DNA from: Microvirga mediterraneensis
GTDB taxonomy: Bacteria > Pseudomonadota > Alphaproteobacteria > Rhizobiales > Beijerinckiaceae
DNA: 64,000 bases
Reading direction: 5' to 3'
Assembly: GCF_013520865.1 (NCBI RefSeq)
Contig: NZ_JACDXJ010000001.1
Location: 4,639,418 to 4,703,417 of the forward strand
Below are positions 1-64,000 of the stretch, one piece after another. How positions within the stretch are numbered: the first letter of the stretch is position 1; every line of letters begins with the position of its first letter. Below the pieces are notes generated by a model. It searched no databases, had not been told where the DNA came from, and worked only from the letters and a program-made list of their open reading frames with translations. A program made the translations under genes and the position numbers.

Positions 1-1
1 C

Positions 2-550
2 AGCGACATCGAGCTGGTCGAGGGATCGAACTTCGGAAAGAACAAGGTCATCAACCAGGAAGGTCAGGTCGAGGTCGAGAAAGAGAAGACCCGGATCAGG
101 GGGATCGAGGCCTCCTTCACGATCCCGATCTTTGACTTCGGCGAGTCGACCCGGCGGGGTGCCCAGGAAGCCTACATGGCCGCAGCGAACCGGTTGGCGG
201 AGCGAGCGGTCAACGTCCGGTCCGAGGCGCGCGAAGCCTACGTGGTTTACCGAGGCAAGCACGACCTTGCCCGCCACTATCAGAGCCGGGTCCTGCCCCT
301 GCAGAAGAGGATCCAAGACGAGGCCCTGCTCCAGTACAGCGGCATGCTTGTCGATGTGAGCCAGCTCATCATCGACGCCCGCACCCGCATCTTGAGCAAC
401 GTCGACGCCATCAACGCCCGCCGCGACTTCTGGATCGCCGCCACCGACCTTAAGGCCGCCCTGGTCGGCGGTCTGGCCGGCGGTGGCGCAAGCGGAGGCG
501 AAACGACTACGGCTGCGGCCGGTGGGGAAGCTGCCGCCGGCGGACACTGA
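2..550 (+). CDS. Outer-membrane efflux protein (TolC family), C-terminal part
   Basis: This is the last 182 residues of a protein whose start lies before the window. It reads as a TolC/OEP-type outer-membrane factor: a beta-strand segment (ASFTIPIFDFGE) is followed by long charged and Ala-rich helices (residues about 55-160), the usual repeat organisation of the family. The last ~25 residues are a Gly/Ala/Thr-rich tail. TolC-like proteins form the outer channel of tripartite exporters. The copper genes that follow directly (next start 21 bases on) suggest it serves metal efflux, as CusC does. No inner-membrane pump partner is visible, so the exported substrate is inferred from context only. 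Confidence 0.75.
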   Translation, partial: SDIELVEGSNFGKNKVINQEGQVEVEKEKTRIRGIEASFTIPIFDFGESTRRGAQEAYMAAANRLAERAVNVRSEAREAYVVYRGKHDLARHYQSRVLPLQKRIQDEALLQYSGMLVDVSQLIIDARTRILSNVDAINARRDFWIAATDLKAALVGGLAGGGASGGETTTAAAGGEAAAGGH

Positions 551-570
551 ACATCGAGAGGAGTTATCCA

Positions 571-1980
571 ATGACCGTATCGCGAAGAGGTTTCCTCGGC
601 GCCGGGGGATTGGCCCTCGCCGGAGCCACCATGGTCAGCGGGCGCACGCAGGCGGCGAGCCTGCCCGAGGCGCCTACCATGACCGAAGCCACGATGCAGC
701 CGCCGCTTTATCCGAAGAGCGGACCGGACTATCAGCCGGTCGTCACCCTCAACGGCTGGACCTTGCCCTGGCGGCAGAGCGGCGATTGGAAGGAGTTCCA
801 TCTCGTCGCCGAGCCCGTCGTGCGCGAGATGGCACCCGGCATGAAGGCGCACCTGTGGGGCTACAACGGTCAGTCGCCGGGACCGACCATCGAGGCGGTG
901 CAGGGCGACAAGGTCCGCATCTTCGTCACCAACAAGCTACCGGAGAACACGGCGGTGCACTGGCACGGCCAACTCCTGCCCAACGGCATGGACGGGGTAG
1001 GCGGCCTGACCCAGCCGCACATCCCACCGGGCAAGACCTTCGTGTACGAGTTCATCTGCCAGAAGTCCGGCACCTTCATGTATCACCCGCACTCGGACGA
1101 GATGGTACAGATGGCAATGGGCATGATGGGCTTCTTCGTCGTGCATCCGCGAGATCCGGTCGAGCGCCGCGTCGACCGCGACTTCGTGTTCCTGCTCAAC
1201 GCCTTCGATATCGAGGCCGGCTCGTACGTGCCCCGGGTCAACGAGATGACGGACTTCAATCTCTGGTGCTGGAACACGCGCGTGTTCCCTGGCATCGACC
1301 CGCTCGTGGTGCGTCAGGGCGACAAGGTTCGTATCCGGTTCGGCAACCTGACCATGACCAACCACCCGATCCACATGCACGGCTACGACTTCAAGGTAAC
1401 GGGCACGGACGGCGGCTGGGTGCCGGAGACGGCGCAATGGCCCGAGGTTTCCGTCGACGTGGCGGTCGGCCAGATGCGCGCCTTCGAGTTCGTGGCCGAC
1501 GCGCCGGGCGACTGGGCGATCCACTGCCACAAGTCGCACCACACGATGAACGCCATGGGCCATGACGTGAAGACCTACATCGGCGTCAACATGAAGAAAA
1601 CCGCGCCCGCCATCAAGAAGGTTGCGCCCGGCTACATGCCTATGGGCTCAACCGGGATGGGCGAGATGGGCTCGATGGAGATGCCTTTGCCCGACAACAC
1701 CCTGCCGATGATGACGGGCTTTGCCCAGTTCGGTCCCGTCGAGATGGGCGGCATGTTCTCGGTCGTGAAGGTGCGCCCCGGCTTGGCGGCCGACGATTAC
1801 AAGGATCCGGGCTGGTACAAACACCCGGAGGGTACTGTCGCGTACGAATGGACGGGCGGGAAACTTGCCGAACCGGCCCGTGCGACACCGTCCGACAGTG
1901 GCGTGAAGGCTGCGGAGTTCCGCGCCGTCGATCCACGGAAACGGCCCGCCCGGACCTCAGGCGGCCATAGCAATCACTGA
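571..1980 (+). CDS. Multicopper oxidase, two-domain, Tat-exported
   Basis: A 469-residue periplasmic multicopper oxidase, probably oxidising Cu(I) to less toxic Cu(II). The N-terminus has a twin-arginine signal (SRRGFLG). Copper ligands are visible as HWHG (His130, His132), YHPH (His172, His174), HPIHMHG (His265, 268, 270) and HCHKSHHTM (His318, Cys319, His320, His323/324). The spacing between the first and last ligand sets (~190 residues) is short for a three-domain CueO/CopA and suggests a two-cupredoxin-domain enzyme. A Met-rich stretch follows at residues about 355-395, common in copper-handling oxidases. A GAGAGGAG ribosome site precedes the ATG. It lies in one operon with the cupredoxin and CusF genes. 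Confidence 0.9.
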   Translation: MTVSRRGFLGAGGLALAGATMVSGRTQAASLPEAPTMTEATMQPPLYPKSGPDYQPVVTLNGWTLPWRQSGDWKEFHLVAEPVVREMAPGMKAHLWGYNGQSPGPTIEAVQGDKVRIFVTNKLPENTAVHWHGQLLPNGMDGVGGLTQPHIPPGKTFVYEFICQKSGTFMYHPHSDEMVQMAMGMMGFFVVHPRDPVERRVDRDFVFLLNAFDIEAGSYVPRVNEMTDFNLWCWNTRVFPGIDPLVVRQGDKVRIRFGNLTMTNHPIHMHGYDFKVTGTDGGWVPETAQWPEVSVDVAVGQMRAFEFVADAPGDWAIHCHKSHHTMNAMGHDVKTYIGVNMKKTAPAIKKVAPGYMPMGSTGMGEMGSMEMPLPDNTLPMMTGFAQFGPVEMGGMFSVVKVRPGLAADDYKDPGWYKHPEGTVAYEWTGGKLAEPARATPSDSGVKAAEFRAVDPRKRPARTSGGHSNH

Positions 1981-2012
1981 TCCCACAGGGACCGACTCCG
2001 AAGGAGCAATCG

Positions 2013-2504
2013 ATGAAGATGCGCCCATCCACTCTCATGACCACCGCTGTGGCGCTGGCCCTCTCAACCACGCTGACACTGGCCGAGCCTGGCGAGGCCG
2101 GCCACAGTCACAAGTCCTTCGCGACCGGTGAACCGGGCGATCCGAGGAAGCCCGTCGCCCGCACCATCGAGGTCGCCATGAAGGAGCTCGAGGACGCCAG
2201 GATGCTGTTTGATCCCAACAAGGTCGAGATCAAGCGCGGTGAGCAAGTGAGGTTCGTGCTCAGGAACCAGGGATCGGTCGATCACGAGTTCATGCTCGAC
2301 ACGGTCGAACGCAACGCCAAGCACAAGATCGCCATGGAGAAGAACCCGGACATGGAGCACGACGACCCGAATGGGAAGCGGCTCGCGCCGAAGGGATCCA
2401 ACGAGATCGTCTGGCGCTTCACCAAATCCGGAACCTTCGAATTCGCCTGCCTGATCCCGGGCCACTACGAGTCCGGCATGCACGGCACCGTCGTCGTCAA
2501 GTGA
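2013..2504 (+). CDS. Periplasmic cupredoxin-family copper protein
   Basis: A 163-residue secreted protein with an N-terminal signal peptide (cleavage near residue 24). The mature start is His-containing, and the C-terminal half is a plastocyanin/azurin-like cupredoxin fold. The type-1 copper ligands can be read: His in VDHEF, then Cys, His and Met in the final CLIPGHYESGM loop. It starts 32 bases after the multicopper oxidase and probably acts as a soluble copper carrier or electron acceptor for it. The precise partner is not shown by the sequence. Confidence 0.85.
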   Translation: MKMRPSTLMTTAVALALSTTLTLAEPGEAGHSHKSFATGEPGDPRKPVARTIEVAMKELEDARMLFDPNKVEIKRGEQVRFVLRNQGSVDHEFMLDTVERNAKHKIAMEKNPDMEHDDPNGKRLAPKGSNEIVWRFTKSGTFEFACLIPGHYESGMHGTVVVK

Positions 2505-2543
2505 CGGTGCTCTTTCCTCACACCCCAAGATAGGAGTCTTAAA

Positions 2544-2834
2544 ATGAAGCGTATCAATATCAGTCTGATCGCAGCCCTGAGCCTCTCCGGCATGGCTTTC
2601 GCGCAGAACCTGCCGCTTGTCTCCGGCACGGTAGAGAAGGTCGACACCGCACAGAACAAGATCACGATCGACCATGGTCCGATCAAGAACCTCGACATGG
2701 AAGCCATGACCATGGTGTTCCGCGTGCAGGATGCAGCCCTGCTGAAGGACATGAGAGCCGGCGACAAGGTTCAGTTCACGGCCGACCGCGTGAACGGCCA
2801 GCTCTCCGTCACTTCGATCAAGAAGGGCAAGTAA
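2544..2834 (+). CDS. CusF-like periplasmic copper-binding protein
   Basis: A 96-residue protein with a signal peptide (processed after the AFA near residue 20) and a single CusF/CopK-type beta-barrel domain (YP/CusF_Ec family). The core motif DHGPIKNLDMEAMTMVFRV carries the metal-ligating His and two Met residues in the positions of E. coli CusF His36, Met47 and Met49, plus the downstream aromatic/hydrophobic core. CusF is the periplasmic metallochaperone of CusCBA. Here it stands 39 bases after the cupredoxin gene in the copper operon. Confidence 0.88.
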   Translation: MKRINISLIAALSLSGMAFAQNLPLVSGTVEKVDTAQNKITIDHGPIKNLDMEAMTMVFRVQDAALLKDMRAGDKVQFTADRVNGQLSVTSIKKGK

Positions 2835-2905
2835 GGTCCGAGCCGCCCCGCACAGATGTTCAGCATTACAGGTGCGGGGCGAACCGCTCATTTCGGGAGA
2901 ACCTC

Positions 2906-3613
2906 ATGAAACGCTTGATTGCCCCCCTCATTGCTGTCGGAGCCATGGCTACCGTAACCATCGCTGGAAGTACCGATGCCTCGCAGGCTCAGCCCGCCAG
3001 GGGGACGCCGGCGGCCTACGAACGTGTCCGCGAGGTCATGGACGACCGCTTCAAGGACATGAAGCTCAGCGGCGACCCCGACAAGGATTTCGCGGCGCTC
3101 GCGATTGCCCATCATGAGGATCTGATCTTTCTCGCCCGAACCCAGTTGGAGCATGGCGCGGATGAGCAGCTCCGCCGCCTTGCGCAGAAATTCGTCGACG
3201 AGCAGCAGAAACAGATCAGCGAACTGAAGGAATGGCAGGTCCGTAACCGTCGGCCCGACTACCGGGCACGACTTGATCAGCCGCCGCACGGATCCGGACC
3301 GCTCGATGGAACGGCAGCACCAACGCCTGAATCACAGCTTCAAGCCGCGGCTCCGGCACAGCCCACGGCGCAGCCGGCATCGAAAGACTTGCCGATGGTA
3401 TCCGGAATGGTGGAGAAAGTTGACGCGGCAGCGGGAAAGGTCACGATCGACCATGGGGCGATCCCTAATCTGAACATGGACGCCATGACGATGGTGTTCC
3501 GCGTCCAGGATCCTGCCCTCCTCCAGGGCGTTAAGGAAGGCAACAAGGTGCAGTTCCAGGCCGACCGCGTGAACGGCCAGATCAGTGTCGTCAGGATCCA
3601 GAAGCAGAGATGA
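2906..3613 (+). CDS. DUF305-CusF fusion copper chaperone
   Basis: A 235-residue exported protein made of two parts. Residues 1-28 are a signal peptide. Residues about 35-125 are a helical DUF305-like domain (MDDRFKDMKLSGDPDKDFAALAI, then HHEDLIFLAR and helices with a conserved HH pair), a fold known from periplasmic copper proteins such as CopM. A Pro/Ala/Gln-rich linker follows. Residues about 155-235 are a CusF domain closely resembling the preceding gene, with the same DHG...NMDAMTMVFRV copper site. The two CusF copies suggest local duplication followed by fusion. It probably buffers periplasmic copper with two different site types. Confidence 0.82.
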   Translation: MKRLIAPLIAVGAMATVTIAGSTDASQAQPARGTPAAYERVREVMDDRFKDMKLSGDPDKDFAALAIAHHEDLIFLARTQLEHGADEQLRRLAQKFVDEQQKQISELKEWQVRNRRPDYRARLDQPPHGSGPLDGTAAPTPESQLQAAAPAQPTAQPASKDLPMVSGMVEKVDAAAGKVTIDHGAIPNLNMDAMTMVFRVQDPALLQGVKEGNKVQFQADRVNGQISVVRIQKQR

Positions 3614-3690
3614 CCAGGATCCGCGGCCATGCGTTGCCTTGAATTAACGCCGCAATGAGCAGCCGCCGATCATCCGATGTTTGGAGCGAC

Positions 3691-3722
3691 TTGACCTTCC
3701 CACGATAGGAAGCTCGAGCATT
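3691..3722 (+). promoter_or_regulatory. CueR-type MerR-family operator/promoter
   Basis: A TTGACC -35 element overlaps a dyad ACCTTCC-N7-GGAAGCT. This is the arrangement of the E. coli copA promoter bound by CueR, with a long spacer before a weak -10. It lies 29-60 bases upstream of the P-type ATPase start, so copper-responsive control of that gene is likely. No cueR gene is in the window. Confidence 0.75.
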
Positions 3723-3750
3723 CACCGCAACGTATCAGGCGAGGTGAGCC

Positions 3751-6156
3751 ATGTCCGATAAGCATACTGTCGACCGCCAGTCCCACGATGGGCATCATCA
3801 TGCTCTCCATGCCCATGGCGACCATACTCAACACCGTCATCATCCCGATCCAGCGGCGGATGCCCGAAAGGTGAAGGATCCGGTCTGCGGGATGGTGGTC
3901 GATCCGAATGAAACCAAGCACCGGGCCCAGTACCAAGGCAAGCTGTATCACTTCTGCTCCGCGGGCTGCCAATCGAAGTTCATGGCCGAGCCTGCCGGAT
4001 ATATCTCGCCACAACCTGCGATGAAGGCGGAAGCAATCCTCGAAGGCACGATCTATACTTGCCCGATGCATCCCCAGATCCGCCAGGCCGAACCCGGCTC
4101 CTGTCCAATCTGCGGCATGGCGCTCGAACCTGTCCTCACCACTGCCGAGACAGGCCCAAGCCACGAACTCATCGACATGAGGCGCCGCTTCTGGATCAGC
4201 CTTATCCTGTCACTCCCCGTGGTGGCCCTTGAGATGGGCGGCCACCTCACGGGCTTGAGCCATTACATCAGCCAGCAGACCTCCAACGGGATTCAGATGC
4301 TTCTCGGCACCCCAATCGTGCTCTGGGCGGGCTGGCCCTTCTTTGTCCGCGGCTGGCACTCTCTCGCTACGCGCAGCCTGAATATGTTCACGTTGATCGC
4401 AATGGGCACTGGGATAGCCTGGATCTACAGCATGGTCGCCACGCTCGCGCCCAACGTCTTTCCGGCAGCCTTCCAAGGCCCTGACGGCGCAGTGGCGGTC
4501 TATTTCGAGGCGGCGTCCGTGATTACGGTTCTCGTCCTACTCGGGCAGGTGCTCGAATTACGCGCCCGAGAGAGTACAAGCGGCGCAATCCGCGCCCTGC
4601 TCGACCTCGCGCCCAAGACGGCCCGCAAGATCATGCCGGACGGCTCGGAGCAAGAGGTCCAGCTTGACACCGTGCAAGTCAGCGACCGTTTGCGTATACG
4701 CCCCGGCGAGAAGATCCCCGTTGATGGCGCCGTGATAGAAGGGCGCAGTGCTGTCGATGAATCCATGGTTACCGGAGAGTCGATGCCGGTGACCAAAGAG
4801 ATGGGTGCCACAGTGATCGGTGGTACGATGAACCAGTCCGGCGCGCTTGTCATCGAGGCCCAAAAGATCGGCCGCGACACCATGCTGTCGCAGATCGTGC
4901 AACTTGTAGCGGAAGCCCAGCGCAGTCGCGCGCCGATCCAGCGCCTGGCTGATCAAGTCTCCGGTTACTTCGTGCCGGCCGTAATCGTGGTATCCATCCT
5001 GGCCTTCGGTGCCTGGGCGATATTGGGACCGGATCCGCGTTTCTCTTACGGCCTCGTCGCCGCCGTGGCGGTCCTGATCATCGCCTGCCCGTGCGCACTG
5101 GGTCTTGCGACGCCGATGTCGATTATGGTCGGCGTCGGGCGGGGCGCTCAGGCAGGCGTATTGATCAAGAATGCCGAAGCGCTGGAGCATATGGAGAAGG
5201 TCGACACACTGGTCGTCGACAAAACTGGAACGCTCACAGAAGGCAAGCCGTCCGTCACGGCAATCGCGCCAGCTTCAGGCTTCACCGAAGAGGAAGTTCT
5301 GCGCTTTTCCGCCAGCGTCGAACGCGCAAGCGAGCATCCGCTCGCCATCGCCATCGTGGCCGCCGCCGAGAAGAGGAACATTGCAATCGCTCAAGTCAGC
5401 GATTTTGACTCACCGACGGGCAAGGGTGCCCTCGGAACGGTAGAAGGCAAGCGCATCGTGCTTGGCAACAAGACATTCCTGGCCGAACATGACATTGACG
5501 TCTCTCCCTTAGCGGAACAGGCGGACAAGTTGCGTGAGGACGGCGCCACGGCAATCTTCGCCAGCATAGACGGGCGTGTGGCAGGCGCCATCGCCATCGC
5601 CGACCCGGTCAAGACGTCGACGCCGGAGGCCCTGGCCGGCCTGAGAGACGAGGGCATTCGGGTGGTGATGCTCACTGGCGACAACTGGACGACAGCTAAG
5701 GCGGTCGCCCGCCGGCTCGGAATTGACGACGTGGAAGCGGAGGTTCTGCCTGACCAGAAAAGCGCAGTGGTTCAGCGCTATAAGGCTGCCGGACGCGTGG
5801 TCGCCATGGCTGGCGACGGCGTTAACGATGCACCGGCTCTTGCCGCGGCGGATGTCGGCATTGCGATGGGGACCGGCACCGATGTCGCGATGGAGAGCGC
5901 AGGCATTACACTGCTCAAGGGCGACCTGACGGGGATCGTACGGGCGCGGCGTTTGTCTCAGGCGACAATGCGCAACATCCGCCAGAACCTGTTCTTTGCT
6001 TTCATCTACAATGCGCTTGGTGTACCCGTCGCGGCTGGCGTTCTCTACCCATTTTTTGGCATCCTGCTGTCGCCGATCATCGCGGCAGCCGCCATGGCAT
6101 TATCGTCGGTGAGTGTAATCGGCAATGCCATCCGCCTGCGGACCGTGAGGCTCTAA
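3751..6156 (+). CDS. copA: Copper-translocating P1B-type ATPase
   Basis: An 801-residue inner-membrane Cu+ exporter. In order: a His-rich N-terminus (residues 1-33, about ten His), a YHS-type metal domain (about 44-90, DPVCGM...FCSAGC), a heavy-metal-binding domain (about 102-130, YTCPMHP...CPICGM), then membrane helices. The P-type motifs are complete: TGES (Thr341), the CPC transport site (Cys446-Pro-Cys448), phosphorylated DKTGT (Asp490), a P-domain TGD and GDGVND (Gly688). Using YHS and HMBD instead of ferredoxin-like CxxC domains places it with the SilP/CopB-like group. It is preceded by a CueR-like operator, separately from the upstream copper genes. Confidence 0.93.
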
Positions 6157-6922
6157 ACCATGGGGCGCCCACTCAAAGCTGCGCCTGACACTCTAGCATT
6201 CTGGCTGGACAAGCAGCTCGCCGTTGTCCAGCCATCTCCAAGGATCGGTTACGGCGGGCTGGCATCAAGGGCCTAAGGTTTGGTAGAATCGCTCAGGATA
6301 CACGGAAATGAATGACTTATAAGCCCGTCTGTGCCATTACTGGATAGCTTGTTGGTAGTGCTCATCATTGCGTCTTTAGGTTGGATTCTTATACTTCTCC
6401 TGGATGCCCTGTGTTCATCTTTTGACGTATCATACGAGCCACGATGCATCTGTTCACACCGAGCCCATAGACATCACCACGGCCGACTCAGATTCTCTTC
6501 GGCGCTGCGCAAATTCGGCAAGCGATCATCGACACTCCGGGCTACTTCAAGCGTTGCCCGGTGCCGAACGACCGCGAAGGCCCTAACGGCCATCGCCGCA
6601 TCACCATGCAATGCATGACGCGGGGAAGATAATTCCCCAGGAATCCGAGAAACCGGCCGCGAAACTAGCGTGCGCGTCGAGGCTCATTAGTGGGCAACAG
6701 TTTGGAACTGGCACGGCGCACCGCCTTGGACGAACTCGGGCTGGCCGAATGCCCCTTGCCTTAGCGGCATGCTGGAAGCGCTCCGCTTTCGTGTCTGACG
6801 GCGTCAACCTCCCGGCCAGCAGGCTTCAGCGATAGCGACACGCTGTTCCCTTCATTGCCTTATGGACCCAATCCAGTTGTTGCGCGGAAGGCAATGCGCG
6901 CGATCAATCGAACCAGATTACT
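6157..6922. other. 766-base stretch without a supported gene
   Basis: The first part holds a hairpin (6202-6234). Around 6491-6631 one plus-strand reading gives an open run ending QCMTRGR then stop (about 45 residues, containing YFKRCPVPNDREG) that looks like a piece of a real protein, but it has no start and I cannot assign it. The rest gives only short interrupted readings. It may be a decayed intergenic segment separating the copper locus from the sigma54 locus. Confidence 0.4.
6202..6234 (+). terminator. Hairpin after the copper ATPase
   Basis: Two perfectly complementary 11-base arms (TGGCTGGACAA and its reverse complement) enclose an 11-base loop, 46 bases after the ATPase stop codon. 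There is no clear U tract after it, so it may act as an imperfect terminator or an mRNA 3' stabiliser. Confidence 0.5.
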
Positions 6923-7237
6923 TTAAATGTTGACCTCCACATCTAGAAGCGGAGCATATTGCTGTGCCCCGAAAATATCTGAGTCTCCCGCGCTCCCGCT
7001 CGGGCGGCGCCGGAAGATCGTGAACTTAATGGCGCAGGCCGGATCGTATTCGACGAAATCGGCGATGCGGCTTTCCTCGATTCTATAGAGCTTCGCCACT
7101 GCCGTTGGCGTGAGCACCTTACTCCGCAGGACCTGCTCGTAGATGTTCCGGTCAGTGAAGATGATGTCGAAGGTGATCTTATCGACGCCGGCATTTTTGC
7201 TGCGAATGGTTTTTGCGAGGTCTGACAGCTTTTTCAT
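6923..7237 (-). CDS. DUF4387 family protein
   Basis: A 104-residue small protein (MKKLSDLAKTIRSKNAG...) of the DUF4387 type. This family is commonly encoded next to, or fused to, AtuA-like DUF1446 proteins and is thought to act with them. An upstream TTG overlapping the previous stop is possible, but the ATG at 7237 has AGG nearby and fits the conserved N-terminus better. It is the last gene of the two-gene unit starting at 8607, driven by the sigma54 promoter at 8653-8668. Its biochemical role is unknown. Confidence 0.75.
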   Translation of the reverse strand: MKKLSDLAKTIRSKNAGVDKITFDIIFTDRNIYEQVLRSKVLTPTAVAKLYRIEESRIADFVEYDPACAIKFTIFRRRPSGSAGDSDIFGAQQYAPLLDVEVNI

Positions 7238-7248
7238 GAAGAATATCC

Positions 7249-8607
7249 TCAAGCGCCGATCGTGACGGTGTGGATCGGGAAGAGTTCGATCGGATCGTCG
7301 ACGGCAAGCGTATGGTTTACCGTCCAGCGATAGGCGGGAGATGCTTTCAGGACTTCATCCAGCACGAAGGCGACACCGCCAGCCGTTCCCTTCACGTCGG
7401 GCAGGCGTGCATAGAAGAGTTGGCGCGTCCCGGTCATACAGACTTCCTCGGCCATTTTTTCTGTCGGAGCGACGCCTTGCACGATGATACAGAGTTCATG
7501 GGCCGGTGTTTTTACGGGCTCGAGCTCTCCCATCACGCCGTTCTTGCCATAAACGCCGTAGTGCAGCTCGTAGCCCGATTGGCCGAAGCGCTCGAAAACC
7601 TGCGCCTGTGCCCAGGCAATGACCTCGTCGATGTGTGCGATGGTATAGGGATCCCGAACCGAGGCGATGCCAATGAAGCGCTCACCGACCTTGCCCGCGC
7701 CTTCGAGCTTGACGCGAGTCCGCTCCGCGGGAACGAAGCGCTGCCCCGTGACGCGTGTCGTGCGCGGATCGATCTGCTCATAATGGCAATCCCGCATGTC
7801 CAGACGCCCTCCTGCGACGAACTCGTCGTAAGGGTTCGAACGCTCATACATCGCATGTCCCGCCACTGACGCGATGGTGCAGCGCTGATCGGGGTGCATG
7901 GCCGTCACCGTCACGCCACTGCCGTTCACCGCGCCGAGAACGGTTTCCTTCGCACCATAGGGCTCGGCACAGAAAGAAGCGCATTCGAGAACCTTGCCGA
8001 GGTAATAGGCATCGGCCTCGCTCGTGCCGCGGTGAAGAGCGGCGGCCGCAAAGATTGCACAATCGCTCGATCGGCCCCCGATGATGACGTCGCACCCCTC
8101 CTCCAGCAACTTGCGGTAGGGATGAACGCCCGCCATGGCAACGATCCGGTCCGTCGAGTCGAGTTCGGATTGCGTGAGCGGATCGCGTCCGTCGAGGCCG
8201 AGCACGGGCTCGTCGCTTCCAATGGCCCCGCGCACCCTCTCCCTGTCAACCTCCGAGTAGAAGTAGCCGAGCTTGAAAGGCGCAAGGCTGTGCTTCTTCG
8301 CAAGCTCCCGGATGATAGCAACGTACCGATCAACCCGGCTGTTCGTTCCCGTGTCGCCAGCGGAGCCGATGATCATCGGAACGTTGATCCGGCGTGCGGC
8401 CAGGAGCATGGCCTCCAGGTCCTGGCGCTGCCAAGCCTCCGGCGATGTGGACGTGTCCGTCCCAAGAGGAACCGGGCCGATGTCGTCACTCCCGGAATCC
8501 GCCGCGATGAAATCCGGCTCTGCCGCCACGCCGCGCTGGAAGCTATCGGGCTTGAGAGGGGCAAAGCCCAAATGACCATTCGGGCAAATGATTTTGATGG
8601 ACGGCAT
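7249..8607 (-). CDS. AtuA-family (DUF1446) protein
   Basis: A 452-residue protein of the acyclic-terpene-utilisation AtuA/DUF1446 family. The N-terminal GHLGFAP, the ADSGSDDIGP segment and the GSAGDTGTN motif are typical. In Pseudomonas, AtuA is needed for citronellol/geraniol breakdown, but many homologues sit in unrelated catabolic loci, so the substrate here should not be assumed to be a terpene. The start codon at 8607 is preceded by GGAG and lies about 45 bases after a near-consensus sigma54 promoter. The partner DUF4387 gene follows with coupled stop/start. Confidence 0.8.
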   Translation of the reverse strand: MPSIKIICPNGHLGFAPLKPDSFQRGVAAEPDFIAADSGSDDIGPVPLGTDTSTSPEAWQRQDLEAMLLAARRINVPMIIGSAGDTGTNSRVDRYVAIIRELAKKHSLAPFKLGYFYSEVDRERVRGAIGSDEPVLGLDGRDPLTQSELDSTDRIVAMAGVHPYRKLLEEGCDVIIGGRSSDCAIFAAAALHRGTSEADAYYLGKVLECASFCAEPYGAKETVLGAVNGSGVTVTAMHPDQRCTIASVAGHAMYERSNPYDEFVAGGRLDMRDCHYEQIDPRTTRVTGQRFVPAERTRVKLEGAGKVGERFIGIASVRDPYTIAHIDEVIAWAQAQVFERFGQSGYELHYGVYGKNGVMGELEPVKTPAHELCIIVQGVAPTEKMAEEVCMTGTRQLFYARLPDVKGTAGGVAFVLDEVLKASPAYRWTVNHTLAVDDPIELFPIHTVTIGA

Positions 8608-8652
8608 GATAGGCGTTCTCCGGTAAGCGTCACAGCGCGACGATCAGGGTTA

Positions 8653-8668
8653 AGCAAGCACCATGCCA
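8653..8668 (-). promoter_or_regulatory. Sigma54 promoter for the AtuA-family operon
   Basis: On the minus strand the sequence reads TGGCATGGTGCTTGCT. The -24 GG and -12 GC elements stand at exact sigma54 spacing (consensus TGGCAYG-N4-TTGCW). Expected transcription start is near 8642, giving a leader of about 35 bases before the ATG at 8607. Confidence 0.85.
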
Positions 8669-8720
8669 AGAAGACAAACCTAAGATAATGTCTTGTAATG
8701 CAATGACAATTTTCGCAGCC

Positions 8721-8734
8721 GTGACGCAGGTCAC
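8721..8734. promoter_or_regulatory. Candidate activator palindrome
   Basis: GTGAC-GCAG-GTCAC is a perfect 5-base inverted repeat lying 53-68 bases upstream of the AtuA-operon sigma54 promoter, in the spacer after the activator gene. It is a candidate enhancer site for that activator. No clear copy was seen upstream of the second sigma54 promoter, so the assignment is tentative. Confidence 0.35.
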
Positions 8735-8791
8735 CGCCCGGAATTTTCAGGATTTGCGGCTTCCACGCATGGATGCGCGGGATACGCGCGC

Positions 8792-9775
8792 TCAGGTGAT
8801 GTCGAGCTTCAGCATTTGGTGTCGCAGGGCATGGCGCGAGAGCCCCAAGCGCGTCGCCGCTTCAGTCAGGCTGCCATTGGTCGCCGCCAGCATGTGGCGA
8901 ATGAGCTTGATCTGGAAAGCCGTAGTCGCTTCATAGTAATCGACATTGCCCTTGGCGATCGCCTCCCTGATCTCGGGTGGCTGCTCGGTCTTCTCGCCCT
9001 CCTTGATGTCCCGCAGGATGCGGGCGGGCAGATGCTTCACCATGATCGTATTCTCATCCTCGAGAATGAAGATGCGCTCGAGCAGGTTCTCCAGTTCCCG
9101 CACGTTTCCAGGCCAGCGATACCGCCGGAAAACATCGGCCGCATCGATGTCCAGACCCCGGATGACGCGTCCGTAGCGGCTGGAGAGGCGGCGGAGAAAA
9201 TGATCGGTGAGCACGAAGATGTCCTCACCCCGCTCTCGTAGGGGCGGAACATTGATGGCGACGACTTGCAGCCGATAGTAAAGATCCTCCCGAAACCGGC
9301 CTGCATTCACCTCGGACAGGAGAATTCGGTTCGTAGCGGCGATGAAACGTACGTCGACCTCGACTGGATTGATCGCTCCGACGCGACGCAGGCGTTGCGT
9401 ATCGAGTACGGTCAGCAACTTCGCCTGTATGACAAGGTTCATGTCGCGGATTTCGTCGAGGAAGATCGACCCGCCGTTTGCGGCCTCGATCAAACCGGAT
9501 TTCCGGGAAATCGCCCCGGTGAACGCCCCCTTCTCATGCCCGAACAACTCGGATTCGAGCAATTGATCGGGAATGGCAGCGCAGTTGACATCGATGAACT
9601 CCTGCGATCTTCGAGGCGATTGCTGGTGCACCAGCCGGGCGATCAGACCCTTGCCCGTACCGGTTTCTCCATAGATGAGGACGGCGCGTGCCGCACTCCT
9701 GGCGACACGATCAATGAGGCGCCTGACTTCGAGAATCGAGACATGTTCGCCGATCAAGCCTGCTTCGTAGGCCAC
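8792..9775 (-). CDS. Sigma54-dependent transcriptional activator (AAA+, Fis-type HTH)
   Basis: A 327-residue enhancer-binding protein that is almost only an AAA+ domain plus DNA-binding tail. It shows Walker A GETGTGKG (residues 36-43), the sigma54-contacting GAFTGA loop (83-88), LDEIRDM-type Walker B and a C-terminal Fis-like helix-turn-helix (about 290-325, ending SRHALRHQMLKL). There is no receiver, GAF or PAS input domain, as in PspF, so activity must be controlled by a partner protein or by expression. The start is GTG. It lies between the two units that have sigma54 promoters and is their obvious candidate regulator. Confidence 0.9.
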   Translation of the reverse strand: MAYEAGLIGEHVSILEVRRLIDRVARSAARAVLIYGETGTGKGLIARLVHQQSPRRSQEFIDVNCAAIPDQLLESELFGHEKGAFTGAISRKSGLIEAANGGSIFLDEIRDMNLVIQAKLLTVLDTQRLRRVGAINPVEVDVRFIAATNRILLSEVNAGRFREDLYYRLQVVAINVPPLRERGEDIFVLTDHFLRRLSSRYGRVIRGLDIDAADVFRRYRWPGNVRELENLLERIFILEDENTIMVKHLPARILRDIKEGEKTEQPPEIREAIAKGNVDYYEATTAFQIKLIRHMLAATNGSLTEAATRLGLSRHALRHQMLKLDIT

Positions 9776-9891
9776 GCTGGTCCACCCAGGTTAGGGCCTT
9801 CTCAGACGAAGTGGACCCCAGTTCGCCGTCCAAAAAGGCACAGAAACAAAGGAATCCGGAGCTGCTTGCGGTGATGGATCCGTAAGTGGCT

Positions 9892-10962
9892 CTAGGGCCG
9901 GCACTCGAAGGAACTCCACTGGCCGGCACAGGGTTCACGGGATGAAAAGTAAAGGCGAAGCTCGGCTGGTGCAAATATGGAACAGGATATCGTCCTCGCA
10001 TCGCCATCCTGGCCGTGGCGGCACAAGGCCTCACGGCCGTCCTCCGCGTGATATCCCATCAGAGCGGCAATCTCGGAGAGAGGCGGGCAATCGTTCTGGC
10101 CTCCAAGCCACGCCTCGATCCGAGCATAACGCCCTCTCGTGCTGACCGCCATGGGATCGCTTGGCGCCGGGAGCCACGAGGGAGCGCATGCCGAAGACAT
10201 GAAATGGTTCGTCCGCACCACGTAGGGACCGGTCTGGATGGAAAAGGCCTTGTGCCCCAGTTCGACCGCCGCGCAATCTCCCGACGCGTCCGTCATGACG
10301 ATCGTTCCTCCACCGGCATGCGGGGTCTCGGCGATGAGTTCCAGGGCCTCTTCCACGGAACCGCAGTTCCAAAGAAGACGGGTCATGAGGAAGTAGCGCA
10401 GAAGACCCGGACCGTGATCGCTCGTCGAGACATGGGTATCCACAAGGGCGAGGCCGTGCGCGTTCAAGCCGCTGGAAAATGCCCCTGGACTGCCGAGACT
10501 TCCGACACAGAGAATCGCCCTGCCCGGCCTCTCCGGATCACGATGGAGAAAAACCCTCTGCAGCAGGGCGTGCTCGCCGCGATAATCGCGATTCTTGACG
10601 AGGACAGGCCTACTCGTCGGTGAGGCTCCCCAACTCCAGGCGGAGCAGCCATCCGTCGCGAAGTCGGCAAGAACTCCGAGGTGCAGATAGGCGAGGATGC
10701 TATCGAAGCCTCGGTCAAAACCGTCCGCGATGCCGCGCACCTCCGCTGTGGATTCTGGATCGAGGAACTCGAGCAGGCGTGCCTGCTCATCGAGGAAGGC
10801 CCGTACGGACGGCTTTTCCAATAAGGGGCCTGCCTGCGCCAGACGCGTATCGATGGCACTTTGCACGGCGTCACGGAGCAGCTCGCCGCAGCGAGCCTGC
10901 ATCCGTCCGCGCATGTAGGAGTCACCGGTCAGGAGAACGGGAGAAGCAGGTTCGACTTTCAT
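9892..10962 (-). CDS. C45-family peptidase / acyl-CoA:6-APA acyltransferase-like hydrolase
   Basis: A 356-residue member of the Ntn-hydrolase C45 family (isopenicillin-N acyltransferase-like). The likely nucleophile is Cys106 in ATDGCSAW, which family members expose by self-cleavage. The following VLVKNRDY and SGLNAHGLALVDTH segments match the family. Such enzymes cut or form amide bonds of acyl-amino compounds and small peptides. Its ATG overlaps the stop of the upstream importer ATPase (TGATG), so it is co-translated with the oligopeptide importer and probably processes the imported compound. The substrate is unknown. Confidence 0.8.
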   Translation of the reverse strand: MKVEPASPVLLTGDSYMRGRMQARCGELLRDAVQSAIDTRLAQAGPLLEKPSVRAFLDEQARLLEFLDPESTAEVRGIADGFDRGFDSILAYLHLGVLADFATDGCSAWSWGASPTSRPVLVKNRDYRGEHALLQRVFLHRDPERPGRAILCVGSLGSPGAFSSGLNAHGLALVDTHVSTSDHGPGLLRYFLMTRLLWNCGSVEEALELIAETPHAGGGTIVMTDASGDCAAVELGHKAFSIQTGPYVVRTNHFMSSACAPSWLPAPSDPMAVSTRGRYARIEAWLGGQNDCPPLSEIAALMGYHAEDGREALCRHGQDGDARTISCSIFAPAELRLYFSSREPCAGQWSSFECRP

Positions 10963-11960
10963 CAGGATGCACTCACCAGGTGACAGGCTGCCTTCATGTC
11001 CCCTCCAACATCGCGAAGAACGGGGATCTCATGACGGCAGGGTTCGATGGCAAAGGGGCAGCGCGTATGGAACTTGCAACCGGGAGGCGGCGCCAAGGGA
11101 GAAGGCAGATCGCCCGTGAGCTTTACCCTCTCACGCTTCTCTGCCGCGTCGATCTGCGGTACAGCCGAGAGGAGAGCCTTGGTGTAAGGGTGTTTCGGCG
11201 CCCTCAACACCTCGCGGCTCGGGCCCATCTCGACGATATCGCCCAGGTACATCACGGCAATGCGATCGCTCACATGGCCGATGACTCCGATGTCGTGCGA
11301 GATGAACAGGTAGGTCAGCCCCAGCTCGCGCTTGAGCGATCCTAAGAGGGCGATGATCTGCGCCTGGATCGAAACATCGAGAGCCGAAACCGGCTCGTCG
11401 CACACGACGAAGGTCGGATTGAGGATCAGGGCCCTGGCGATCCCGATACGCTGGCGCTGGCCACCGGAGAACTGATGCGGGAAGCGGCCCAGATGCGCGG
11501 CTTTCAAGCCGACGCTTTCGAGCATCGCGACCACGCGATCTCGGATCTCTCCACGTCGGGCAACCCCATGGATGGACAAGGGCAGGCCAACGATGTCCTC
11601 GACGGATTTCCGCGGATTGAGGGAGGCATATGGGTCCTGGAAGATGATCTGCATGCGGCGGCGCAGGGCTGTCATCTCTCGATGCGACAGCTTCGTGATT
11701 TCGGTGCCTTCGAAGCTGATGCTGCCGGCAGTGGGTTCGTGCAAGCGCAGGACTGTCCGTGCAAGTGTCGATTTCCCACAGCCGGACTCGCCGATGAGGC
11801 CAAGCGTCTCGCCCGGCTGGACAGAGAAGCTCACCTTATCGACGGCGCGAAGATCGAGCGCAGGCTGCCGGGCAAGCCTTTGCATGATGCCGCTGTTGAG
11901 GTGATAGACCTTTTCGAGATCACGAACGTCAAGAAGAGGGTGGCGCTGCGCATCGCTCAT
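10962..11960 (-). CDS. Dipeptide/oligopeptide ABC transporter ATPase (DppF/OppF type)
   Basis: A 332-residue ATP-binding subunit with Walker A GESGCGKS, signature FSGGQRQRIGIARAL, Walker B VVCDEPVSALD and the H-loop region. The C-terminal oligo_HPY extension (PHTRCPFAIEPC-like cysteines near the end) marks it as the DppF/OppF class. I chose the ATG at 11960 (MSDAQRH), which overlaps the upstream ATPase stop as ATGA; a longer upstream reading lacks family sequence. It is the fifth gene of the importer operon. Confidence 0.9.
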   Translation of the reverse strand: MSDAQRHPLLDVRDLEKVYHLNSGIMQRLARQPALDLRAVDKVSFSVQPGETLGLIGESGCGKSTLARTVLRLHEPTAGSISFEGTEITKLSHREMTALRRRMQIIFQDPYASLNPRKSVEDIVGLPLSIHGVARRGEIRDRVVAMLESVGLKAAHLGRFPHQFSGGQRQRIGIARALILNPTFVVCDEPVSALDVSIQAQIIALLGSLKRELGLTYLFISHDIGVIGHVSDRIAVMYLGDIVEMGPSREVLRAPKHPYTKALLSAVPQIDAAEKRERVKLTGDLPSPLAPPPGCKFHTRCPFAIEPCRHEIPVLRDVGGDMKAACHLVSAS

Positions 11961-12946
11961 GAGAAGTACTCCTCGGCTCGGATGCAGCGCGCTTGACGGT
12001 CGGGCCCGATATCGATCATAGGAATATCGGACCGGCACTGGGGTAATCGGTCGTCGCAGCGATCATGGAAGCGGCAGATTCCGCCGAGCCCGATGAGTTC
12101 CGGGACCTGCCCCTCGATCGGCCTGATCGGGGCGTCGAGATCCGATAGGCGCGGAATCAAGCCTATGAGGCCGCGGGTATAAGGATGCTTGGGAAGGCTG
12201 ATGAGATCGCGGGTCGGACCCGTTTCGACGACTTGGCCAGCATACATCACCGCGACCCGGTCGGTATGCTCGGCCACGACGCCGAGATCGTGCGTGATGA
12301 GAACCACGCTCATGCCGAGCTCACGGCGAAGATCCCCGATCAGGTCGAGCACCTGCGCCTGGATCGTCACATCGAGCGCAGTTGTCGGCTCGTCCGCGAT
12401 CAGTAGCTTCGGGCGGCACGACAGGGCGATGGCGATCATGATGCGCTGGCGCATTCCGCCCGAGAACTGGTGCGGGTAATCGTCAATCCGCTTGTCGGGA
12501 GCTGGAATGCCGACAAGCCGGAGCATCTCGATCGCACGTGCCCGTGCGGCCTCCCGGCGTCCCGTCCGGGGTAGATCCGTGGTATGGGCGAGCAGGACCT
12601 CCTCGATCTGCTCCGCAACCGTGAGGGCCGGATTGAGCGCAGTGAGCGCGTCCTGCATCGTCATGGAGATGTCGCGACCCCGGAGGCGCCGCCACTTCTC
12701 AGCGTCGAGATGCCTCAGATCAATGCCATCGAAGCGGATCGTCCCCTCGGCAACATAGCCCGGCGAACGCACGAGGCCGATGACGCTGGCGAAGGTCACG
12801 CTCTTCCCCGAGCCGCTCTCGCCCACGATGCCGAGGCACTCGCCAGGATAGAGATCGAGATCGACCCCGTCGACGGCCGTTACCAGACCTGCGCGGGTGG
12901 GAAAGCAAGTCTTGAGGTTGCGGATCGAGAGGAGAGGCTCCGGCAT
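11957..12946 (-). CDS. Dipeptide/oligopeptide ABC transporter ATPase (DppD/OppD type)
   Basis: A 329-residue ATP-binding subunit with Walker A GESGSGKS, signature [15 protein letters not shown] and Walker [12 protein letters not shown], and the DppD-type C-terminal extension with Cys residues ([16 protein letters not shown]) that in related proteins bind an iron-sulfur cluster. The ATG at 12946 ([12 protein letters not shown]) starts one base after the upstream permease stop. With DppF it forms the heterodimeric motor of the importer. Confidence 0.9.
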
Positions 12947-12947
12947 C

Positions 12948-13850
12948 TCAATCACTGAACTTCGGGTCAAAAGCATCGCGAAGGCCCTGGCTTGCCACAT
13001 TGATCGAGAGGACGAGGATGAGGATGGCGATGCCCGGGAAGGTGCTGACCCACCACGCATCCAGGATGAAGCCCCGTCCGTCCGCCACCATCGATCCCCA
13101 CGATGCCGTGGGGGGCTGAACACCGATGCCGAGAAAGGACAAGCTTGCTTCCAGGATGATCACGTGCGCCATGCGGATGGTGGAAACGACGATCACCGGC
13201 GAGAGAATGTTCGGCAGGATTTCGCGGAACATGATGTGAAGACGCGGCGCGCCGATTGCCCGGGCAGCCTCTACATATTCCATCTCGCGGGCAGCGAGCA
13301 CCTCGCCGCGAACGACGCGCGCAGGAACGACCCACTCCTTATAGACCAGCGCCAGGATGATGTTCTGCAGGCCGGGGCCCATCATAGCCATCAGGGCGAT
13401 GGCGAAGATGAGATAGGGAAAGCCGAGAAGAATATCCACGACACGCGAGATCGCGATATCGACCCAGCCACGCATGTAGCCCGCAGCGAGACCGAGCACC
13501 GTCCCGATGGCGGTCGCGATGAGGACGACGGCCAGTCCTATGGTGATCGAAACCTGGGAGCCATAGATGATACGAGAAAGGATATCTCGACCGAGCGCAT
13601 CGCAGCCGAGAAAGTAGCTCCAATCCCCCCCTTCCATCCAGGCCGGAGGCTGGAGGCGGCGCAAAAGATCCGTCTCGTAGGGATCGTGAGGCGCAAACCA
13701 GGGCGCCAGAAGCGCCAGCAGGACGAAGATGAGAACGATAATTGCGGCCGATACGGAGAACCCATCGCCGGAGAACCGGCTCAGACTCTGCCATGTGGGC
13801 GTCTCTGCACGCTCCGGCACGGTAGCGGGTGCTTGAATGGCGGCACTCAC
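12948..13850 (-). CDS. Dipeptide/oligopeptide ABC transporter permease (DppC type)
   Basis: A 300-residue inner-membrane permease. An N-terminal helix (residues about 32-55) is followed by the DppC-specific extracytoplasmic segment (HDPYETDLLRRLQPP...HFLGCDALGRDILSRIIYG) and five further helices, with the EAA loop (EYVEAARAIGAPRLHIMFREILPN) that docks the ATPase. It overlaps the end of the DppB-type gene by four bases (ATGA), showing tight translational coupling. Confidence 0.9.
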   Translation of the reverse strand: MSAAIQAPATVPERAETPTWQSLSRFSGDGFSVSAAIIVLIFVLLALLAPWFAPHDPYETDLLRRLQPPAWMEGGDWSYFLGCDALGRDILSRIIYGSQVSITIGLAVVLIATAIGTVLGLAAGYMRGWVDIAISRVVDILLGFPYLIFAIALMAMMGPGLQNIILALVYKEWVVPARVVRGEVLAAREMEYVEAARAIGAPRLHIMFREILPNILSPVIVVSTIRMAHVIILEASLSFLGIGVQPPTASWGSMVADGRGFILDAWWVSTFPGIAILILVLSINVASQGLRDAFDPKFSD

Positions 13851-14854
13851 AGGCGAACCCTCGGATTGAGAAGCGTATAGAGGATATCGGCGACGAAGTT
13901 CAGCAGTACGTAGGTGACGGCGTAGAGCAGCACGGCTGCCTGCACGAGGGGATAGTTACGAACGAAGATGCTCTCGACGACGAGACGGCCAAGCCCGGGC
14001 CAGCCGAACACGGTTTCAACCACCATATTGCCTCCGAGGAGAGAACCGGTCTCGATGGCCGCGACTGTGACGGTGGGCACCAAAGCGTTCTTGAGGGCGT
14101 GGCGCCAGAGGATCCGACGGCGCGAGAGCCCCTTGGCCTGGGCGAAGACGATGTAGTCGGACCGCAGCACCTCCAGCATTGCCGCCCTCTGGACACGGGT
14201 GAGAACGGCCGCCATGGGCAGTGCCAGCGTGAGCGCGGGAAGGACCAAGTGCGACAGGGCATCGGCGAAACAATCGGGCCGTCCGCGCAACATGCTGTCG
14301 ATGGTCATCAGCCTGGTGATCGGAGCCACCTCGCAGGCGAAATCCATACGCCCGGAAACCGGCAGCCACCGCATCTGCACGGCGAAGAGAATGATGAGGA
14401 TGATGCCGAACCAGAAGCCCGGCAGCGAGACGCCAAAAAGCGATCCGATCGCCGCGAGCCTGTCGACGAGGCGATTCTTCTTGACGGCCGCCACCACGCC
14501 GAGAGGGATCGAGATCGCGAGAGCCAAAAGCAGCGCCGCGAGCGTCAGCTCTATGGTCGCGGGAAGACGTTCAGCGATGACGTCGAAGACCGGACGGCGG
14601 TGGAAGAAGCTCAGGCCGAAATTGCCAGTCAGGGCATTTCCGATAAAGATTCCGAACCGTTCCAGCGCTGGACGGTCCAGTCCCATATCATGGCGGAGCA
14701 CCTGAGCCTGCTCAGGAGTAGCCTGCTGGTCGGCCAGCATGATCTCCACAGGATCGCCGGGCGTCAGGGCCATCATCACGAAAACGATGACGCTGACGCC
14801 GAGGAGAACCGGCAGGAGCTGGACGACACGCCCTATGAGCGCCAACGGTTTCAT
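13847..14854 (-). CDS. Dipeptide/oligopeptide ABC transporter permease (DppB type)
   Basis: A 335-residue inner-membrane permease with the DppB architecture: first helix at residues about 8-30 (VVQLLPVLLGVSVIVFVMMAL), the TPGDP motif directly after it, a periplasmic stretch, and C-terminal helices containing the EAA-like loop (YIVFAQAKGLSRRRILWRHALKNAL). The gene begins about 37 bases after the binding-protein gene. It is unambiguously an importer subunit; the substrate cannot be read from it. Confidence 0.9.
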   Translation of the reverse strand: MKPLALIGRVVQLLPVLLGVSVIVFVMMALTPGDPVEIMLADQQATPEQAQVLRHDMGLDRPALERFGIFIGNALTGNFGLSFFHRRPVFDVIAERLPATIELTLAALLLALAISIPLGVVAAVKKNRLVDRLAAIGSLFGVSLPGFWFGIILIILFAVQMRWLPVSGRMDFACEVAPITRLMTIDSMLRGRPDCFADALSHLVLPALTLALPMAAVLTRVQRAAMLEVLRSDYIVFAQAKGLSRRRILWRHALKNALVPTVTVAAIETGSLLGGNMVVETVFGWPGLGRLVVESIFVRNYPLVQAAVLLYAVTYVLLNFVADILYTLLNPRVRL

Positions 14855-14891
14855 CGGGCTCTTTCTCCTTGAGCAGGTGGTAGGCCGACGC

Positions 14892-16418
14892 TTACTTCAC
14901 GCAGGCGTCATGCAGGTTGATCTTGCTGTCCGCACTTGGCTCCCAGCCGCTGACGCGCTTCGAGACACCATAGATGTCCTGCGGCAGCCACAGGAAGATC
15001 CACGGAACGTCCTTATTCACGATCACCTGCGCCTTCTTGTAGAGATCGGCACGCTTGGACTGGTCGAGTTCGACATTGGCCGCATCCAGCAGCGCATCAA
15101 CGTCCTTGTTGGAATAGAACGCGCTGTTGCCACGATCTCCGGTTTTCAGGGTCGGCACGAAGATATCGGCTGGATCGAGGGAGCCGTTACCCCAAGAGGT
15201 GAAGTACATGTCGCCGCTCTTCTCGCCCTTCGGTGCCCACTTCGCCCGAAGTGTCGAGCCTTCACCCACATTCACCTTAGCGCGGATGCCAGCCTTCGTC
15301 AGCATCGAGGCGACGGCCTCCGTCATCTCCTTGAAGGCGCCTTCCGAATCGATGGTCACGTCGACACCATTCGGATAACCCGCCTCTGCAAGGAGCTTCT
15401 TCGCCTTCTCCGGATCGAAAGCATAGGCGGGAAGATCGGGATTGTAGCCGAACGCATCGGGGCTCATGACGCCGTTTAGGGGAATGGCGGTTCCAAGCAG
15501 GACCTTGTCGATGATGAGCGCCTTGTTGATCGCCATGTTGGCGGCTTGGCGCACGCGCGGATCATCGAAGGGCTTCTTCACGTTGTTCAGGGCGACGAAG
15601 AACGTGCGCGTGCCGTTGACCTTCATCACTTTCGTGTTCACATTGGCCTCCACCTTCTTCATGTCGAAAGGCGGCAGCTCGTTGATGATATCGACTTCAC
15701 CCGCGAGGAGAGCGGCGACGCGGGAGGCGTTCTCCGGAATGATGCGGAAGATGGCGCGGTCGACGCAGGCCTTGCCGACAGGCGGGATATCGGTCGCCCC
15801 GCCGTAATATCCGTCGAAGCGCTCCATGATGATGGAATCGCCCTTGCGCCATTCCACCAGTTTGAAGGGTCCGGTTCCATTGGTCTGGGTCGCAAGCCCC
15901 TGCGACCCGACCTTCTCGGTAAAGGCCTTGCTCACCACTTCTTGGAAGGGAAGCATTGCAGGCAGAATCGGCCATGGCTCGCTCAAGGTGAACCGCACCG
16001 TCCGGTCATCGACCTTCGTGATCGTCTTGACTGGGCCGACGAGATCCTTGCGCGGGCTGGTCTGCCCGCCCATGGCGCCGTCCTTGGTGAGGCGCTCGAA
16101 GGTAAAGACGATATCGTCCGCGCTCATCGGAGAGCCGTCGTGGAACGTCACCCCCTGCCGGATCGTGAAGTCATAAGTCAGGGGATCGACCTGCCTCCAA
16201 GATTCAGCCAGCTCCGGAACGACCTTCATCTTGGCATCGCGGGTCAGGAGGCCATCGTAGATGTTCCGGATGATGGTTTCCGTTTCGCGCTTGCGGTGGT
16301 TCGCAGGATCGAGTGTCAGTGCATCGAGGGTAAATCCAACCCGAAGTTCACTTGCAGCCGCATGAACGGACATCGCCGTCGTGAATACGAAAGCTGTGAG
16401 TGTGAGAGCTTTGAACAT
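14892..16418 (-). CDS. Periplasmic substrate-binding protein of the Dpp/Opp-type importer
   Basis: A 508-residue SBP_bac_5-family binding protein with an N-terminal signal peptide (cleaved after the AAA near residue 22). It has the family signatures LTLDPANHRKRETE, DPLTYDFTIRQGVTFHDGSPMSADDIVFTFER and GTGPFKLVEW. It is the first gene of a five-gene importer operon followed by the C45 hydrolase. Related proteins bind peptides, but also glutathione, nickel chelates or opines, so the ligand is open. It stands about 50 bases after the start predicted from a sigma54 promoter at 16482-16497. Confidence 0.9.
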   Translation of the reverse strand: MFKALTLTAFVFTTAMSVHAAASELRVGFTLDALTLDPANHRKRETETIIRNIYDGLLTRDAKMKVVPELAESWRQVDPLTYDFTIRQGVTFHDGSPMSADDIVFTFERLTKDGAMGGQTSPRKDLVGPVKTITKVDDRTVRFTLSEPWPILPAMLPFQEVVSKAFTEKVGSQGLATQTNGTGPFKLVEWRKGDSIIMERFDGYYGGATDIPPVGKACVDRAIFRIIPENASRVAALLAGEVDIINELPPFDMKKVEANVNTKVMKVNGTRTFFVALNNVKKPFDDPRVRQAANMAINKALIIDKVLLGTAIPLNGVMSPDAFGYNPDLPAYAFDPEKAKKLLAEAGYPNGVDVTIDSEGAFKEMTEAVASMLTKAGIRAKVNVGEGSTLRAKWAPKGEKSGDMYFTSWGNGSLDPADIFVPTLKTGDRGNSAFYSNKDVDALLDAANVELDQSKRADLYKKAQVIVNKDVPWIFLWLPQDIYGVSKRVSGWEPSADSKINLHDACVK

Positions 16419-16481
16419 TCTTCCTCTCCATTCCGCGTTCGGTGTTCCCTGAGCTTATGCTTACGCGGACATGGCCAAGTT

Positions 16482-16497
16482 AGCAAAAATCATGCCA
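16482..16497 (-). promoter_or_regulatory. Sigma54 promoter for the importer/amidase operon
   Basis: On the minus strand the sequence reads TGGCATGATTTTTGCT, identical to the AtuA-operon promoter in the -24 block (TGGCATG) and the -12 block (TTGCT) with the same 4-base spacer. Expected start is near 16471, leaving a leader of about 53 bases before the binding-protein ATG. Confidence 0.85.
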
Positions 16498-16814
16498 GTC
16501 AGAAGAAAAGATAATTCCGAATTCATATCAGCAACTTACCATACTCCGCTCCAAGCGCCTGATATCCTCCTGGCGTGAAAATCCCGCGTGGTGCGCAGAT
16601 TACACCCATGGTCCGGAGGCGCCTCGTTCCAAGAACCTGGAATCCTATATCCGGCACAACTGTCAAGGCGGACTTACGATCACAGGTATCCCCTATCCTG
16701 TTCCCAGGACATAAGGCCACTTCAGAGACAGGTCAGCACGCCTTGTACCTCGTCACCGCAGATAAGCTCACTGGCCCAGCGGCGCATCATGTGCTGGCTG
16801 TTGGGGATTGGGCC
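16498..16814. other. Intergenic stretch between the sigma54 promoter and a decayed gene
   Basis: I see no supported gene here. The sequence directly upstream of the sigma54 promoter would be expected to hold activator sites, but no clear inverted repeat shared with the other promoter was found. Confidence 0.4.
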
Positions 16815-17010
16815 GATCTTGCTGATCGGACGAACACCATCGGCAGTTCAAGGTCGGAGGCGGAGCGCGCCATGTCTCCAGCAAGGATGCCGAGGCTGCC
16901 CGCATAGGTGTGCACCCCGAACCTCAGGGCGATCTCCATGCTGAATTAGGCGATCCAGATTCGCTGCAAATAGCTTTCGATCACCGACACGGCCTTTCCC
17001 TCATTCGCGC
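16815..17010 (-). pseudogene. Remnant of an alpha-glucan (glycogen) phosphorylase
   Basis: On the minus strand, directly after the PfkB-type kinase gene, the reading SVIESYLQRIWIA-stop-FSMEIALRFG...YAGSLGILAGDMARSASDLELPMVFV appears. FSMEIAL and the Gly-rich YAGxLGILAGDxxRSAxDLxLPMV block are characteristic of the N-terminal part of alpha-glucan phosphorylases. An in-frame TAA stands just before FSMEIAL and similarity ends after about 65 codons, so this is a short fossil, not a gene. It suggests a lost glycogen-degrading gene downstream of the sugar kinase. Confidence 0.7.
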
Positions 17011-17013
17011 CCG

Positions 17014-17937
17014 TCAGCTCGCCGCCGCATAGAGGCGCTCGACATCCTCCCGCCGGCAAAGCTCGGTCCCTGGTGTCATCAATGTCGCGGCGCCCGCGGC
17101 CATCCCCAGGCGGACGGCGTGGCGAAGATCGAGGCCCTGTGTCAACCCAAACACGATGGCGCCGACCATGCTGTCTCCCGCCCCGACGGCGCTCCGGACG
17201 GGGACCTTGATAGGCCTCAGTCGCTCGGCGCCCTCGCCGGACACAAGAAGGGCCCCCTCCCCGCCGAGGGACACCACCATGACCTCGCAGGCACCCTGTG
17301 CAATCAGGCTTCGCGCAGCGGCTGTCTGTGCGGCCTCGTCCGGAAGATCCCGGTCGACCCATTCCCGAAGCTCGCGGAGGCTCGGCTTCAGGAGATACGC
17401 TCCCGTGCGCGTTTGACGCAGAGCATCGCCCGATGTGTCGAGCACGAGGCGGGTCCCGAGATGCTTTGCTAGGTCGGCCACCTGCTGAAAGAAACCGGCT
17501 GGAACACCGGGCGGCAGGCTGCCGCTGGCGACGATGAACCGGGCACCCTCGGCAAGGCGGGCCAGACGGGCGAGGCAAGCCTGCCACTCCTCTTCGATCA
17601 GGTTCGGACCGGGCAACATGAAACGGTATTGCTGGCCGCTCCGCCGCTCATCGACCGTGAAGCTCTCGCGTGTCGTTCCTGCGATCGGGACGCGATAATA
17701 GAGAATGTGCTCCCGGTCCAGCAGAGCATCCAGAGCCATCCCGGCGGCCCCGCCGGCGGGAAAGATCGCGAGCGCATCGCCGCCAAGTCTGCGGATCACC
17801 CGCGCCACGTTGATACCCCCGCCGCCTGGATCGTATCGCGGTGCCTCGCAGCGGACCTTGTCCGTCGGGAGAACCGCGTCTGCGCTCGTGGCAATGTCCA
17901 GCGCGGGATTCATAGTCAGCGTCACAACCTGCGGCAT
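17014..17937 (-). CDS. PfkB-family hexose kinase (1-phosphofructokinase/6-phosphofructokinase-2 type)
   Basis: A 307-residue ribokinase-fold kinase. The N-terminus MPQVVTLTMNPALDIATS and the GGGGINVARVIRRLGG motif define the LacC/FruK/PfkB subgroup. The C-terminal SAVGAGDSMVGAIVFG contains the anion hole and catalytic Asp. It probably phosphorylates fructose-1- or fructose-6-phosphate. The fossil phosphorylase behind it would fit a glycogen-to-glycolysis unit used under low oxygen. There is no fructose PTS gene nearby, which favours the 6-phosphofructokinase reading. Confidence 0.85.
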   Translation of the reverse strand: MPQVVTLTMNPALDIATSADAVLPTDKVRCEAPRYDPGGGGINVARVIRRLGGDALAIFPAGGAAGMALDALLDREHILYYRVPIAGTTRESFTVDERRSGQQYRFMLPGPNLIEEEWQACLARLARLAEGARFIVASGSLPPGVPAGFFQQVADLAKHLGTRLVLDTSGDALRQTRTGAYLLKPSLRELREWVDRDLPDEAAQTAAARSLIAQGACEVMVVSLGGEGALLVSGEGAERLRPIKVPVRSAVGAGDSMVGAIVFGLTQGLDLRHAVRLGMAAGAATLMTPGTELCRREDVERLYAAAS

Positions 17938-18143
17938 TCGGCGCCTCCTGTGTCGCGCACCGGCGGATCCCGCCAGGACGCGTCCCTTTCAGAATGGACC
18001 GCTTCCGGCACAGGCGGAAGACCTGCACCTTCCTCTGGTATGACGGAGCAGGCCATTTCACCCAGGGATCGAAGGGTGTGGAGTTTAAAGAAATCCATTG
18101 CTGATCTATGATGGATAGGTCTGCTTCTCTGCGAGAGGGTGCC

Positions 18144-18591
18144 ATGGAACTCAACCCGGCTGCTTTTTCTCTGCCCGCAACACTGGAGCCCGAGCTAGAT
18201 CGCCCTCGGACCTATTGGAAAGATTGCATCCGTGGGAAGAATGCCATGCCTTTCTCGGACGATGTCGACCTGTCCCAAATTCCCGAGCTCACCAGTCGCA
18301 CCTTCCTGGTGCAGGTGCTCGAGGCACCGGAACGCTTCCGCCTCCACGTCGGAGAGTATGTGAACTCGCAATACGGTGCCCATTTGAAGGGGAGTTCAAG
18401 GACGAGGCTCCGCATCAGGGACCGTTGCAGGAACTGACACAGCAATGCAGCGCGACGCTCGCCCGCTGTGCTCCGACATATTTCCGATCTCCCGCGGGTG
18501 AAAGGCACGCGGTTTATGGCGCCTTCTCCTGCCGACATGGGGAGAAGGCCATATCATGCTGCTCCTCGGTGCGGTGGCCATCCCCCGATGA
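18144..18591 (+). pseudogene. PAS_5-type domain protein broken by frameshifts
   Basis: The first ~85 codons read as a PAS_5-like protein (PRTYWKDCIRGKNAMPFSDD..., IPELTSRTFLVQVLEAPERFRLHVGEYVNSQYGAHLKG). Similarity then moves to a second frame (EFKDEAPHQGPLQELTQQC...PTYFRSPAGERHAVYG) and near 18520 to a third (RLLLPTWGEGHIMLLLGAVAIPR then TGA). Two frame changes join these into one ~145-residue protein of normal PAS_5 length and ending. It is therefore a recently broken gene, or the site of sequencing errors. An ATG at 18144 follows a GAGAGGG ribosome site. Confidence 0.75.
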
Positions 18592-18631
18592 GGTTACCGA
18601 GCCAACCTAGAGAATGTCCGTCAAGCCAAGT

Positions 18632-18645
18632 TTGCGTTAAGTCAA
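18632..18645. promoter_or_regulatory. FixK/FNR-type box upstream of the universal stress protein gene
   Basis: TTGCGTTAAGTCAA fits the TTG-N8-CAA core of FixK/FNR binding sites. It ends 85 bases before the start codon, a distance allowing class II activation with a ~50-base leader. Confidence 0.6.
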
Positions 18646-18730
18646 ATTCGAGCGTGTTCTTTGTGGCATCTTCTTTTCAAGGTCGGAGAGCGATTGATCG
18701 TCAATCCGCACGGCTTTGCAGGAGGACAGC

Positions 18731-19552
18731 ATGGCTCTCAAGGATCTGCTGGTCTTGACGGGCACCGGCATGGAAGCTGCCGGAACCTATGCTCTTTCGC
18801 TATCGACCACGTGTGGCGCTTGTCTGACCGCAGCCGTTCCGACCATCGAGCCATCGCTACCTCCCGGCCTCGCCGCCGAACTGCCGGACGACCTCCTCTC
18901 ACGCATGAAAGAAGAGGTCGAAGTTGCGGCGAGCAGGGCCGTCGAGCAATTCGCGCAGGTCGCCCGAGAGGCCGATAAGTCGATCGATATCGTAAGGTTC
19001 AGGGCCATTGCCGGAGAAGTCGGCTACTCCTTGAGCCAAGTGGCGCGCTGCTTCGACGCCGTCATCCTGCCGCAGCCCAATCCGGACGGCACTGATACCT
19101 CGGATATCATCGAGGCATGTCTCTTCGGCTCCGGGCGGCCTATCGTCATCGTGCCCTATATCCGCATCCGTCCCGACATCGATTCGATCCTGATCGCCTG
19201 GGACGGTGGTCAACCCGCAGCACGAGCCGTTGCCGATGCTTTGCCTCTGCTGTCGCTCGCCCACCACGTGGAGATTGTCACCATCGGCAAGGGAGAGAAT
19301 GGGAACTCCCATCTCTCGGGCAGGATCCTGGCCAGACATTTGGCCCGGCATAGAATCCAGGCCGAGGCAAAAAGACTCCCCATCGATGAGGTCGATGTCG
19401 CGAACATGCTCCTGTCTCATGCGGCCGACATGAATGCGGACCTGATCGTGATGGGCGGCTACGGTCATTCGCGCCTGCGGGAGGTAGTCCTCGGCGGCAC
19501 GACCCGGGAGGTTCTCCGCTCCGTGACCGTACCGGTGCTCATGTCGCACTGA
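18731..19552 (+). CDS. Universal stress protein, tandem-domain
   Basis: A 273-residue UspA-family protein with two domains. The first (about 1-140) is degenerate. The second (about 150-273) has the nucleotide-binding signature GGYGHSRLREVVLGGTTR (G-x2-G-x9-G-G/T pattern). The ATG at 18731 follows AGGAGGAC, a strong ribosome site. Tandem Usp proteins are typical members of anaerobic or dormancy regulons. The FixK-type box upstream and the following MlaE-like gene (24 bases away) put it in a low-oxygen/stress context. Confidence 0.88.
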   Translation: MALKDLLVLTGTGMEAAGTYALSLSTTCGACLTAAVPTIEPSLPPGLAAELPDDLLSRMKEEVEVAASRAVEQFAQVAREADKSIDIVRFRAIAGEVGYSLSQVARCFDAVILPQPNPDGTDTSDIIEACLFGSGRPIVIVPYIRIRPDIDSILIAWDGGQPAARAVADALPLLSLAHHVEIVTIGKGENGNSHLSGRILARHLARHRIQAEAKRLPIDEVDVANMLLSHAADMNADLIVMGGYGHSRLREVVLGGTTREVLRSVTVPVLMSH

Positions 19553-19576
19553 ACCGGTGAGGAGGAGCGAGCCGCC

Positions 19577-20755
19577 ATGACCCTCGAGGCTTCCGTTCCC
19601 CTTCACGACCCACGGGACAGTGCCCTGCATCGCCACCCGAAGTGGAAGTTGAAGCAGGACGCCAAGGAGCCTCTGATCGAACTTTCTGGTAACTGGAGCG
19701 CCGAGCAGGCCTCCGCCATGGAAATCGCCGTGGCGGACCTGATCACGGACGTCAAGGGTGCCCGCGCGACGTTCGACCTTTCCGGCGTCGAGCGTCTCGA
19801 CACCGTCGGCGCTTGGCTCCTGGATCGCACTCGACACGACCTCAGGATCAAAGGCTGTACTCTTGCTTTTGAGAACGCGCGCGAAGAGCATGGCATTCTG
19901 CTTGATGAGGTGGATCACTATGACGTTCCTCCCGAGGCAGAGGTGACGCGTCATCGGGTGTTCGATCTCTTGGACGGCCTTGGCCACGCGGTCCTGAATT
20001 TGGGCCGGGATCTCCTCTCAGGCTTGGCTTTCCTGGGGGAGTTCATGATGGCCTTGGGGCGTGTCGTCACGCAGCCGCGGCGGTTTCGAGGAACCTCTCT
20101 GGTTAATCAGCTCGACTTCGTCGCCCTGCGGAGCGTCCCGATCATGGCGCTGATCTCCCTCTTGGTCGGCGGCATCATCGCCCAGCAGGGCATCTTCCAA
20201 TTGCGCCAGTTCGGGGCGAGCGCCTTCGTGGTCGACTTGGTCGGCATCCTCGTTCTCCGCGAACTCGGCGTTCTGCTCACGGCGATCATGATCGCAGGCC
20301 GCTCGGGATCCGCCTTCACGGCCGAACTGGGCTCGATGAAAATGCGGGAGGAGATCGATGCAATAAGGGTCATGGGACTCGATCCGATGGAAGTGCTGAT
20401 CATCCCTCGTCTCCTCGCCCTGATCATCGGTCTGCCGATGCTGACCTTCCTGTCGGATCTGTCCGCGCTGTTCGGAGGCGGCTTGGTCGCATGGCTTTAT
20501 GAGGGAATTGGCCCGCGTATCTTCATGTCGCGCCTGAAGGAAGCCATTGCCCTCAACACGTTCCTGGTCGGCATGATCAAAGCTCCCTTCATGGCCTTGA
20601 TCATCGGCATGATCGCCTCCATCGAGGGACTTGCCGTTCAAGGGTCGGCCGAATCCCTGGGAAGGCATGTCACGTCATCAGTCGTGAAAGCGATCTTCAT
20701 GGTGATCGTCGCCGACGGACTCTTCGCCATGTTTTTTGCAGCCATCAAGTACTGA
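19577..20755 (+). CDS. MlaE-family lipid transporter permease with N-terminal STAS domain
   Basis: A 392-residue protein. Residues about 20-125 form a STAS-like domain (LSGNWSAEQASAMEIAV...DLSGVERLDTVGAWLLDRT). Residues about 140-390 are an MlaE permease with five to six helices and the characteristic VLRELGVLLTAIMIAGRSGSAFTAELGSMK stretch and EEIDAIRVMGLDP motif. MlaE permeases move phospholipids between membranes with an ATPase (MlaF) and an MCE protein (MlaD). Neither partner is nearby, so it must use partners encoded elsewhere. The gene directly follows the universal stress protein gene. Confidence 0.88.
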   Translation: MTLEASVPLHDPRDSALHRHPKWKLKQDAKEPLIELSGNWSAEQASAMEIAVADLITDVKGARATFDLSGVERLDTVGAWLLDRTRHDLRIKGCTLAFENAREEHGILLDEVDHYDVPPEAEVTRHRVFDLLDGLGHAVLNLGRDLLSGLAFLGEFMMALGRVVTQPRRFRGTSLVNQLDFVALRSVPIMALISLLVGGIIAQQGIFQLRQFGASAFVVDLVGILVLRELGVLLTAIMIAGRSGSAFTAELGSMKMREEIDAIRVMGLDPMEVLIIPRLLALIIGLPMLTFLSDLSALFGGGLVAWLYEGIGPRIFMSRLKEAIALNTFLVGMIKAPFMALIIGMIASIEGLAVQGSAESLGRHVTSSVVKAIFMVIVADGLFAMFFAAIKY

Positions 20756-20774
20756 CGGCAGGATGCCAGATTTC

Positions 20775-21700
20775 ATGACGAACGATTGTCCGAGCAGCGG
20801 AAATGCCCTTTTCTCCGATCTTTATCAATTGACCATGCTGCGCGCCTATGGCGAACTCGGCATGAATGCGGTTGCGTATTCGACCTGTTCTTCCGCAAGT
20901 TTCCGCCGCAGCGGAGCTATCTTCTGGCCTGCGGCCTGAACCCCTTTTTGGAGGATTTGGAAAACCTCTCCTTCAGCGAAGAGGACCGTGCGTATCTCGA
21001 TTCGAATGCCCTATGTCCTTAAGCCTTCATCGATCAGCTTAGGGATTTCCGGTTCAAAGGCGAGATTCATGCGGTGCCCGATGGGACTCCTATCTTTCCG
21101 GACGAGCCACTTCTCGAAATCATACCTCCCATCGGTCAGGCGCAAATCATCGAGACCTTTGTTCTGAACCAGATCGGCCTCCAGACGATCCTCGCCTCCA
21201 AGGCGGCTCGGATTGTCGCCGCCCAAGGTCGACCCGTCGTCGATTTCGGCGCTCGGCGTGCGCAGGGGATGGATGCGGCACTGAAAGGCGCCAGGGCCTC
21301 CTTTATCGCAGGCGCATCAGCAACCTCGAACCTAGCAGCGTTGGGGCATCCCTGGTTTTCCGGACACAACCCTGTTCGTCGACACCTACGACACCCTGGA
21401 AGGAGTACGACGAGCCGTCGAGCTTGCAAGGAAGCCGGCCCGGACAGCCGAATTCGCGGAGTTAGGTTGGACACCGGGAACTTGGCAAAATTGACCAACG
21501 GGACGCAATCCATCCTCGATGCAGCTGGACTGCGGGGCATCCAGATTTTCCCGGCGGCGGACTCGATGAGCACAGGATCGTCGCGCTCTACGCCATGGGA
21601 GCGCCCATCGATGCCTTCGAGGTCGGAACCAGTATGATCATGTCCGAAGACGTGCCCGCGCTCGACATCGCCTAGAAGCTCTTCGAGTATGGCGGCATGT
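20775..21700 (+). pseudogene. Nicotinate phosphoribosyltransferase, degenerate
   Basis: Several frames together spell a nicotinate phosphoribosyltransferase: GNALFSDLYQLTMLRAYGELGM, then in another frame DLFFRKFPPQRSYLLACGLNPFLEDLENLSF, then after a stop FRFKGEIHAVPDGTPIFPDEPLLEI...QTILASKAARIV, and later VRLDTGNLAKL and SEDVPALDIA. At least three frame changes and several in-frame stops interrupt it. The enzyme makes nicotinate mononucleotide in NAD salvage. Together with the dead PRPP synthetase that follows and the intact NAD synthetase further on, it indicates a former NAD-salvage operon. Confidence 0.82.
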
Positions 21701-21789
21701 CCTCGTATTGACGGCCGATTCTGTTCGCCTTGAAATCGCCGGCGGACTTTAGAGAACGCATCGCTCATCCTAAGCCAGCTACGTCATCT

Positions 21790-22652
21790 CCATAAAGAGC
21801 GTGAATTCGAGGGTGGCGAACATAAGACAAGGCCTCTCGTCGATGTGCGCAGAAGAGATGTCTATGTGATCGCAGGCCTCCATGGCGGCTCCGCGCAGAG
21901 CTTTGCCGTCTGCTGTTTTTCGTTGGCGCCTTGAAGGACGCGGGAGCAGATCGGGTCACCGCAGTGACACCCTATCTTTGCTATCCTCGCACGGATCGGT
22001 AGACGAAAACTTACGATCCCATCACGACGCGCTAAGTCGGCCAGCGCTTCGAGAGCGGTCGGAGCGGGCCATCACCATGGAGGTTCACAACCTCTCGGCC
22101 TTTCAGAATGCCTTCCGCTGCAACACAACCCGTCTGGGCGCCTATGAGGTGTTCGGCCTTCATGTTGCCGGTATGGTTGGCGAAAGCCACCTTGCGGTCG
22201 TATCGCCCGATATCGGCAGAGCCAAGCGAGCGGAATTCTTCCGACAGAGACTTGAGGATATCCTCGACCGCCCGGTTTCCAAAGGCCTTGCGGACAAGCA
22301 ACGCAGCACGGGACAGATTCCAGGCGATCTGTTTTCCGGAGACGTCTCCGGCTGCACCGCGATCATTCTGGATGACCTGATCAGCTCGGGCACCACGATG
22401 GCGCGGGTTGCACAGCAGTGCCGCGAGCGCGGCGCGAAACGGGTAATCGTCGCGGCGACTCATGGCGTGGGTGGGATTACCGCTCTTCCCAACCTGACGC
22501 AGCCGTCCATTGACGCGGTACTCCTGGCGAACACGATCTCTCAGACAGCTGAGTTCGTCTCTGCCCTTTCTGGCCGGCTCACGGTCCTTGACATATCGCA
22601 GATCTTTGCGCAGGCGTTGAAGGTCGAAATGCCCGACAAGAGGTTTCCCTGA
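21790..22652 (+). pseudogene. Ribose-phosphate pyrophosphokinase (PRPP synthetase), degenerate
   Basis: The N-terminal half is broken: [29 protein letters not shown] is followed by frame changes ([25 protein letters not shown] then stop). From about 22076 the rest is open and well preserved: MEVHNLSAFQNAF, LAVVSPDIGRAKRAEFF and the PRPP-site motif AIILDDLISSGTTM. An open reading of 256 codons from 21882 exists, but its first ~60 residues are out of frame with the family. The missing N-terminal ATP/ribose-phosphate region makes activity unlikely. It would have supplied PRPP to the neighbouring nicotinate phosphoribosyltransferase. Confidence 0.78.
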
Positions 22653-22661
22653 TTTACGCCT

Positions 22662-22697
22662 GTCTCGGAAGGGCCATCGCCATGGCCCTTCCGAGAC
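22662..22697. terminator. Bidirectional terminator hairpin
   Basis: Perfect 16-base arms (22662-22677 and 22682-22697) enclose a 4-base loop between the convergent PRPP-synthetase remnant and hsp20. AATT follows on the plus side. Confidence 0.75.
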
Positions 22698-22702
22698 AAT
22701 TC

Positions 22703-23221
22703 TCACGCGGCCTTCACGTCGATTTTCTTCTCCTTCCTGGCCTCTTCGGTCTTGGGGAGTGCGACCGTCAGCACGCCGTTCTTGAAGGTGGCCTCGATCT
22801 TGTCCGCATTGACACCTTCGGGAAGACGGAAGCTGCGCTGGAATGAGCCGTAGCGCCGTTCGGACATGTAATAATTCGCTTCCCTTTCTTCTTTCTCTTC
22901 CTTCTTCTCACCCGAGATGATCAGGCTGCCATTCGCCAGCTTCACTTCGATATTCTTCTCGTTCATGCCTGGCAGCTCTGCCGTGACCTCGTATCGGTCG
23001 GGGCGCTCGACGAGGTCGGAGATGGGCTCCATGATACGCCCCCTGGCCCGCCAGAGCCGCTCGATCTCAGGCATGCTCCATCGGGCTGGGAATCCGAAAC
23101 CTCGCCCAAATTCCTCGAAGAGATTGTCCATCTCCCGGCGCATCCGCTCAAGGGGAAGCCACCCAGCCTCAACCGGTGCCGCAGGTTCTTTTTTGAGAGG
23201 GAGCTTTGTCGTCTCAGCCAT
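22703..23221 (-). CDS. Small heat-shock protein, Hsp20/alpha-crystallin family
   Basis: A 172-residue chaperone. The alpha-crystallin domain covers about residues 65-160, with the conserved DRYEVTAELPGMNEKNIEVKL and the C-terminal GVLTVALPK motif followed by a short tail. The region between beta strands is rich in Lys/Glu (GEKKEEKEEREANYY). I chose the ATG at 23221 (MAETTKL), preceded by GGAG on the minus strand. It prevents aggregation of unfolded proteins. A FixK-type box 66 bases upstream suggests oxygen-linked induction rather than purely heat control. Confidence 0.9.
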   Translation of the reverse strand: MAETTKLPLKKEPAAPVEAGWLPLERMRREMDNLFEEFGRGFGFPARWSMPEIERLWRARGRIMEPISDLVERPDRYEVTAELPGMNEKNIEVKLANGSLIISGEKKEEKEEREANYYMSERRYGSFQRSFRLPEGVNADKIEATFKNGVLTVALPKTEEARKEKKIDVKAA

Positions 23222-23286
23222 AGGAATCTCCAATGATAGGCCCCAGCCCGCAACCTCAAAAAATGCGTTGATCAACCCAACGCGCT

Positions 23287-23300
23287 TTGCGTTCAGTCAA
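23287..23300. promoter_or_regulatory. FixK/FNR-type box upstream of hsp20
   Basis: TTGCGTTCAGTCAA differs in one base from the box before the universal stress protein gene. It ends 65 bases before the hsp20 start codon (read on the minus strand). Confidence 0.65.
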
Positions 23301-23371
23301 TTTAGAAAGACATTCGAGCAAGCGTCGGTATCCATTTCAGCCGATGTCGTGCTTGACTAGAGGTTCTGGTG

Positions 23372-23938
23372 TCAACGAAGCCCGTGCTTGCCAAGCAGCC
23401 TAACGCTGCTGGCCTGCGGCCCCTTGTCTCCACTTTCCTCGGAGAAGTTTACCCGCGTCCCTGGTTTGAGTTGCCCGAAGGCATCGCCGAGAACGCTGTT
23501 CCGGTGAAAATAGATTTCACGTCCGTCGGGGGACTCAAGGACTCCATATCCTTCTTCAGTATTCATCTGTCTGACTGTCCCAATCGGCTGAGGCTCATGC
23601 ATCTTGACTTCACCTTGCATGTGTCGGATTGCATCCTGGAGCTGCCGCCGGGCCCGGTTGAAGGAATCGTTGATCGCAAATGATGCATCGGAGAACCGCT
23701 CGTTCTCAGGCGGCGTCCGATCGACCGTGGCCTCATGCCCGCCGGGCAGAACCAGATGGATATTGACCTGATACTGACCACCGGTTCGCTGATGTTGTCC
23801 GGGTCCTTTCATCACCACATGGCAGGCCATGATGCGGTCGAAGAACTTGTCGAGGTCCGCCATTCTCTCTTCGATCAAGGTACGCTGCCTCCCCGTCGGC
23901 TCGAACCCCTGAAAATCGACTTGAGCCGGGATCTGCAT
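23372..23938 (-). CDS. Ribosome hibernation factor (HPF/RaiA-like) fused to a cold-shock domain
   Basis: A 188-residue protein. Residues 1-105 resemble the S30AE/RaiA fold (FQGFEPTGRQRTLIEERMADLDKFFDRI... NIHLVLPGGHEATVDRTP). Residues about 118-180 form a cold-shock domain (GTVRQMNTEEGYGVLESPDGREIYFHRNSVL) with RNP-like aromatic residues. Such proteins protect idle ribosomes and bind RNA. The start at 23938 follows GGAGCAGGAG; a longer reading to 24007 is less likely. A FixK-type box lies 69 bases upstream, overlapping the end of the previous gene. Confidence 0.85.
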   Translation of the reverse strand: MQIPAQVDFQGFEPTGRQRTLIEERMADLDKFFDRIMACHVVMKGPGQHQRTGGQYQVNIHLVLPGGHEATVDRTPPENERFSDASFAINDSFNRARRQLQDAIRHMQGEVKMHEPQPIGTVRQMNTEEGYGVLESPDGREIYFHRNSVLGDAFGQLKPGTRVNFSEESGDKGPQASSVRLLGKHGLR

Positions 23939-24006
23939 GATGATGCTCCTGCTCCGTTGAGAGGGAAGAACTGGCTGAGAGCATGGTCCGCGCTGCCTTG
24001 CCTTCA

Positions 24007-24020
24007 TTGAGGATTGTCAA
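24007..24020. promoter_or_regulatory. FixK/FNR-type box upstream of the hibernation-factor gene
   Basis: TTGAGGATTGTCAA fits TTGA-N6-TCAA. It overlaps the stop codon of the phosphoribosyltransferase gene and ends 69 bases before the hibernation-factor start, nearly the same spacing as at hsp20. Confidence 0.6.
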
Positions 24021-24667
24021 GAAGCGCCGGCTGGGAGGCGATTGAGGATGCCGATGACCTCCTCATCGGAAACCTGTCGGAAATTGGCATAGTAGAATCC
24101 GATAGCTCCGAAAAACTCATGCTCTTCGAGGCAGATGAGATCATCGACCTCGTTCCGAAGCTTGGCGAGAGTATCCGATGGCGCCACTGGAATTGCCAGA
24201 ACAAGCTGTCTTGGTGTGCGCCGACGGATGCCTTGCAATGCCGCGCGGGTCGTCGCCCCGGTGGCGATCCCGTCATCGATTACGATGACCGTTCGCCCGG
24301 TGACGACCGCCCGTTCGCGATGCCCGAGATAGCGCCGGCGCCGCCGCTCGATCTCGGCAATCTCGGAATCGCAGAGAGATTTGAATTTCCGATCCTCGAT
24401 CCCAGACAATCGGATGACGTCCTCATTGCGCACCACGATCGGCGTTTCGCCGTCGACGACGGCTCCCATGGCCAGCTCGGGTTGTGAAGGCACGCCGATC
24501 TTGCGCACGATCACAAGGTCGAGCGGTGCGCCGAGCGCCGCGGCAACCTCAGCCGCGACGGGAACACCACCCCGCGGCAGCGCAAGCACGACCGGATCCT
24601 GATCCTGATACTTCTGGAGGGCGGCAGCAAGCCTGCGACCGGCATCGGATCGGTTGGCGAAAGGCAT
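24017..24667 (-). CDS. Phosphoribosyltransferase-fold protein
   Basis: A 216-residue type-I phosphoribosyltransferase. The PRPP-binding motif is VIVIDDGIATGATTRAAL (residues about 124-141), with the upstream LALPRGGVPVAAEVA and LVIVRKIGVP segments typical of the stand-alone family found in dormancy regulons (Rv0571c-like) and often near Hsp20 or Usp genes. The true substrate in these proteins is not established. The gene lies upstream of the hibernation factor on the same strand with 78 bases between. Confidence 0.82.
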   Translation of the reverse strand: MPFANRSDAGRRLAAALQKYQDQDPVVLALPRGGVPVAAEVAAALGAPLDLVIVRKIGVPSQPELAMGAVVDGETPIVVRNEDVIRLSGIEDRKFKSLCDSEIAEIERRRRRYLGHRERAVVTGRTVIVIDDGIATGATTRAALQGIRRRTPRQLVLAIPVAPSDTLAKLRNEVDDLICLEEHEFFGAIGFYYANFRQVSDEEVIGILNRLPAGAS

Positions 24668-25265
24668 CGGCTCACACCTCGATCTTTTTCATTGATCCAT
24701 TAGCTTGGCGCATCGTGCGGTACGGCCCCGGGCTCAATGTCTGGCTTTGATGATTAGTCGTTGTCGAGCGAACTCATCCCTAGGTCCGCTCGTTGGCAAT
24801 CGACTGCGGAAGAAAATTCTCCGCTCCATTCGAATAATCAGGCATTTGCGTCCCTCCGGGAGCCGGTGGAGAAGCCCCTGGGCGACATCATTCGTGCCGA
24901 AGGGGGCCCTGGATGTCACCATGACTGACCTGGACTTGGCGTCCTCTGGCAAGCAGGCCCATTTGGCCTGCAGGTCCAGGAGGGTGAAATCCTAGTGTAT
25001 CGCGAGTGTCTCCACCCGAGCGAACATGAGCATGGATGGCAGATACCGATCTTGCGTTTGGTCAACTTGCCCCGAAATCCGAGTTGATCCCTATCCCACC
25101 TATCGTTGTTACGGAGGACCTCCGGTGTTTGAGGGACCAGCCCCATGGCGGATTGGATTCCTTGTGCTAGTTACTAGCGTATCAACATAGTACGGCGGGG
25201 CTCCCATCCCCTGACGGCAATGGAGCAAGCTCTGCCCATGAGGGCCAATTCTGATCGGACGCGGA
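24668..25265. other. 598-base stretch without a supported gene
   Basis: Only short, unconvincing open readings occur here. The one clear element is a FixK/FNR-type box at 25052-25065. The length is unusual for this compact region and may hold a lost gene or a long leader of the NAD synthetase gene. Confidence 0.4.
25052..25065. promoter_or_regulatory. FixK/FNR-type box upstream of the NAD synthetase gene
   Basis: TTGCGTTTGGTCAA keeps the TTGCGTT-N2-GTCAA form of the other boxes. It lies about 200 bases before the NAD synthetase start, farther than in the other cases, so its target is less certain. Confidence 0.5.
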
Positions 25266-27320
25266 ATGATTTCGTTCTTCACACCCTACCGCCATGACTT
25301 TGTCCGCATCGCAGCCTGTGTCCCGCAGACCGAGGTCGCGGACCCAGCCTTCAACGTCGACCGGACCCTCGAGCTTCTGCACCAGGGGCACCAGGAACGA
25401 ATCGCTCTGATGGTGTTCCCAGAACTCGGCATATCCGCCTATGCCATCGACGATCTCCTGCATCAGGATGCCCTGCTGGAGGCCGTCGAACGCGGACTTG
25501 CCCGCTTGGTCGCGGAAAGCGCCAGCCTCTTCCCGGCCTTCGTGGTCGGGGCTCCTCTCCGCCTGGACGGCCGCCTCTACAACGCCGCCGTCGTTATCCA
25601 TGCCGGACGCATCCTGGGAGTGGTGCCGAAGGCCTACCTGCCGAACTACCGGGAGTTCTACGAGCGCCGGCATTTCGCCCCGGGAGCAGGGATTCGAGGA
25701 CGGATGATCGCCGTTGCCGGGCTTCAGGTTCCCTTCGGGATCGATCTTCTGTTTCGGTCGGCGGGCAGCTGCGCCTTCACGTTCCATGTGGAGGTGTGCG
25801 AAGACATGTGGGTACCACAACCGCCCAGCACCACGGCCGCCCTGGCGGGCGCCGAGATCCTCCTCAATCTCTCGGCCAGCAACATCACCATCGGAAAGGC
25901 CGAAGATCGGCGCCTCCTATGCGGTTCCCAATCCATGCGCTGCGTCGCAGCCTATGCCTATTCGGCGGCGGGCCCGGGGGAATCGACCACCGATCTCGCC
26001 TGGGACGGCCACGGCGGCATCTTCGAGGACGGCCTGCGGCTTGCCGAAACCGAGCGCTTTCCACCGGGATCAACCATGGCCGTGGCCGATGTCGATATCG
26101 GGCGCCTGCGCCAAGAACGTATGCGGAGGGTCACCTTCCGCGATTGCGCCGACGAGTTGATGGTCCTTCCGGACGACTTCCGCATCGTTTCCCTTCACCT
26201 TGATGCGCCGGAGGAGGCGCTCACCCTGCGCCGGCCGATCGAGCGGTTTCCCTACGTTCCCGCAGACCCCGCCAAGCTCACGGAGAATTGCTACGAGGCT
26301 TACAACATCCAGGTCCAGGGGCTCGCGAAACGTCTGCAGGCAACGCGAACGGAGAAAGTGGTCATCGGCGTGTCGGGTGGCCTCGATTCCACCCAAGCCC
26401 TTCTCGTCTGCTGCCGCGTCATGGACAAGCTGGGTCTTCCCCGGACCAACATCCTCGCCTACACGCTGCCTGGCTTCGCGACGAGCGAGGGTACGAAAGG
26501 CAATGCCTGGGCGCTCATGCGAGCCCTCGGCGTCAACGCGTCGGAGATCGACATCCGCCCGGCGGCACGGCAGATGCTGAAGGATCTCGATCACCCCTTT
26601 GCCGAAGGTGAGCCAACCTACGACGTGACATTCGAGAATGTTCAGGCGGGTCTTCGGACCGATTACCTGTTCCGACTCGCCAACCACCATCGTGGCATCG
26701 TAGTGGGCACCGGCGACCTCTCAGAACTGGGGCTCGGCTGGTGCACCTATGGTGTCGGCGACCAGATGTCCCACTACAATGTCAACGCCTCAGTGGCGAA
26801 GACTCTGATCCAACATCTGATTCGCTTCGTGGCGACCTCCGGGGACGTGGACGAGGACACTGCCGATATCCTCCATGCGATTCTGGCCACCGAGATTTCC
26901 CCCGAGCTCGTGCCGCAGGATGCCTCCGGGCAGATCCAATCGACGGAGGCCATGATCGGACCTTACGCGCTGCAGGACTTCAACCTCTACTATCTCACGC
27001 GCTACGGCTTCCGTCCCTCCAAGATCGCTTATCTCTCCTGGCATGCCTGGAGAGATAAGGAAGCGGGCACGTGGCCGCCCAACATACCGGAAGCCTCGCG
27101 CCTGGCTTACGAACTCGGTGAGATCAAGATATGGCTGCGAGCCTTCCTCGGCCGTTTCTTCACCAGCCAGTTTAAGCGCACGGCCATGCCAAACGGACCG
27201 AAGATCTCGTCCGGTGGATCGCTGTCGCCGCGCGGCGATTGGCGCGCGCCATCAGACGCAGGCCCCGGCGTATGGCTCGCCGAATTGGAGTGCGGCGTCC
27301 CAAATGCCGAACCCTCATAG
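25266..27320 (+). CDS. nadE: Glutamine-dependent NAD+ synthetase
   Basis: A 684-residue two-domain enzyme that makes NAD+ from nicotinate adenine dinucleotide, ATP and glutamine. The N-terminal nitrilase-type glutaminase domain (about 10-300) shows the Glu in [10 protein letters not shown], Lys in [14 protein letters not shown] and the catalytic Cys178 in EVCEDMW. The C-terminal synthetase domain has the ATP-pyrophosphatase loop SGGLDS (370-375) and the conserved [16 protein letters not shown]. Length is normal for the long NadE class. It is intact, in contrast to the dead NAD-salvage genes 3 kb upstream. A near-perfect palindrome lies in its codons at 27029-27060. Confidence 0.93.
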
Positions 27321-27353
27321 TTTAATTTTAGGCCGCATCGAACGTCTTGAGGG

Positions 27354-27367
27354 TTGCGAATAGTCAA
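27354..27367. promoter_or_regulatory. FixK/FNR-type box upstream of the cytochrome c gene
   Basis: TTGCGAATAGTCAA matches TTGCG-N4-GTCAA. It lies in the 206-base gap after nadE, about 160 bases before the cytochrome start. Confidence 0.55.
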
Positions 27368-27526
27368 AGTCGGCTTGTGCTTCACGGCGCATTTTAGACA
27401 TTTGAGCCTGATGACTCGCGAGGGACGAAAGATGCACCTATGGACCCCTGGAGCAGGCTTGCTGTCTGATGAATCGCTCCTTACGCCAACACCCACCGAG
27501 CATGGCCTTCTGTACGGGAGCCGACC

Positions 27527-27841
27527 ATGATCCGCTGGCTCCCCATGCTTCTCATGATGCCGGTCGGGCTGCATGCACAGGAATTCGGGAATTCGGAAGC
27601 GGGCCTGCGCGTGGCTCGCGAGGCTTGCGCATCCTGCCATGCGGTCGAACCCGGTCAGAACCAGTCTCCTCGCTCGCAGGCGCCGACCTTCACCCGGATC
27701 GCACGAATTCCAGGCATGACCACGACCGCTCTGACGGTCGCCATGAGGACCTCTCATAAGACGATGCCCAACATCATGCTGGAGCCGGGGGAACTCCGGG
27801 ATGTCACGGCTTACATCACGAGCCTGCACAAGCACCCCTGA
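27527..27841 (+). CDS. Small periplasmic c-type cytochrome
   Basis: A 104-residue protein with an N-terminal signal peptide (MIRWLPMLLMMPVGLHA) and one haem-c attachment site CASCH at residues about 35-39. The likely distal Met ligand is in KTMPNIML. Size and motif fit a class I cytochrome c of the small soluble type. It probably carries electrons in the periplasm, perhaps to a terminal oxidase used at low oxygen, given the FixK-type box upstream. It precedes the CarS-like gene by 12 bases. Confidence 0.85.
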   Translation: MIRWLPMLLMMPVGLHAQEFGNSEAGLRVAREACASCHAVEPGQNQSPRSQAPTFTRIARIPGMTTTALTVAMRTSHKTMPNIMLEPGELRDVTAYITSLHKHP

Positions 27842-27853
27842 CGGTGTGGCTTC

Positions 27854-28345
27854 ATGGGCGATCTCAGGCTGAATCTCTCCATTCTCATTCTCCTGGGGGT
27901 CGCGAACGGCACGCCGATCCTCCTCAAAAGAATTCTTGGAGATCGTTTTGCGGTGCCTATCGATTTCGGCCTGACATGGCTGGATGGACAGCCGCTTCTG
28001 GGCTCTTCGAAAACGTTCCGAGGCCTTGCGGTGGCGATTGCGGCTACAGCGATTGTTGCCGCAATGCTCAAATTCGGCTGGCGCTTGGGTGCAGAGATCG
28101 CGTTCATGTCCATGATGGGAGATGTTGCCGCAAGCTTCCTCAAGCGACGCTTAGGGCTCGAACCTCATGCCCGCGCCTTCGGCCTGGATCAAATTCCTGA
28201 AGCTCTCCTTCCTCTCGTGATCCTGAGGCGGCCACTCGGCTTGAGTGGGCTCGAGATCGTTCTTCTGGTGATGGCCTTCATCCTTCTGGAAATATGGCTG
28301 TCCCGCCTGTTCTTCATGCTCCACATTCGGGACCAACCCTATTGA
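27854..28345 (+). CDS. CDP-archaeol synthase-like (CarS family) membrane protein
   Basis: A 163-residue membrane protein with four to five hydrophobic segments. The PLLGSSKTFRGL motif and MMGDVAASFLKRRLGLEP match the CarS (PF01864) cytidylyltransferase family, where Lys and Asp residues of these motifs hold the CTP and metal. In Archaea CarS makes CDP-archaeol. Bacterial members act on unknown lipid or prenol alcohols, or are mis-named CDP-diglyceride synthetase relatives. Nothing else for ether lipids is in the window, so the function is open. Confidence 0.75.
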   Translation: MGDLRLNLSILILLGVANGTPILLKRILGDRFAVPIDFGLTWLDGQPLLGSSKTFRGLAVAIAATAIVAAMLKFGWRLGAEIAFMSMMGDVAASFLKRRLGLEPHARAFGLDQIPEALLPLVILRRPLGLSGLEIVLLVMAFILLEIWLSRLFFMLHIRDQPY

Positions 28346-28377
28346 ACCAACATGGCATGCTGCAATCGTCCAGGACA

Positions 28378-28411
28378 TGATGAGAAGGCAGCAAGAGATG
28401 CCTTCTCATCA
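28378..28411. terminator. Bidirectional terminator hairpin
   Basis: Perfect 13-base arms (TGATGAGAAGGCA and its complement) around an 8-base loop, in the 96-base gap between the convergent CarS-like and GYD genes. Confidence 0.75.
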
Positions 28412-28441
28412 CAAATCTATTCGGGAGATCATTGCATGCAC

Positions 28442-28747
28442 TTAGGCAGTGCGCGACGCTCCTGCTCCGGCTGCCTTGAAATGCGCAGCAACCTGCTCGG
28501 CTTTCGAGAAGGCCTGCTGCATATCCGCCGGCGTCATAGCAAGCATCGTCTTCAGGCTTGAAACGCCTCCGGTAGCGGATGCAACGATCGCGGAGGTCGC
28601 GACACCCTCGAACGGGCCTTCCGATACGATCATGAAGTCATAGTCGCCGAAGGTCATGTAATAAGCCAGGAGCTTACCGCCCGAATGGGAGAAAAGCTCA
28701 CGCACGGCATCCGGCGTGAAGCGGCCCTGGGTGATGAAAATCGGCAT
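28442..28747 (-). CDS. GYD-domain protein
   Basis: A 101-residue protein of the GYD family (PF08734). It has the characteristic YYMTFGDYDFMIVSEGP strand and a C-terminal Ala-rich tail. The ATG follows GAAGGAGGGAGA, a strong ribosome site. GYD proteins are small ferredoxin-like-fold proteins of unknown function, common in Rhizobiales. A FixK-type box lies 51 bases upstream. Confidence 0.85.
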   Translation of the reverse strand: MPIFITQGRFTPDAVRELFSHSGGKLLAYYMTFGDYDFMIVSEGPFEGVATSAIVASATGGVSSLKTMLAMTPADMQQAFSKAEQVAAHFKAAGAGASRTA

Positions 28748-28797
28748 GTCTCCCTCCTTCTCGTTAATAATCCTATTCTTCGTCCGGTGGATTGATG

Positions 28798-28811
28798 TTG
28801 CGATTTATCAA
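28798..28811. promoter_or_regulatory. FixK/FNR-type box upstream of the GYD gene
   Basis: TTGCGATTTATCAA fits TTG-N8-CAA and lies 51 bases upstream of the GYD start codon (minus strand). It belongs to the divergent control region shared with the DUF6894 gene. Confidence 0.6.
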
Positions 28812-28879
28812 GACCTCTGAGGGCGCAGACGACACTCCTAACCTGCAGATGCCACTCCCAAACAATGACGCTTGGCAGA

Positions 28880-28893
28880 TTGATAAATGGCAA
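28880..28893. promoter_or_regulatory. FixK/FNR-type box upstream of the DUF6894 gene
   Basis: TTGATAAATGGCAA fits TTG-N8-CAA, 61 bases before the start codon of the plus-strand DUF6894 gene. With the box at 28798 it gives each divergent gene its own site. Confidence 0.55.
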
Positions 28894-28953
28894 GGCCACC
28901 GGTAGTGCGATCAGCTAGGTGAGGACGAAGCGGTGTTGGGGACGATGACATCC

Positions 28954-29178
28954 ATGCCCAAATACTTCTTCAATATCGTCCTGGATGGTCAGTCGACATT
29001 GGATGGGCTGGGACAGCCTTTTCCGGATGAAATTACCGCGCGAGCGCATGCTCGCCACCTTACCCTGCTCCTTGCGGACCGCTGCCGCGATCCGATGAAC
29101 AGTTTTGTCGCCGTAAGCGGGATGGATGGTCGTCTGATCTTCAAGGTAGCGTTTCAGCCATCCGAGACACAGACCTGA
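28954..29178 (+). CDS. DUF6894-type small protein
   Basis: A 74-residue protein (MPKYFFNIVLDGQSTLDGLGQPFPDEITARAHA...) of a short family abundant in Methylobacterium and related Rhizobiales. The family has an N-terminal beta strand PKYFFNI and a following D-x-G-x-x-F-PDE segment. The function is unknown. A start further upstream (28933) is possible but adds residues not typical of the family. Confidence 0.7.
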   Translation: MPKYFFNIVLDGQSTLDGLGQPFPDEITARAHARHLTLLLADRCRDPMNSFVAVSGMDGRLIFKVAFQPSETQT

Positions 29179-29208
29179 AGATTGAATAGGAGTCTCGATA
29201 AGCGCTGG

Positions 29209-29424
29209 TTAGAAAACGACGCAGTGTGCGCCTCCTAGTGGAATGAAGGCGATCTTGCGCCCTCTGTCCCATAACTCTACAGCGTTGCCGTTGGCATATT
29301 CCTTGGCCTTGCTGATCGCCTCCTCGTCAGTCTGGCAGATCAACGCATGAGCGATCAGAATCCCGCCCTTGGGGTCGATCACATAGGCGCGGTAAGCCGG
29401 ATGGCTGGTGAGCGGAGCGTCCAT
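29209..29424 (-). CDS. Hypothetical small protein
   Basis: A 71-residue soluble protein (MDAPLTSHPAYRAYVIDPKGGILIAHALICQTDEEAISKAKEYA...). The pattern, an Asp-Gly-type strand followed by an Ala/Glu-rich helix and a WDRGRKI strand, resembles small Rhizobiales proteins found beside stress genes. I cannot assign a function. The coding reading is compact, with a normal start and no competing reading on the other strand. Confidence 0.6.
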   Translation of the reverse strand: MDAPLTSHPAYRAYVIDPKGGILIAHALICQTDEEAISKAKEYANGNAVELWDRGRKIAFIPLGGAHCVVF

Positions 29425-29523
29425 AGCAACCCTCGACCACCGGCATTCGGTGGAAGGTAGTTCTGGTTAGACACTCACGCTTTTAAACCATGTTAATGCG
29501 CAGTGACAGGCGCCAAATTGTCT

Positions 29524-29685
29524 CTATCGGTCTAATCCAAAAGTCTGATACCGAGTGACATGATGAAAATGCGCGCGCCGTGTGGTGGTGACCCTCACCC
29601 GGGCAGTTTCGCCTTGAGCAAGCGTAAGGGCGGATAAGACGACCGCGAGCACGAGCGGGAAGACCATAACGGCCAGTGCAACCAT
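29524..29685 (-). CDS. Putative 53-residue single-span membrane protein
   Basis: An ATG at 29685 follows AGAGGAGAGG, a strong ribosome site. The product begins with a hydrophobic helix (MVALAVMVFPLVLAVVLSAL) and ends in a basic, His-rich tail, with its stop at 29524. It is one transmembrane segment with nothing else recognisable. The good ribosome site is the main support. Confidence 0.45.
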   Translation of the reverse strand: MVALAVMVFPLVLAVVLSALTLAQGETARVRVTTTRRAHFHHVTRYQTFGLDR

Positions 29686-29714
29686 GAAGACCTCTCCTCT
29701 GGGATAGAGAGCCG

Positions 29715-29930
29715 CTACGGGCTCGGAATCGTGATCGAGACGGCAACGCCGACGATGAGAGGAAGGCCGACGAAGCTCCTGGATTGAGGTTGAACCGAAG
29801 ATGTAGTTCCGGTCCAGCCGCGACGGCTGTGTTGTGCCCGCTTGCCACTTCTAGACCCGGCTAGGATGATGCGTAGATAGGTCAAAGTCTCATCGTTGTC
29901 GTTGAGCGCGGATGCATCGAAAACGGGCAT
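29715..29930 (-). CDS. Hypothetical small protein
   Basis: A 71-residue reading (MPVFDASALNDNDETLTYLRIIL...) with a GGGGG-type ribosome site before the ATG at 29930. The N-terminal third looks like a genuine small Rhizobiales protein. The C-terminal part is low in recognisable pattern, so the gene may be frameshifted or spurious. Confidence 0.35.
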   Translation of the reverse strand: MPVFDASALNDNDETLTYLRIILAGSRSGKRAQHSRRGWTGTTSSVQPQSRSFVGLPLIVGVAVSITIPSP

Positions 29931-29970
29931 GATGGCCCCCATTCAAATCAGGTGAATATGGGTGAGGAGG

Positions 29971-30291
29971 TCAATGAAGCGGGGTGCTTGCCTTGCCCCC
30001 TTCTTCAAGCGAAGCCAAAGTCGGGGCGTGCCGCATGACGCCGTCCACCCGCATTTGAATCGCGCTTTGACTGAAGGCTAGTCCGGTGACGAGATCCGCT
30101 GCCCCGACGAGAACCGTCAGCGCAAAGGCAGCCCGTGCGCCTGCACTTAGAGCACCGTGCGGAAAAGTGGCCCCGGATTTCCGCCCCGAACGATGCACTA
30201 GGCTAAAGAATAAGTATCGAATAGATCCCAAAAACGGATTCCACCTTTGGGTGCGATTCACGAGGGAGGAGATAGGACGAGCGATGTTCAT
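29971..30291 (-). CDS. Hypothetical protein interrupted by a dispersed repeat
   Basis: A 106-residue reading (MNIARPISSLVNRTQRW...) with a plausible hydrophobic helix in its C-terminal half (AAFALTVLVGAADLVTGLAF). Its middle (about 30147-30200) is a copy of the short palindromic repeat found at two other intergenic places in this window. The repeat therefore appears to have inserted in frame, or the reading is fortuitous. No family is recognised. Confidence 0.35.
   Translation of the reverse strand: MNIARPISSLVNRTQRWNPFLGSIRYLFFSLVHRSGRKSGATFPHGALSAGARAAFALTVLVGAADLVTGLAFSQSAIQMRVDGVMRHAPTLASLEEGGKASTPLH
30147..30200 (+). repeat. Dispersed palindromic repeat, copy A
   Basis: It shares GCGGAAAAGTGG and flanking GCA-CCG / GATGC arms with copies at 33350 and 47241. 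Elements of this kind are scattered through Rhizobiales genomes. Confidence 0.7.
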
Positions 30292-30376
30292 GGCTGGCTC
30301 CCATCTTGGTTCACAACAGCATGAAAGCTTGATTCTGTTACGCCCGAACCGCACAGCCGTGATATCATGTGTTGTT

Positions 30377-30394
30377 TTGTAACCGTTTGTAATA
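30377..30394. promoter_or_regulatory. TGTAAC direct-repeat site
   Basis: TGTAACCGTT followed directly by TGTAATATCC forms a 10-base-period direct repeat. It resembles the site at 34290-34309 and the spacing bound by OmpR/PhoB-type regulators. It lies between a small reading and the hybrid kinase gene. Confidence 0.35.
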
Positions 30395-30452
30395 TCCCGG
30401 CGAGCCCATAAGCGTGACATGTCCTGCAGACCGAAACATAACTCAGCTCGGC

Positions 30453-33212
30453 CTATAATCCCGTAGTATCGAGAACCTCTCTGAGGGTCCGCGCCAGCTC
30501 CAGGGTGCTGTAGGGTTTCTTGAGCCAGCGCGCCTCGGTTTCTTGCCCCCGCCGCACCACATCCAGCTCGGCATAGCCTGACGTGAACAGCACCTTGATC
30601 TCGGGTCGCCTGACCCGCACGGCCTCGGCCAAATCGGTGCCTGTCATGCCGCCGGGCATCACCATATCGGTAAACAGCAGGTCAATCTCCGGATGCAGGT
30701 CCAACAGTGCCAGCGCCGCCGGGCCGTTGGCGGCATCCAGCACGCGATAGCCGAGATCCTGCAGGCGGGCGGCCGTCATCCGACGCACCCGCGGCTCGTC
30801 CTCGACCAGCAGCACGGTCTCGTTACGTCCTCGCAAGCCCTCCATAGGTGTTACGGGTGCGGGCGCCTCCACGACGTCCTCCGGAATCGCAGCGCGTGGC
30901 AGGTACATCCTGATCGTCGTCCCATGTCCGGCCTCGCTGTAGATCGTCACATGACCGCCCGACTGCTTGACGAAGCCATACACCATCGATAGGCCAAGCC
31001 CGCTACCGGCTCCCACCTCCTTCGTGGTGAAGAAAGGTTCGAACGCGCGCTCCTGTATCTCCCTGGGCATGCCCGTGCCGGTATCGGTGACGGCCACTAG
31101 TACATAGCGCCCAGCCCGAACCTCCGGGTGCATCCGGGCGTAGTCCGGCTCAAGCTCCACATTCTCGGCCATGATCGTTAACCGACCGCCGATGGGCATG
31201 GCGTCGCGGGCATTGATAGCCAAGTTCAGGATCGCGTTCTGCAACTGGCTCGGATCGACCAGTACCTGCCAAAGGTCGCTGTCCGATCGGCTCCTGACTT
31301 GAACCGTCTCACCCAAGGTACGCCGCAAGAGCGGGGTCATCTCGCCCAGGAGATCCCCGACATCGATCAGCTTGGGCTGAAGCGGCTGCCGGCGCCCAAA
31401 AGCGAGTAGCCGCTCGGTCAATTGGGCGCCGTGCTCAGCCGTCTCCCGCACCTCCTTCACCAGTTCCAGCTCTCGATCGTCCGCCAGCCGCATCTCAAGC
31501 ATCTCGATATTGCCGAGAATGACGGTGAGCAGGTTGTTGAAGTCATGCGCAATACCGCCGGTCAATTGGCCGACGGCCTCCATCTTTTGAGCCTGCCGCA
31601 GCTCCTGCTCGACTTTCTGAGTCGCAGTGAGATCACGTATAAAGCCGGTGAACATGTGCTGCCCACCCACCTTCACCTCGCCCACGGCGAGCTCCATAGG
31701 GAACACACTGCCATCCTTACGCTGACCACTGACGACACGGCCGATGCCGATGATGCGCTTCTCGCCGGTCCGCAGGTACCGCTCCAGGTAGCTGTCATGC
31801 GCCTCCCGATAGGGCGAAGGCATCAGCATACTAATGTTTCGCCCGACCACCTCATCGGGCTGGTAACCGAACAGGGCTGATGCCGAGCGGCTGAAGGACT
31901 CGACAACTCCCTTCTCACTGATCGTAATCAGAGCCTCCGGCACCGTTTCCAGAATGGAATGAAGCCGCGCCTCGCGCTCCTGCAGAACAGCCTCTGAATG
32001 CTTACGGGCTGTGATGTCGACGGCGGCGGCAATCGCTCCGACCACGGCGCCTGAGCGATCCCGCAGCGGTGAGGCATTGTACAGCAGGTCGACACGCCGC
32101 CCATCCTCGAAGCGCCCCCCCCATTCCTCATTGCGTACTTCCTCACCTTGAAGCGCCCGTCGCAGAGGCACCTGATCCAAGGCGACTTCCAAGCCGCCCT
32201 GGAAGATGCGGCGGTGGGACAGCTTCCCAGATTCTCGATCAGACAGACCGAAAACGAGGGGAAGTTCGAGCAGCTCGGAGGCGAGCCGATTGGCCCTCAC
32301 CTCCCGCAGGTCGGGATCATGGGTGAACCATACCGCCACCGGGGCGGTCTCGACTAGGGCCTCCCACTCCGTCGTCCGTGCCTGCAGGGCCGCTTCGGAA
32401 GCCTTGCGCTCCGAAAGGTCGAGTACGAACACCGCGAAGGTGTGCCCATTGTTGACCGAAGCCAATTTCAGGAGAACCGGGAGGCGTTCGCCTTTCCGGA
32501 GATATTCCTTCTCATACATGGACGAGACGCCGTGGGCCCGTGCCTCGGCGATGGCCCGCTCGTCGGCGGCCAGCCATTCGGGCGGTGTGATCTCGTCCCA
32601 ACGCACACGGCCTGCGCGAAGATCATCCAGTGAGCGCCCGATCAGATCGAGATAAGCCTTGTTGGCCTCGATCACCCGGCCGTCGGCGTCGGACAGGATC
32701 GCCCCAATGGGGATAGCCTCCAGCACGGTGCGCAGCCGGGCCTCGCTCGTCCGTTGCACTTCCTCGGCCTGCTTGCGCTCGCCGATATCCTCGACGATGG
32801 AAAGTCGATAGGGATGCTCGGGGTCGGCTTCAGCCAAGGACGAGGTCACGCGAACCCAGGCGGTTGCACCATTCTTGCGCAGGTAACGTTTCTCGATCCG
32901 ATAGCTGGGGATCTCGCGCGCCATGAGTTGGGCCGCGAGCGCCAAAACCCGCGGCTGGTCCTCGGGATGAACGATCTCCTCGAAGCTGCGCCCGATCAGC
33001 TCATCCCTGGCATAGCCGAGCAGGGCGCACACGGCGGCGTTCACGTCGAGCAGGCGGCCGTTACTATCCACCAGCTCAATGCCGACCACGGCTTGATCGA
33101 ATACCTGCTGGAAAAGCGAGTGATCGGGACCGTTGACCAGCTCGCTCGCTCCTCCGGCAGAACCAGACGGATATTTCCTTTTAACATCCTGGCCTTTGAC
33201 ATCCTGGCCCAT
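30453..33212 (-). CDS. FixL-like hybrid sensor histidine kinase with four PAS domains
   Basis: A 919-residue sensor. Four PAS domains occupy about residues 34-146, 160-270, 285-402 and 415-530. The fourth strongly resembles the FixL haem PAS: SPYREAHDSYLERYL places the haem-ligating His (His472), and IIGIGRVV supplies the equivalent of the FixL ligand-sensing Arg (Arg492). Next come HisKA (His556 in GGIAHDFNN), HATPase (NLAINARD, GSGLGLSMV) and a C-terminal receiver (LFTDM, Asp849). No transmembrane helix is seen, so it is probably cytoplasmic. It is probably an oxygen sensor; the attached receiver suggests a phosphorelay or feedback role. It neighbours a FixK-like regulator. Confidence 0.88.
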   Translation of the reverse strand: MGQDVKGQDVKRKYPSGSAGGASELVNGPDHSLFQQVFDQAVVGIELVDSNGRLLDVNAAVCALLGYARDELIGRSFEEIVHPEDQPRVLALAAQLMAREIPSYRIEKRYLRKNGATAWVRVTSSLAEADPEHPYRLSIVEDIGERKQAEEVQRTSEARLRTVLEAIPIGAILSDADGRVIEANKAYLDLIGRSLDDLRAGRVRWDEITPPEWLAADERAIAEARAHGVSSMYEKEYLRKGERLPVLLKLASVNNGHTFAVFVLDLSERKASEAALQARTTEWEALVETAPVAVWFTHDPDLREVRANRLASELLELPLVFGLSDRESGKLSHRRIFQGGLEVALDQVPLRRALQGEEVRNEEWGGRFEDGRRVDLLYNASPLRDRSGAVVGAIAAAVDITARKHSEAVLQEREARLHSILETVPEALITISEKGVVESFSRSASALFGYQPDEVVGRNISMLMPSPYREAHDSYLERYLRTGEKRIIGIGRVVSGQRKDGSVFPMELAVGEVKVGGQHMFTGFIRDLTATQKVEQELRQAQKMEAVGQLTGGIAHDFNNLLTVILGNIEMLEMRLADDRELELVKEVRETAEHGAQLTERLLAFGRRQPLQPKLIDVGDLLGEMTPLLRRTLGETVQVRSRSDSDLWQVLVDPSQLQNAILNLAINARDAMPIGGRLTIMAENVELEPDYARMHPEVRAGRYVLVAVTDTGTGMPREIQERAFEPFFTTKEVGAGSGLGLSMVYGFVKQSGGHVTIYSEAGHGTTIRMYLPRAAIPEDVVEAPAPVTPMEGLRGRNETVLLVEDEPRVRRMTAARLQDLGYRVLDAANGPAALALLDLHPEIDLLFTDMVMPGGMTGTDLAEAVRVRRPEIKVLFTSGYAELDVVRRGQETEARWLKKPYSTLELARTLREVLDTTGL

Positions 33213-33349
33213 ACGATCCGATCCCTGACCCTGTCCCGAACTCTGCGGGCCAAAAGCGAAATTGCCGTCTCGCCCCGAGCGATCGCCGGCAACTTCCCGT
33301 CAGCCCGGAATATGATTGCTCAGCCACCCTCTCTGGGTCAGTCTCCAGA

Positions 33350-33403
33350 CTAGAGCATCGCGCGGAAAAGTGGACTTGCACTTTTGGGACCGACCTGATG
33401 CTC
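33350..33403 (+). repeat. Dispersed palindromic repeat, copy B
   Basis: It starts CTAGAGCATCGCGCGGAAAA; arms GAGCATC (33353-33359) and GATGCTC (33397-33403) are inverted. It lies between the FixL-like and FixK-like genes. Confidence 0.75.
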
Positions 33404-33451
33404 CTCCACAGATGCACATGGCTGGAGGAGAAGGCACGGCCTTCCGGTCTA

Positions 33452-34201
33452 TCAATGAGGCCACTTGGCCGGGGTCCAGGTCGGAGCCAGCGGCTCAGCG
33501 TCGTCGAATTCACCAGCGAGGTGCTGAAGATCCGTCATCCGAAGCAGGACGATCCTGTGACGTCCTTCCAGGGCGATCAATCCATCTCGCTTGAGCTTCG
33601 ACAAGACACGGCAGACAGTCTCGATCGTCAGGCCAAGATAATCGGCGATGTCCTGACGCGTCATCGGCAGCTCGATGGTAACGGGGCGTCTCCGGTCGGC
33701 TCCCGTGCGGCGTGCCGCGGATACCAGGAAATGAGCTGTCCGCTCCTCGGCCCCCAGCTGCCCCAGCACGATGATATGCTGCCGGGCATCTCGGATCTCC
33801 TCGAAAACTTTCTCAAGCAACAGCGATTGCAGTTGCCTGACCTCATCGCTCATCGCCCGCAGGCGGGCGCGGCTCAACCGACGCAGCCGCACAGGGGTGA
33901 CGGCCTCGGCCGTGTAGCAATAAGTGTCCTCGCAGGAGAGCCCGAGTGTCTCGCCGGAGAACCTGAAACCCATGATCGCGCGCCGTCCATCGGGCAGTAT
34001 ACGGTACAGGCGCAGGCAGCCCTCGACGATCTGGAAGATGTCGGATGCCGTATCACCCTCCCAGAACACGCCTTCTCCAGCGGCGAATTTATCTGCGGGC
34101 TGGCCGACAAACAGCTGCTCCAAGGTCGAAGGCTCCGATGATGTGCCGAATACCGGGAGGGGCGCGCTTCCAGCTGAGGAAAGGAGATGGGTGGAGTACA
34201 T
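33452..34201 (-). CDS. Crp/Fnr-family regulator, FixK-like
   Basis: A 249-residue regulator with an N-terminal cyclic-nucleotide-type beta-roll (about 30-150) and a C-terminal winged helix (MTRQDIADYLGLTIETVCRVLSKLKRDGLI). The N-terminus lacks the Cys cluster of FNR, so it should not carry an iron-sulfur oxygen sensor and fits FixK. The recognition helix has Cys where FNR has Ser (ETVCR); Bradyrhizobium FixK2 is controlled by oxidation of a Cys in this region. The ETVxR recognition residues predict TTG-N8-CAA targets, which are abundant in the preceding 15 kb. It probably activates the low-oxygen island. Confidence 0.88.
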   Translation of the reverse strand: MYSTHLLSSAGSAPLPVFGTSSEPSTLEQLFVGQPADKFAAGEGVFWEGDTASDIFQIVEGCLRLYRILPDGRRAIMGFRFSGETLGLSCEDTYCYTAEAVTPVRLRRLSRARLRAMSDEVRQLQSLLLEKVFEEIRDARQHIIVLGQLGAEERTAHFLVSAARRTGADRRRPVTIELPMTRQDIADYLGLTIETVCRVLSKLKRDGLIALEGRHRIVLLRMTDLQHLAGEFDDAEPLAPTWTPAKWPH

Positions 34202-34289
34202 GGGATGCTCCGATCACGATCCTGATTGTGGTGATTAATGCAAGCCAATGTCACACCCGTGCCGTTGTCCTGTGTGATTATGTGCCAGC

Positions 34290-34309
34290 TTGTAACAGTT
34301 CGTAACAGA
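34290..34309. promoter_or_regulatory. TGTAACAG direct-repeat site
   Basis: TGTAACAGTT and CGTAACAGAG stand head to tail at 10-base period, in the divergent region between the FixK-like and OmpR-type genes. This is the layout expected for an OmpR-family regulator site and may be autoregulatory. Confidence 0.4.
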
Positions 34310-34490
34310 GGCGTGGATTGGAAGCCCGCAAACATTCGCGAAGGACATTCGCCCGAGGTTGAGCGATCGTTTCAGGAACAAGCCACCGCCGGACCATGGC
34401 AATTCAGGAGGATTTCCAAATCCCTGGTCAGTCCGATAACGTAGCAGCACCAACGTCAGGAGCGACGGAACTCATGGACCTTGGCCGGTG

Positions 34491-35228
34491 ATGGCAGATG
34501 CGCCGCATATCCTCGTTGTCGACGACGATGCCAGAATTCGTCAGATGCTCACTCGGTATCTGTCCGATGAAGGCTTTCAGGTCAGCGCGGCCGCCAATGG
34601 CGAAGCCATGCGGGAATGCCTGACCCACGCGAAGATCGATCTGGTGCTTCTGGACTTGGTCCTGCCCGGTGAGGATGGCTTTCAGCTTGCCCGGGAAGTC
34701 CGCGCGCGACCGAGCACATGCAAGACCGGCATCATCATGCTGACCGGCCGGTCCGACATAGTCGACATGGTGGTCGGCCTGGAGGTGGGAGCTGACGATT
34801 ACATTGCCAAGCCGTTTCATCTACGAGAAGTCCTCGCTCGGATCAGGAGCGTCCTGCGCCGCACCCAATCCACCTTGCCGGTGGCATCGAGCCCCATAGC
34901 CCAGCCGGAAGCTGGCGAGGTCATCCGGTTCGACGGATGGCGGCTCGATCTAGGACGGCGGGAGCTGAAGGCGCCGGACGGTTCCGAGATTGCGCTGACC
35001 ACTGGGGAATTCGAGCTTCTGGCGACCTTTGCCCGCCATCCCGGCCGGGTGCTCAATCGCGATCAGTTGATGGACCTGACGCGCGGGCGGCACTGGGAAG
35101 CCATCGATCGTTCGATCGACGCCCAGGTGGCGCGCCTGCGGCGCAAAATCGAACCGGATCCGAAGCACCCTATGCTCGTGAAATCGGTGCGGGGCGTGGG
35201 ATATGTGTTCACGGGGCACGTTCATTAG
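34491..35228 (+). CDS. Response regulator, OmpR/PhoB family
   Basis: A 245-residue regulator with an N-terminal receiver (HILVVDDDARIRQML, phosphorylated Asp in LVLLDLVLPGEDG, Lys in DYIAKPFHLREVLAR) and a C-terminal winged helix (ELLATFARHPGRVLNRDQL... VDAQVARLRRKIEPDP, VRGVGYVF). A GTG one codon earlier is an alternative start. There is no adjacent orthodox kinase of its own; the FixL-like hybrid kinase across the FixK-like gene is the closest candidate partner. Confidence 0.9.
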   Translation: MADAPHILVVDDDARIRQMLTRYLSDEGFQVSAAANGEAMRECLTHAKIDLVLLDLVLPGEDGFQLAREVRARPSTCKTGIIMLTGRSDIVDMVVGLEVGADDYIAKPFHLREVLARIRSVLRRTQSTLPVASSPIAQPEAGEVIRFDGWRLDLGRRELKAPDGSEIALTTGEFELLATFARHPGRVLNRDQLMDLTRGRHWEAIDRSIDAQVARLRRKIEPDPKHPMLVKSVRGVGYVFTGHVH

Positions 35229-35290
35229 AACCGGATCCGACGCGACGTTTCTTACACAACTCCGTTCCCTTGAAGGATGGAAAGACGCGC

Positions 35291-36175
35291 TCACATAGCC
35301 TCCCGGTTTCCAGATGGCTGTGCGCCGTCTATGCCGCTGATGCGGTCGAGCCCGTGGAAGACCGTCATGGAGTCGCGGCGGGCGATCCCGATGAGCATAA
35401 TATCCAGTTGCCGCGCCCGCTCCAAGGCGAGCGAGGTCGGTGCCGAGATCGAAACGAGGGTCTTCGCCCCAAAGGCGGCAACTTTCTCAACCAGCTCGAA
35501 GGAACAGCGGCTCGTGACGACGGCGAAACCGCTGTCCGGCTTCGTGTCAGTCAGGCATGCGGCGCCGATGAGCTTATCGAGAGCATTATGGCGGCCGACA
35601 TCCTCGCGGACGTAGCGGATCGTTCCATCGAGATCGGCCCAGGCGGCCGCATGCACGGCATGGGTCAGCTCGTTGAGAACCTGCCGGCGATCAAGGTCCT
35701 GGAGGGCCGAATGGATGGCCGACAAGGCGATGACCGGGGCATTCCCTTCTGGAGTTCGGGCGTGCGGCAGAGCCTTGAGATCATCGATGCCGCACAATCC
35801 GCAGCCCGTTCGCCCCGACAGAGCGCGTTTGCGCGCCAGATGCTCGTGCAGCCTGTTGGGGACCAGATCGATGGCAAGACGAAGGCCGCGCTCATCCGGC
35901 TCGACGCGAATGCCGCGAATGTCCTGCGGATGCTTGATGATGCCCTCGGTCAGGCTGAAGCCTAGAGCAAAATCCTCAAGGTCGGAGGGCGTCGTCATCA
36001 TGACGGCGAACGGAATTCCGCCATAGACGAGATTGACCGGCACCTCCGACGGGATGGCCCGCGCTCCTCGCGACACTCCGGTCCCATTGAAAGGGATGAC
36101 CGCAATCGGCGCCTCCAGAGCCGTGGGGCAGGCGGAATTCTCATTCTCCTGCCTGGCATCGTCAACCGCATTCAT
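35291..36175 (-). CDS. fdhD: Formate dehydrogenase accessory sulfurtransferase FdhD
   Basis: A 294-residue protein that transfers sulfur from IscS to the bis-molybdopterin guanine dinucleotide cofactor of formate dehydrogenase. The redox-active cysteine loop [13 protein letters not shown] is present, with upstream [37 protein letters not shown] and the downstream [12 protein letters not shown] motif. I take the ATG at 36175 (MNAVDDARQ); a start 8 codons earlier is possible. It is divergent from selD and belongs to the selenium formate dehydrogenase locus. Confidence 0.92.
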
Positions 36176-36370
36176 CGGATCCCCTGCTCCCAAGCACATT
36201 CCTGGCCAGTCATTGGCAGCCGCTCCATAGGGGCACTGAGCTCAACGAAACGCAAGATCCCGTTCCTGCTCCGGAGGGCTTGGCTTTCAGGGCAACGCCG
36301 CGGAGACGGACGTGGTTGCGTTATGGTCCCGGACCTGAAACCATGGTTTGGCGATGGGAGGAAGACGCTC

Positions 36371-37417
36371 ATGGATACGCACAACGTTCGGCTCAGTCAT
36401 TTGTCCCATGGCGGCGGATGCGGATGCAAACTGGCACCGTCCGTCCTCCAGCAACTCCTCTCCGAACAGCCGGTGGCCGGACCGTTCCGGCAACTCCTCG
36501 TCGGCACCGAAACGGCGGATGATGCCGCGGTCTGGCAATTGGACGACGAGACCTGCATCATCGCGACCATGGACTTCTTCATGCCCATGGTTGATGACCC
36601 GTTCGATTTCGGACGCATCGCGGCGACCAATGCCATTTCCGACATCTACGCCATGGGCGGCCGCCCGATCATGGCCTTAGCGATCCTCGGCATGCCGCTG
36701 GGCAAGATCGCGCCTGCGACCGTCCGGGACATTCTGAAAGGGGGCGCCGCGATCTGCGCCGAGGCCGGCATTCCGGTGGCTGGCGGGCACTCCATCGACT
36801 GCCCCGAACCTGTCTACGGCCTTGCGGTGATCGGAACGGCGAAACCCAGCGAGATTCGCCGCAACAGCGGCGCGCAAGCCGGAGACGTGCTGATCCTGAC
36901 GAAATCCCTCGGCATCGGCATCTATTCGGCGGCCTTCAAGAAGGATGCACTTTCCCCTGAGGCCTATGCGGAGATGATGAACTCAGTCACCCTGCTGAAC
37001 AGGATCGGCGCCGAACTCGCTCGGGATCCCGACGTTCATGCCATCACGGATGTCACCGGATTCGGCATTCTCGGCCACGGCCTCGAAATGGCCCGTGGGT
37101 CCGGCCTGACCCTGAGCATCGACCATGCCCTCCTGCCCCTGCTCCGGGAAGCCGAGTCGCTTGCCCGGAACGGTTATGTGACAGGCGCCTCGACCCGCAA
37201 CTGGGACAGCTACAGAGACGGCATCCTGCTGCCCGACGGCCTCGAGCCATGGCGGAGGCAGTTGCTCACGGACCCCCAGACCTCGGGCGGGCTCCTCGTC
37301 GCCTGCGCACCGGAGCGGGCAGAGCGCATTCTCGGGCAAATCGTCGAGGCGGGCTATCCCTCCGCCCGGATCGTCGGCTACGCGGAGGCGGGTTCCCCGC
37401 AGGTCAATGTGGTCTAG
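36371..37417 (+). CDS. selD: Selenophosphate synthetase
   Basis: A 348-residue enzyme that makes monoselenophosphate from selenide and ATP for tRNA-Sec charging. The N-terminal Gly-rich loop has HGGGCGCKL, with Cys in the position that is Sec or Cys in other SelD proteins and the conserved Lys next to it. The AIRS-type domains follow ([11 protein letters not shown]..., [28 protein letters not shown]). The ATG at 36371 (MDTHNVRL) gives the normal SelD length. Confidence 0.95.
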
Positions 37418-37484
37418 AAGGTTCCGGAACCCGTTGTGCTTCGCCACGTTGCTCCAACAGCTTAGCCAACAGGAGCCGGATGCG

Positions 37485-37820
37485 ATGCGTGCCCCCCTGA
37501 TCCTTTTCGTTGCGGCTGTCGGCTTGTCGACACCATGCTTAGCGCAGAGTGCAGCACAGAACCCATGCCCTGAAGAGCCTGCAACCACCGCCGCCACGGC
37601 ACCTGATCCGAACAACCAGGCCTCGGGCACCTCGCCGGGAACGGCAGGATCGACCGGCTGGACGGGCGGTCTCGGTGGCTCCTATATCGGCACAGCTCCA
37701 AAGGGACCCACTCCGGGATCGGCGTCAGATCATCCCGCGACAGCAAGTGGCCTCGACCCGACGAAAAACACTGCCGCGGCTCCGGCCGCGCAGTCCCGCG
37801 GATGCGCGCCATCCCGTTGA
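37485..37820 (+). CDS. Hypothetical secreted low-complexity protein
   Basis: A 111-residue protein with a clear signal peptide (MRAPLILFVAAVGLSTPCLA, cleaved before QSAAQ). The mature part is rich in Ala, Thr, Gly and Pro with a central GSTGWTGGLGGSYIGT segment. No family is recognised. It has a GGAG ribosome site and follows selD by 67 bases, but nothing indicates a link to selenium. Confidence 0.6.
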   Translation: MRAPLILFVAAVGLSTPCLAQSAAQNPCPEEPATTAATAPDPNNQASGTSPGTAGSTGWTGGLGGSYIGTAPKGPTPGSASDHPATASGLDPTKNTAAAPAAQSRGCAPSR

Positions 37821-37842
37821 GCGAGGTACTGGGTGACGGTTG

Positions 37843-39921
37843 CTAACATCGTCCGTGCGTCAGGCCGCCGGGGGATGATGGCGGAAGAGAGTGGGAGTCG
37901 AACCCACCTAGGACCGGCTCGCGGCCCCACCCGGATTTGAAGTCCGGACGCCCCACCGGGGACGCCTCTCCTCCATGAGCATCATCGATCGGCGGAATCG
38001 CGCTAAAGAGATCCAGCCGATGAGGATTGATGCGACGAAGATCGCCGCGACGCAAGGTGACACCGTGACGGTCGAAGAATTCCAGGATCTGGATGGCGAC
38101 CTTGCGCCCATTCTGGACGCAGTCCCGGAACTGCGCCGCCGTAAACTGCCCGTCGGGCGCATGAGAAGCGAGCTCCCGGATGATCCCGACCATTTCGTCG
38201 ACCGTGCTGCGCAGGAAGAAATGGTCTTGAGCAACCTCGTCGAGTTGTCCGAGACGGCTCAGAAGCTTGCAAAGACGACGGATCTCATTTTCCGGTACGC
38301 CCATCTGGCTAGCGATGTCGCGCACGCGAGGGGGACGGAAGCGCTCCTCACCCACAAGAAGCGGCTGAATCGCCCGCCACGTGCCCTCCTCCCGGTCGTC
38401 GAGACGCACCTCGTGCCCCGGCAGGCGCACCCATGAACCGTCGAGCTTGATGCAGCCATTCGCGACGAGGGACTGCAATGCAACCCGGAAGGCCGGTGCC
38501 GGCAGGCGCGGTTCGCACTGAAGGCGCAGGCGCTCGAAACCCATCCCTTGGAGATCCGGGTTCTCCCTGTGGAACACGTCGAGACTACCGATCAACCCGG
38601 CCTCGAAGGCAACCCAACGCTCTCCTGCAAGCGCCAGAATGGCCGGGCCTGCAGCAAGGCGTACGCATCCAAGCCTGTCGGCAAGACCGGTGACGACGTC
38701 GAGCGACATGGCACGGTCCCGAGCGAAGGTCACGAGGTCGAGGAACCAAGGCTGCACTGCGGTCAAGCTCTTCATGGCGAGGGCCGGATCGGCCTCTGCC
38801 AGAGCGGAGATTTGCGCGTGCCGCTCCCCACTGCGCCGGTGACGGGTGGGAGCGCGCAGGTCGATAAAGAATCCGCCTCCGATGGTCCGCTGGGCGGAGG
38901 TGTCGCGTACCACGAAGCGATCATGCGCGGCGGCGGAGATCGGCCGGTCGAGGACGAGTTGCACCATGCTTCTCGCGCCCGGCTGCAAGGGCTCGTCCTG
39001 CAGAATAACAATTCGTGCTCCGACCTCAACGGCTGCATGATGCAGGCGAACGGGAAACCATTGGCCCACGGGTTTCTTCTCGCTCGGGAGAATGCGCAGG
39101 CTCGCATCGATCCTGTCGGTCGGCGCATGAATCTCAGGTGCGAGCACCATATCGCCCCGGACGATGCTATCCTTCGATATGCTCTCTCCTACCAGATTAA
39201 GGGCGCAGCGCTGCCCTGTGACGCCGCGTTCCGCAGCGCGGTTCTGGGCATGAAGCGAACGTACGCGGACCGTGCGTCCAGATGGGCTGACGACCACCTG
39301 ATCACCGATGGAAACCGAACCGGAGAGCACGGTTCCCGTCACCACCGTCCCAGCGCCGGATAGGACGAAGCTGCGGTCGACCGACAGGCGAAAGAGGCCG
39401 GCCTCGTCCCTCTCTCTCCTGGTTGATGCCGCTGCTTGCAGACATGATTTGAGCGCCTCGCGTCCTTCGCCGTTGACGACCGACACGGGAAGAATGGGGA
39501 ACTCTGCCAAGACCGTGCCTGCTAGAGCATGACGGATCTGCGCGGTCGCCTCTGCGCGGCGTTCCTTGCTTGCGAGGTCGGCTTTGCTGAGCACAACAAC
39601 GCCCTGATCAATTCCCAGGATGTCGATGATCGCAAGATGTTCGAGCGTCTGCGGCTTCACAGCATCGTTCGCCGCGACCACGAGCATGACGAAATCGACG
39701 CCGCCGGCACCCGCGACCATGGTATGGACGAATCGCTCATGGCCGGGCACATCCACGAAGCCGATCACGTCGCCGTTGTCCTGAGGCCAGTAGGCGAAGC
39801 CGAGATCGATGGTGATGCCGCGCGCCTTTTCTTCCTTGAGACGGTCCGCGTCGACACCCGTCAGTGCTTTGACGAGGGCCGTCTTGCCGTGATCGATGTG
39901 GCCCGCCGTGCCGACGATCAA
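37843..39921 (-). CDS. selB: Selenocysteine-specific elongation factor SelB
   Basis: A 692-residue EF-Tu-like GTPase that delivers Sec-tRNA to UGA codons marked by a SECIS hairpin. G1 ([11 protein letters not shown]), G3 ([10 protein letters not shown]) and G4 (VLSKAD) motifs are seen at the N-terminus. The C-terminal third contains the winged-helix repeats that bind SECIS. The most likely start is a TTG at 39921 overlapping the selA stop (TTGA), because the family begins IVGTAGH at once and longer readings add atypical sequence. The last ~45 codons run through the tRNA-Sec gene and 35 bases beyond, giving a non-family tail ([13 protein letters not shown]...). Confidence 0.93.
37879..37974 (-). 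tRNA. selC: Selenocysteine tRNA (anticodon UCA)
   Basis: On the minus strand this 96-base gene has a long 8-base-pair acceptor stem (GGAGGAGA pairing with TCTCTTCC, one G-U), the anticodon arm CCGGACTTCAAATCCGG with anticodon UCA, a long variable arm (GGGGCCGC/GAGCCGG region), a T arm with GTTCGAC and an encoded GCCA end. Size and the 8-bp acceptor are diagnostic of bacterial tRNA-Sec. The gene lies wholly inside the 3' end of the selB reading frame on the same strand. Confidence 0.95.
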
Positions 39922-41321
39922 GAGGTGACCTCGATGCGTAGGAATGAAAGATTTCTCCGGAAAATGCCCTCGTCTTCCAGGCACCTGAGATCGAAGACGA
40001 GCGCCCCGTCGGCCACGCGCCCGATCACGGGCCATGGAAGCTTTCTGAAGGCCGCGCTCAGCGCTTCTACCGCCCGCCCTCCATCTTTCGTCCGCATCAA
40101 GAGTCCGAAGCTCGGGATCGTATCGAGCGGCAAAGCCCCCGAGCCGATCTGGCTTGCGCATGGCGCGGCTTCGACGACGGCGCTGCCTCCCAGGATTTCG
40201 GCCAGAACTGGGGCGAGGCGAAGGGCCTGCTGCCGCACGTCTTCCACGTTCCGCGCCAGGAAACCCATGGTGGGAAGTCTCTGGGCGAGCCGGTCGGGAT
40301 CGCGATAGAGTCGCAAGGTCGCCTCGCAGGCTGCGAGCCGCATCTTGTCCACCCGCAAGGCACGCTTCATGGGGTTGCGGTTGATGGTGGCGATGAGATC
40401 CTTGCGTCCGACGATGAAGCCCGCCTGCGGCCCGCCGAGAAGCTTGTCACCGGAGAACGTGATCAGGTCCGCCCCCTCCTCTACCGCCTCGCGGACGGTA
40501 GGTTCCTTCCTGAGGCCGAACCGGGACAGATCGACCAGCGTTCCCGAGCCGAGATCGTTGACGAAGGGCACGTTGCGCTGCCGCGCGAGCTTCGCAAGTT
40601 CGCGGGCGCCGACCTCCGTGGTAAAACCTTCGATGCGGTAGTTCGAGGTGTGGACCTTTAGGATGAGCCCAGTCTCAAGACTCATCGCGTCCGCATAATC
40701 GCGTGGATGGGTGCGGTTCGTGGTGCCAACCTCGCGCAGGAGGACTCCTGCCCGCGCCATGATCTCAGGCATGCGGAACGCGCCGCCGATCTCGATCAGT
40801 TCGCCACGAGAGACGATGGCTTCCCTACCCTGCGCGAGGGTGTTGAGGACCAGAAGCACCGCCGCTGCATTGTTGTTGACGAGGGTCGCATCCTCCGCGC
40901 CCGTCAACTCGCAGACGAGCGCGCGGACATGGTCGTCGCGCTCTCCTCTCCTGCCACTGGCGAGATCGAATTCGAGGGAGACGGCATCGCGCATGGCAGC
41001 CGTTGCGGCTTTGATGGCTTCTTCCGCCAGAACCGCGCGACCGAGATTGGTGTGGAGCACTGTACCGGTCAGATTGAAGACCGGCTTCAGCCGTGGCTCC
41101 GCCCGCGCGTCGAGATGGGCCAGGACGGACGCGACAATGGTCTCATCGTCGATCTCCGCTCCAGGCCGCACGTCCTCCCGCAGCGCCGCGAGGGTATCGC
41201 GTACGGCTTGCGTGGTTTCCGCGCGCCCGTGTTTCTCGACAAGGGCCGCGACATTCGGCTGACGAAGTACGCGGTCGACCGAAGGGAGACGACGCAAGGG
41301 AGAAGGAGCCACTTCGGTCAT
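39918..41321 (-). CDS. selA: L-seryl-tRNA(Sec) selenium transferase
   Basis: A 467-residue PLP enzyme that converts Ser-tRNA-Sec to Sec-tRNA-Sec using selenophosphate. The family block FNLTGTVLHTNLGRAVL, the PLP-binding SGDKLLGGPQAGFIVG (catalytic Lys) and the NNNAAAVLLVLNTLAQGREAIVSRGELIEIGGAFR stretch are all present. The ATG at 41321 (MTEVAPSPL) begins two bases after the fdhE stop. It is co-transcribed with fdhE upstream and selB downstream. Confidence 0.95.
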   Translation of the reverse strand: MTEVAPSPLRRLPSVDRVLRQPNVAALVEKHGRAETTQAVRDTLAALREDVRPGAEIDDETIVASVLAHLDARAEPRLKPVFNLTGTVLHTNLGRAVLAEEAIKAATAAMRDAVSLEFDLASGRRGERDDHVRALVCELTGAEDATLVNNNAAAVLLVLNTLAQGREAIVSRGELIEIGGAFRMPEIMARAGVLLREVGTTNRTHPRDYADAMSLETGLILKVHTSNYRIEGFTTEVGARELAKLARQRNVPFVNDLGSGTLVDLSRFGLRKEPTVREAVEEGADLITFSGDKLLGGPQAGFIVGRKDLIATINRNPMKRALRVDKMRLAACEATLRLYRDPDRLAQRLPTMGFLARNVEDVRQQALRLAPVLAEILGGSAVVEAAPCASQIGSGALPLDTIPSFGLLMRTKDGGRAVEALSAAFRKLPWPVIGRVADGALVFDLRCLEDEGIFRRNLSFLRIEVTS

Positions 41322-41323
41322 TC

Positions 41324-42241
41324 CTAAATCCCGAGCAGGAAGGGGTTGAAGCTGCCGCGGCGATATTCCCCATCCTTTAAGAGAATGTCGAGCCCAAGGC
41401 TGGCGATGTCGTCCGCAACCGGATCGAGCGTCATGTCCTTCTGCTGGTAAAGGATTTTGACATAGCTTCGGCACGTGTCACAGCACTCCGCCTTGATCGT
41501 CCCGGCTCCGCCTTCGATCTCCTGATATCCGATCCCTTTGCCTGAGCTGCACAGCACACATTTCACGCGAACGACATTCCAAAGCGTTCCGCACAGGGAG
41601 CAGGAACAATAGCGCGTGCCTTCGGCTTCCATCCATCCGACCACGAGGGACGAGGTGGGCGCACCGCCGCAGCAGGGACATACGCCATCGGTAATCCGGG
41701 TGAGTTTATCCTTGTCGAGCCTCGCCGCCAGGCGGGCGAAATGAACCTGTAATCCCGCCGCCACATAGACGTGCTCCGCGATGGCATCGGCTGGGATGGA
41801 ATCGGTGAGGACGCTGCGCATCATGACGCGCATCTCTTCCGCCGGGGCCGCTTTCACCCGCGCAAGAGCAGCCTGCGCCTCATTCGGCTTGGCCAGGGAT
41901 ACGACAGCATCGAAGAGACGGCCCAGGGTTGTGCATACGACGTCGTCCATATCGACCCGATTGCGGTCGAGTGGCGGCATGGCGAATTTGCGGGCACGGT
42001 CGAGGGCATCCGTGAATGGAAGCTGGGGCTCAGGCAAATTATCCTGAATGGCACTCTGGGCCGCCGCGATACCTGCGATGAATCGCAGGTAAGGCGCCAA
42101 CTCGTTCGCCTGCGCCAAGAATTCGAGCCGCTCGCTTCGCGCCTCGAACAAGCGTCGCGGATCGGGCAGCTTGACAAATGGAGGGGCAGGGACGCGACCG
42201 ATGGAAGCGGGATTGGGATCGACGGAACCTGGATGTGTCAT
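41324..42241 (-). CDS. fdhE: Formate dehydrogenase accessory protein FdhE
   Basis: A 305-residue rubredoxin-like protein needed for assembly of respiratory formate dehydrogenases. Four Cys pairs bind iron: CPCCGGAPTSS, CSCSLCG, CVLCSSGKG and CCDTCRSY. The N-terminal segment (PFVKLPDPRRLFEARSERLEFLA) is typical. It lies between the gamma-subunit gene and selA, 40 bases after the former's stop. Confidence 0.93.
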   Translation of the reverse strand: MTHPGSVDPNPASIGRVPAPPFVKLPDPRRLFEARSERLEFLAQANELAPYLRFIAGIAAAQSAIQDNLPEPQLPFTDALDRARKFAMPPLDRNRVDMDDVVCTTLGRLFDAVVSLAKPNEAQAALARVKAAPAEEMRVMMRSVLTDSIPADAIAEHVYVAAGLQVHFARLAARLDKDKLTRITDGVCPCCGGAPTSSLVVGWMEAEGTRYCSCSLCGTLWNVVRVKCVLCSSGKGIGYQEIEGGAGTIKAECCDTCRSYVKILYQQKDMTLDPVADDIASLGLDILLKDGEYRRGSFNPFLLGI

Positions 42242-42281
42242 GCAACCTCACGAACCGCACGGGTCACGTGTCATCATGCGC

Positions 42282-42977
42282 CTACTCGGCAGGTGTAACC
42301 GGCTTCTTCACTCTATGACGATCCGCCAACTCCTTCAACCAGAGCCGGTGATGCTTCCAGGCCCAGCCACCCGTCACCGAGCCGCGCGTCATGGCCCTGA
42401 GCGTTCCCCGCGCCCAGATCGCCGCATAAACATGGGCGATCCAGATGCAGATCAGCGCCACGGCCGTGAGCGAATGGATGAGCACCGCGACACGTTTCTG
42501 GGGAATGGTGGTCCAGTCGTAGAAATACTGATCCCAAATCGCGAGCCCGGTCAGGATCAAAGCAATGATCAGGAGCGACATGACCCAAAAATTGAACTTC
42601 TGGATCGGATTGTAGCGCCCGACCGGCGGTACCTTCTCCTCGTCGCCCTTGATCATGTCGCCGGCATGGGCGAGCCAGGCCCGATCCGCCTTCTCCGGCA
42701 GGTTGGCGCGCCAGAACCGGATGAAGAGACCCGCGAAGCTGAAAAACAGAACGACGCCAATCCAGGGATGGAGGGCCCGGGCGCTTTGTCCGCCGCCGAA
42801 CAGGCCCGTCAGGAAGAAGAGGGAGGGATGGAAAAAGGCAAGGCCGGAGAGAGCAAGAAGGACGAGCGATATCGCCGTGATCCAATGATTGGCCCGCGCG
42901 CCCAGATTATAACGATCGACGACGACCGGTTTACCCGGATGGATCGCATCTTCCTTCTCGATGCTCGTCTGTGCCAT
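42282..42977 (-). CDS. Formate dehydrogenase gamma subunit, cytochrome b556
   Basis: A 231-residue membrane cytochrome with four hydrophobic segments. It passes electrons from the beta subunit to quinone. Haem-ligand His candidates are in YNLGARANHWITAISLVLLALSGL (first helix), LHPWIGVVLFFSFAGLFIRFWRAN and the C-terminal IAHVYAAIWARGTLRAMTRGSVTGGWAWKHH. This is the FdoI/FdnI type. Its start is directly next to the beta-subunit stop. Confidence 0.92.
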   Translation of the reverse strand: MAQTSIEKEDAIHPGKPVVVDRYNLGARANHWITAISLVLLALSGLAFFHPSLFFLTGLFGGGQSARALHPWIGVVLFFSFAGLFIRFWRANLPEKADRAWLAHAGDMIKGDEEKVPPVGRYNPIQKFNFWVMSLLIIALILTGLAIWDQYFYDWTTIPQKRVAVLIHSLTAVALICIWIAHVYAAIWARGTLRAMTRGSVTGGWAWKHHRLWLKELADRHRVKKPVTPAE

Positions 42978-43927
42978 CAGGTCTTCTCCTTCACGAGATC
43001 CTCGGCCTTTTCCTCATCCTCCCGCGTGACCCGATTTGGGCTGACCAGCGCCGAATGGAGAACGCCTGCCGCCGCCGCGAGCCCCATGGCGGCGAAGCCG
43101 AGATACTTGGCCATTCCCTTCCAGGCATTCACGATGGGGCTGACCTTTGGGTCCTTCGGCAGTCCCGCATAGATCTCCGGCTGATCGTTGTGGTGCAAAA
43201 CGTACATCACATGCGTTCCTCCGACGCCCGGCGGATCATAGAGGCCGGCATTATCGTAGCCACGCGACTTGAGATCCTCGATGCGGCTGTCGGCCAGCTT
43301 CTTCATGTCGTCCTTTGTGCCGAAGCTTATCGCGTGGGTCGGGCAGGCCTTCGCGCAGGCAGGTCCCTGCCCCACGGCGACCCGGTCTGAGCAGAGCGTG
43401 CATTTATAGGCCGTATGATCGACCTTGGAGATGCGCGGGATGTTGAACGGACATCCCTTGATGCAATAGCCGCAGCCGATGCAGTTCTCGTGCACGAAAT
43501 CCACGATGCCGTTGGAATACTGCACGATGGCTCCGGGCGCGGGGCAGGCCTTCAGACAGCCAGGATCTTCGCAATGCATGCAGCCGTCCTTGCGGATCAG
43601 CCATTCGAGATTGCCCGTCTGCGGATTGTCCCATTCGGTGAACCGCATCAGGGTGAACATGTCGGGCGTCAGGTCATGCGGGTTCTCGTAGACACCCGTG
43701 TTGGTCTCGATCGCCGGATGAGTATCGTTCCACTCAATGCATGCCGACTGGCAGGCCTTGCAGCCGATGCATTTCGATACGTCTATGAGTTTCGCGACGG
43801 GTTCCAGCTGCCGCGCGGGCGGTGGTATGGTCGAAGCGGAGCGGCGAACGAGATCCCGCTCCGTCAGGTTTGTATTGGCGGCGGCGACCGGCGGATTGCT
43901 GGTTGCGGTATGAGGACTGGGTTCCAT
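42977..43927 (-). CDS. Formate dehydrogenase beta subunit, four [4Fe-4S] clusters
   Basis: A 316-residue electron-transfer subunit of FdnH/FdoH type. Four ferredoxin motifs are visible: [49 protein letters not shown] and [27 protein letters not shown]-terminal transmembrane helix (about residues 270-295) anchors it to the periplasmic face. It overlaps the gamma gene by one base and follows the alpha gene closely. Confidence 0.95.
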
Positions 43928-43938
43928 TCCGCTTCTCC

Positions 43939-46900
43939 TCAGACCGTTGCCGGCGCCGTCGTGGGCTCGATGTTGACCAGGAAAGCCTTGTATTCAGGCG
44001 TCTCGATATTGGCGTCGCCAACGAAAGGCGTGAGAGAATTCGGCCCCCAGCCCTTGCGCGCCTGGCCGGTGAAGCCCCAATGCAGCGGAATGCCCACCAC
44101 ATGGACGGACTTGCCGTCGCAGATGAGAGGCTTGATGCGCTTCGTCACGACGGCTTTCGCCTTCACCTCGCCGCGCTTGGACCAGACTCGCACCCATGAA
44201 CCGTGCGCGATGCCCTTTTCCGCCGCGAGCTGCTCGGAGATCTCTACGAAGAATTCCGGCTGAAGCGCCGCGTTCACACGATTGTGCTTCGTCCAATAGT
44301 GGAAATGCTCCGTGAGGCGATAAGAGGTCGCCGCATAGGGGAATTCCTCCGATGTGGCGAACTGCGCAACATCGCTCTGGAAGATACGCGCGACGGGATT
44401 GCCCCGGATTTTCGGCGCGATCACGTTGGCGATCGGAGCCTCGAATGGCTCGTAATGAACCGGGAATGGCCCTTCCCGCATGAGACCGCGGGCGAAGAGA
44501 CGCGACACGCCTTCCTGGTTCATGATGAAGGGGCCGACTTCGCCAGGCTTCGCAGTGGGTGCGATGTCCGGAACGTCGTAGCCTGACCATTTCGTTCCAT
44601 CCCAGGCGATCAGCTTGCGCGTCGGATCCCAAGGGTTGCCCTGTAGGTCCGCCGAGGCGCGGTTGTAGAGAATGCGCCGGTTGAGCGGCCAGGAGAACGA
44701 CCAGTTGGGATAGGCACCCGTGTCGTCCGGGTCGGTATTGTCCCGGCGCGCCATGTTGTTGCCGGCCTCGTTGAAGCAGCCGGAATAGATCCAGCAGGCG
44801 CAAGCGGTCGTGCCATCATCGCGCATGACGGAGAAGTTGACGAGCTGCTTGCCCTTCTCCAGCACGACCTTGGCCGGATCCGCCGGATCGGTGAGGGTCT
44901 CGACCGCATAGCCGTTGAGTTCCTTGGCGAGTTCTTCAGGGGAAGGCTCGTTCGGGTCCTGGTAGTTCCAGGTGAGATTGAGGATCGGATCCGGGAAGGC
45001 TCCGCCCTCTTTCTCGTAGAGCGCGCGCAGCCGCCGGTAGATCTGCGCCATGATCCACGTATCGTGCTTCGCCTCGCCGGGAGGGCTCCCGCCCGCCCAG
45101 TGCCATTGCAGCCAGCGGCCCGAATTGACCAGTGCGCCATCATCCTCCGCGAAGCAGGTCGAGGGAAGCTGGAACACCTCCGTCTGGATGGAGGAGGGAT
45201 TCACGTTGTTGTACTCGCCGTGGTTCTCCCAGAACCGGGACGTTTCCGTCTCCAGGGGATCCATGGTCACGAGCCATTTCAGCCGCGACAACGACTCCGT
45301 GATCTTCTGGCGGTTGGGGAAAGCCAGAAGCGGATTGAAACCCTGGCAGAAATATCCGTTCACCTTGCCCTGATGCATCATCTCGAAGGTGCGCAGCACG
45401 TCATAGGCGGGCACGTCGAGCTTGGGCAGGTACTGGTAGGCGAAGTCATTCTGCGCCGTCGCCGCGTCACCCCACATGATCTTCTGGAAGCTGACGAAGA
45501 ACTTCTTGTAGTTCTGCCAGTAGCTGGTCTGGTTCGGCCGCAGCGGCTTGAACGCCCGGCTCGACATGTAGGTCGCGAAATCAGCCTCCCGCTCCACCGG
45601 GATGTTCAGGTAGCCCGGTATCAGGTTCGACATGAGACCGATATCGGTCAGACCCTGAATGTTCGAATGTCCGCGCAGGGCATTCATGCCGCCGCCACGC
45701 ACGCCGATATTGCCAAGGATGAGCTGCAGCATCGCCATGGATCGGATGTTCTGCGATCCTTTGGAATGCTGGGTCCAGCCGAGCGCATACATCGACGTCA
45801 TAGTCTTTGTCGGAGACGAGCATTCGGAGATCATCTGCGCCACCTTCAGGAACTTGTCCTTGGGCGTGCCGCAGATACGTTCGACCATTTCGGGCGTGTA
45901 GGTCGCCACATGAGCCTTGAGCATGTTCCAGACGCAGCGCGGATGCTGCAGTGTATCATCGACCACGGCAAAGCCGTCCGGACCGATCTCGTACTCCCAA
46001 GTCGAACGATCGTAGTCGCGCTTGTTCTCGTCGTAGCCCGTGAACAGGCCGTCGTTATAGGCAAAGCCCTCCTTCACGATATAGGCCGCGTTGGTGAAGG
46101 CCTTCACGTATTCCCACTGCACCTTGTCGTTCTGGATGCAGTAATTGATCACGCCGAGCAGGAACGCGATATCAGTCCCCTGCCGAATGGGTGCGTAGAA
46201 GTCTGACACCGAGGCCGAGCGGGTATAGCGCGGATCGACGACGATCAGCTTCGCGCCACGATTGGCCTTCGCTTCCGTGACCCATTTGAAGCCGCACGGA
46301 TGCGCTTCAGCGGCATTGCCGCCCATGATGACGACGAGATCCGTATTACGGATATCCGTCCAAGAATTGGTCATCGCGCCACGACCGAAAGTTGGGCCCA
46401 GACTGGACACCGTGGGGCCGTGTCAAACGCGCGCCTGATTATCGAATGCGACGATTCCCGTGCTGCGGACGACCTTATAGGTCAGCCATGCTGTTTCGTT
46501 CGTGGTTGCCGAGGCGGCCAGGAAGCCGACCGTCGTCCAGCGATTGACCGGGACGCCGGCCTCGTTCGCGGCGATGAAGTTCGCGTCGCGATCTTCCTTC
46601 ATCAGCCTTGCAATGCGGTCGAGCGCCTGATCCCATGATATCCGCTCGAACTTGTCGGAACCCGGCTTGCGGACCATTGGGTATTTCAGGCGGGTCTCCG
46701 CCGTCACGAAATCCTTGAGGGCTGCCCCTTTCGGGCAGAGGGTGCCGCGGTTCGTCGGGTGGTCGGCATCACCTTCGATGTGGACGATCTCGGCAGTCTC
46801 GCCCTTCCGGAGGTCCCCCTTCGAATACATGATGATGCCACAGGCCACGGAGCAATACGGGCAGGTATTGCGCGTCTCCATCGTGTTCGTCAGCTTGAAG

Positions 46901-47022
46901 GGCCTAATGGCCGCGGCCTGCGCCGCCTCAAGATCTGCGAACCCGAAGGCTCCCATCGTGGTCCCGGCAACACCCACGCCTGCAGCCTTGAGGAAGCCGC
47001 GTCGTGAGAGTTCCATGTTCAT
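43939..47022 (-). CDS. Formate dehydrogenase alpha subunit, selenoprotein (Sec200)
   Basis: A 1027-residue molybdopterin enzyme oxidising formate to CO2, reached by reading the in-frame TGA at 46423-46425 as selenocysteine (NQARV-U-HGPT, as in FdnG/FdoG). A Tat signal (SRRGFLK) exports it. Cys54, 57, 61 and 96 ([18 protein letters not shown]) hold a [4Fe-4S] cluster. The length is that of FdoG (1016). If the TGA were a stop the reading would break exactly at the active site, yet both halves keep full family sequence. A selB-type hairpin follows the TGA, and selA, selB, selD and tRNA-Sec are all adjacent. The ATG at 47022 follows GGGAGG. Confidence 0.96.
46396..46425 (-). promoter_or_regulatory. 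Sec codon and SECIS hairpin
   Basis: The UGA (46423-46425) is followed 14 bases later by a small stem GUCC/GGGC (46405-46408 with 46396-46399) capped by an AGUCU loop. The same loop sequence and spacing occur in the SECIS elements of E. coli fdnG and fdhF, where SelB binds the GU of the loop. Confidence 0.85.
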
Positions 47023-47326
47023 GGTCACCCTCCCTATGATTTCGCACTGCAACAACTTCTCTACTGTAAAATAGGTTAGTTTCGAACATTTCTAGTGTCA
47101 AACTTCGCACGCTTGATCTGGACCTTTCCGCGTATGAAGCGTGGCCTACATGTGAAACATCGGGTCGGCGATTGGGACAGGCCATTCCTCGTATACCTGC
47201 GTGTCGAAGAGTGCATCGTTGAGCGAGATCCCAAGTGTCGGCATCGGCAAAAATTCGGATCCACTTTTCCGCCCGATGCGCTAGAGAGGCTCACGCCATA
47301 TCCAGACAGGGGTTAGGGCACGCGAG
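47023..47326. other. 304-base gap before the MFS gene
   Basis: It holds the promoter of the formate dehydrogenase operon and repeat copy C (47241-47284). I saw no clear FixK or sigma54 site and no gene. Confidence 0.45.
47241..47284 (-). repeat. Dispersed palindromic repeat, copy C
   Basis: In reverse orientation it shares CGGAAAAGTGGATCC with copies A and B, with inverted arms GCATCGG (47241-47247) and CCGATGC, and CTAG at its border. Confidence 0.8.
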
Positions 47327-48580
47327 ATGGGGTCTAGGGGTTGGGCGGCTTTCCGCCATATGGATTTCCGGTTGTTCTGCGCAGCCCGGTTTGCCATGGC
47401 GCTTGCCGTTCAGATCCAAACCGTAGCCGTTGCATGGCTCGTTTACGACATCAGCGGCTCTGCGCTGAATCTCGGCCTTGTCGGGCTCGCGTCGTTCCTG
47501 CCCACGATGGCCCTCGTGCTCGTCACCGGCCTTGTCGCAGACCGGTACAGCCGGCGTTGGATCCTCCTCCTCGTCTTCTCGGCGATGGCCCTGACCGCTC
47601 TCGGCTTGCTGGTGCAGGTGCATGCGAGTGTGCCGAGCCTCTGGCCTATCTACGGCCTTCTGGTGGCCTTCGGTGCGGCCCGAGCCTTCGGAAACCCCGC
47701 CGCGCAGGCGATCGTTCCGACGCTGGTGCCCACGGGCGATCTGGCGAACGCGATCGCCTGGAACTCGTCCGTCATGCAGGTCGCCACCATCAGCGGCCCG
47801 GCAGTCGGAGGCATTCTCTATGCGGTTCATCCGACAGCGCCGTTCCTGGGGTCGGCCGCCTGTTTCGGGCTGGCCGCCCTGCTCATCGCCGCTTTGCGCC
47901 TGCGGCCCGCCGAGGTCAAACGGGAGCCTGTGACCTGGTCCCGTCTCGTGGCAGGCCTAGTCTTCCTGCGGACGAGACCGCTTCTGCTCGGAGCGATCTC
48001 CCTGGACCTGTTCGCCGTCCTTCTCGGAGGAGCGACGGCCCTGATGCCGATCTTCGCCCGCGACGTGTTCCATGTGGGTCCATGGGGGCTTGGCCTCCTG
48101 CGCTCCATGCCGGCCGTCGGCGCCGTCACCATGGCGATCGTGCTGGCCCACTCGTCCCTTATCACCCGCCGCGCCGGCCTGCGAATGCTGCAGGCAGTCG
48201 GTATCTTTGGACTGGCGACGATAGGCTTCGGATTGTCGACGAGTTTCGGCCTGACGCTCGTGCTGCTCGCCGTCCTCGGCGCCGCCGACATGGTCAGCGT
48301 GGTCGTCCGCCAGACCCTCGTCCAAGCGGAGACGCCGGATGAGTTACGGGGCCGCGTGGCAGCGGTGAACACGGTGTTCATCGGTGCCTCCAATGAACTC
48401 GGCGAGTTCGAGTCAGGGACGCTGGCTTGGCTGGTAGGGGCTCCCGCGGCCGTCGTGATCGGCGGCATCGGGACCTTCACGCTTGCGGTTCTCTGGAGAT
48501 TCTGGTTCCCCGACCTTGCCCGTCGGGACCAGCTCGTCCGCAGCGAAGTGACGAGAAACGTCGAACCTCAGAAGGCATAG
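47327..48580 (+). CDS. MFS transporter, EntS-like
   Basis: A 417-residue major-facilitator exporter with twelve predicted helices. The loop-2 motif GLVADRYSRRWILL and the FLRTRPLLLGAISLDLFAVLLGGATALMPIFARDVFHVGP segment match the EntS/MFS_3 group used for siderophore or drug export. It is a single gene with a short leader. Its substrate cannot be deduced. It converges on the following two-component operon. Confidence 0.85.
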   Translation: MGSRGWAAFRHMDFRLFCAARFAMALAVQIQTVAVAWLVYDISGSALNLGLVGLASFLPTMALVLVTGLVADRYSRRWILLLVFSAMALTALGLLVQVHASVPSLWPIYGLLVAFGAARAFGNPAAQAIVPTLVPTGDLANAIAWNSSVMQVATISGPAVGGILYAVHPTAPFLGSAACFGLAALLIAALRLRPAEVKREPVTWSRLVAGLVFLRTRPLLLGAISLDLFAVLLGGATALMPIFARDVFHVGPWGLGLLRSMPAVGAVTMAIVLAHSSLITRRAGLRMLQAVGIFGLATIGFGLSTSFGLTLVLLAVLGAADMVSVVVRQTLVQAETPDELRGRVAAVNTVFIGASNELGEFESGTLAWLVGAPAAVVIGGIGTFTLAVLWRFWFPDLARRDQLVRSEVTRNVEPQKA

Positions 48581-48627
48581 TCCTTCAGCGCCGAGGCCGA
48601 TGAGCATTCCCGCGACAATTTTCTCTC

Positions 48628-50022
48628 CTACGACCTCATCGGCACGGCGCTCTTCGATGGCATGGGAAGCTGCCCCGGCCGCGAAAGGGGAATGTCGAAC
48701 ACGATGCGGCAGCGTCCATTGCCCTCGATATCGACACCTGTTCCGTACTCCGCCAGGATGTCTTCCACGATCCCAAGGCCGAGCCCGCTCGAGTCCGGAT
48801 CGGAGCGTGCCGGCACGCCGCGCTCGGGTCTCTCCCCGCGAGCATGACCGGCGAAGCCTGGTCCGTCGTCCTCGACGCTGATCCGAGCCTTGTCGCCCAG
48901 CCTCTCGATTTGGACCGTGACCTGCGTCTTCGCCCACTTGCGGGCATTGTCGAGGAGATTGCCCATAACCTCGCCGAAGTCGTGAGGATCCATGTCGACC
49001 GCCAGATCCGCAGGGATATCGGCCTCCCACATCAGCCGCTCTCCTCTGGGCATGTGCTGCATCAGTCTCAAGAGGCGGGCAATGGTCTCGTCCACCTGCG
49101 TATAAGCGCCGCAGCCCACGGATGCGCCGCTGGTGCGGGCGCGCGCCACCTCGCGCTCGACATGCGTGTAGATCAGCTGCAGCTGCTCCTGCATGCATCC
49201 CGCGACATCCTGCAGGCCCGCCTGTTCAAGCCGCCTCACCTCCCCGCGAAGAATCGTCAACGGGGTCTTCAGCCCATGGGCCAATGCGCCGGCGCGATCA
49301 CGAGCCTTGCGGACAAGATCCTCCTGCCGGTCGAGCAGCCTGTTGATGCTCTCGGCGAGCGGCTCCACCTCTACGGGGAAGCGTTGCATCATGCGCCGGA
49401 TCTGGCCGGTCTGAACGGCACTCAATTCTTGCCCTACGGCCCGCAAGGGGCGCAGGCCCAGCGAGAGCTGGAGCCATGCGAAGAGGACGAGGACGGCCGC
49501 TATGGGGATGAGGACCCGTGTGACATCCCACCCGAAGGCCTGACGCAGCTCGACGACCTGGCCATGATCGAGGGCGACGGACAGGCTGACACGGCGCGGC
49601 CCCTGGTCGCCGTCCACCGTGACCTCCCGTTCGATCACGTAAAGCTCCGATCCATCGGGACCGTCGATCTCGAAGGCCTTGTCCCGATCAGTCTCTTCAC
49701 GCGATCCGGCCAAGGGAAGTTCCTTGTCCCAGAGCGAACGCGACCGCATGATCGGGCGCCCGCCCTCGGAAACCTGCCAATAGGCCCCGCCATACGGCTG
49801 GTGATAGCGCGGGTCCGTCAACTTCTGGCCTATCCCGGCCTCTCCTTCCGTGCCGAAGGCCGTCGCAAGCTCCGTCCAATGGATGTTGAGATCCTGCTCG
49901 ACATAGCGGAGCACCTGTCGTTCGAAGAACACGACGAGGGAGGCGCCAGCCACCGCAATCGTCACAAGGATGGATGTCACGGCGACGACCAGCAGCCGCA
50001 GACGAATGGAATTGCAGATCAT
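48628..50022 (-). CDS. Sensor histidine kinase, PhoQ/QseC-like
   Basis: A 464-residue membrane kinase. The first transmembrane segment is at about 8-30, a periplasmic region follows (about 35-160), the second helix is around 165-190 (VLIPIAAVLVLFAWLQLSLGLRPL), then HAMP-like, HisKA (ALAHGLKTPLTILRGE, His at the A-H-G) and HATPase (NLLDNARKWA, DDGPGFAG, SSGLGLGIVEDIL). The HGLKTPL motif is that of the PhoQ subgroup. Its ATG overlaps the response-regulator stop by four bases. The periplasmic ligand is unknown. Confidence 0.9.
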   Translation of the reverse strand: MICNSIRLRLLVVAVTSILVTIAVAGASLVVFFERQVLRYVEQDLNIHWTELATAFGTEGEAGIGQKLTDPRYHQPYGGAYWQVSEGGRPIMRSRSLWDKELPLAGSREETDRDKAFEIDGPDGSELYVIEREVTVDGDQGPRRVSLSVALDHGQVVELRQAFGWDVTRVLIPIAAVLVLFAWLQLSLGLRPLRAVGQELSAVQTGQIRRMMQRFPVEVEPLAESINRLLDRQEDLVRKARDRAGALAHGLKTPLTILRGEVRRLEQAGLQDVAGCMQEQLQLIYTHVEREVARARTSGASVGCGAYTQVDETIARLLRLMQHMPRGERLMWEADIPADLAVDMDPHDFGEVMGNLLDNARKWAKTQVTVQIERLGDKARISVEDDGPGFAGHARGERPERGVPARSDPDSSGLGLGIVEDILAEYGTGVDIEGNGRCRIVFDIPLSRPGQLPMPSKSAVPMRS

Positions 50023-50681
50023 GGCACAGGCGTCTCCATGATGTAGCCGTGGCCGCGCCGGGTGCCGATCGTGTCCGTTCCGATCTTGCGCCGGAGACGG
50101 GCCACGAGGGCCTCGACCGCATTGCTTTCCGGCTCGTCCGAACCATAGACGTGCTCGACGAGTTCGCTCTGGGCGACGACGCGATCCCGGTTGTGAGCCA
50201 GGTATCTGAGCAGACGAAACTCGAGGGGCGACAGCTCGATGGCTCTGCCGTTGAGCAGCACCCGCAGTCGCCGTGTATCGATATGCAGGGCCCCGACCTC
50301 GATTAGCGGCGTGACATGACGCCCGACCCGCCGCAACAGGGCGGCCAGCCGGGCCAGCAGCTCCTCCATCTCGAAGGGCTTGGTCAGATAATCGTCGGCA
50401 CCGGCATCGATGCCCTCGACCCTTTGCAGCCAGGAGCCCCGGGCCGTGAGAACGAGGATCGGGACGGTGCTGGCCTCGTCCCGCAGCCGCCGCACCACGG
50501 ACAAACCGTCGAGCTTCGGCAATCCCAAGTCCAGGATGAGCGCATCGTACTCTTCGGTCGAAGCCCGGAACCAGCCTTCCTCCCCATCGCGGACGACATC
50601 CACCACATACCCGGTTCCGGCCAGTGCGTGCTGGATGTCGCGGGCAATGGCCAGCTCATCTTCGACGAGAAGAACTCTCAT
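50019..50681 (-). CDS. Response regulator, OmpR family (PhoP/QseB-like)
   Basis: A 220-residue regulator. The receiver domain shows RVLLVEDELAIARDIQ, Asp in ALILDLGLPKLDG, and KPF in DYLTKPFEMEELLARL. The C-terminal winged helix contains IELSPLEFRLLRYLAHNRDRVVAQSEL and the TRRGHGYIME recognition hairpin. The ATG at 50681 shares a base with the upstream PepSY gene's stop (TAATG). With the kinase and PepSY protein it forms a three-gene operon. Confidence 0.92.
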   Translation of the reverse strand: MRVLLVEDELAIARDIQHALAGTGYVVDVVRDGEEGWFRASTEEYDALILDLGLPKLDGLSVVRRLRDEASTVPILVLTARGSWLQRVEGIDAGADDYLTKPFEMEELLARLAALLRRVGRHVTPLIEVGALHIDTRRLRVLLNGRAIELSPLEFRLLRYLAHNRDRVVAQSELVEHVYGSDEPESNAVEALVARLRRKIGTDTIGTRRGHGYIMETPVP

Positions 50682-51181
50682 TAGCGTCTCCGGATCTGGA
50701 GGATCTGATTGTTGCGGGCATCGACAACCACCTCCTGATAGCGGCGGTCCCGAGTGAGAACGAGAAATTCGTAACGCCACTGGCCGCTCCAGGATTGCCG
50801 GAGATCGACCTCCAGGATCTTACCGGGAACGGCCCGCGAGACAGTCGGCAGCACCGCGTTCAGGGCAAGGGCCCAGCCCTGCGAGACGGCCTCCCGGGCA
50901 TTCTCGGATGAGGTCCTGCCCCAGCCGCGTTGGGTCGGCTCGTCATCGTCCCCGCCACGTCCTCGCCCGCGTCCGCGCCCTCCATCGTCGCCGCCCTTGT
51001 CCTGGCCGCGGTCATCCCCACCTCCTCGGCCGCTGCTGTCTCCGCCCCCATGGCCGCCTTCTCCCCCTCCTCCACCGCCGCCATCGCCATCCTTGGCGGC
51101 CGCGGTGAAGGGCCAGGAGCTCTCCAGGGCGGTAAAAGCCACGGTGGCCGCGAGGAGGACTATAAGCTGACGTCGGATCAT
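50681..51181 (-). CDS. Secreted PepSY-type protein with Gly/Asp/Arg-rich middle
   Basis: A 166-residue exported protein. A signal peptide covers residues 1-29. A low-complexity middle (about 30-80) contains repeated GGGDD/RGRG units. The C-terminal ~80 residues look like a PepSY domain (NAREAVSQGWALALNAVLPTV... GKILEVDLRQSWSGQWRYEFLVLTRDRRYQEVVVDARNNQIL). It is first in an operon with the response regulator and kinase and probably modulates or is sensed by that kinase. The ATG at 51181 gives the signal peptide directly. Confidence 0.75.
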   Translation of the reverse strand: MIRRQLIVLLAATVAFTALESSWPFTAAAKDGDGGGGGGGEGGHGGGDSSGRGGGDDRGQDKGGDDGGRGRGRGRGGDDDEPTQRGWGRTSSENAREAVSQGWALALNAVLPTVSRAVPGKILEVDLRQSWSGQWRYEFLVLTRDRRYQEVVVDARNNQILQIRRR

Positions 51182-51322
51182 GAAATCTTCCAAAGCGATC
51201 CAGCATAGCACGCCGAACCTGATATTTCGCTGACATAGCCCATCAGGTTCACATGCCCGGTTCCGTTCAGATTGCCAGGGCATCGGCGCCGATCTCTCGC
51301 GCCGGATGAACGGAGGAATACG

Positions 51323-51898
51323 ATGCTGAAGCCAATGAAGAGCGGACCGAGCGTACTGGTTCTGGGTGCAGTTCTGGCGTCCCTGACGGCTGCAGCCGTT
51401 CCGGCGGCTGTCGCAAGTGCCTATTTGTCACCGGCATCGGCTCGTGGCAGCGATGACGGCGGCCGCGGCGGAGATGACAGCGGTGGACGAGGAGGACGCG
51501 GGGGCGACGACCACGGCGGCACGCGAAGCGGAGACGACAGCGGCGAGCGCGGAGGACGGGGCGGAGACGATAACGGACGCGGCCGGAACAGCGATGACGG
51601 CGGCCCCCGTGGCGGCGATGCCGGGCGCGGACGCGGGCGTGGCGCAGATGATGGTCCGAGCCGAAGCCGCGAGGACAACACGCGCAATCACAGCCGAGCG
51701 GATGACGGATCCCGGACAAGAACCCAGGATCAGCACCAGACCCGGACCCGCACGCGTGGGACGGACGATCTCGCCGAGATGCGTCGGGTGCGGGGGCGCG
51801 GAGCGGATGACGCAAGCGTTTCGGAGGACAATGGAGGGCGCGTGGATCGCGACAGGCGCTTCGAGCCTGGAGATGACCGCAGGATCAACGGTCGATAA
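51323..51898 (+). CDS. Secreted Gly/Arg/Asp-rich repetitive protein
   Basis: A 191-residue exported protein with a signal peptide (residues 1-32). From residue 40 it is almost wholly made of Gly, Arg, Asp and Ser in GRGGDD-like units, then more Thr/Gln/Arg-rich repeats (TRTQDQHQTRTRTRGTDD). The acidic GGDD units recall Ca-binding repeats, but no strict RTX nonapeptide periodicity is present. It faces the PepSY-RR-HK operon across a short divergent promoter and shares its low-complexity composition. The ATG follows GGAGGAAT. Confidence 0.7.
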   Translation: MLKPMKSGPSVLVLGAVLASLTAAAVPAAVASAYLSPASARGSDDGGRGGDDSGGRGGRGGDDHGGTRSGDDSGERGGRGGDDNGRGRNSDDGGPRGGDAGRGRGRGADDGPSRSREDNTRNHSRADDGSRTRTQDQHQTRTRTRGTDDLAEMRRVRGRGADDASVSEDNGGRVDRDRRFEPGDDRRINGR

Positions 51899-51930
51899 AA
51901 GAGACGCTTTGGCGCTTCGCGCAATGTTAT

Positions 51931-51961
51931 CCGCACGAGAGGGATGATCCCTCTCGTGCGG
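51931..51961. terminator. Bidirectional terminator hairpin
   Basis: Perfect 14-base arms starting CCGCACGAGAGGGA around a three-base loop, then TTGTT. It separates the convergent Gly/Arg/Asp-rich and MBL-fold genes. Confidence 0.85.
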
Positions 51962-51970
51962 TTGTTATCC

Positions 51971-52927
51971 CTATCCCTGGAGCTGAGCCCACATGTCGCG
52001 GTCGCGTTCGGCGGTCCAGATGACAGGATGGTCGATTCCGGAGGCTTCGTCGAAGGCGCGCGAGACGTTGAACGGGAGGCAATGCTCGTAGATGGCGAAA
52101 TTTCCGAACTTTGGGTCCATCACCTCGCGCGTGGCGGCAAAGGTTTCCTTTAACGAGCGCCCGCGTGCCACAGACAGCTCGGCCGCGCCATAGAGCGTGT
52201 TGACGAAATCGCGGGTCATCGCCACGGCCTCGCGCACCGCCTGGTCACCCTGCAAGGCATCTCCTCGTCCCGGCGCGATGGCCTTGGGCTGGAAGTCGAG
52301 AATGGAATCGAGTGTCTGGGGCCATTCGCGCAGATGAGCGTCGCCGCAATAGCAGGCTGAATGGTACTCCACCAGATCCCCGGTGAACATCACCTCGGCA
52401 TCCGGCACCCAGGCGACGATGTCGCCCGCCGTGTGGCCGGCACCGAGATGGAACAGCTTGACCTCGCGTTTTCCTAAGAACACAGACATGCCGCTTTCGA
52501 AAGTGAGCGTCGGCCAGGTCAGGCCCTCCGGGATGCTGCTCTCGCCGCGGAACAGGCGTGGGAAGCGGCCGATCTCAGAGGCCTTGTCCTGCTCGCCGCG
52601 CTCGACGATCAGATCGTAAGTGGCATTCGAGGCGATGATGCCCTGCGCCTTATAGGCGGAGGCGCCGAGCACCCGCACGGCGTGGTAGTGGGAGAGAACC
52701 ACGTACTTGATCGGCTTGTCGGTGATGGTGCGCACGCGGGCAATCACGTCCTCGGCCATGGCGGGCGTGGCCTGGGCGTCGATGACCATGCAGCCGTCAT
52801 CGCCCACGATGATGCCGGAATTGGGATCGCCCTCGGCCGTGTAGGCATAGAGATCCGGTCCGATCTCGGTGAACGACACTGTCTTGGCGGCCATGTCGCC
52901 TGTCGAGGCAAAAGCTTTGGCAGTCAT
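51971..52927 (-). CDS. Metallo-beta-lactamase-fold protein with altered zinc motif
   Basis: A 318-residue MBL-fold protein. The usual HxHxDH becomes SHYHAVRVLGA (Asp and third His replaced by Val and Arg). A second ligand His is present in GAGHTAGD, the bridging Asp in FTGDLVEYHS, but the last canonical His is replaced in APGRGDAL. It may keep a single metal or bind none. It overlaps the flavin oxidoreductase gene by four bases (ATGA), as part of the catabolic operon. The role is unknown. Confidence 0.82.
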   Translation of the reverse strand: MTAKAFASTGDMAAKTVSFTEIGPDLYAYTAEGDPNSGIIVGDDGCMVIDAQATPAMAEDVIARVRTITDKPIKYVVLSHYHAVRVLGASAYKAQGIIASNATYDLIVERGEQDKASEIGRFPRLFRGESSIPEGLTWPTLTFESGMSVFLGKREVKLFHLGAGHTAGDIVAWVPDAEVMFTGDLVEYHSACYCGDAHLREWPQTLDSILDFQPKAIAPGRGDALQGDQAVREAVAMTRDFVNTLYGAAELSVARGRSLKETFAATREVMDPKFGNFAIYEHCLPFNVSRAFDEASGIDHPVIWTAERDRDMWAQLQG

Positions 52928-54132
52928 TGTGCTGTTTCTCCCAGCTGATGGCCGGAGCCTGCCAGACTCCTGACGCTGTTATCAGTAAACTTGAGCTTCT
53001 CCATGAGCGGTGCTCGCTTTGCGAGCCAAGGCCCATGCTGAACCGGCCAATCCTCAAACCCATGACCATGGCCGAGCGCGTGAGCCGCGTGGTGGGGCCA
53101 GTAGGGATCGTAAAGAGCCTGTCGGCCAATGGCAATCAGATCCGCCTTGCCGTCCTGAAGGATCGCTTCCGCCTGGTGACCGTCGAGGATGACGCCGACG
53201 GCCTGGGTCCTGACATTCGCGTCGCGGCGAATGCGCTCGGAGAACGGTACCTGAAAGCCAAGTCCACGCGGGACGTTCATGTTGCGCGTTTCATCCGAGA
53301 GCCCGCCGGAGGAGCAATCGATCACATCCACGCCGATGGCCTTGAGCTCCCGTGCGAACACGACGGAATCGTCCATGCCCCATCCGCCTTCCGTTCCATC
53401 GACGGCCGAGATGCGCACGAAGAGCGGCTTTTCCTCCGGCCATACGGCGCGCACGTCGGCGGCGATTTCGAGGCCGAGCCGCATGCGGTTCTCGCGCGAG
53501 CCGCCATACTCGTCCTCGCGGAGATTGGATCCCGGCGAGAGGAAGGATGCGACGAGGTAGCCGTGTCCGAAATGCAGTTCCAGGACATCGAACCCAGCCT
53601 GCTCCGCCCGTATGGCGGCATCGACGAACATCCGTCGGGCGCTGGCGATTTCGTCCACGCACATAGCATCGGGAACAGACCATTCCGGTCCGGCCGCGAT
53701 GGCGCTCGGGCCGACGCGCCGCCATGGCTCGCCGGTCTCATGCAACTGCTCCATCGTGAGCGCCCTGCCGCCCTCCCACAGGGCCTGCGAGCCAGCTTTT
53801 CGCCCCGCATGGGCGAGCTGCACTCCGATGGCAGCGCCATTCTCATGGACGAAGTCGACAACTGCCTTGAAAGGAGCGACTTGTTCATCCGTCCACAGAC
53901 CAACATCCCGCACGCCGATCCGCGCGTGCTGCGCGACGGCCGTGCTCTCGACGAAGATCAACCCTGCTCCACCCAAGGCAAACTTGCCGAGATGGACCAG
54001 ATGCCATGCACCCGCCAAGCCCCGTTCGGCCGAATGCTGGCACATGGGCGAGATGACGACGCGGTTCTTGAGAGTGAGGCCCCTGATCGTCAAGGGTTCG
54101 AAGAGCCGTGGCCGTTGGTACGCAGATTTCAT
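52924..54132 (-). CDS. NADH:flavin oxidoreductase, old-yellow-enzyme family
   Basis: A 402-residue FMN enzyme. The N-terminal LFEPLTIRGLTLKNRVVISPMCQHSAERG, the QLAHAGRKA motif and the HFGHGYLVASFLSPGSNLREDEYGGSRENRMRL block (active His and Tyr and FMN site) match the YqjM-like subclass. Such enzymes reduce alpha,beta-unsaturated ketones. It follows the ketosteroid-dehydrogenase-like gene by 44 bases and probably acts on the same ring or enone substrate, though the substrate is not identified. Confidence 0.9.
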   Translation of the reverse strand: MKSAYQRPRLFEPLTIRGLTLKNRVVISPMCQHSAERGLAGAWHLVHLGKFALGGAGLIFVESTAVAQHARIGVRDVGLWTDEQVAPFKAVVDFVHENGAAIGVQLAHAGRKAGSQALWEGGRALTMEQLHETGEPWRRVGPSAIAAGPEWSVPDAMCVDEIASARRMFVDAAIRAEQAGFDVLELHFGHGYLVASFLSPGSNLREDEYGGSRENRMRLGLEIAADVRAVWPEEKPLFVRISAVDGTEGGWGMDDSVVFARELKAIGVDVIDCSSGGLSDETRNMNVPRGLGFQVPFSERIRRDANVRTQAVGVILDGHQAEAILQDGKADLIAIGRQALYDPYWPHHAAHALGHGHGFEDWPVQHGPWLAKRAPLMEKLKFTDNSVRSLAGSGHQLGETAQ

Positions 54133-54176
54133 CGCTCACTCTCCAGAACGGTTGATAAGCGCTCTCGCGCCGCGCC

Positions 54177-55907
54177 TCAGGCAGCCGGACGGTTGGCGGT
54201 CGACACAGCGTCGGCCCCGGCGAGATGCCGCCCTGCGATGAAGCCGAAGGTCATGGCCGGCCCGAGCGTGATGCCCCCGCCGGGATAATTGCCGCCCATG
54301 ATGCTCGCCATGTCGTTGCCGGCGGCATAGAGTCCGGGAATGGCATTTCCGCTCTCATCGATTACCCGCGCGTCGGCGTCGGTGCGCAGGCCCGCAAAGG
54401 TGCCGAGATCTCCCGGCACGACTTTCACCGCATAGAATGGACCGTTCTCGATAGGACCGACGCAAGGATTGGGTTTGTGGTCCGGATCGCCGAGATAGCG
54501 GTTATACGCCGTGCTGCCGCGCTTGAACTGAGGGTCCTCTCCCCGGCGCGCATCACGGTTATAGGTCGCGACCGTCAGCTCGAACTTAGCGGCATTGATG
54601 CCGATCTTCTCCGCCAACTCGCGCAGGGTGCGCCCTTTCACCAGATAACCGTTCTGCAGCGCAGGCGTCAGGGGCACCGGGAATGGCTTCACGAAGCCGA
54701 GACCGTAGCGGCGGATCGTCGGATGATCGACGATGAGCCAAGCTGCCTTTTCCGGATCGTCGCCGCAGGCGTTGACCATGGCCTGAACGAAATCGTGGTA
54801 GGAATTCGCCTCGTTCGTGAAGCGCTGACCGCCCTTCGTCACGGCAATGACGCCGGGCTTGCCGCGGTCGATGAAATGCGGGAACGGACCTGAAGTGCCG
54901 TCACGGCGCGGAACGAGGGATACGGGAACCCAGGCTGCCGCATTGGGAAGGCCGTCGATTGCTTTGCCCCCGACCCGTTCGCCCAGACGAATACCGTCAC
55001 CCGTGTTGCCGGGAGGGGCGGGAGACCAGTGCTCGGCCCCCGTCGGCGCATGCGGGAACAGTTCTTTTCGGCGCAGCATGTCCTGCGGAAAACCGCCGGC
55101 CGCCAACACCACGCCGCGACGGGTGAGAACTTCCGTCATTCCATCCTCGGTCTGGACCAAGGCTCCCTTCACCGCTCCACCTTGAACGATCAGGTCCTTC
55201 ACGGGCGACGAGGTCCAGATCGGGATGTTCTGGTCCAATGCGGACTTGGCGAGACGCCCGATCAGAGCATTGCCGTTCGTCAGCCGCATTGCACGACCAT
55301 GAGAGACGAGGTCGCGACCATACTTGGCCAGAAGCACGCCCACATAGGCGGCGGACTTGACGGAGCGTGTTACGTTGAAGAAGTGCAGCAGTTCCTTGCC
55401 CGATCCGATCATCATGCCGAGAAAGGTGATCTCCTTCAGCGGAGGCCTCAGGCGGGCGATCTCCTTGCCGAGCTTGCGTCCATCATAAGGCGTTGCCACA
55501 ACGGAGCGGCCGCCGGACATGCCGCCGGGAGCGTCGGGATGATAATCGGAGAAGGCCGGACCGAGGGTGAAATCCATCTCGGTCTTTTCCTGAAAGAACT
55601 CGACCATCTTCGGGCCATTGTCGAGAAAGGCGTCGATGCGTGCGGCATCGAAGTGGTTACCGGCCTCATGCTGGAGATAGGTGCGCGCCGCCTCGCGGGA
55701 ATCCTTGAATCCTTCACGCTTCGCCAGCGGATTGCAGGGTATCCACATCCAACCGCCTGAGCGGGCGGTCGTCCCGCCGAAGACCGGCTCCTTCTCCGTG
55801 ATGATCACGTCGAGGCCGTGAAGCTTGGCTGTCAGCGCGGTCGCGAAACCGCCGGCGCCGGACCCAACAACCAGAACATCGCAGGTGACAGTTTTCGTCG
55901 GCTTCAT
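54177..55907 (-). CDS. FAD-dependent dehydrogenase, 3-ketosteroid-delta1-dehydrogenase/fumarate-reductase family
   Basis: A 576-residue flavoprotein. The Rossmann FAD motif VLVVGSGAGGFATALTA is at the N-terminus, followed by GGTTARSGGWMWIPCNPLA. The C-terminal NYPGGGITLGPAMTFGFIAGRHLA closes the flavin site, with a Tyr in YNRYLGDPDHKPN. The layout resembles 3-ketosteroid dehydrogenases and related catabolic flavoproteins rather than the fumarate reductase of respiration. I prefer the ATG at 55907 (MKPTK), preceded by AGGA; 55919 is an alternative. A palindromic operator pair lies 60-100 bases upstream. Confidence 0.85.
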   Translation of the reverse strand: MKPTKTVTCDVLVVGSGAGGFATALTAKLHGLDVIITEKEPVFGGTTARSGGWMWIPCNPLAKREGFKDSREAARTYLQHEAGNHFDAARIDAFLDNGPKMVEFFQEKTEMDFTLGPAFSDYHPDAPGGMSGGRSVVATPYDGRKLGKEIARLRPPLKEITFLGMMIGSGKELLHFFNVTRSVKSAAYVGVLLAKYGRDLVSHGRAMRLTNGNALIGRLAKSALDQNIPIWTSSPVKDLIVQGGAVKGALVQTEDGMTEVLTRRGVVLAAGGFPQDMLRRKELFPHAPTGAEHWSPAPPGNTGDGIRLGERVGGKAIDGLPNAAAWVPVSLVPRRDGTSGPFPHFIDRGKPGVIAVTKGGQRFTNEANSYHDFVQAMVNACGDDPEKAAWLIVDHPTIRRYGLGFVKPFPVPLTPALQNGYLVKGRTLRELAEKIGINAAKFELTVATYNRDARRGEDPQFKRGSTAYNRYLGDPDHKPNPCVGPIENGPFYAVKVVPGDLGTFAGLRTDADARVIDESGNAIPGLYAAGNDMASIMGGNYPGGGITLGPAMTFGFIAGRHLAGADAVSTANRPAA

Positions 55908-55966
55908 GGCGTTCCTCATACCTCGCCCCGCTCTATCGTCCGATGAGCGCTCCTGATTCAGCATTT

Positions 55967-56008
55967 GCGAATGCGTTTGTTGAATTTGTTTTAGACGAAC
56001 GCATTCGC
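55967..56008. promoter_or_regulatory. Candidate IclR operator pair upstream of the flavoprotein operon
   Basis: GCGAATGCGTTTG (55967-55979) and, inverted, GACGAACGCATTCGC (55994-56008) match each other and the palindrome at 57578 and 63651. Confidence 0.6.
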
Positions 56009-56057
56009 TATTTCAAGATGCCTTGAATCTCTTCCAGACGTCCCGGGCTGCCCGTTG

Positions 56058-56741
56058 TCAGACCACTTCGTGCGTTTCGACGAGGAACGTGGTGATTTCC
56101 TCGATGAAGCTGAGCGCGTGGGTCTGCGAGACATGCGCCGCGCGAGAGCGGAATGCCGCTTCGATATCGGCAACGGAGCGGAACCACAGCTCCACCATGC
56201 CGTCGATGGGCAGCGCCTCGTAGGCTCCCGCTTGCCCCAGAGCGGCGCTGCGGTCTGTGACGAAATTCTGTGTGTAGCCCATGAGGTTCGGAAAATTCTT
56301 CACCGCATCGGCATGGAAGCCCCACCATTCCGCCTTGAACTGTTCGGGCGTCAGGCCTTTCTTACGCGTCAGGATCGACATGCGCTTGACGAGCGGTCCC
56401 GCCGCCACCGGCACGACGACGTTCTGCTCGGCTGTGATCAATCCCGTGTCGCCCACGAAGCGCACATGGTCTTGAGCGACCTCCCGATAGGCATCGGACG
56501 AGATCGCCCGGCGCATGTCGTCGACGCTGTCGAACCACAGCTCGGAAATTCCATCGATCGACCAGGCGCCCCTGGCATGGTCGATGGCAAGCTGGCTGCT
56601 GTCGACGACGTGGTTCTGATGGTAATGCCTCAAGCCCGGCAGACGGGCCGCCAAAGGTCCATGCACGTCCCGCCAATGGCTGCGGAAGTCTTCGATGCTC
56701 ACACCCGGCTTGCGGGTCAGAAGTCCCATGCGAACGATCAT
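56058..56741 (-). CDS. Double EthD-domain protein
   Basis: A 227-residue protein made of two EthD-type dimeric alpha/beta-barrel domains (about 1-110 and 120-225). Each has the R-K-G-L/V-S-x-E-x-F-x-x-W-x-x-x-H pattern (RKPGVSIEDFRSHWRDVHG; RKKGLTPEQFKAEWWGFHA). EthD proteins are needed for tert-butyl-ether degradation in Rhodococcus by an unknown mechanism. The ATG at 56741 follows GAGGAGAG. It follows the SDR gene by 10 bases. Confidence 0.85.
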   Translation of the reverse strand: MIVRMGLLTRKPGVSIEDFRSHWRDVHGPLAARLPGLRHYHQNHVVDSSQLAIDHARGAWSIDGISELWFDSVDDMRRAISSDAYREVAQDHVRFVGDTGLITAEQNVVVPVAAGPLVKRMSILTRKKGLTPEQFKAEWWGFHADAVKNFPNLMGYTQNFVTDRSAALGQAGAYEALPIDGMVELWFRSVADIEAAFRSRAAHVSQTHALSFIEEITTFLVETHEVV

Positions 56742-56751
56742 GACGCTCTCC

Positions 56752-57501
56752 TCAGACGGCGAGGTAGCCACCGTCGACGACGAGCGTCGTGCCCGTCACG
56801 TAGCTCGACATGTCGGAGGCGAGGAAGACCGTCGGGCCGATCAGCTCCTCGGGCTCACCGAAGCGGCCGAGCGGAATGCGCGCAAGAAATCGTTCCGCTC
56901 GCTCGGGATTGGTACGCGTGGCTTCAGTCATCGGCGTGTTGAGCGTGCCCGGCGCGATCGCGTTCACGCGAACGCCGTCCTTTGCGAGTTCCTGCGCAAG
57001 ATTCTGCGTCAGCATGCGCACGGCGGCCTTCGAAGTAGAATAGCTGATAGACGTGGATGTCGACACGAAGGAAGCGATCGACGCCATGTTGATGATTGTT
57101 CCTTTCGTTGCCCGCAATGCAGCGACGAATGCCAGCGTCACATTGAGCGTGCCGTCGAGATTGACCTGCATCGCGGCATCCCAGGAGCGGCGCACGTCGG
57201 GGCTGTCGATCGTGTTGCGCGGGCATATGCCCGCATTGTTGACGAGAACCGAGACTTGTCCGATGGAAGCGTCGACCTCGCGCGCCAGTGCCGTGCAGGC
57301 CTCGGCATCGGCAACGTTGAGCGTGTAGGACCAGGCCTCGCCTCCCGCCTGGACGATGCCCTCTGCCGTCTGCCTGGCCGCATCACCATTCAGATCGGTC
57401 ACGATGACCCGCGCTCCCTCCGCGGCGAGCCCGCGTGCAATGGCGGCGCCGTTTCCTTGGCCGGCACCGGTGACAAGTGCGATACGCCCTTTGAGCAACA
57501 T
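56752..57501 (-). CDS. Short-chain dehydrogenase/reductase (FabG-like)
   Basis: A 249-residue SDR with TGAGQGNGAAIARGLAAEGARVIVTDL (NAD(P) site; Asp after the beta strand favours NAD), the NNAG block, catalytic Ser-Tyr-Lys (SIASFVSTSTSISYSTSKAAV) and the C-terminal DGGYLAV. It probably oxidises a secondary alcohol or reduces a ketone of the catabolised compound. It is the first gene of the two-gene unit with the EthD protein and has a perfect 14-bp palindrome about 75 bases upstream. Confidence 0.9.
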   Translation of the reverse strand: MLLKGRIALVTGAGQGNGAAIARGLAAEGARVIVTDLNGDAARQTAEGIVQAGGEAWSYTLNVADAEACTALAREVDASIGQVSVLVNNAGICPRNTIDSPDVRRSWDAAMQVNLDGTLNVTLAFVAALRATKGTIINMASIASFVSTSTSISYSTSKAAVRMLTQNLAQELAKDGVRVNAIAPGTLNTPMTEATRTNPERAERFLARIPLGRFGEPEELIGPTVFLASDMSSYVTGTTLVVDGGYLAV

Positions 57502-57577
57502 CTGTTTCGGCTCCCTGATGGTGATTGGTGCAATGCCCGGGCATGAGCTATCGAGCGCTGATCACAATAATCATATG

Positions 57578-57591
57578 GCGAACGCGTTCGC
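57578..57591. promoter_or_regulatory. Candidate IclR operator upstream of the SDR-EthD operon
   Basis: GCGAACGCGTTCGC is a perfect 14-base palindrome followed by AAATGGCGAATAGTCG, closely matching the segment at 63651. Confidence 0.65.
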
Positions 57592-57706
57592 AAATGGCGA
57601 ATAGTCGTAGATCGGCCTATTGGCTTCGAGAAAGGCGACAACGCAGCAGAAGACGCTCCGCACCGCAGAGAGTACAGCACCGAAGGAATTTGGTGAGAAT
57701 GCGCGG

Positions 57707-58564
57707 CTAAGCGCGACGGCGACGCTTGGCGACAGGCGCCATGACGATCTCGGCTCCTTCCTCCGAGGAGGCTCCGCCATTCTCATGCGGCGCATAGCCA
57801 AGCTGTGCCGAGAGCTTTCGGGTAAAAGCCAGCAGGGCCTTCGCATCGGCGCTCTTGGGGCCGATGTCGAGAACGCCCGTGGGGCCGATCAGCGTGATGG
57901 CGAGCTGCATCTGTCCACTGTAATCGAAGACGGGAGCTGCAATGCCGTTGATGCCCGTGACGGGCTTGCTCTCGGTGGTCGCGTAGCCGAGCCGTCTGGC
58001 GGTTGCCACTTCGGCTTCCAGCTCCTTGCGCGAGGTCGGCGCGCCGACGCCCTGGATGCGGGCGCCTTTGCGGAGCTCCTCGGCCAATTGCGCCTCGACG
58101 ATCTTCGGAGGCATGAACGCGGCGAAGACCTTGCCGGTGGCCGTGCCGGTGATCGAGAAGACGGTTCCGGTCCGCACGTTCACATGGACCTGATCGCTGC
58201 CTTCCTGGACCTGGACGATGGTGGCGCCGTGGGTTCCCCATACGGCGATGGTCACCATGAGGCCGATCTCTTCGGCGAATTCGACGACCGCATGCGCGGC
58301 GAGGCGCAGAGGATCGAAGCTTCGCAGGCGCGCGATGCCGAGCTGCAGGGCGAAGGGGCCGAGCAGATAGCGCCCGCTCGCCGCATCCTGCTCGACGAGC
58401 TCCAGCTTGCGGAAGCTGACGAGATAGGCATGCGCCTGGGCCGGTGCGACATCCGCCAGGGTGGCCAATTCGCGCAGCATCAAGGGCTTTCCCGCCTTGA
58501 CCAGCGCCGCGAGGATCCTGCCCCCGACCTCGACCGATTGTACGCCGCGTCCGTCGATACTCAT
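57707..58564 (-). CDS. IclR-family transcriptional regulator
   Basis: A 285-residue regulator with an N-terminal winged helix (SVEVGGRILAALVKAGKPLMLRELATLADVAPAQAHAYLVSFRKLELVEQD) and a C-terminal GAF-like effector domain (LMVTIAVWGTHGATIVQV... GIAAPVFDYSGQMQLAITLIGP). It usually represses or activates catabolic operons in answer to an aromatic or keto acid. It ends the Liv-type importer gene run, 32 bases after LivF. It is the natural candidate to bind the palindromes upstream of the three units. Confidence 0.9.
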   Translation of the reverse strand: MSIDGRGVQSVEVGGRILAALVKAGKPLMLRELATLADVAPAQAHAYLVSFRKLELVEQDAASGRYLLGPFALQLGIARLRSFDPLRLAAHAVVEFAEEIGLMVTIAVWGTHGATIVQVQEGSDQVHVNVRTGTVFSITGTATGKVFAAFMPPKIVEAQLAEELRKGARIQGVGAPTSRKELEAEVATARRLGYATTESKPVTGINGIAAPVFDYSGQMQLAITLIGPTGVLDIGPKSADAKALLAFTRKLSAQLGYAPHENGGASSEEGAEIVMAPVAKRRRRA

Positions 58565-58596
58565 GGCTCAATCCAATCTTTCCCAAGGCAGCGGCG

Positions 58597-59319
58597 TCAC
58601 GCCGTGCCGTGGGATACCCCAAGATAGGCCGCGCGAACCTTCGGATCGTGAAGGAGCTGCTGCCCTGTTCCGGACAATGTCACATTGCCGGTCTCAAGAA
58701 CATAGGCCCTGTCCGCGATGGCCAGTGCCATATTGGCCATCTGTTCCACAAGAAGGATTGTGATGCCGGACCGGCGCAAAGATACGATGATGTCGAAGAT
58801 TTCCTGGATGATCTTCGGCGCGAGGCCGAGCGAGGGCTCGTCGAGGAGGAGCAGCCGGGGCTTGCCCATGAGCGCCCGGGCGATGGCGAGCATCTGCTGC
58901 TCGCCGCCCGACAGGGTCACGGCCATCTGGTTTCGGCGCTCGCGCAGGCGGGGAAACAGCTTGAACTGCTCCTCGACCTCGGCCTCCAGAGCATCGTTGG
59001 ACAAGCGCCTGAAATAGGCCCCCAGGGTCAGGTTGTCGTAGACGCTCTGGTCCGGGAAAACCTGCCGCCCCTCGGGAGACAGGGCGATGCCGCGCGCGAC
59101 CCTGCGATGGGGCGGAAGCCGGGTGACGTCTTCCTGTTCGAACAGGATCTGCCCGGAGCTGACCGGCATCAAACCGGCAATCCCTTTCAACAGAGTGCTC
59201 TTTCCGGCGCCGTTGCCGCCGACGATGGCGACGACCTCGCCGGCTTCGACCTCGATGCTGGCCTTGCGGACAGCGCAGATCGGGCCGTAGGCGAGATGAA
59301 CGTCCTGAATTTTCAGCAT
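58597..59319 (-). CDS. Branched-chain-amino-acid-type ABC transporter ATPase (LivF)
   Basis: A 240-residue ATPase with Walker A GGNGAGKST, signature LSGGEQQMLAIARALM and Walker B LLLLDEPSLGLAPK. The short form and the sequence SPEGRQVFPDQSVYDNLTLGAY are typical of LivF. With LivG it drives an importer for branched-chain or small organic acids. It follows the LivM-LivG fusion gene by 15 bases. Confidence 0.92.
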   Translation of the reverse strand: MLKIQDVHLAYGPICAVRKASIEVEAGEVVAIVGGNGAGKSTLLKGIAGLMPVSSGQILFEQEDVTRLPPHRRVARGIALSPEGRQVFPDQSVYDNLTLGAYFRRLSNDALEAEVEEQFKLFPRLRERRNQMAVTLSGGEQQMLAIARALMGKPRLLLLDEPSLGLAPKIIQEIFDIIVSLRRSGITILLVEQMANMALAIADRAYVLETGNVTLSGTGQQLLHDPKVRAAYLGVSHGTA

Positions 59320-59334
59320 TGTCGCTCTCCTGGC

Positions 59335-61119
59335 CTAGGCCGCCTCGGTTGAGGTGCCGAGATAGGCTTCCATGACCCTCGGGTCGGCCTGGATCTTGGC
59401 AGGCGCGCCTTCGGCAATCTTCTGACCGTAGTCGAGAACGATCACGTGGTCCGAGATGGACATGACGAGGTCCATGTGATGCTCGATCAAAAGGATCGTG
59501 ATCCCCTCGTTGCGGATGCGCACGAGCAATTGCCCCAGCTCCGCCGTCTCCTGCGGGTTCAGGCCCGCGGCCGGCTCGTCGAGCAGGAGAAGGAACGGCT
59601 CGGATGCGAGAGCCCGCGCCAGCTCGACCCGGCGCTGGAGGCCGTAAGCCAGGCTTCCGGCCGGTGTCTCGGCATAGCGCGAGAGACCCGTGAAGGCCAG
59701 GATCGCATTGACCTTGCGCAGCGCCTGGGCCTCTTCCCGCCACGCCTTGGGCAGGCCCAGGAGCGATGAGGCGAAGCCGTTCCGCATCCGGGAATGCTGG
59801 CCCAGCAGCACGTTCTCGCGCACGGACAGATCTTTGAACAGCCTGAGATTCTGGAAGGTCCGGGCGATCCCCTGGTCGCAGATTCCATGCACGGATTGCT
59901 GGGTGATCTCGCTTCCCAGGAAGGTCACCTTGCCCTGGTCCGGGCGGATGATCCCGGTGAGCATGTTGATGAAGGTGCTCTTGCCCGCCCCATTGGGGCC
60001 GATCAGGGCATGGATATGCCCTTCCGTGAGAGTGACGGAAACATCCCTTGCCGGAACGACGCCGCCGAAAGCCTTGTTGAGCTTGTCGGCCGTCAGAAGG
60101 CTTCCCGCACCAGCCTGCAGCACAGCCCTGGTCGGCAGCTTGGGAGCAGCCATGCCTTGCATCGCGCCGGCATCCGCGCTCGCGGCGCGAACCAGTCCGA
60201 TCTTCTGGAAGAGCGATCCGAAGACGCCCGCCAAACCCTTGGGCATCGCGTAGAGGGCGAAGAGCAGCAGCGCGCCGTTGACGAAATGCTCGATCCAGGA
60301 CCAGCGCGCCACGAGCGCTCCGATGATCACGAGCGTTACGGATCCGAGCAACGGCCCGTAGAGCGATCCGCTTCCGCCGAACAGCACCAGCAGCAGGATG
60401 AAGACCGACAGGTGGAAATTGATGAAGTCGGAATTGATGTACTGGTTCTGCTGCGCCACCAAGGCGCCCGCAAGGCCGCAGGTCACGGCCGCGATCACGA
60501 AGGCGAGCACCTTGTAGCGATAGACCGCCACGCCGACCGCTCCGGCGGCCACCTCGTCGGCCTGGAGGGACAGGAACGCACGCCCGAACCGTCCGCGAAG
60601 CAGATTGCGGAGCAGAAGATGGGCCACGAGGCACAGGAGCAACCCGAACCAGACCCACTGCACCATCGTGAAAGGCGTGCCGCCGATGTTCAGAGGCTGG
60701 ATGGAGTAGATGCCCATGGCACCGCCGAACACCTCGGAGCCTTCCGTCACCACCTTCTCGATGACGATGCCGAAGGCCAAAGTCACCATGGCAAGGCTCG
60801 GCCCCTTTACCCGCAGGGAGGGCACGGCGATCAGGATGCCGAAGACACCTGAGACGAAGCAGGCGAGCAACAGCGACAGCCAGGGACCGATCTCGTAGCG
60901 CGTGGTCAACAAAGCGACCGCATAGGCGCCCGCGGCGAAGAGCCCCGCTTGGCCGAGAGACTTCTGCCCCGCGAATCCGAGCAGCACGTTCATGCCTGCG
61001 GCGCACAAGAAATAGACGCAGATCATGAACAGCGTGCGCAGGTAGAACTCGTTCTCGATGAACGAGGCGCCGACCGCGAGAGCCGCAACGAGGACGATGG
61101 ATCCGATGACGTGGCGCAT
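59335..61119 (-). CDS. LivM-LivG fusion: importer permease fused to ATPase
   Basis: A 594-residue fusion. Residues 1-310 are a LivM-type permease with about ten hydrophobic segments (FAGQKSLGQAGLFAAGAYAVALL, PSLRVKGPSLAMVTLAFGIVIEKV). A short linker at about 310-345 leads to a LivG-type ATPase (Walker A GPNGAGKST, signature SLAYGLQRRVELARALA, Walker B LLLDEPAAGLNP) ending near residue 594. In most systems these are two genes. The ATG at 61119 (MRHVIGS) starts 5 bases after the LivH stop. Confidence 0.9.
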   Translation of the reverse strand: MRHVIGSIVLVAALAVGASFIENEFYLRTLFMICVYFLCAAGMNVLLGFAGQKSLGQAGLFAAGAYAVALLTTRYEIGPWLSLLLACFVSGVFGILIAVPSLRVKGPSLAMVTLAFGIVIEKVVTEGSEVFGGAMGIYSIQPLNIGGTPFTMVQWVWFGLLLCLVAHLLLRNLLRGRFGRAFLSLQADEVAAGAVGVAVYRYKVLAFVIAAVTCGLAGALVAQQNQYINSDFINFHLSVFILLLVLFGGSGSLYGPLLGSVTLVIIGALVARWSWIEHFVNGALLLFALYAMPKGLAGVFGSLFQKIGLVRAASADAGAMQGMAAPKLPTRAVLQAGAGSLLTADKLNKAFGGVVPARDVSVTLTEGHIHALIGPNGAGKSTFINMLTGIIRPDQGKVTFLGSEITQQSVHGICDQGIARTFQNLRLFKDLSVRENVLLGQHSRMRNGFASSLLGLPKAWREEAQALRKVNAILAFTGLSRYAETPAGSLAYGLQRRVELARALASEPFLLLLDEPAAGLNPQETAELGQLLVRIRNEGITILLIEHHMDLVMSISDHVIVLDYGQKIAEGAPAKIQADPRVMEAYLGTSTEAA

Positions 61120-61124
61120 GCGCG

Positions 61125-62048
61125 TTAAACCTTGTCGACGGCGGCCCGGCCGAAGAGGCCCGCCGGGCGGAATGCCAGAACGAGGATGATCAGGCCGAAG
61201 ACGACGATCTCGCGCCATTGCGCCTGCCAGAGTCCGACGCCGGATTCCAGGACGCCCAGGATGAAGCCGCCATAGATGCAGCCGCGCGGGTTGTTCAATC
61301 CGCCGATGATGGCGCCGGAGAAGGCCTTGAGGGCAAAACCCATGCCCATGAAAAGCGACGCCGAGGCGATCGGCGCGATCAGCACGCCGGCCACGCCCGC
61401 AAGACCGCTCGACAGGGCGAACGCGCCGATCATGACCAGGTTGACATTGATGCCCATGAGGCTCGCGGTCTGCGGCGAATGCGCGACGGCCATCATAGCC
61501 TTGCCGATGCGCGTGCGGCGCATAACGAGATCGAGCGCGATCATGATCAGGATGGCGCAGGCGAGCACGAGCAGCTCCTGCGGGCGCACCCCTGCCCCGG
61601 CGATGCGCAGCACGTCGTCGCCCAGGGGAGACGGCACCATGACGGGAGCGGGCCCCCAGATGGCGAGGCCGATGCTCTGCAGGATCACGCCGAACCCGAT
61701 GGTGCTCATCACCCAGTTCATGCCGCCCTTGCCGGCGAAGGGGCGCACCGCGAGGACGAAAATGAGGATGCCCATGACGCCCGCCACGACCCCGGCGCCG
61801 ACGACGGCCGCCGGATAGCGCCAGGCGGCCGCCGCTTCGCTCGGAACCGCCGTCGCCGTTCCGGCGAGGCCGGACAGGAGGAGGAGCATCGTCACGCCGA
61901 TGAAGGCGCCGAACGAGATGAACTCGCCCTGGGCGAAGTTGAGCGTCTTCGTGGTCGTGAAGGTGATGCTGAAGCCGAGGGCGATCAGGGCATAGACCCC
62001 GCCGACGGCGAGGCCGCTCAGGAGAGTCTGGAGATATACGTCCAGCAT
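61125..62048 (-). CDS. Branched-chain-amino-acid-type ABC transporter permease (LivH)
   Basis: A 307-residue inner-membrane permease with eight or so helices. The N-terminus YLQTLLSGLAVGGVYALIALGFSITFTTTKTLNFAQGEF is the classic LivH start, and the EAA-like region lies in MRRTRIGKAMMAVAHSPQTASLMGINVN. The ATG at 62048 follows GGAACGC and is preferred over an upstream TTG. It forms the membrane pore with the LivM part of the fusion protein. Confidence 0.93.
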   Translation of the reverse strand: MLDVYLQTLLSGLAVGGVYALIALGFSITFTTTKTLNFAQGEFISFGAFIGVTMLLLLSGLAGTATAVPSEAAAAWRYPAAVVGAGVVAGVMGILIFVLAVRPFAGKGGMNWVMSTIGFGVILQSIGLAIWGPAPVMVPSPLGDDVLRIAGAGVRPQELLVLACAILIMIALDLVMRRTRIGKAMMAVAHSPQTASLMGINVNLVMIGAFALSSGLAGVAGVLIAPIASASLFMGMGFALKAFSGAIIGGLNNPRGCIYGGFILGVLESGVGLWQAQWREIVVFGLIILVLAFRPAGLFGRAAVDKV

Positions 62049-62202
62049 GGCGCGTTCCAACGGTGCAAGGTGTCAGGCCGGTCGATCATGGCCGGCGGGC
62101 CCGGAGCATCGTCCGGCGAAGCGGACAGGTTCGCGGGCGAAGATGCTGCCGGTCTCGAGAGGCGGTGCCACGCGCGTGGCGCCGCCTCTCATGGTCACCG
62201 GA

Positions 62203-63393
62203 TTACTGGGTGAAGTCCGAAGGTTTCAGGGCCTTCACCACATCGTCGCTGTAGGACACGAGCTTGCCGTCCTTCCAGTGCGTCCAGCGATAGTCGGAGG
62301 CGGTCAGCGCCTCGTGCTCGGTCGCGGAGAACGGCTTGTTGTAGGTCTTCATGATGCCGTCGACCGGCGCCTGAAGGTTCTCGAGCGCCTCGCGCATCTT
62401 CGGTCCTTCGGTGCTGCCCGCCTGCTTGATGGCGGCCGCCGCGATCATCGTCGCGTCGTAGCAATGCGCCGCGAAGCTGAAGGCGCTCTTGGAGGTCAGC
62501 TTGGGAGCGAGGCGATCGTAGAGCTGCTGCTGCTTCGGCGTACGGTCCTCCGTGATCGTGCGCATGAAGATCGGCTTCTCGGCGAGGGTCTTGCCGGCCG
62601 TGTCGAAGAAGCTCGCATTGTCCGAAGACCATGAGGTCAGCGTCACGGGGAAGTAGTTGATCTTCTCCATGCTGCGCACGAGCTGGCCGATGGGAGTGCC
62701 CTGCGCCCAGACGAGAACCGTGTCGACGCCCGCAGCCTTCATCTTGTTGAGCTGCGAGGTCATGTCGGTGTCGTTGACGCCGAACTTCTCGGTCGCAACC
62801 GGCTTCAGACCCTTGGCATCGCCGAGTTCCTGAAGATCCTTCAAGCCGCCCTGGCCATAGCCGGTGGTCTCGACGAGGTAACCGACATTCTTGGTGGAAG
62901 GATTGTTCTTCGCATAGGCGATGAGACCGGCAACCTGCGCGCGGTCGACCATCGACACGCGGTACATGTAGTTCTCGCCGCCCGCTGCCTTCGTGATGTC
63001 CGTCGCCGAGCCGATGCAGCCGATGGACGGATTCTTCTTCTGGTTGGGAATGTGCTTCCAGGCCAGCGCATTGCCGGAATTGGTCGGGCCGAGAACCGTG
63101 ACGACCTTCTCGTTGTCGATCAGGTCGCTCATGTTCTGGATCGACTTGGGCGGCTGCGAGAGATCGTCGCGAACCACGAGCGTCATCTTGCGGCCGAGAA
63201 TGCCGCCCGCGGCGTTGATGTCTTCGATCGCGGCCTGGATGCCAAGCACGCCGGCCTGTCCGCTCTGGGCGGACGGCGAAGCCGACAGATCGCCGTTGAA
63301 GCCGATCTTGATATCCTGGGCATAGCCGGCGGTCGAGATGGTGAGCGCGGTTCCGAGAAGAGCCGCTTTCAGCGCTGCAGATTTTGGCGTCAT
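62203..63393 (-). CDS. Branched-chain-amino-acid-type substrate-binding protein (LivK-like)
   Basis: A 396-residue periplasmic binding protein (Peripla_BP_6) with a signal peptide (cleaved after GYAQ near residue 24). DIKIGFNGDLSASPSAQSGQAGVLGIQAAIEDINAAGGILGRKMTLVVRDD is typical of this class, which binds leucine-type amino acids, amides or aromatic acids. The ATG at 63393 (MTPKSAALK) follows GGAAGGAAC. It heads the Liv-type importer operon, with a palindromic operator about 260 bases upstream. Confidence 0.92.
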   Translation of the reverse strand: MTPKSAALKAALLGTALTISTAGYAQDIKIGFNGDLSASPSAQSGQAGVLGIQAAIEDINAAGGILGRKMTLVVRDDLSQPPKSIQNMSDLIDNEKVVTVLGPTNSGNALAWKHIPNQKKNPSIGCIGSATDITKAAGGENYMYRVSMVDRAQVAGLIAYAKNNPSTKNVGYLVETTGYGQGGLKDLQELGDAKGLKPVATEKFGVNDTDMTSQLNKMKAAGVDTVLVWAQGTPIGQLVRSMEKINYFPVTLTSWSSDNASFFDTAGKTLAEKPIFMRTITEDRTPKQQQLYDRLAPKLTSKSAFSFAAHCYDATMIAAAAIKQAGSTEGPKMREALENLQAPVDGIMKTYNKPFSATEHEALTASDYRWTHWKDGKLVSYSDDVVKALKPSDFTQ

Positions 63394-63700
63394 GGTGTTC
63401 CTTCCCTCAATGGGTGCGTTTCCTGCGGGCGCAACGCCGGTCGCGCGCACCCGCTCAAGGCTTTTTCAGCTCGGCAAGAACCTGCCGGTTGTCGAAAGTC
63501 GAACGAAAGGGAGGAGCGGCGCGGAGTTCTTCCCGCGCATGCCGGCCGCGACGGCTCAAGCATCGCCGTTCTCAGCATGAGGACGCTTCTCTCCTACTGC
63601 GTTTTCATGGCCGCTCTTGTGTCAGAGCTTGCTGACAGTCGTAGCTCACAGCGAACGCGTTTGCAATAGACGAATAGCCGACTTTAGTCGCGTCACCGCC
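63394..63700. other. Leader/control region of the Liv-type importer operon
   Basis: No gene is supported. The main element is the palindrome at 63651-63664. The long distance (over 250 bases) from it to the start codon implies either a long leader or a further unseen short gene. Confidence 0.4.
63651..63664. promoter_or_regulatory. Candidate IclR operator upstream of the Liv-type importer operon
   Basis: GCGAACGCGTTTGC differs in one base from the palindrome at 57578, and the following AATAGACGAATAGCCG also matches that site's right flank (ATGGCGAATAGTCG). Confidence 0.65.
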
Positions 63701-63796
63701 GGATCGGAGCTGGCTGGCGAGAACCTGCCGCCGTGGTGCGCTGGCTCGTACCAGGCACTTCTGTCTTGACAGCGGTGCGGTTCCGAAGGCGGGGGT

Positions 63797-63882
63797 GACC
63801 GGTACGAGGCCGGTCATAACGCGGCGGGTGTGGTGGTCGCTGTCAAAGAGCCAGCCCCTTTGGGCCCGCAGCTTGCGCTGCG
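63797..63882. other. Structured non-coding stretch at the window edge
   Basis: Two clean hairpins occur: GACCGG/CCGGTC (63797-63815) and CGCAGC-TTGC-GCTGCG (63867-63882). No gene is supported from 63700 to the end. It could be the non-coding end of a mobile element or an RNA that continues beyond the window; I cannot identify it. Confidence 0.35.
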
Positions 63883-64000
63883 AGCCTGAAGGTCAGTCGA
63901 GGGAGGGTGCGGTGCATCGCCCGGCTCGCTGTGAGTGTGAGAGTGGAAGAGCCGGACGGCGCCTCGCACGCGGTTCTTTTCAGGTGGACCAGCTGGGGAG

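Follow-up and report, generated by a model that had tools for sequence, protein, structure and literature searches.

A very probable two-operon sigma54 regulon in Microvirga mediterraneensis: a candidate system for importing and degrading an amide-like compound

INTRODUCTION

In the soil-type bacterium Microvirga mediterraneensis, genes for a Dpp-type importer, an amide hydrolase and an AtuA-like protein lie on either side of a gene for a sigma54 activator. The question is whether these genes form one system and, if so, what the system would take up and degrade. A first-pass annotation of the sequence had proposed a single regulon served by two sigma54 promoters and predicted that the AtuA pair would accompany the importer and the activator in related genomes, the absence of such co-occurrence counting against it. 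The window analysed here is the whole stretch of 64,000 nt from contig NZ_JACDXJ010000001.1.

THE GENE CLUSTER AND ITS CONSERVATION

The cluster comprises nine genes, all on the (-) strand between 6923 and 16418, in two predicted operons (Table 1). Pfam and NCBIfam matches identify DUF4387, AtuA, an AAA+/Fis activator, a C45 hydrolase, two Dpp/Opp-type ATPases, two permeases and a family-5 binding protein. The genes and both -24/-12 sites lie where the first-pass annotation placed them; as read from the DNA, the true starts of the DUF4387 and second ATPase genes are likely to be at 7237 and 11960.

Table 1. Features of the cluster (positions in the window)
Feature	Position	Strand	Basis
DUF4387 protein, kin of CmlB	6923..7237	(-)	Pfam; start picked by eye within ORF 6923-7252
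AtuA-family protein, kin of CmlA	7249..8607	(-)	Pfam PF07287 and homology to CmlA
Sigma54 -24/-12 promoter of AtuA-DUF4387, TGGCATGGTGCTTGCT	8653..8668	(-)	Sequence; conserved in 39/44 activator-bearing loci
Predicted activator palindrome, AtuA promoter, GCGCGCGTATCCCGCGCAT	8773..8791	(-)	Begins 123 bp upstream of sigma54 site
Sigma54 activator, AAA+ with GAFTGA, Fis-type HTH, no input domain	8792..9775	(-)	Pfam/NCBIfam
C45-family amide hydrolase, nucleophile Cys106	9892..10962	(-)	NF040521, Cys106 conservation, fold
ATPase 2 (Dpp/Opp F type)	10962..11960	(-)	Pfam/NCBIfam; start picked by eye within ORF 10962-12038
ATPase 1 (Dpp/Opp D type)	11957..12946	(-)	Pfam/NCBIfam
Permease 2 (Dpp/Opp C type)	12948..13850	(-)	Pfam/NCBIfam
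Permease 1 (Dpp/Opp B type)	13847..14854	(-)	Pfam/NCBIfam
Family-5 substrate-binding protein	14892..16418	(-)	Pfam SBP_bac_5, E 1.5e-92; secretion signal by eye
Sigma54 -24/-12 promoter of importer operon, TGGCATGATTTTTGCT	16482..16497	(-)	Sequence; conserved in 29/31 loci
Predicted activator palindrome, importer promoter, ACGCGGGATTTTCACGCCA	16571..16589	(-)	Begins 92 bp upstream of sigma54 site
Possible second, weaker activator palindrome (tandem site)	16591..16609	(-)	Score 12.8, held-out model; weak

A search for the same gene set elsewhere recovered all nine genes in 30 of 56 related loci, and the AtuA pair does co-occur with the importer and activator, as predicted. Hardly any other genes recur beside the cluster. 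The PfkB gene (17014-17937) was rejected as a member, having a relative in just one locus (L062, at 30%).

Co-regulation need not mean a common substrate. The AtuA/DUF4387 proteins could degrade a free hydroxy acid while the importer and C45 enzyme, controlled by the same activator, salvage peptides or amides that have nothing to do with it. Five loci (L033, L044, L055, L057 and L060) carry the activator and the AtuA pair without C45 in the retrieved DNA, so that hydrolase and lyase are separable; L057 and L033 are truncated. L033, L044, L055 and L060 favour separate functions, as do the TctC-type receptor genes that adjoin AtuA in six loci. Against this, the nine genes stay together in the 30 loci even where they have been reordered (L045, L048 and L049), and in L053, L059 and L064 the AtuA pair likewise accompanies an amide hydrolase and an importer, both from other families. 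Two unconnected functions are thus unlikely, and a single system is the reading pursued below.

SIGMA54 PROMOTERS

Both near-consensus sites, claimed at 8653-8668 and 16482-16497, are present exactly, on the minus strand just before gene starts. They are the sole sites in the window with a single mismatch to TGGCACG-N4-TTGCW. When up to two mismatches are allowed, the whole window holds eight sigma54-like sites against 10.0 expected, no excess over chance, and exact TGGCAYR-N4-TTGCW occurs five times in the whole genome against three for the reversed control pattern. These genome counts mean that the sequence alone is no proof of two promoters; the proof is supplied by conservation.

Promoter counts were drawn from the 56 loci L020-L075, the near-identical L041-L043 being kept separate. 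In 39 of the 44 loci that carry the activator gene, the 140 bp preceding AtuA contain a site matching at least 10 of 12 positions; the same is true of 1 of the 12 loci without it. The binding-protein gene is preceded by such a site in 29 of 31 loci; random 140-mers from the same loci reach this score in 138 cases out of 5000. A locus counts as being without the activator gene if the retrieved DNA contains no relative at 50% identity or more; several of the 12 contigs are short, and in one of the 12, L064, a 45% relative lies 3.4 kb downstream of the DUF4387 gene start region. The activator-less locus L052 retains a sigma54-like site before AtuA, which counts against the single-regulon explanation.

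The other upstream regions resemble random sequence. In an earlier table covering 350 bp upstream at the same threshold, sites were found for the activator in 5/49 cases, C45 in 6/44, permease 1 in 3/39 and DUF4387 in 7/59, with 8.4% for random sequence; this table includes duplicates (L077-L080 repeat L020-L022 and L024) and artefact positions near contig ends. Between 6700 and 17000, sigma70-like sites (three, 2.6 expected) and terminator-like sites (four, 7.0 expected) were sought as well. Neither kind was found between the C45 and activator genes, and RNA structure there is ordinary (z -0.67).

THE ACTIVATOR AND ITS PREDICTED BINDING SITE

Most sigma54 activators (bEBP) have an input, or regulatory, domain. 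The protein encoded between the two promoters, annotated at first pass as a lone input-less activator, answers that description: it has an AAA+ domain with Walker A and GAFTGA motifs and a Fis-type HTH, but no N-terminal domain. The ORF gives 327 aa from the first start after the stop, and Walker A already lies at residue 36. In having the AAA+ domain at the very start, GAFTGA and a Fis-type HTH, it resembles the input-less activators of PspF type. It differs from them in controlling a catabolic regulon, in probably sitting within its own target operon and in having no known PspA-like partner.

A palindrome, ATGCGTGAAWTTCACGCAT, which the first-pass annotation had missed, is common to both promoters upstream of the -24 element and is the putative activator site. 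Distances from palindrome to promoter are helically phased, in a test in which only identical pairs of site and distance were merged. The combined pattern of palindrome and promoter has exactly two matches in the 5.35 Mb genome, namely these two promoters; as the pattern was derived from the two window sites, its uniqueness leaves room for weaker further targets. The composite is present in 38 of the 44 loci with the activator gene and in none of the 12 without, and two loci whose activator is devoid of GAFTGA lack the promoters too. The possible second, weaker copy of the palindrome (16591..16609) is about equal in score to one unrelated place in the window (56867).

The idea of one coordinated sigma54 regulon has therefore held up: the gene set is kept, the palindrome stands at both promoters, the composite occurs in the genome at these two promoters alone, and the presence and loss of activator and promoters are correlated. 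On this comparative sequence evidence the nine genes very probably constitute one small, closed regulon of two operons. The activator would bind the palindrome upstream of each promoter and drive sigma54 RNA polymerase. Its gene lies behind C45 in the same orientation and lacks a separate composite, so that the activator probably enhances its own expression.

AtuA/DUF4387 AND CITRAMALATE LYASE

The nearest solved relatives of AtuA and DUF4387 are not terpene enzymes but the two subunits of citramalate lyase, CmlA and CmlB (PDB 9erq/9evf, identified as CmlAB by PDB molecule names and title). The active site of 9evf contains ADP and pyruvate. AtuA aligns with CmlA over residues 4-445 of 452 (E 1.6e-77) and DUF4387 with CmlB over residues 8-107 of 109 (E 5.6e-23). 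The two subunits are thus adjacent and homologous to CmlAB over nearly their full length, and the large subunit has the same fold. The absence of other families from the lists of solved relatives was not counted as evidence. Utilization of acyclic terpenes, which the family name (PF07287) alone brings to mind, is hardly credible when the sole solved relative found is a citramalate lyase and no other atu genes occur among the ten window genes searched or the named recurrent neighbours.

Kinship with CmlA is nevertheless distant. Twenty-three sequences of the window type form a group separate from the CmlA clade (support 100/100) on a long branch, in a midpoint-rooted tree for which the program warned of long branches. 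This branch, with about 35% identity to the CmlA side, counts against the preferred explanation. Genes of the methylaspartate pathway stand beside CmlA-side proteins of Salmonella and Prevotella, with mesaconase genes, whereas no methylaspartate, mesaconase or fumarase genes were found among the ten window genes searched or the named recurrent neighbours. Compared with CmlAB of the enterobacterial methylaspartate pathway, the present pair is a separate clade without such genes alongside, and stands instead with an importer and an amide hydrolase under sigma54 control. Lyase-type chemistry is probable for AtuA/DUF4387; because the clade lies well apart from the citramalate enzyme, any assignment of the substrate is tentative.

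Literature searches for DUF4387 by name and for citramalate together with AtuA found nothing, a search for CmlAB, 9erq or 9evf brought no description of CmlAB apparent from the titles of the matches listed, and one for a sigma54/C45/importer or input-less-activator system retrieved next to nothing.

THE HYDROLASE AND THE IMPORTER

The C45 hydrolase scores 155.7 bits with NF040521 (cut-off 85) and 73.2 with PF03417 (cut-off 23.2). D104, G105 and C106 are invariant in 26 orthologues, placing the cysteine nucleophile after glycine at the point of self-cleavage. Like isopenicillin N acyltransferase, N-acylethanolamine acid amidase and acid ceramidase, it has the Ntn fold across the whole chain, and Cys106 falls where their mature chains begin; unlike them, it is apparently cytoplasmic (no secretion signal was seen by eye) and paired with an importer, and its identity to them is 13-18%. 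The best fold match being isopenicillin N acyltransferase, the enzyme might not be a catabolic amidase at all, but an acyltransferase or a penicillin-acylase-like acylase that serves in detoxification. This seems improbable: identity to that match is just 16-18%, lipid amidases match equally clearly, and C45 is joined to an importer and a lyase.

A binding protein, two permeases and two ATPases with the oligo_HPY region make up a five-gene importer like those of the Dpp/Opp/Gsi peptide importers with family-5 binding proteins. It differs in that its components stay under the thresholds of the specific models; ATPase 2 exceeds that of the general subfamily model NF008453 (NCBIfam) only, and permease 1 falls about one bit short of the Opp2B cut-off. 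Models of nickel and opine type also give scores for the binding protein and the permeases, and solved relatives of the binding protein include opine- and nickel-binding proteins. The cargo could then be a metal chelate or an opine- or siderophore-like compound that C45 and AtuA/DUF4387 dismantle. We consider this quite unlikely, as scores with the specific opine and nickel models fall well under their curated cut-offs, the families are broad and no metal-related gene is recurrent among the named neighbours.

A PROPOSED PATHWAY

These parts suit a system that takes up an amide-like compound and degrades it; from them we infer both the kind of compound and the link to a single substrate. Judging by its family, the Dpp-type importer would take up an amide conjugate. 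Family, nucleophile and fold suggest that C45, apparently a cytoplasmic enzyme, would then cleave the amide. The short 2-hydroxy carboxylic acid released would pass to AtuA/DUF4387, acting as a two-subunit lyase of CmlAB type and yielding small acids, e.g. pyruvate and acetate. With hardly any further gene recurrent in the surroundings, the two halves of the substrate would be expected to feed straight into central metabolism. Candidate substrates are conjugates in which an amino acid or amine forms an amide with a citramalate-, malate- or citrate-like acid. That import, amide hydrolysis and lyase cleavage all proceed as proposed under one sigma54 regulon is, on balance, the favoured account, if by no means a secure one.

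The proposal puts forward a definite chemical hypothesis for one branch of the AtuA/DUF4387 proteins, whose annotation has so far gone no further than 'terpene utilisation' or 'unknown'. It connects this branch with a regulator, an importer and an amide hydrolase, all of them open to gene-by-gene tests. As two composite promoters were found in the genome, a reporter can serve to search for the inducer and hence for the substrate.

LINKED SIGMA54 GENES

An extra sigma54 gene adjoins the cluster in 14 loci. The first T of the TTGC (-12) element is replaced by G in 18 of 28 promoters from loci with a linked sigma54, against 2 of 45 others. The linked sigma54 as the cause of this difference was dropped, the genomes being related and L045 deviating. 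Tentatively, the activator without a sensor, the palindrome and, in many genomes of Rhodobacteraceae type, a dedicated sigma54 with a shifted -12 element may form a portable, self-contained switch. It would move between classes of Proteobacteria with one module, which would degrade a widespread and so far unrecognised 2-hydroxy acid amide via a sister subfamily of citramalate lyase. The cluster is a natural test case for the control of a sensor-less sigma54 activator and for the question of whether a sigma54 copy next door serves its own promoters only.

Cereibacter sphaeroides has several rpoN copies (RpoN1-RpoN4), each with its own activator and targets, and the role of RpoN4 is left open as far as the extracts of that study go (PMC11999139). 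Identity of the cluster-linked RpoN with RpoN4 was considered and dropped. The present loci likewise point to several rpoN copies; the difference is that rpoN here adjoins a catabolic cluster.

Gene content and distribution

The first-pass annotation read the importer, hydrolase, AtuA and DUF4387 genes as one coordinated sigma54 system. That reading stands, and both it and the underlying observation are firmer because of a palindrome upstream of the promoters, the uniqueness in the genome of the palindrome–promoter combination, and the correlated loss of activator and promoters. Three things are new: a putative activator site (the palindrome), a sigma54 gene neighbouring the cluster in other genomes, and the kinship of the AtuA pair with citramalate lyase.

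Coordinates of the nine cluster genes in the window (host genome 5.35 Mb) and of the rpoN-like gene in another locus
Feature	Position	Strand	Remark
Binding protein	16418-14892	minus	
Permease 1	14854-13847	minus	
Permease 2	13850-12948	minus	
ATPase 1	12946-11957	minus	
ATPase 2	11960-10962	minus	start by eye
C45 hydrolase	10962-9892	minus	
Sigma54 activator	9775-8792	minus	
AtuA	8607-7249	minus	
DUF4387	7237-6923	minus	start by eye
rpoN-like gene	11822-13126		in locus L045

The activator was described as lone and input-less, which is borne out: it has 327 residues, counted from the first start codon downstream of a stop, and with Walker A already at residue 36 there is no space for an input domain. 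On reading, the stretches flanking the cluster (6160-6900 and 16600-16945) seem to contain no convincing genes and are perhaps gene remnants.

AtuA peptide patterns found 56 loci among 84,980 species genomes (63–93% identity); the nearest named relatives of the window's AtuA come from Microvirga. The same gene set does recur elsewhere, all nine genes being present in 30 of these loci, Beta- and Gammaproteobacteria (L046, L054, L065) included; in 10 of the remaining 26 (L026, L028, L034, L036, L041, L051, L057, L066, L069, L072) the contig stops inside the cluster. Within the genus, AtuA at ≥87% identity occurs in 6 of 37 genomes, the window's included, and the other five carry the entire cluster. 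Searching 289 genomes of the class for the activator turned up two matches beyond the window's genome, one taken to be the same genome as L040, and the cluster is entire in both. On plasmids, four activators reach ≥59% identity (three from Cupriavidus, one from Ciceribacter), and each is no more than 2 kb from one of the four best AtuA matches. The Ciceribacter record carries the complete set of nine; of the Cupriavidus records one was examined, and importer and C45 hydrolase are missing from it.

Promoters and a putative activator site

Both sigma54 sites lie exactly where first annotated, at 8653-8668 and 16482-16497. The two sites alone are little proof, because sigma54-like sites across the window are at chance level and exact matches genome-wide number 5 versus 3 for the reversed pattern. 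Conservation across loci decides the matter. Scoring ≥10 of 12 positions within 140 bp upstream of the gene, a site precedes AtuA in 39/44 activator-bearing loci and in 1/12 activator-less ones (L052), and the binding-protein gene in 29/31; 138 of 5000 random 140-mers from the same loci score as well.

An inverted-repeat search 5' of the -24 elements yielded a family of related GC-rich palindromes, refined to ATGCGTGAAWTTCACGCAT, a candidate activator site. In 68 of 73 upstream regions the model's score passes the 99% level set by shuffled controls; these regions were chosen as bearing sigma54 sites and also trained it. Trained on 57 regions from other groups, it scores ≥12.8 in all 16 held-out regions (window, Microvirga, Chelatococcus, Bosea). 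Five places in the 64 kb window reach that score: 41208-41226, for which the pair scan gave no sigma54 partner, ranks first, the two cluster palindromes rank second and third, and 16591-16609, adjoining one of them, and 56867-56885 follow. Spacing between palindrome and -24 element shows an 11.0 bp periodicity (n = 60 sites, many from related genomes; vector length 0.555), and 0/1000 jittered sets were equally strong.

A composite pattern of palindrome plus promoter, derived from the two window sites themselves, has exactly two genomic occurrences, one at each cluster promoter (controls, 0). Model-scored composites number 63 across the 56 loci versus 0 in one block-shuffled set: 37 at AtuA (in 36 loci), 25 at the binding-protein gene and one, in L047, assigned to neither; 23 loci have both. 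Composites also stand at the expected promoters of L084, L085 and L098, which were not used in training.

Joint presence and loss

Composites occur in 38/44 activator-bearing and 0/12 activator-less loci (Fisher p 3.3e-8, relatedness of loci ignored). Among the six exceptions, L026 has the sigma54 site and a palindrome slightly below the limit, and L051 meets a contig end. L040 and L070 have a sigma54 site, without palindrome, before the binding-protein gene, and their activator and AtuA genes almost adjoin. In L048 and L049 gene order is altered, palindromes are absent and no sigma54 site was found before AtuA or the binding-protein gene. The GAFTGA loop is required for sigma54 contact; these two activators read GSFAGA, and of the 40 open frames examined the remaining 38 read GAFTGA (duplicates are included, and some loci lack a called frame). 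Such joint loss would be expected if those promoters existed because of the activator; a switch away from sigma54 is possible.

A neighbouring sigma54 gene

An rpoN-like gene adjoins the binding-protein gene in 14 of the 31 loci containing the latter (L025, L027, L029-L032, L035, L038, L045, L047, L067, L071, L072, L074), assigned by Pfam and NCBIfam in L045 and by 32–40% identity to the L045 gene in the other 13. Eleven are Rhodobacteraceae-type, two Alphaproteobacteria bins and one Aquamicrobium (L045); the window's genome has a single rpoN, distant from the cluster. In the -12 element, G replaces the first T of TTGC in 18/28 promoters of rpoN-linked loci versus 2/45 others; the rpoN-linked genomes are related to each other, and L045 lacks the change. 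For RpoN4 and one activator of Cereibacter sphaeroides, the excerpted text of PMC11999139 gives no role.

Other settings of the AtuA/DUF4387 pair

PMC4682846 notes the fate of citramalate as an open question; the naming of an AtuA/DUF4387-type pair in the PDB as citramalate lyase (CmlA/CmlB; 9erq/9evf) would answer it. Methylaspartate clusters in L088 (Salmonella plasmid) and L089 (Prevotella) contain AtuA/DUF4387.

Four Bacillota loci (L053, L058, L059, L064) have the same pair with a DctM-type permease under a GntR regulator, joined in three by a C26-type amide hydrolase. A TctC-type receptor gene lies near the pair in L033, L044, L050, L055, L060 and L085, with a sigma54 activator also close by in all except L050. 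A recurring neighbour in L031, L037, L043, L071 and L087 resembles aldehyde dehydrogenase. A distant pair (34% identity) on Klebsiella plasmid pHNLC3 (L101), typed conjugative, accompanies dehydrogenases and a fumarate hydratase; fosA3 and IS26 lie a few kb away.
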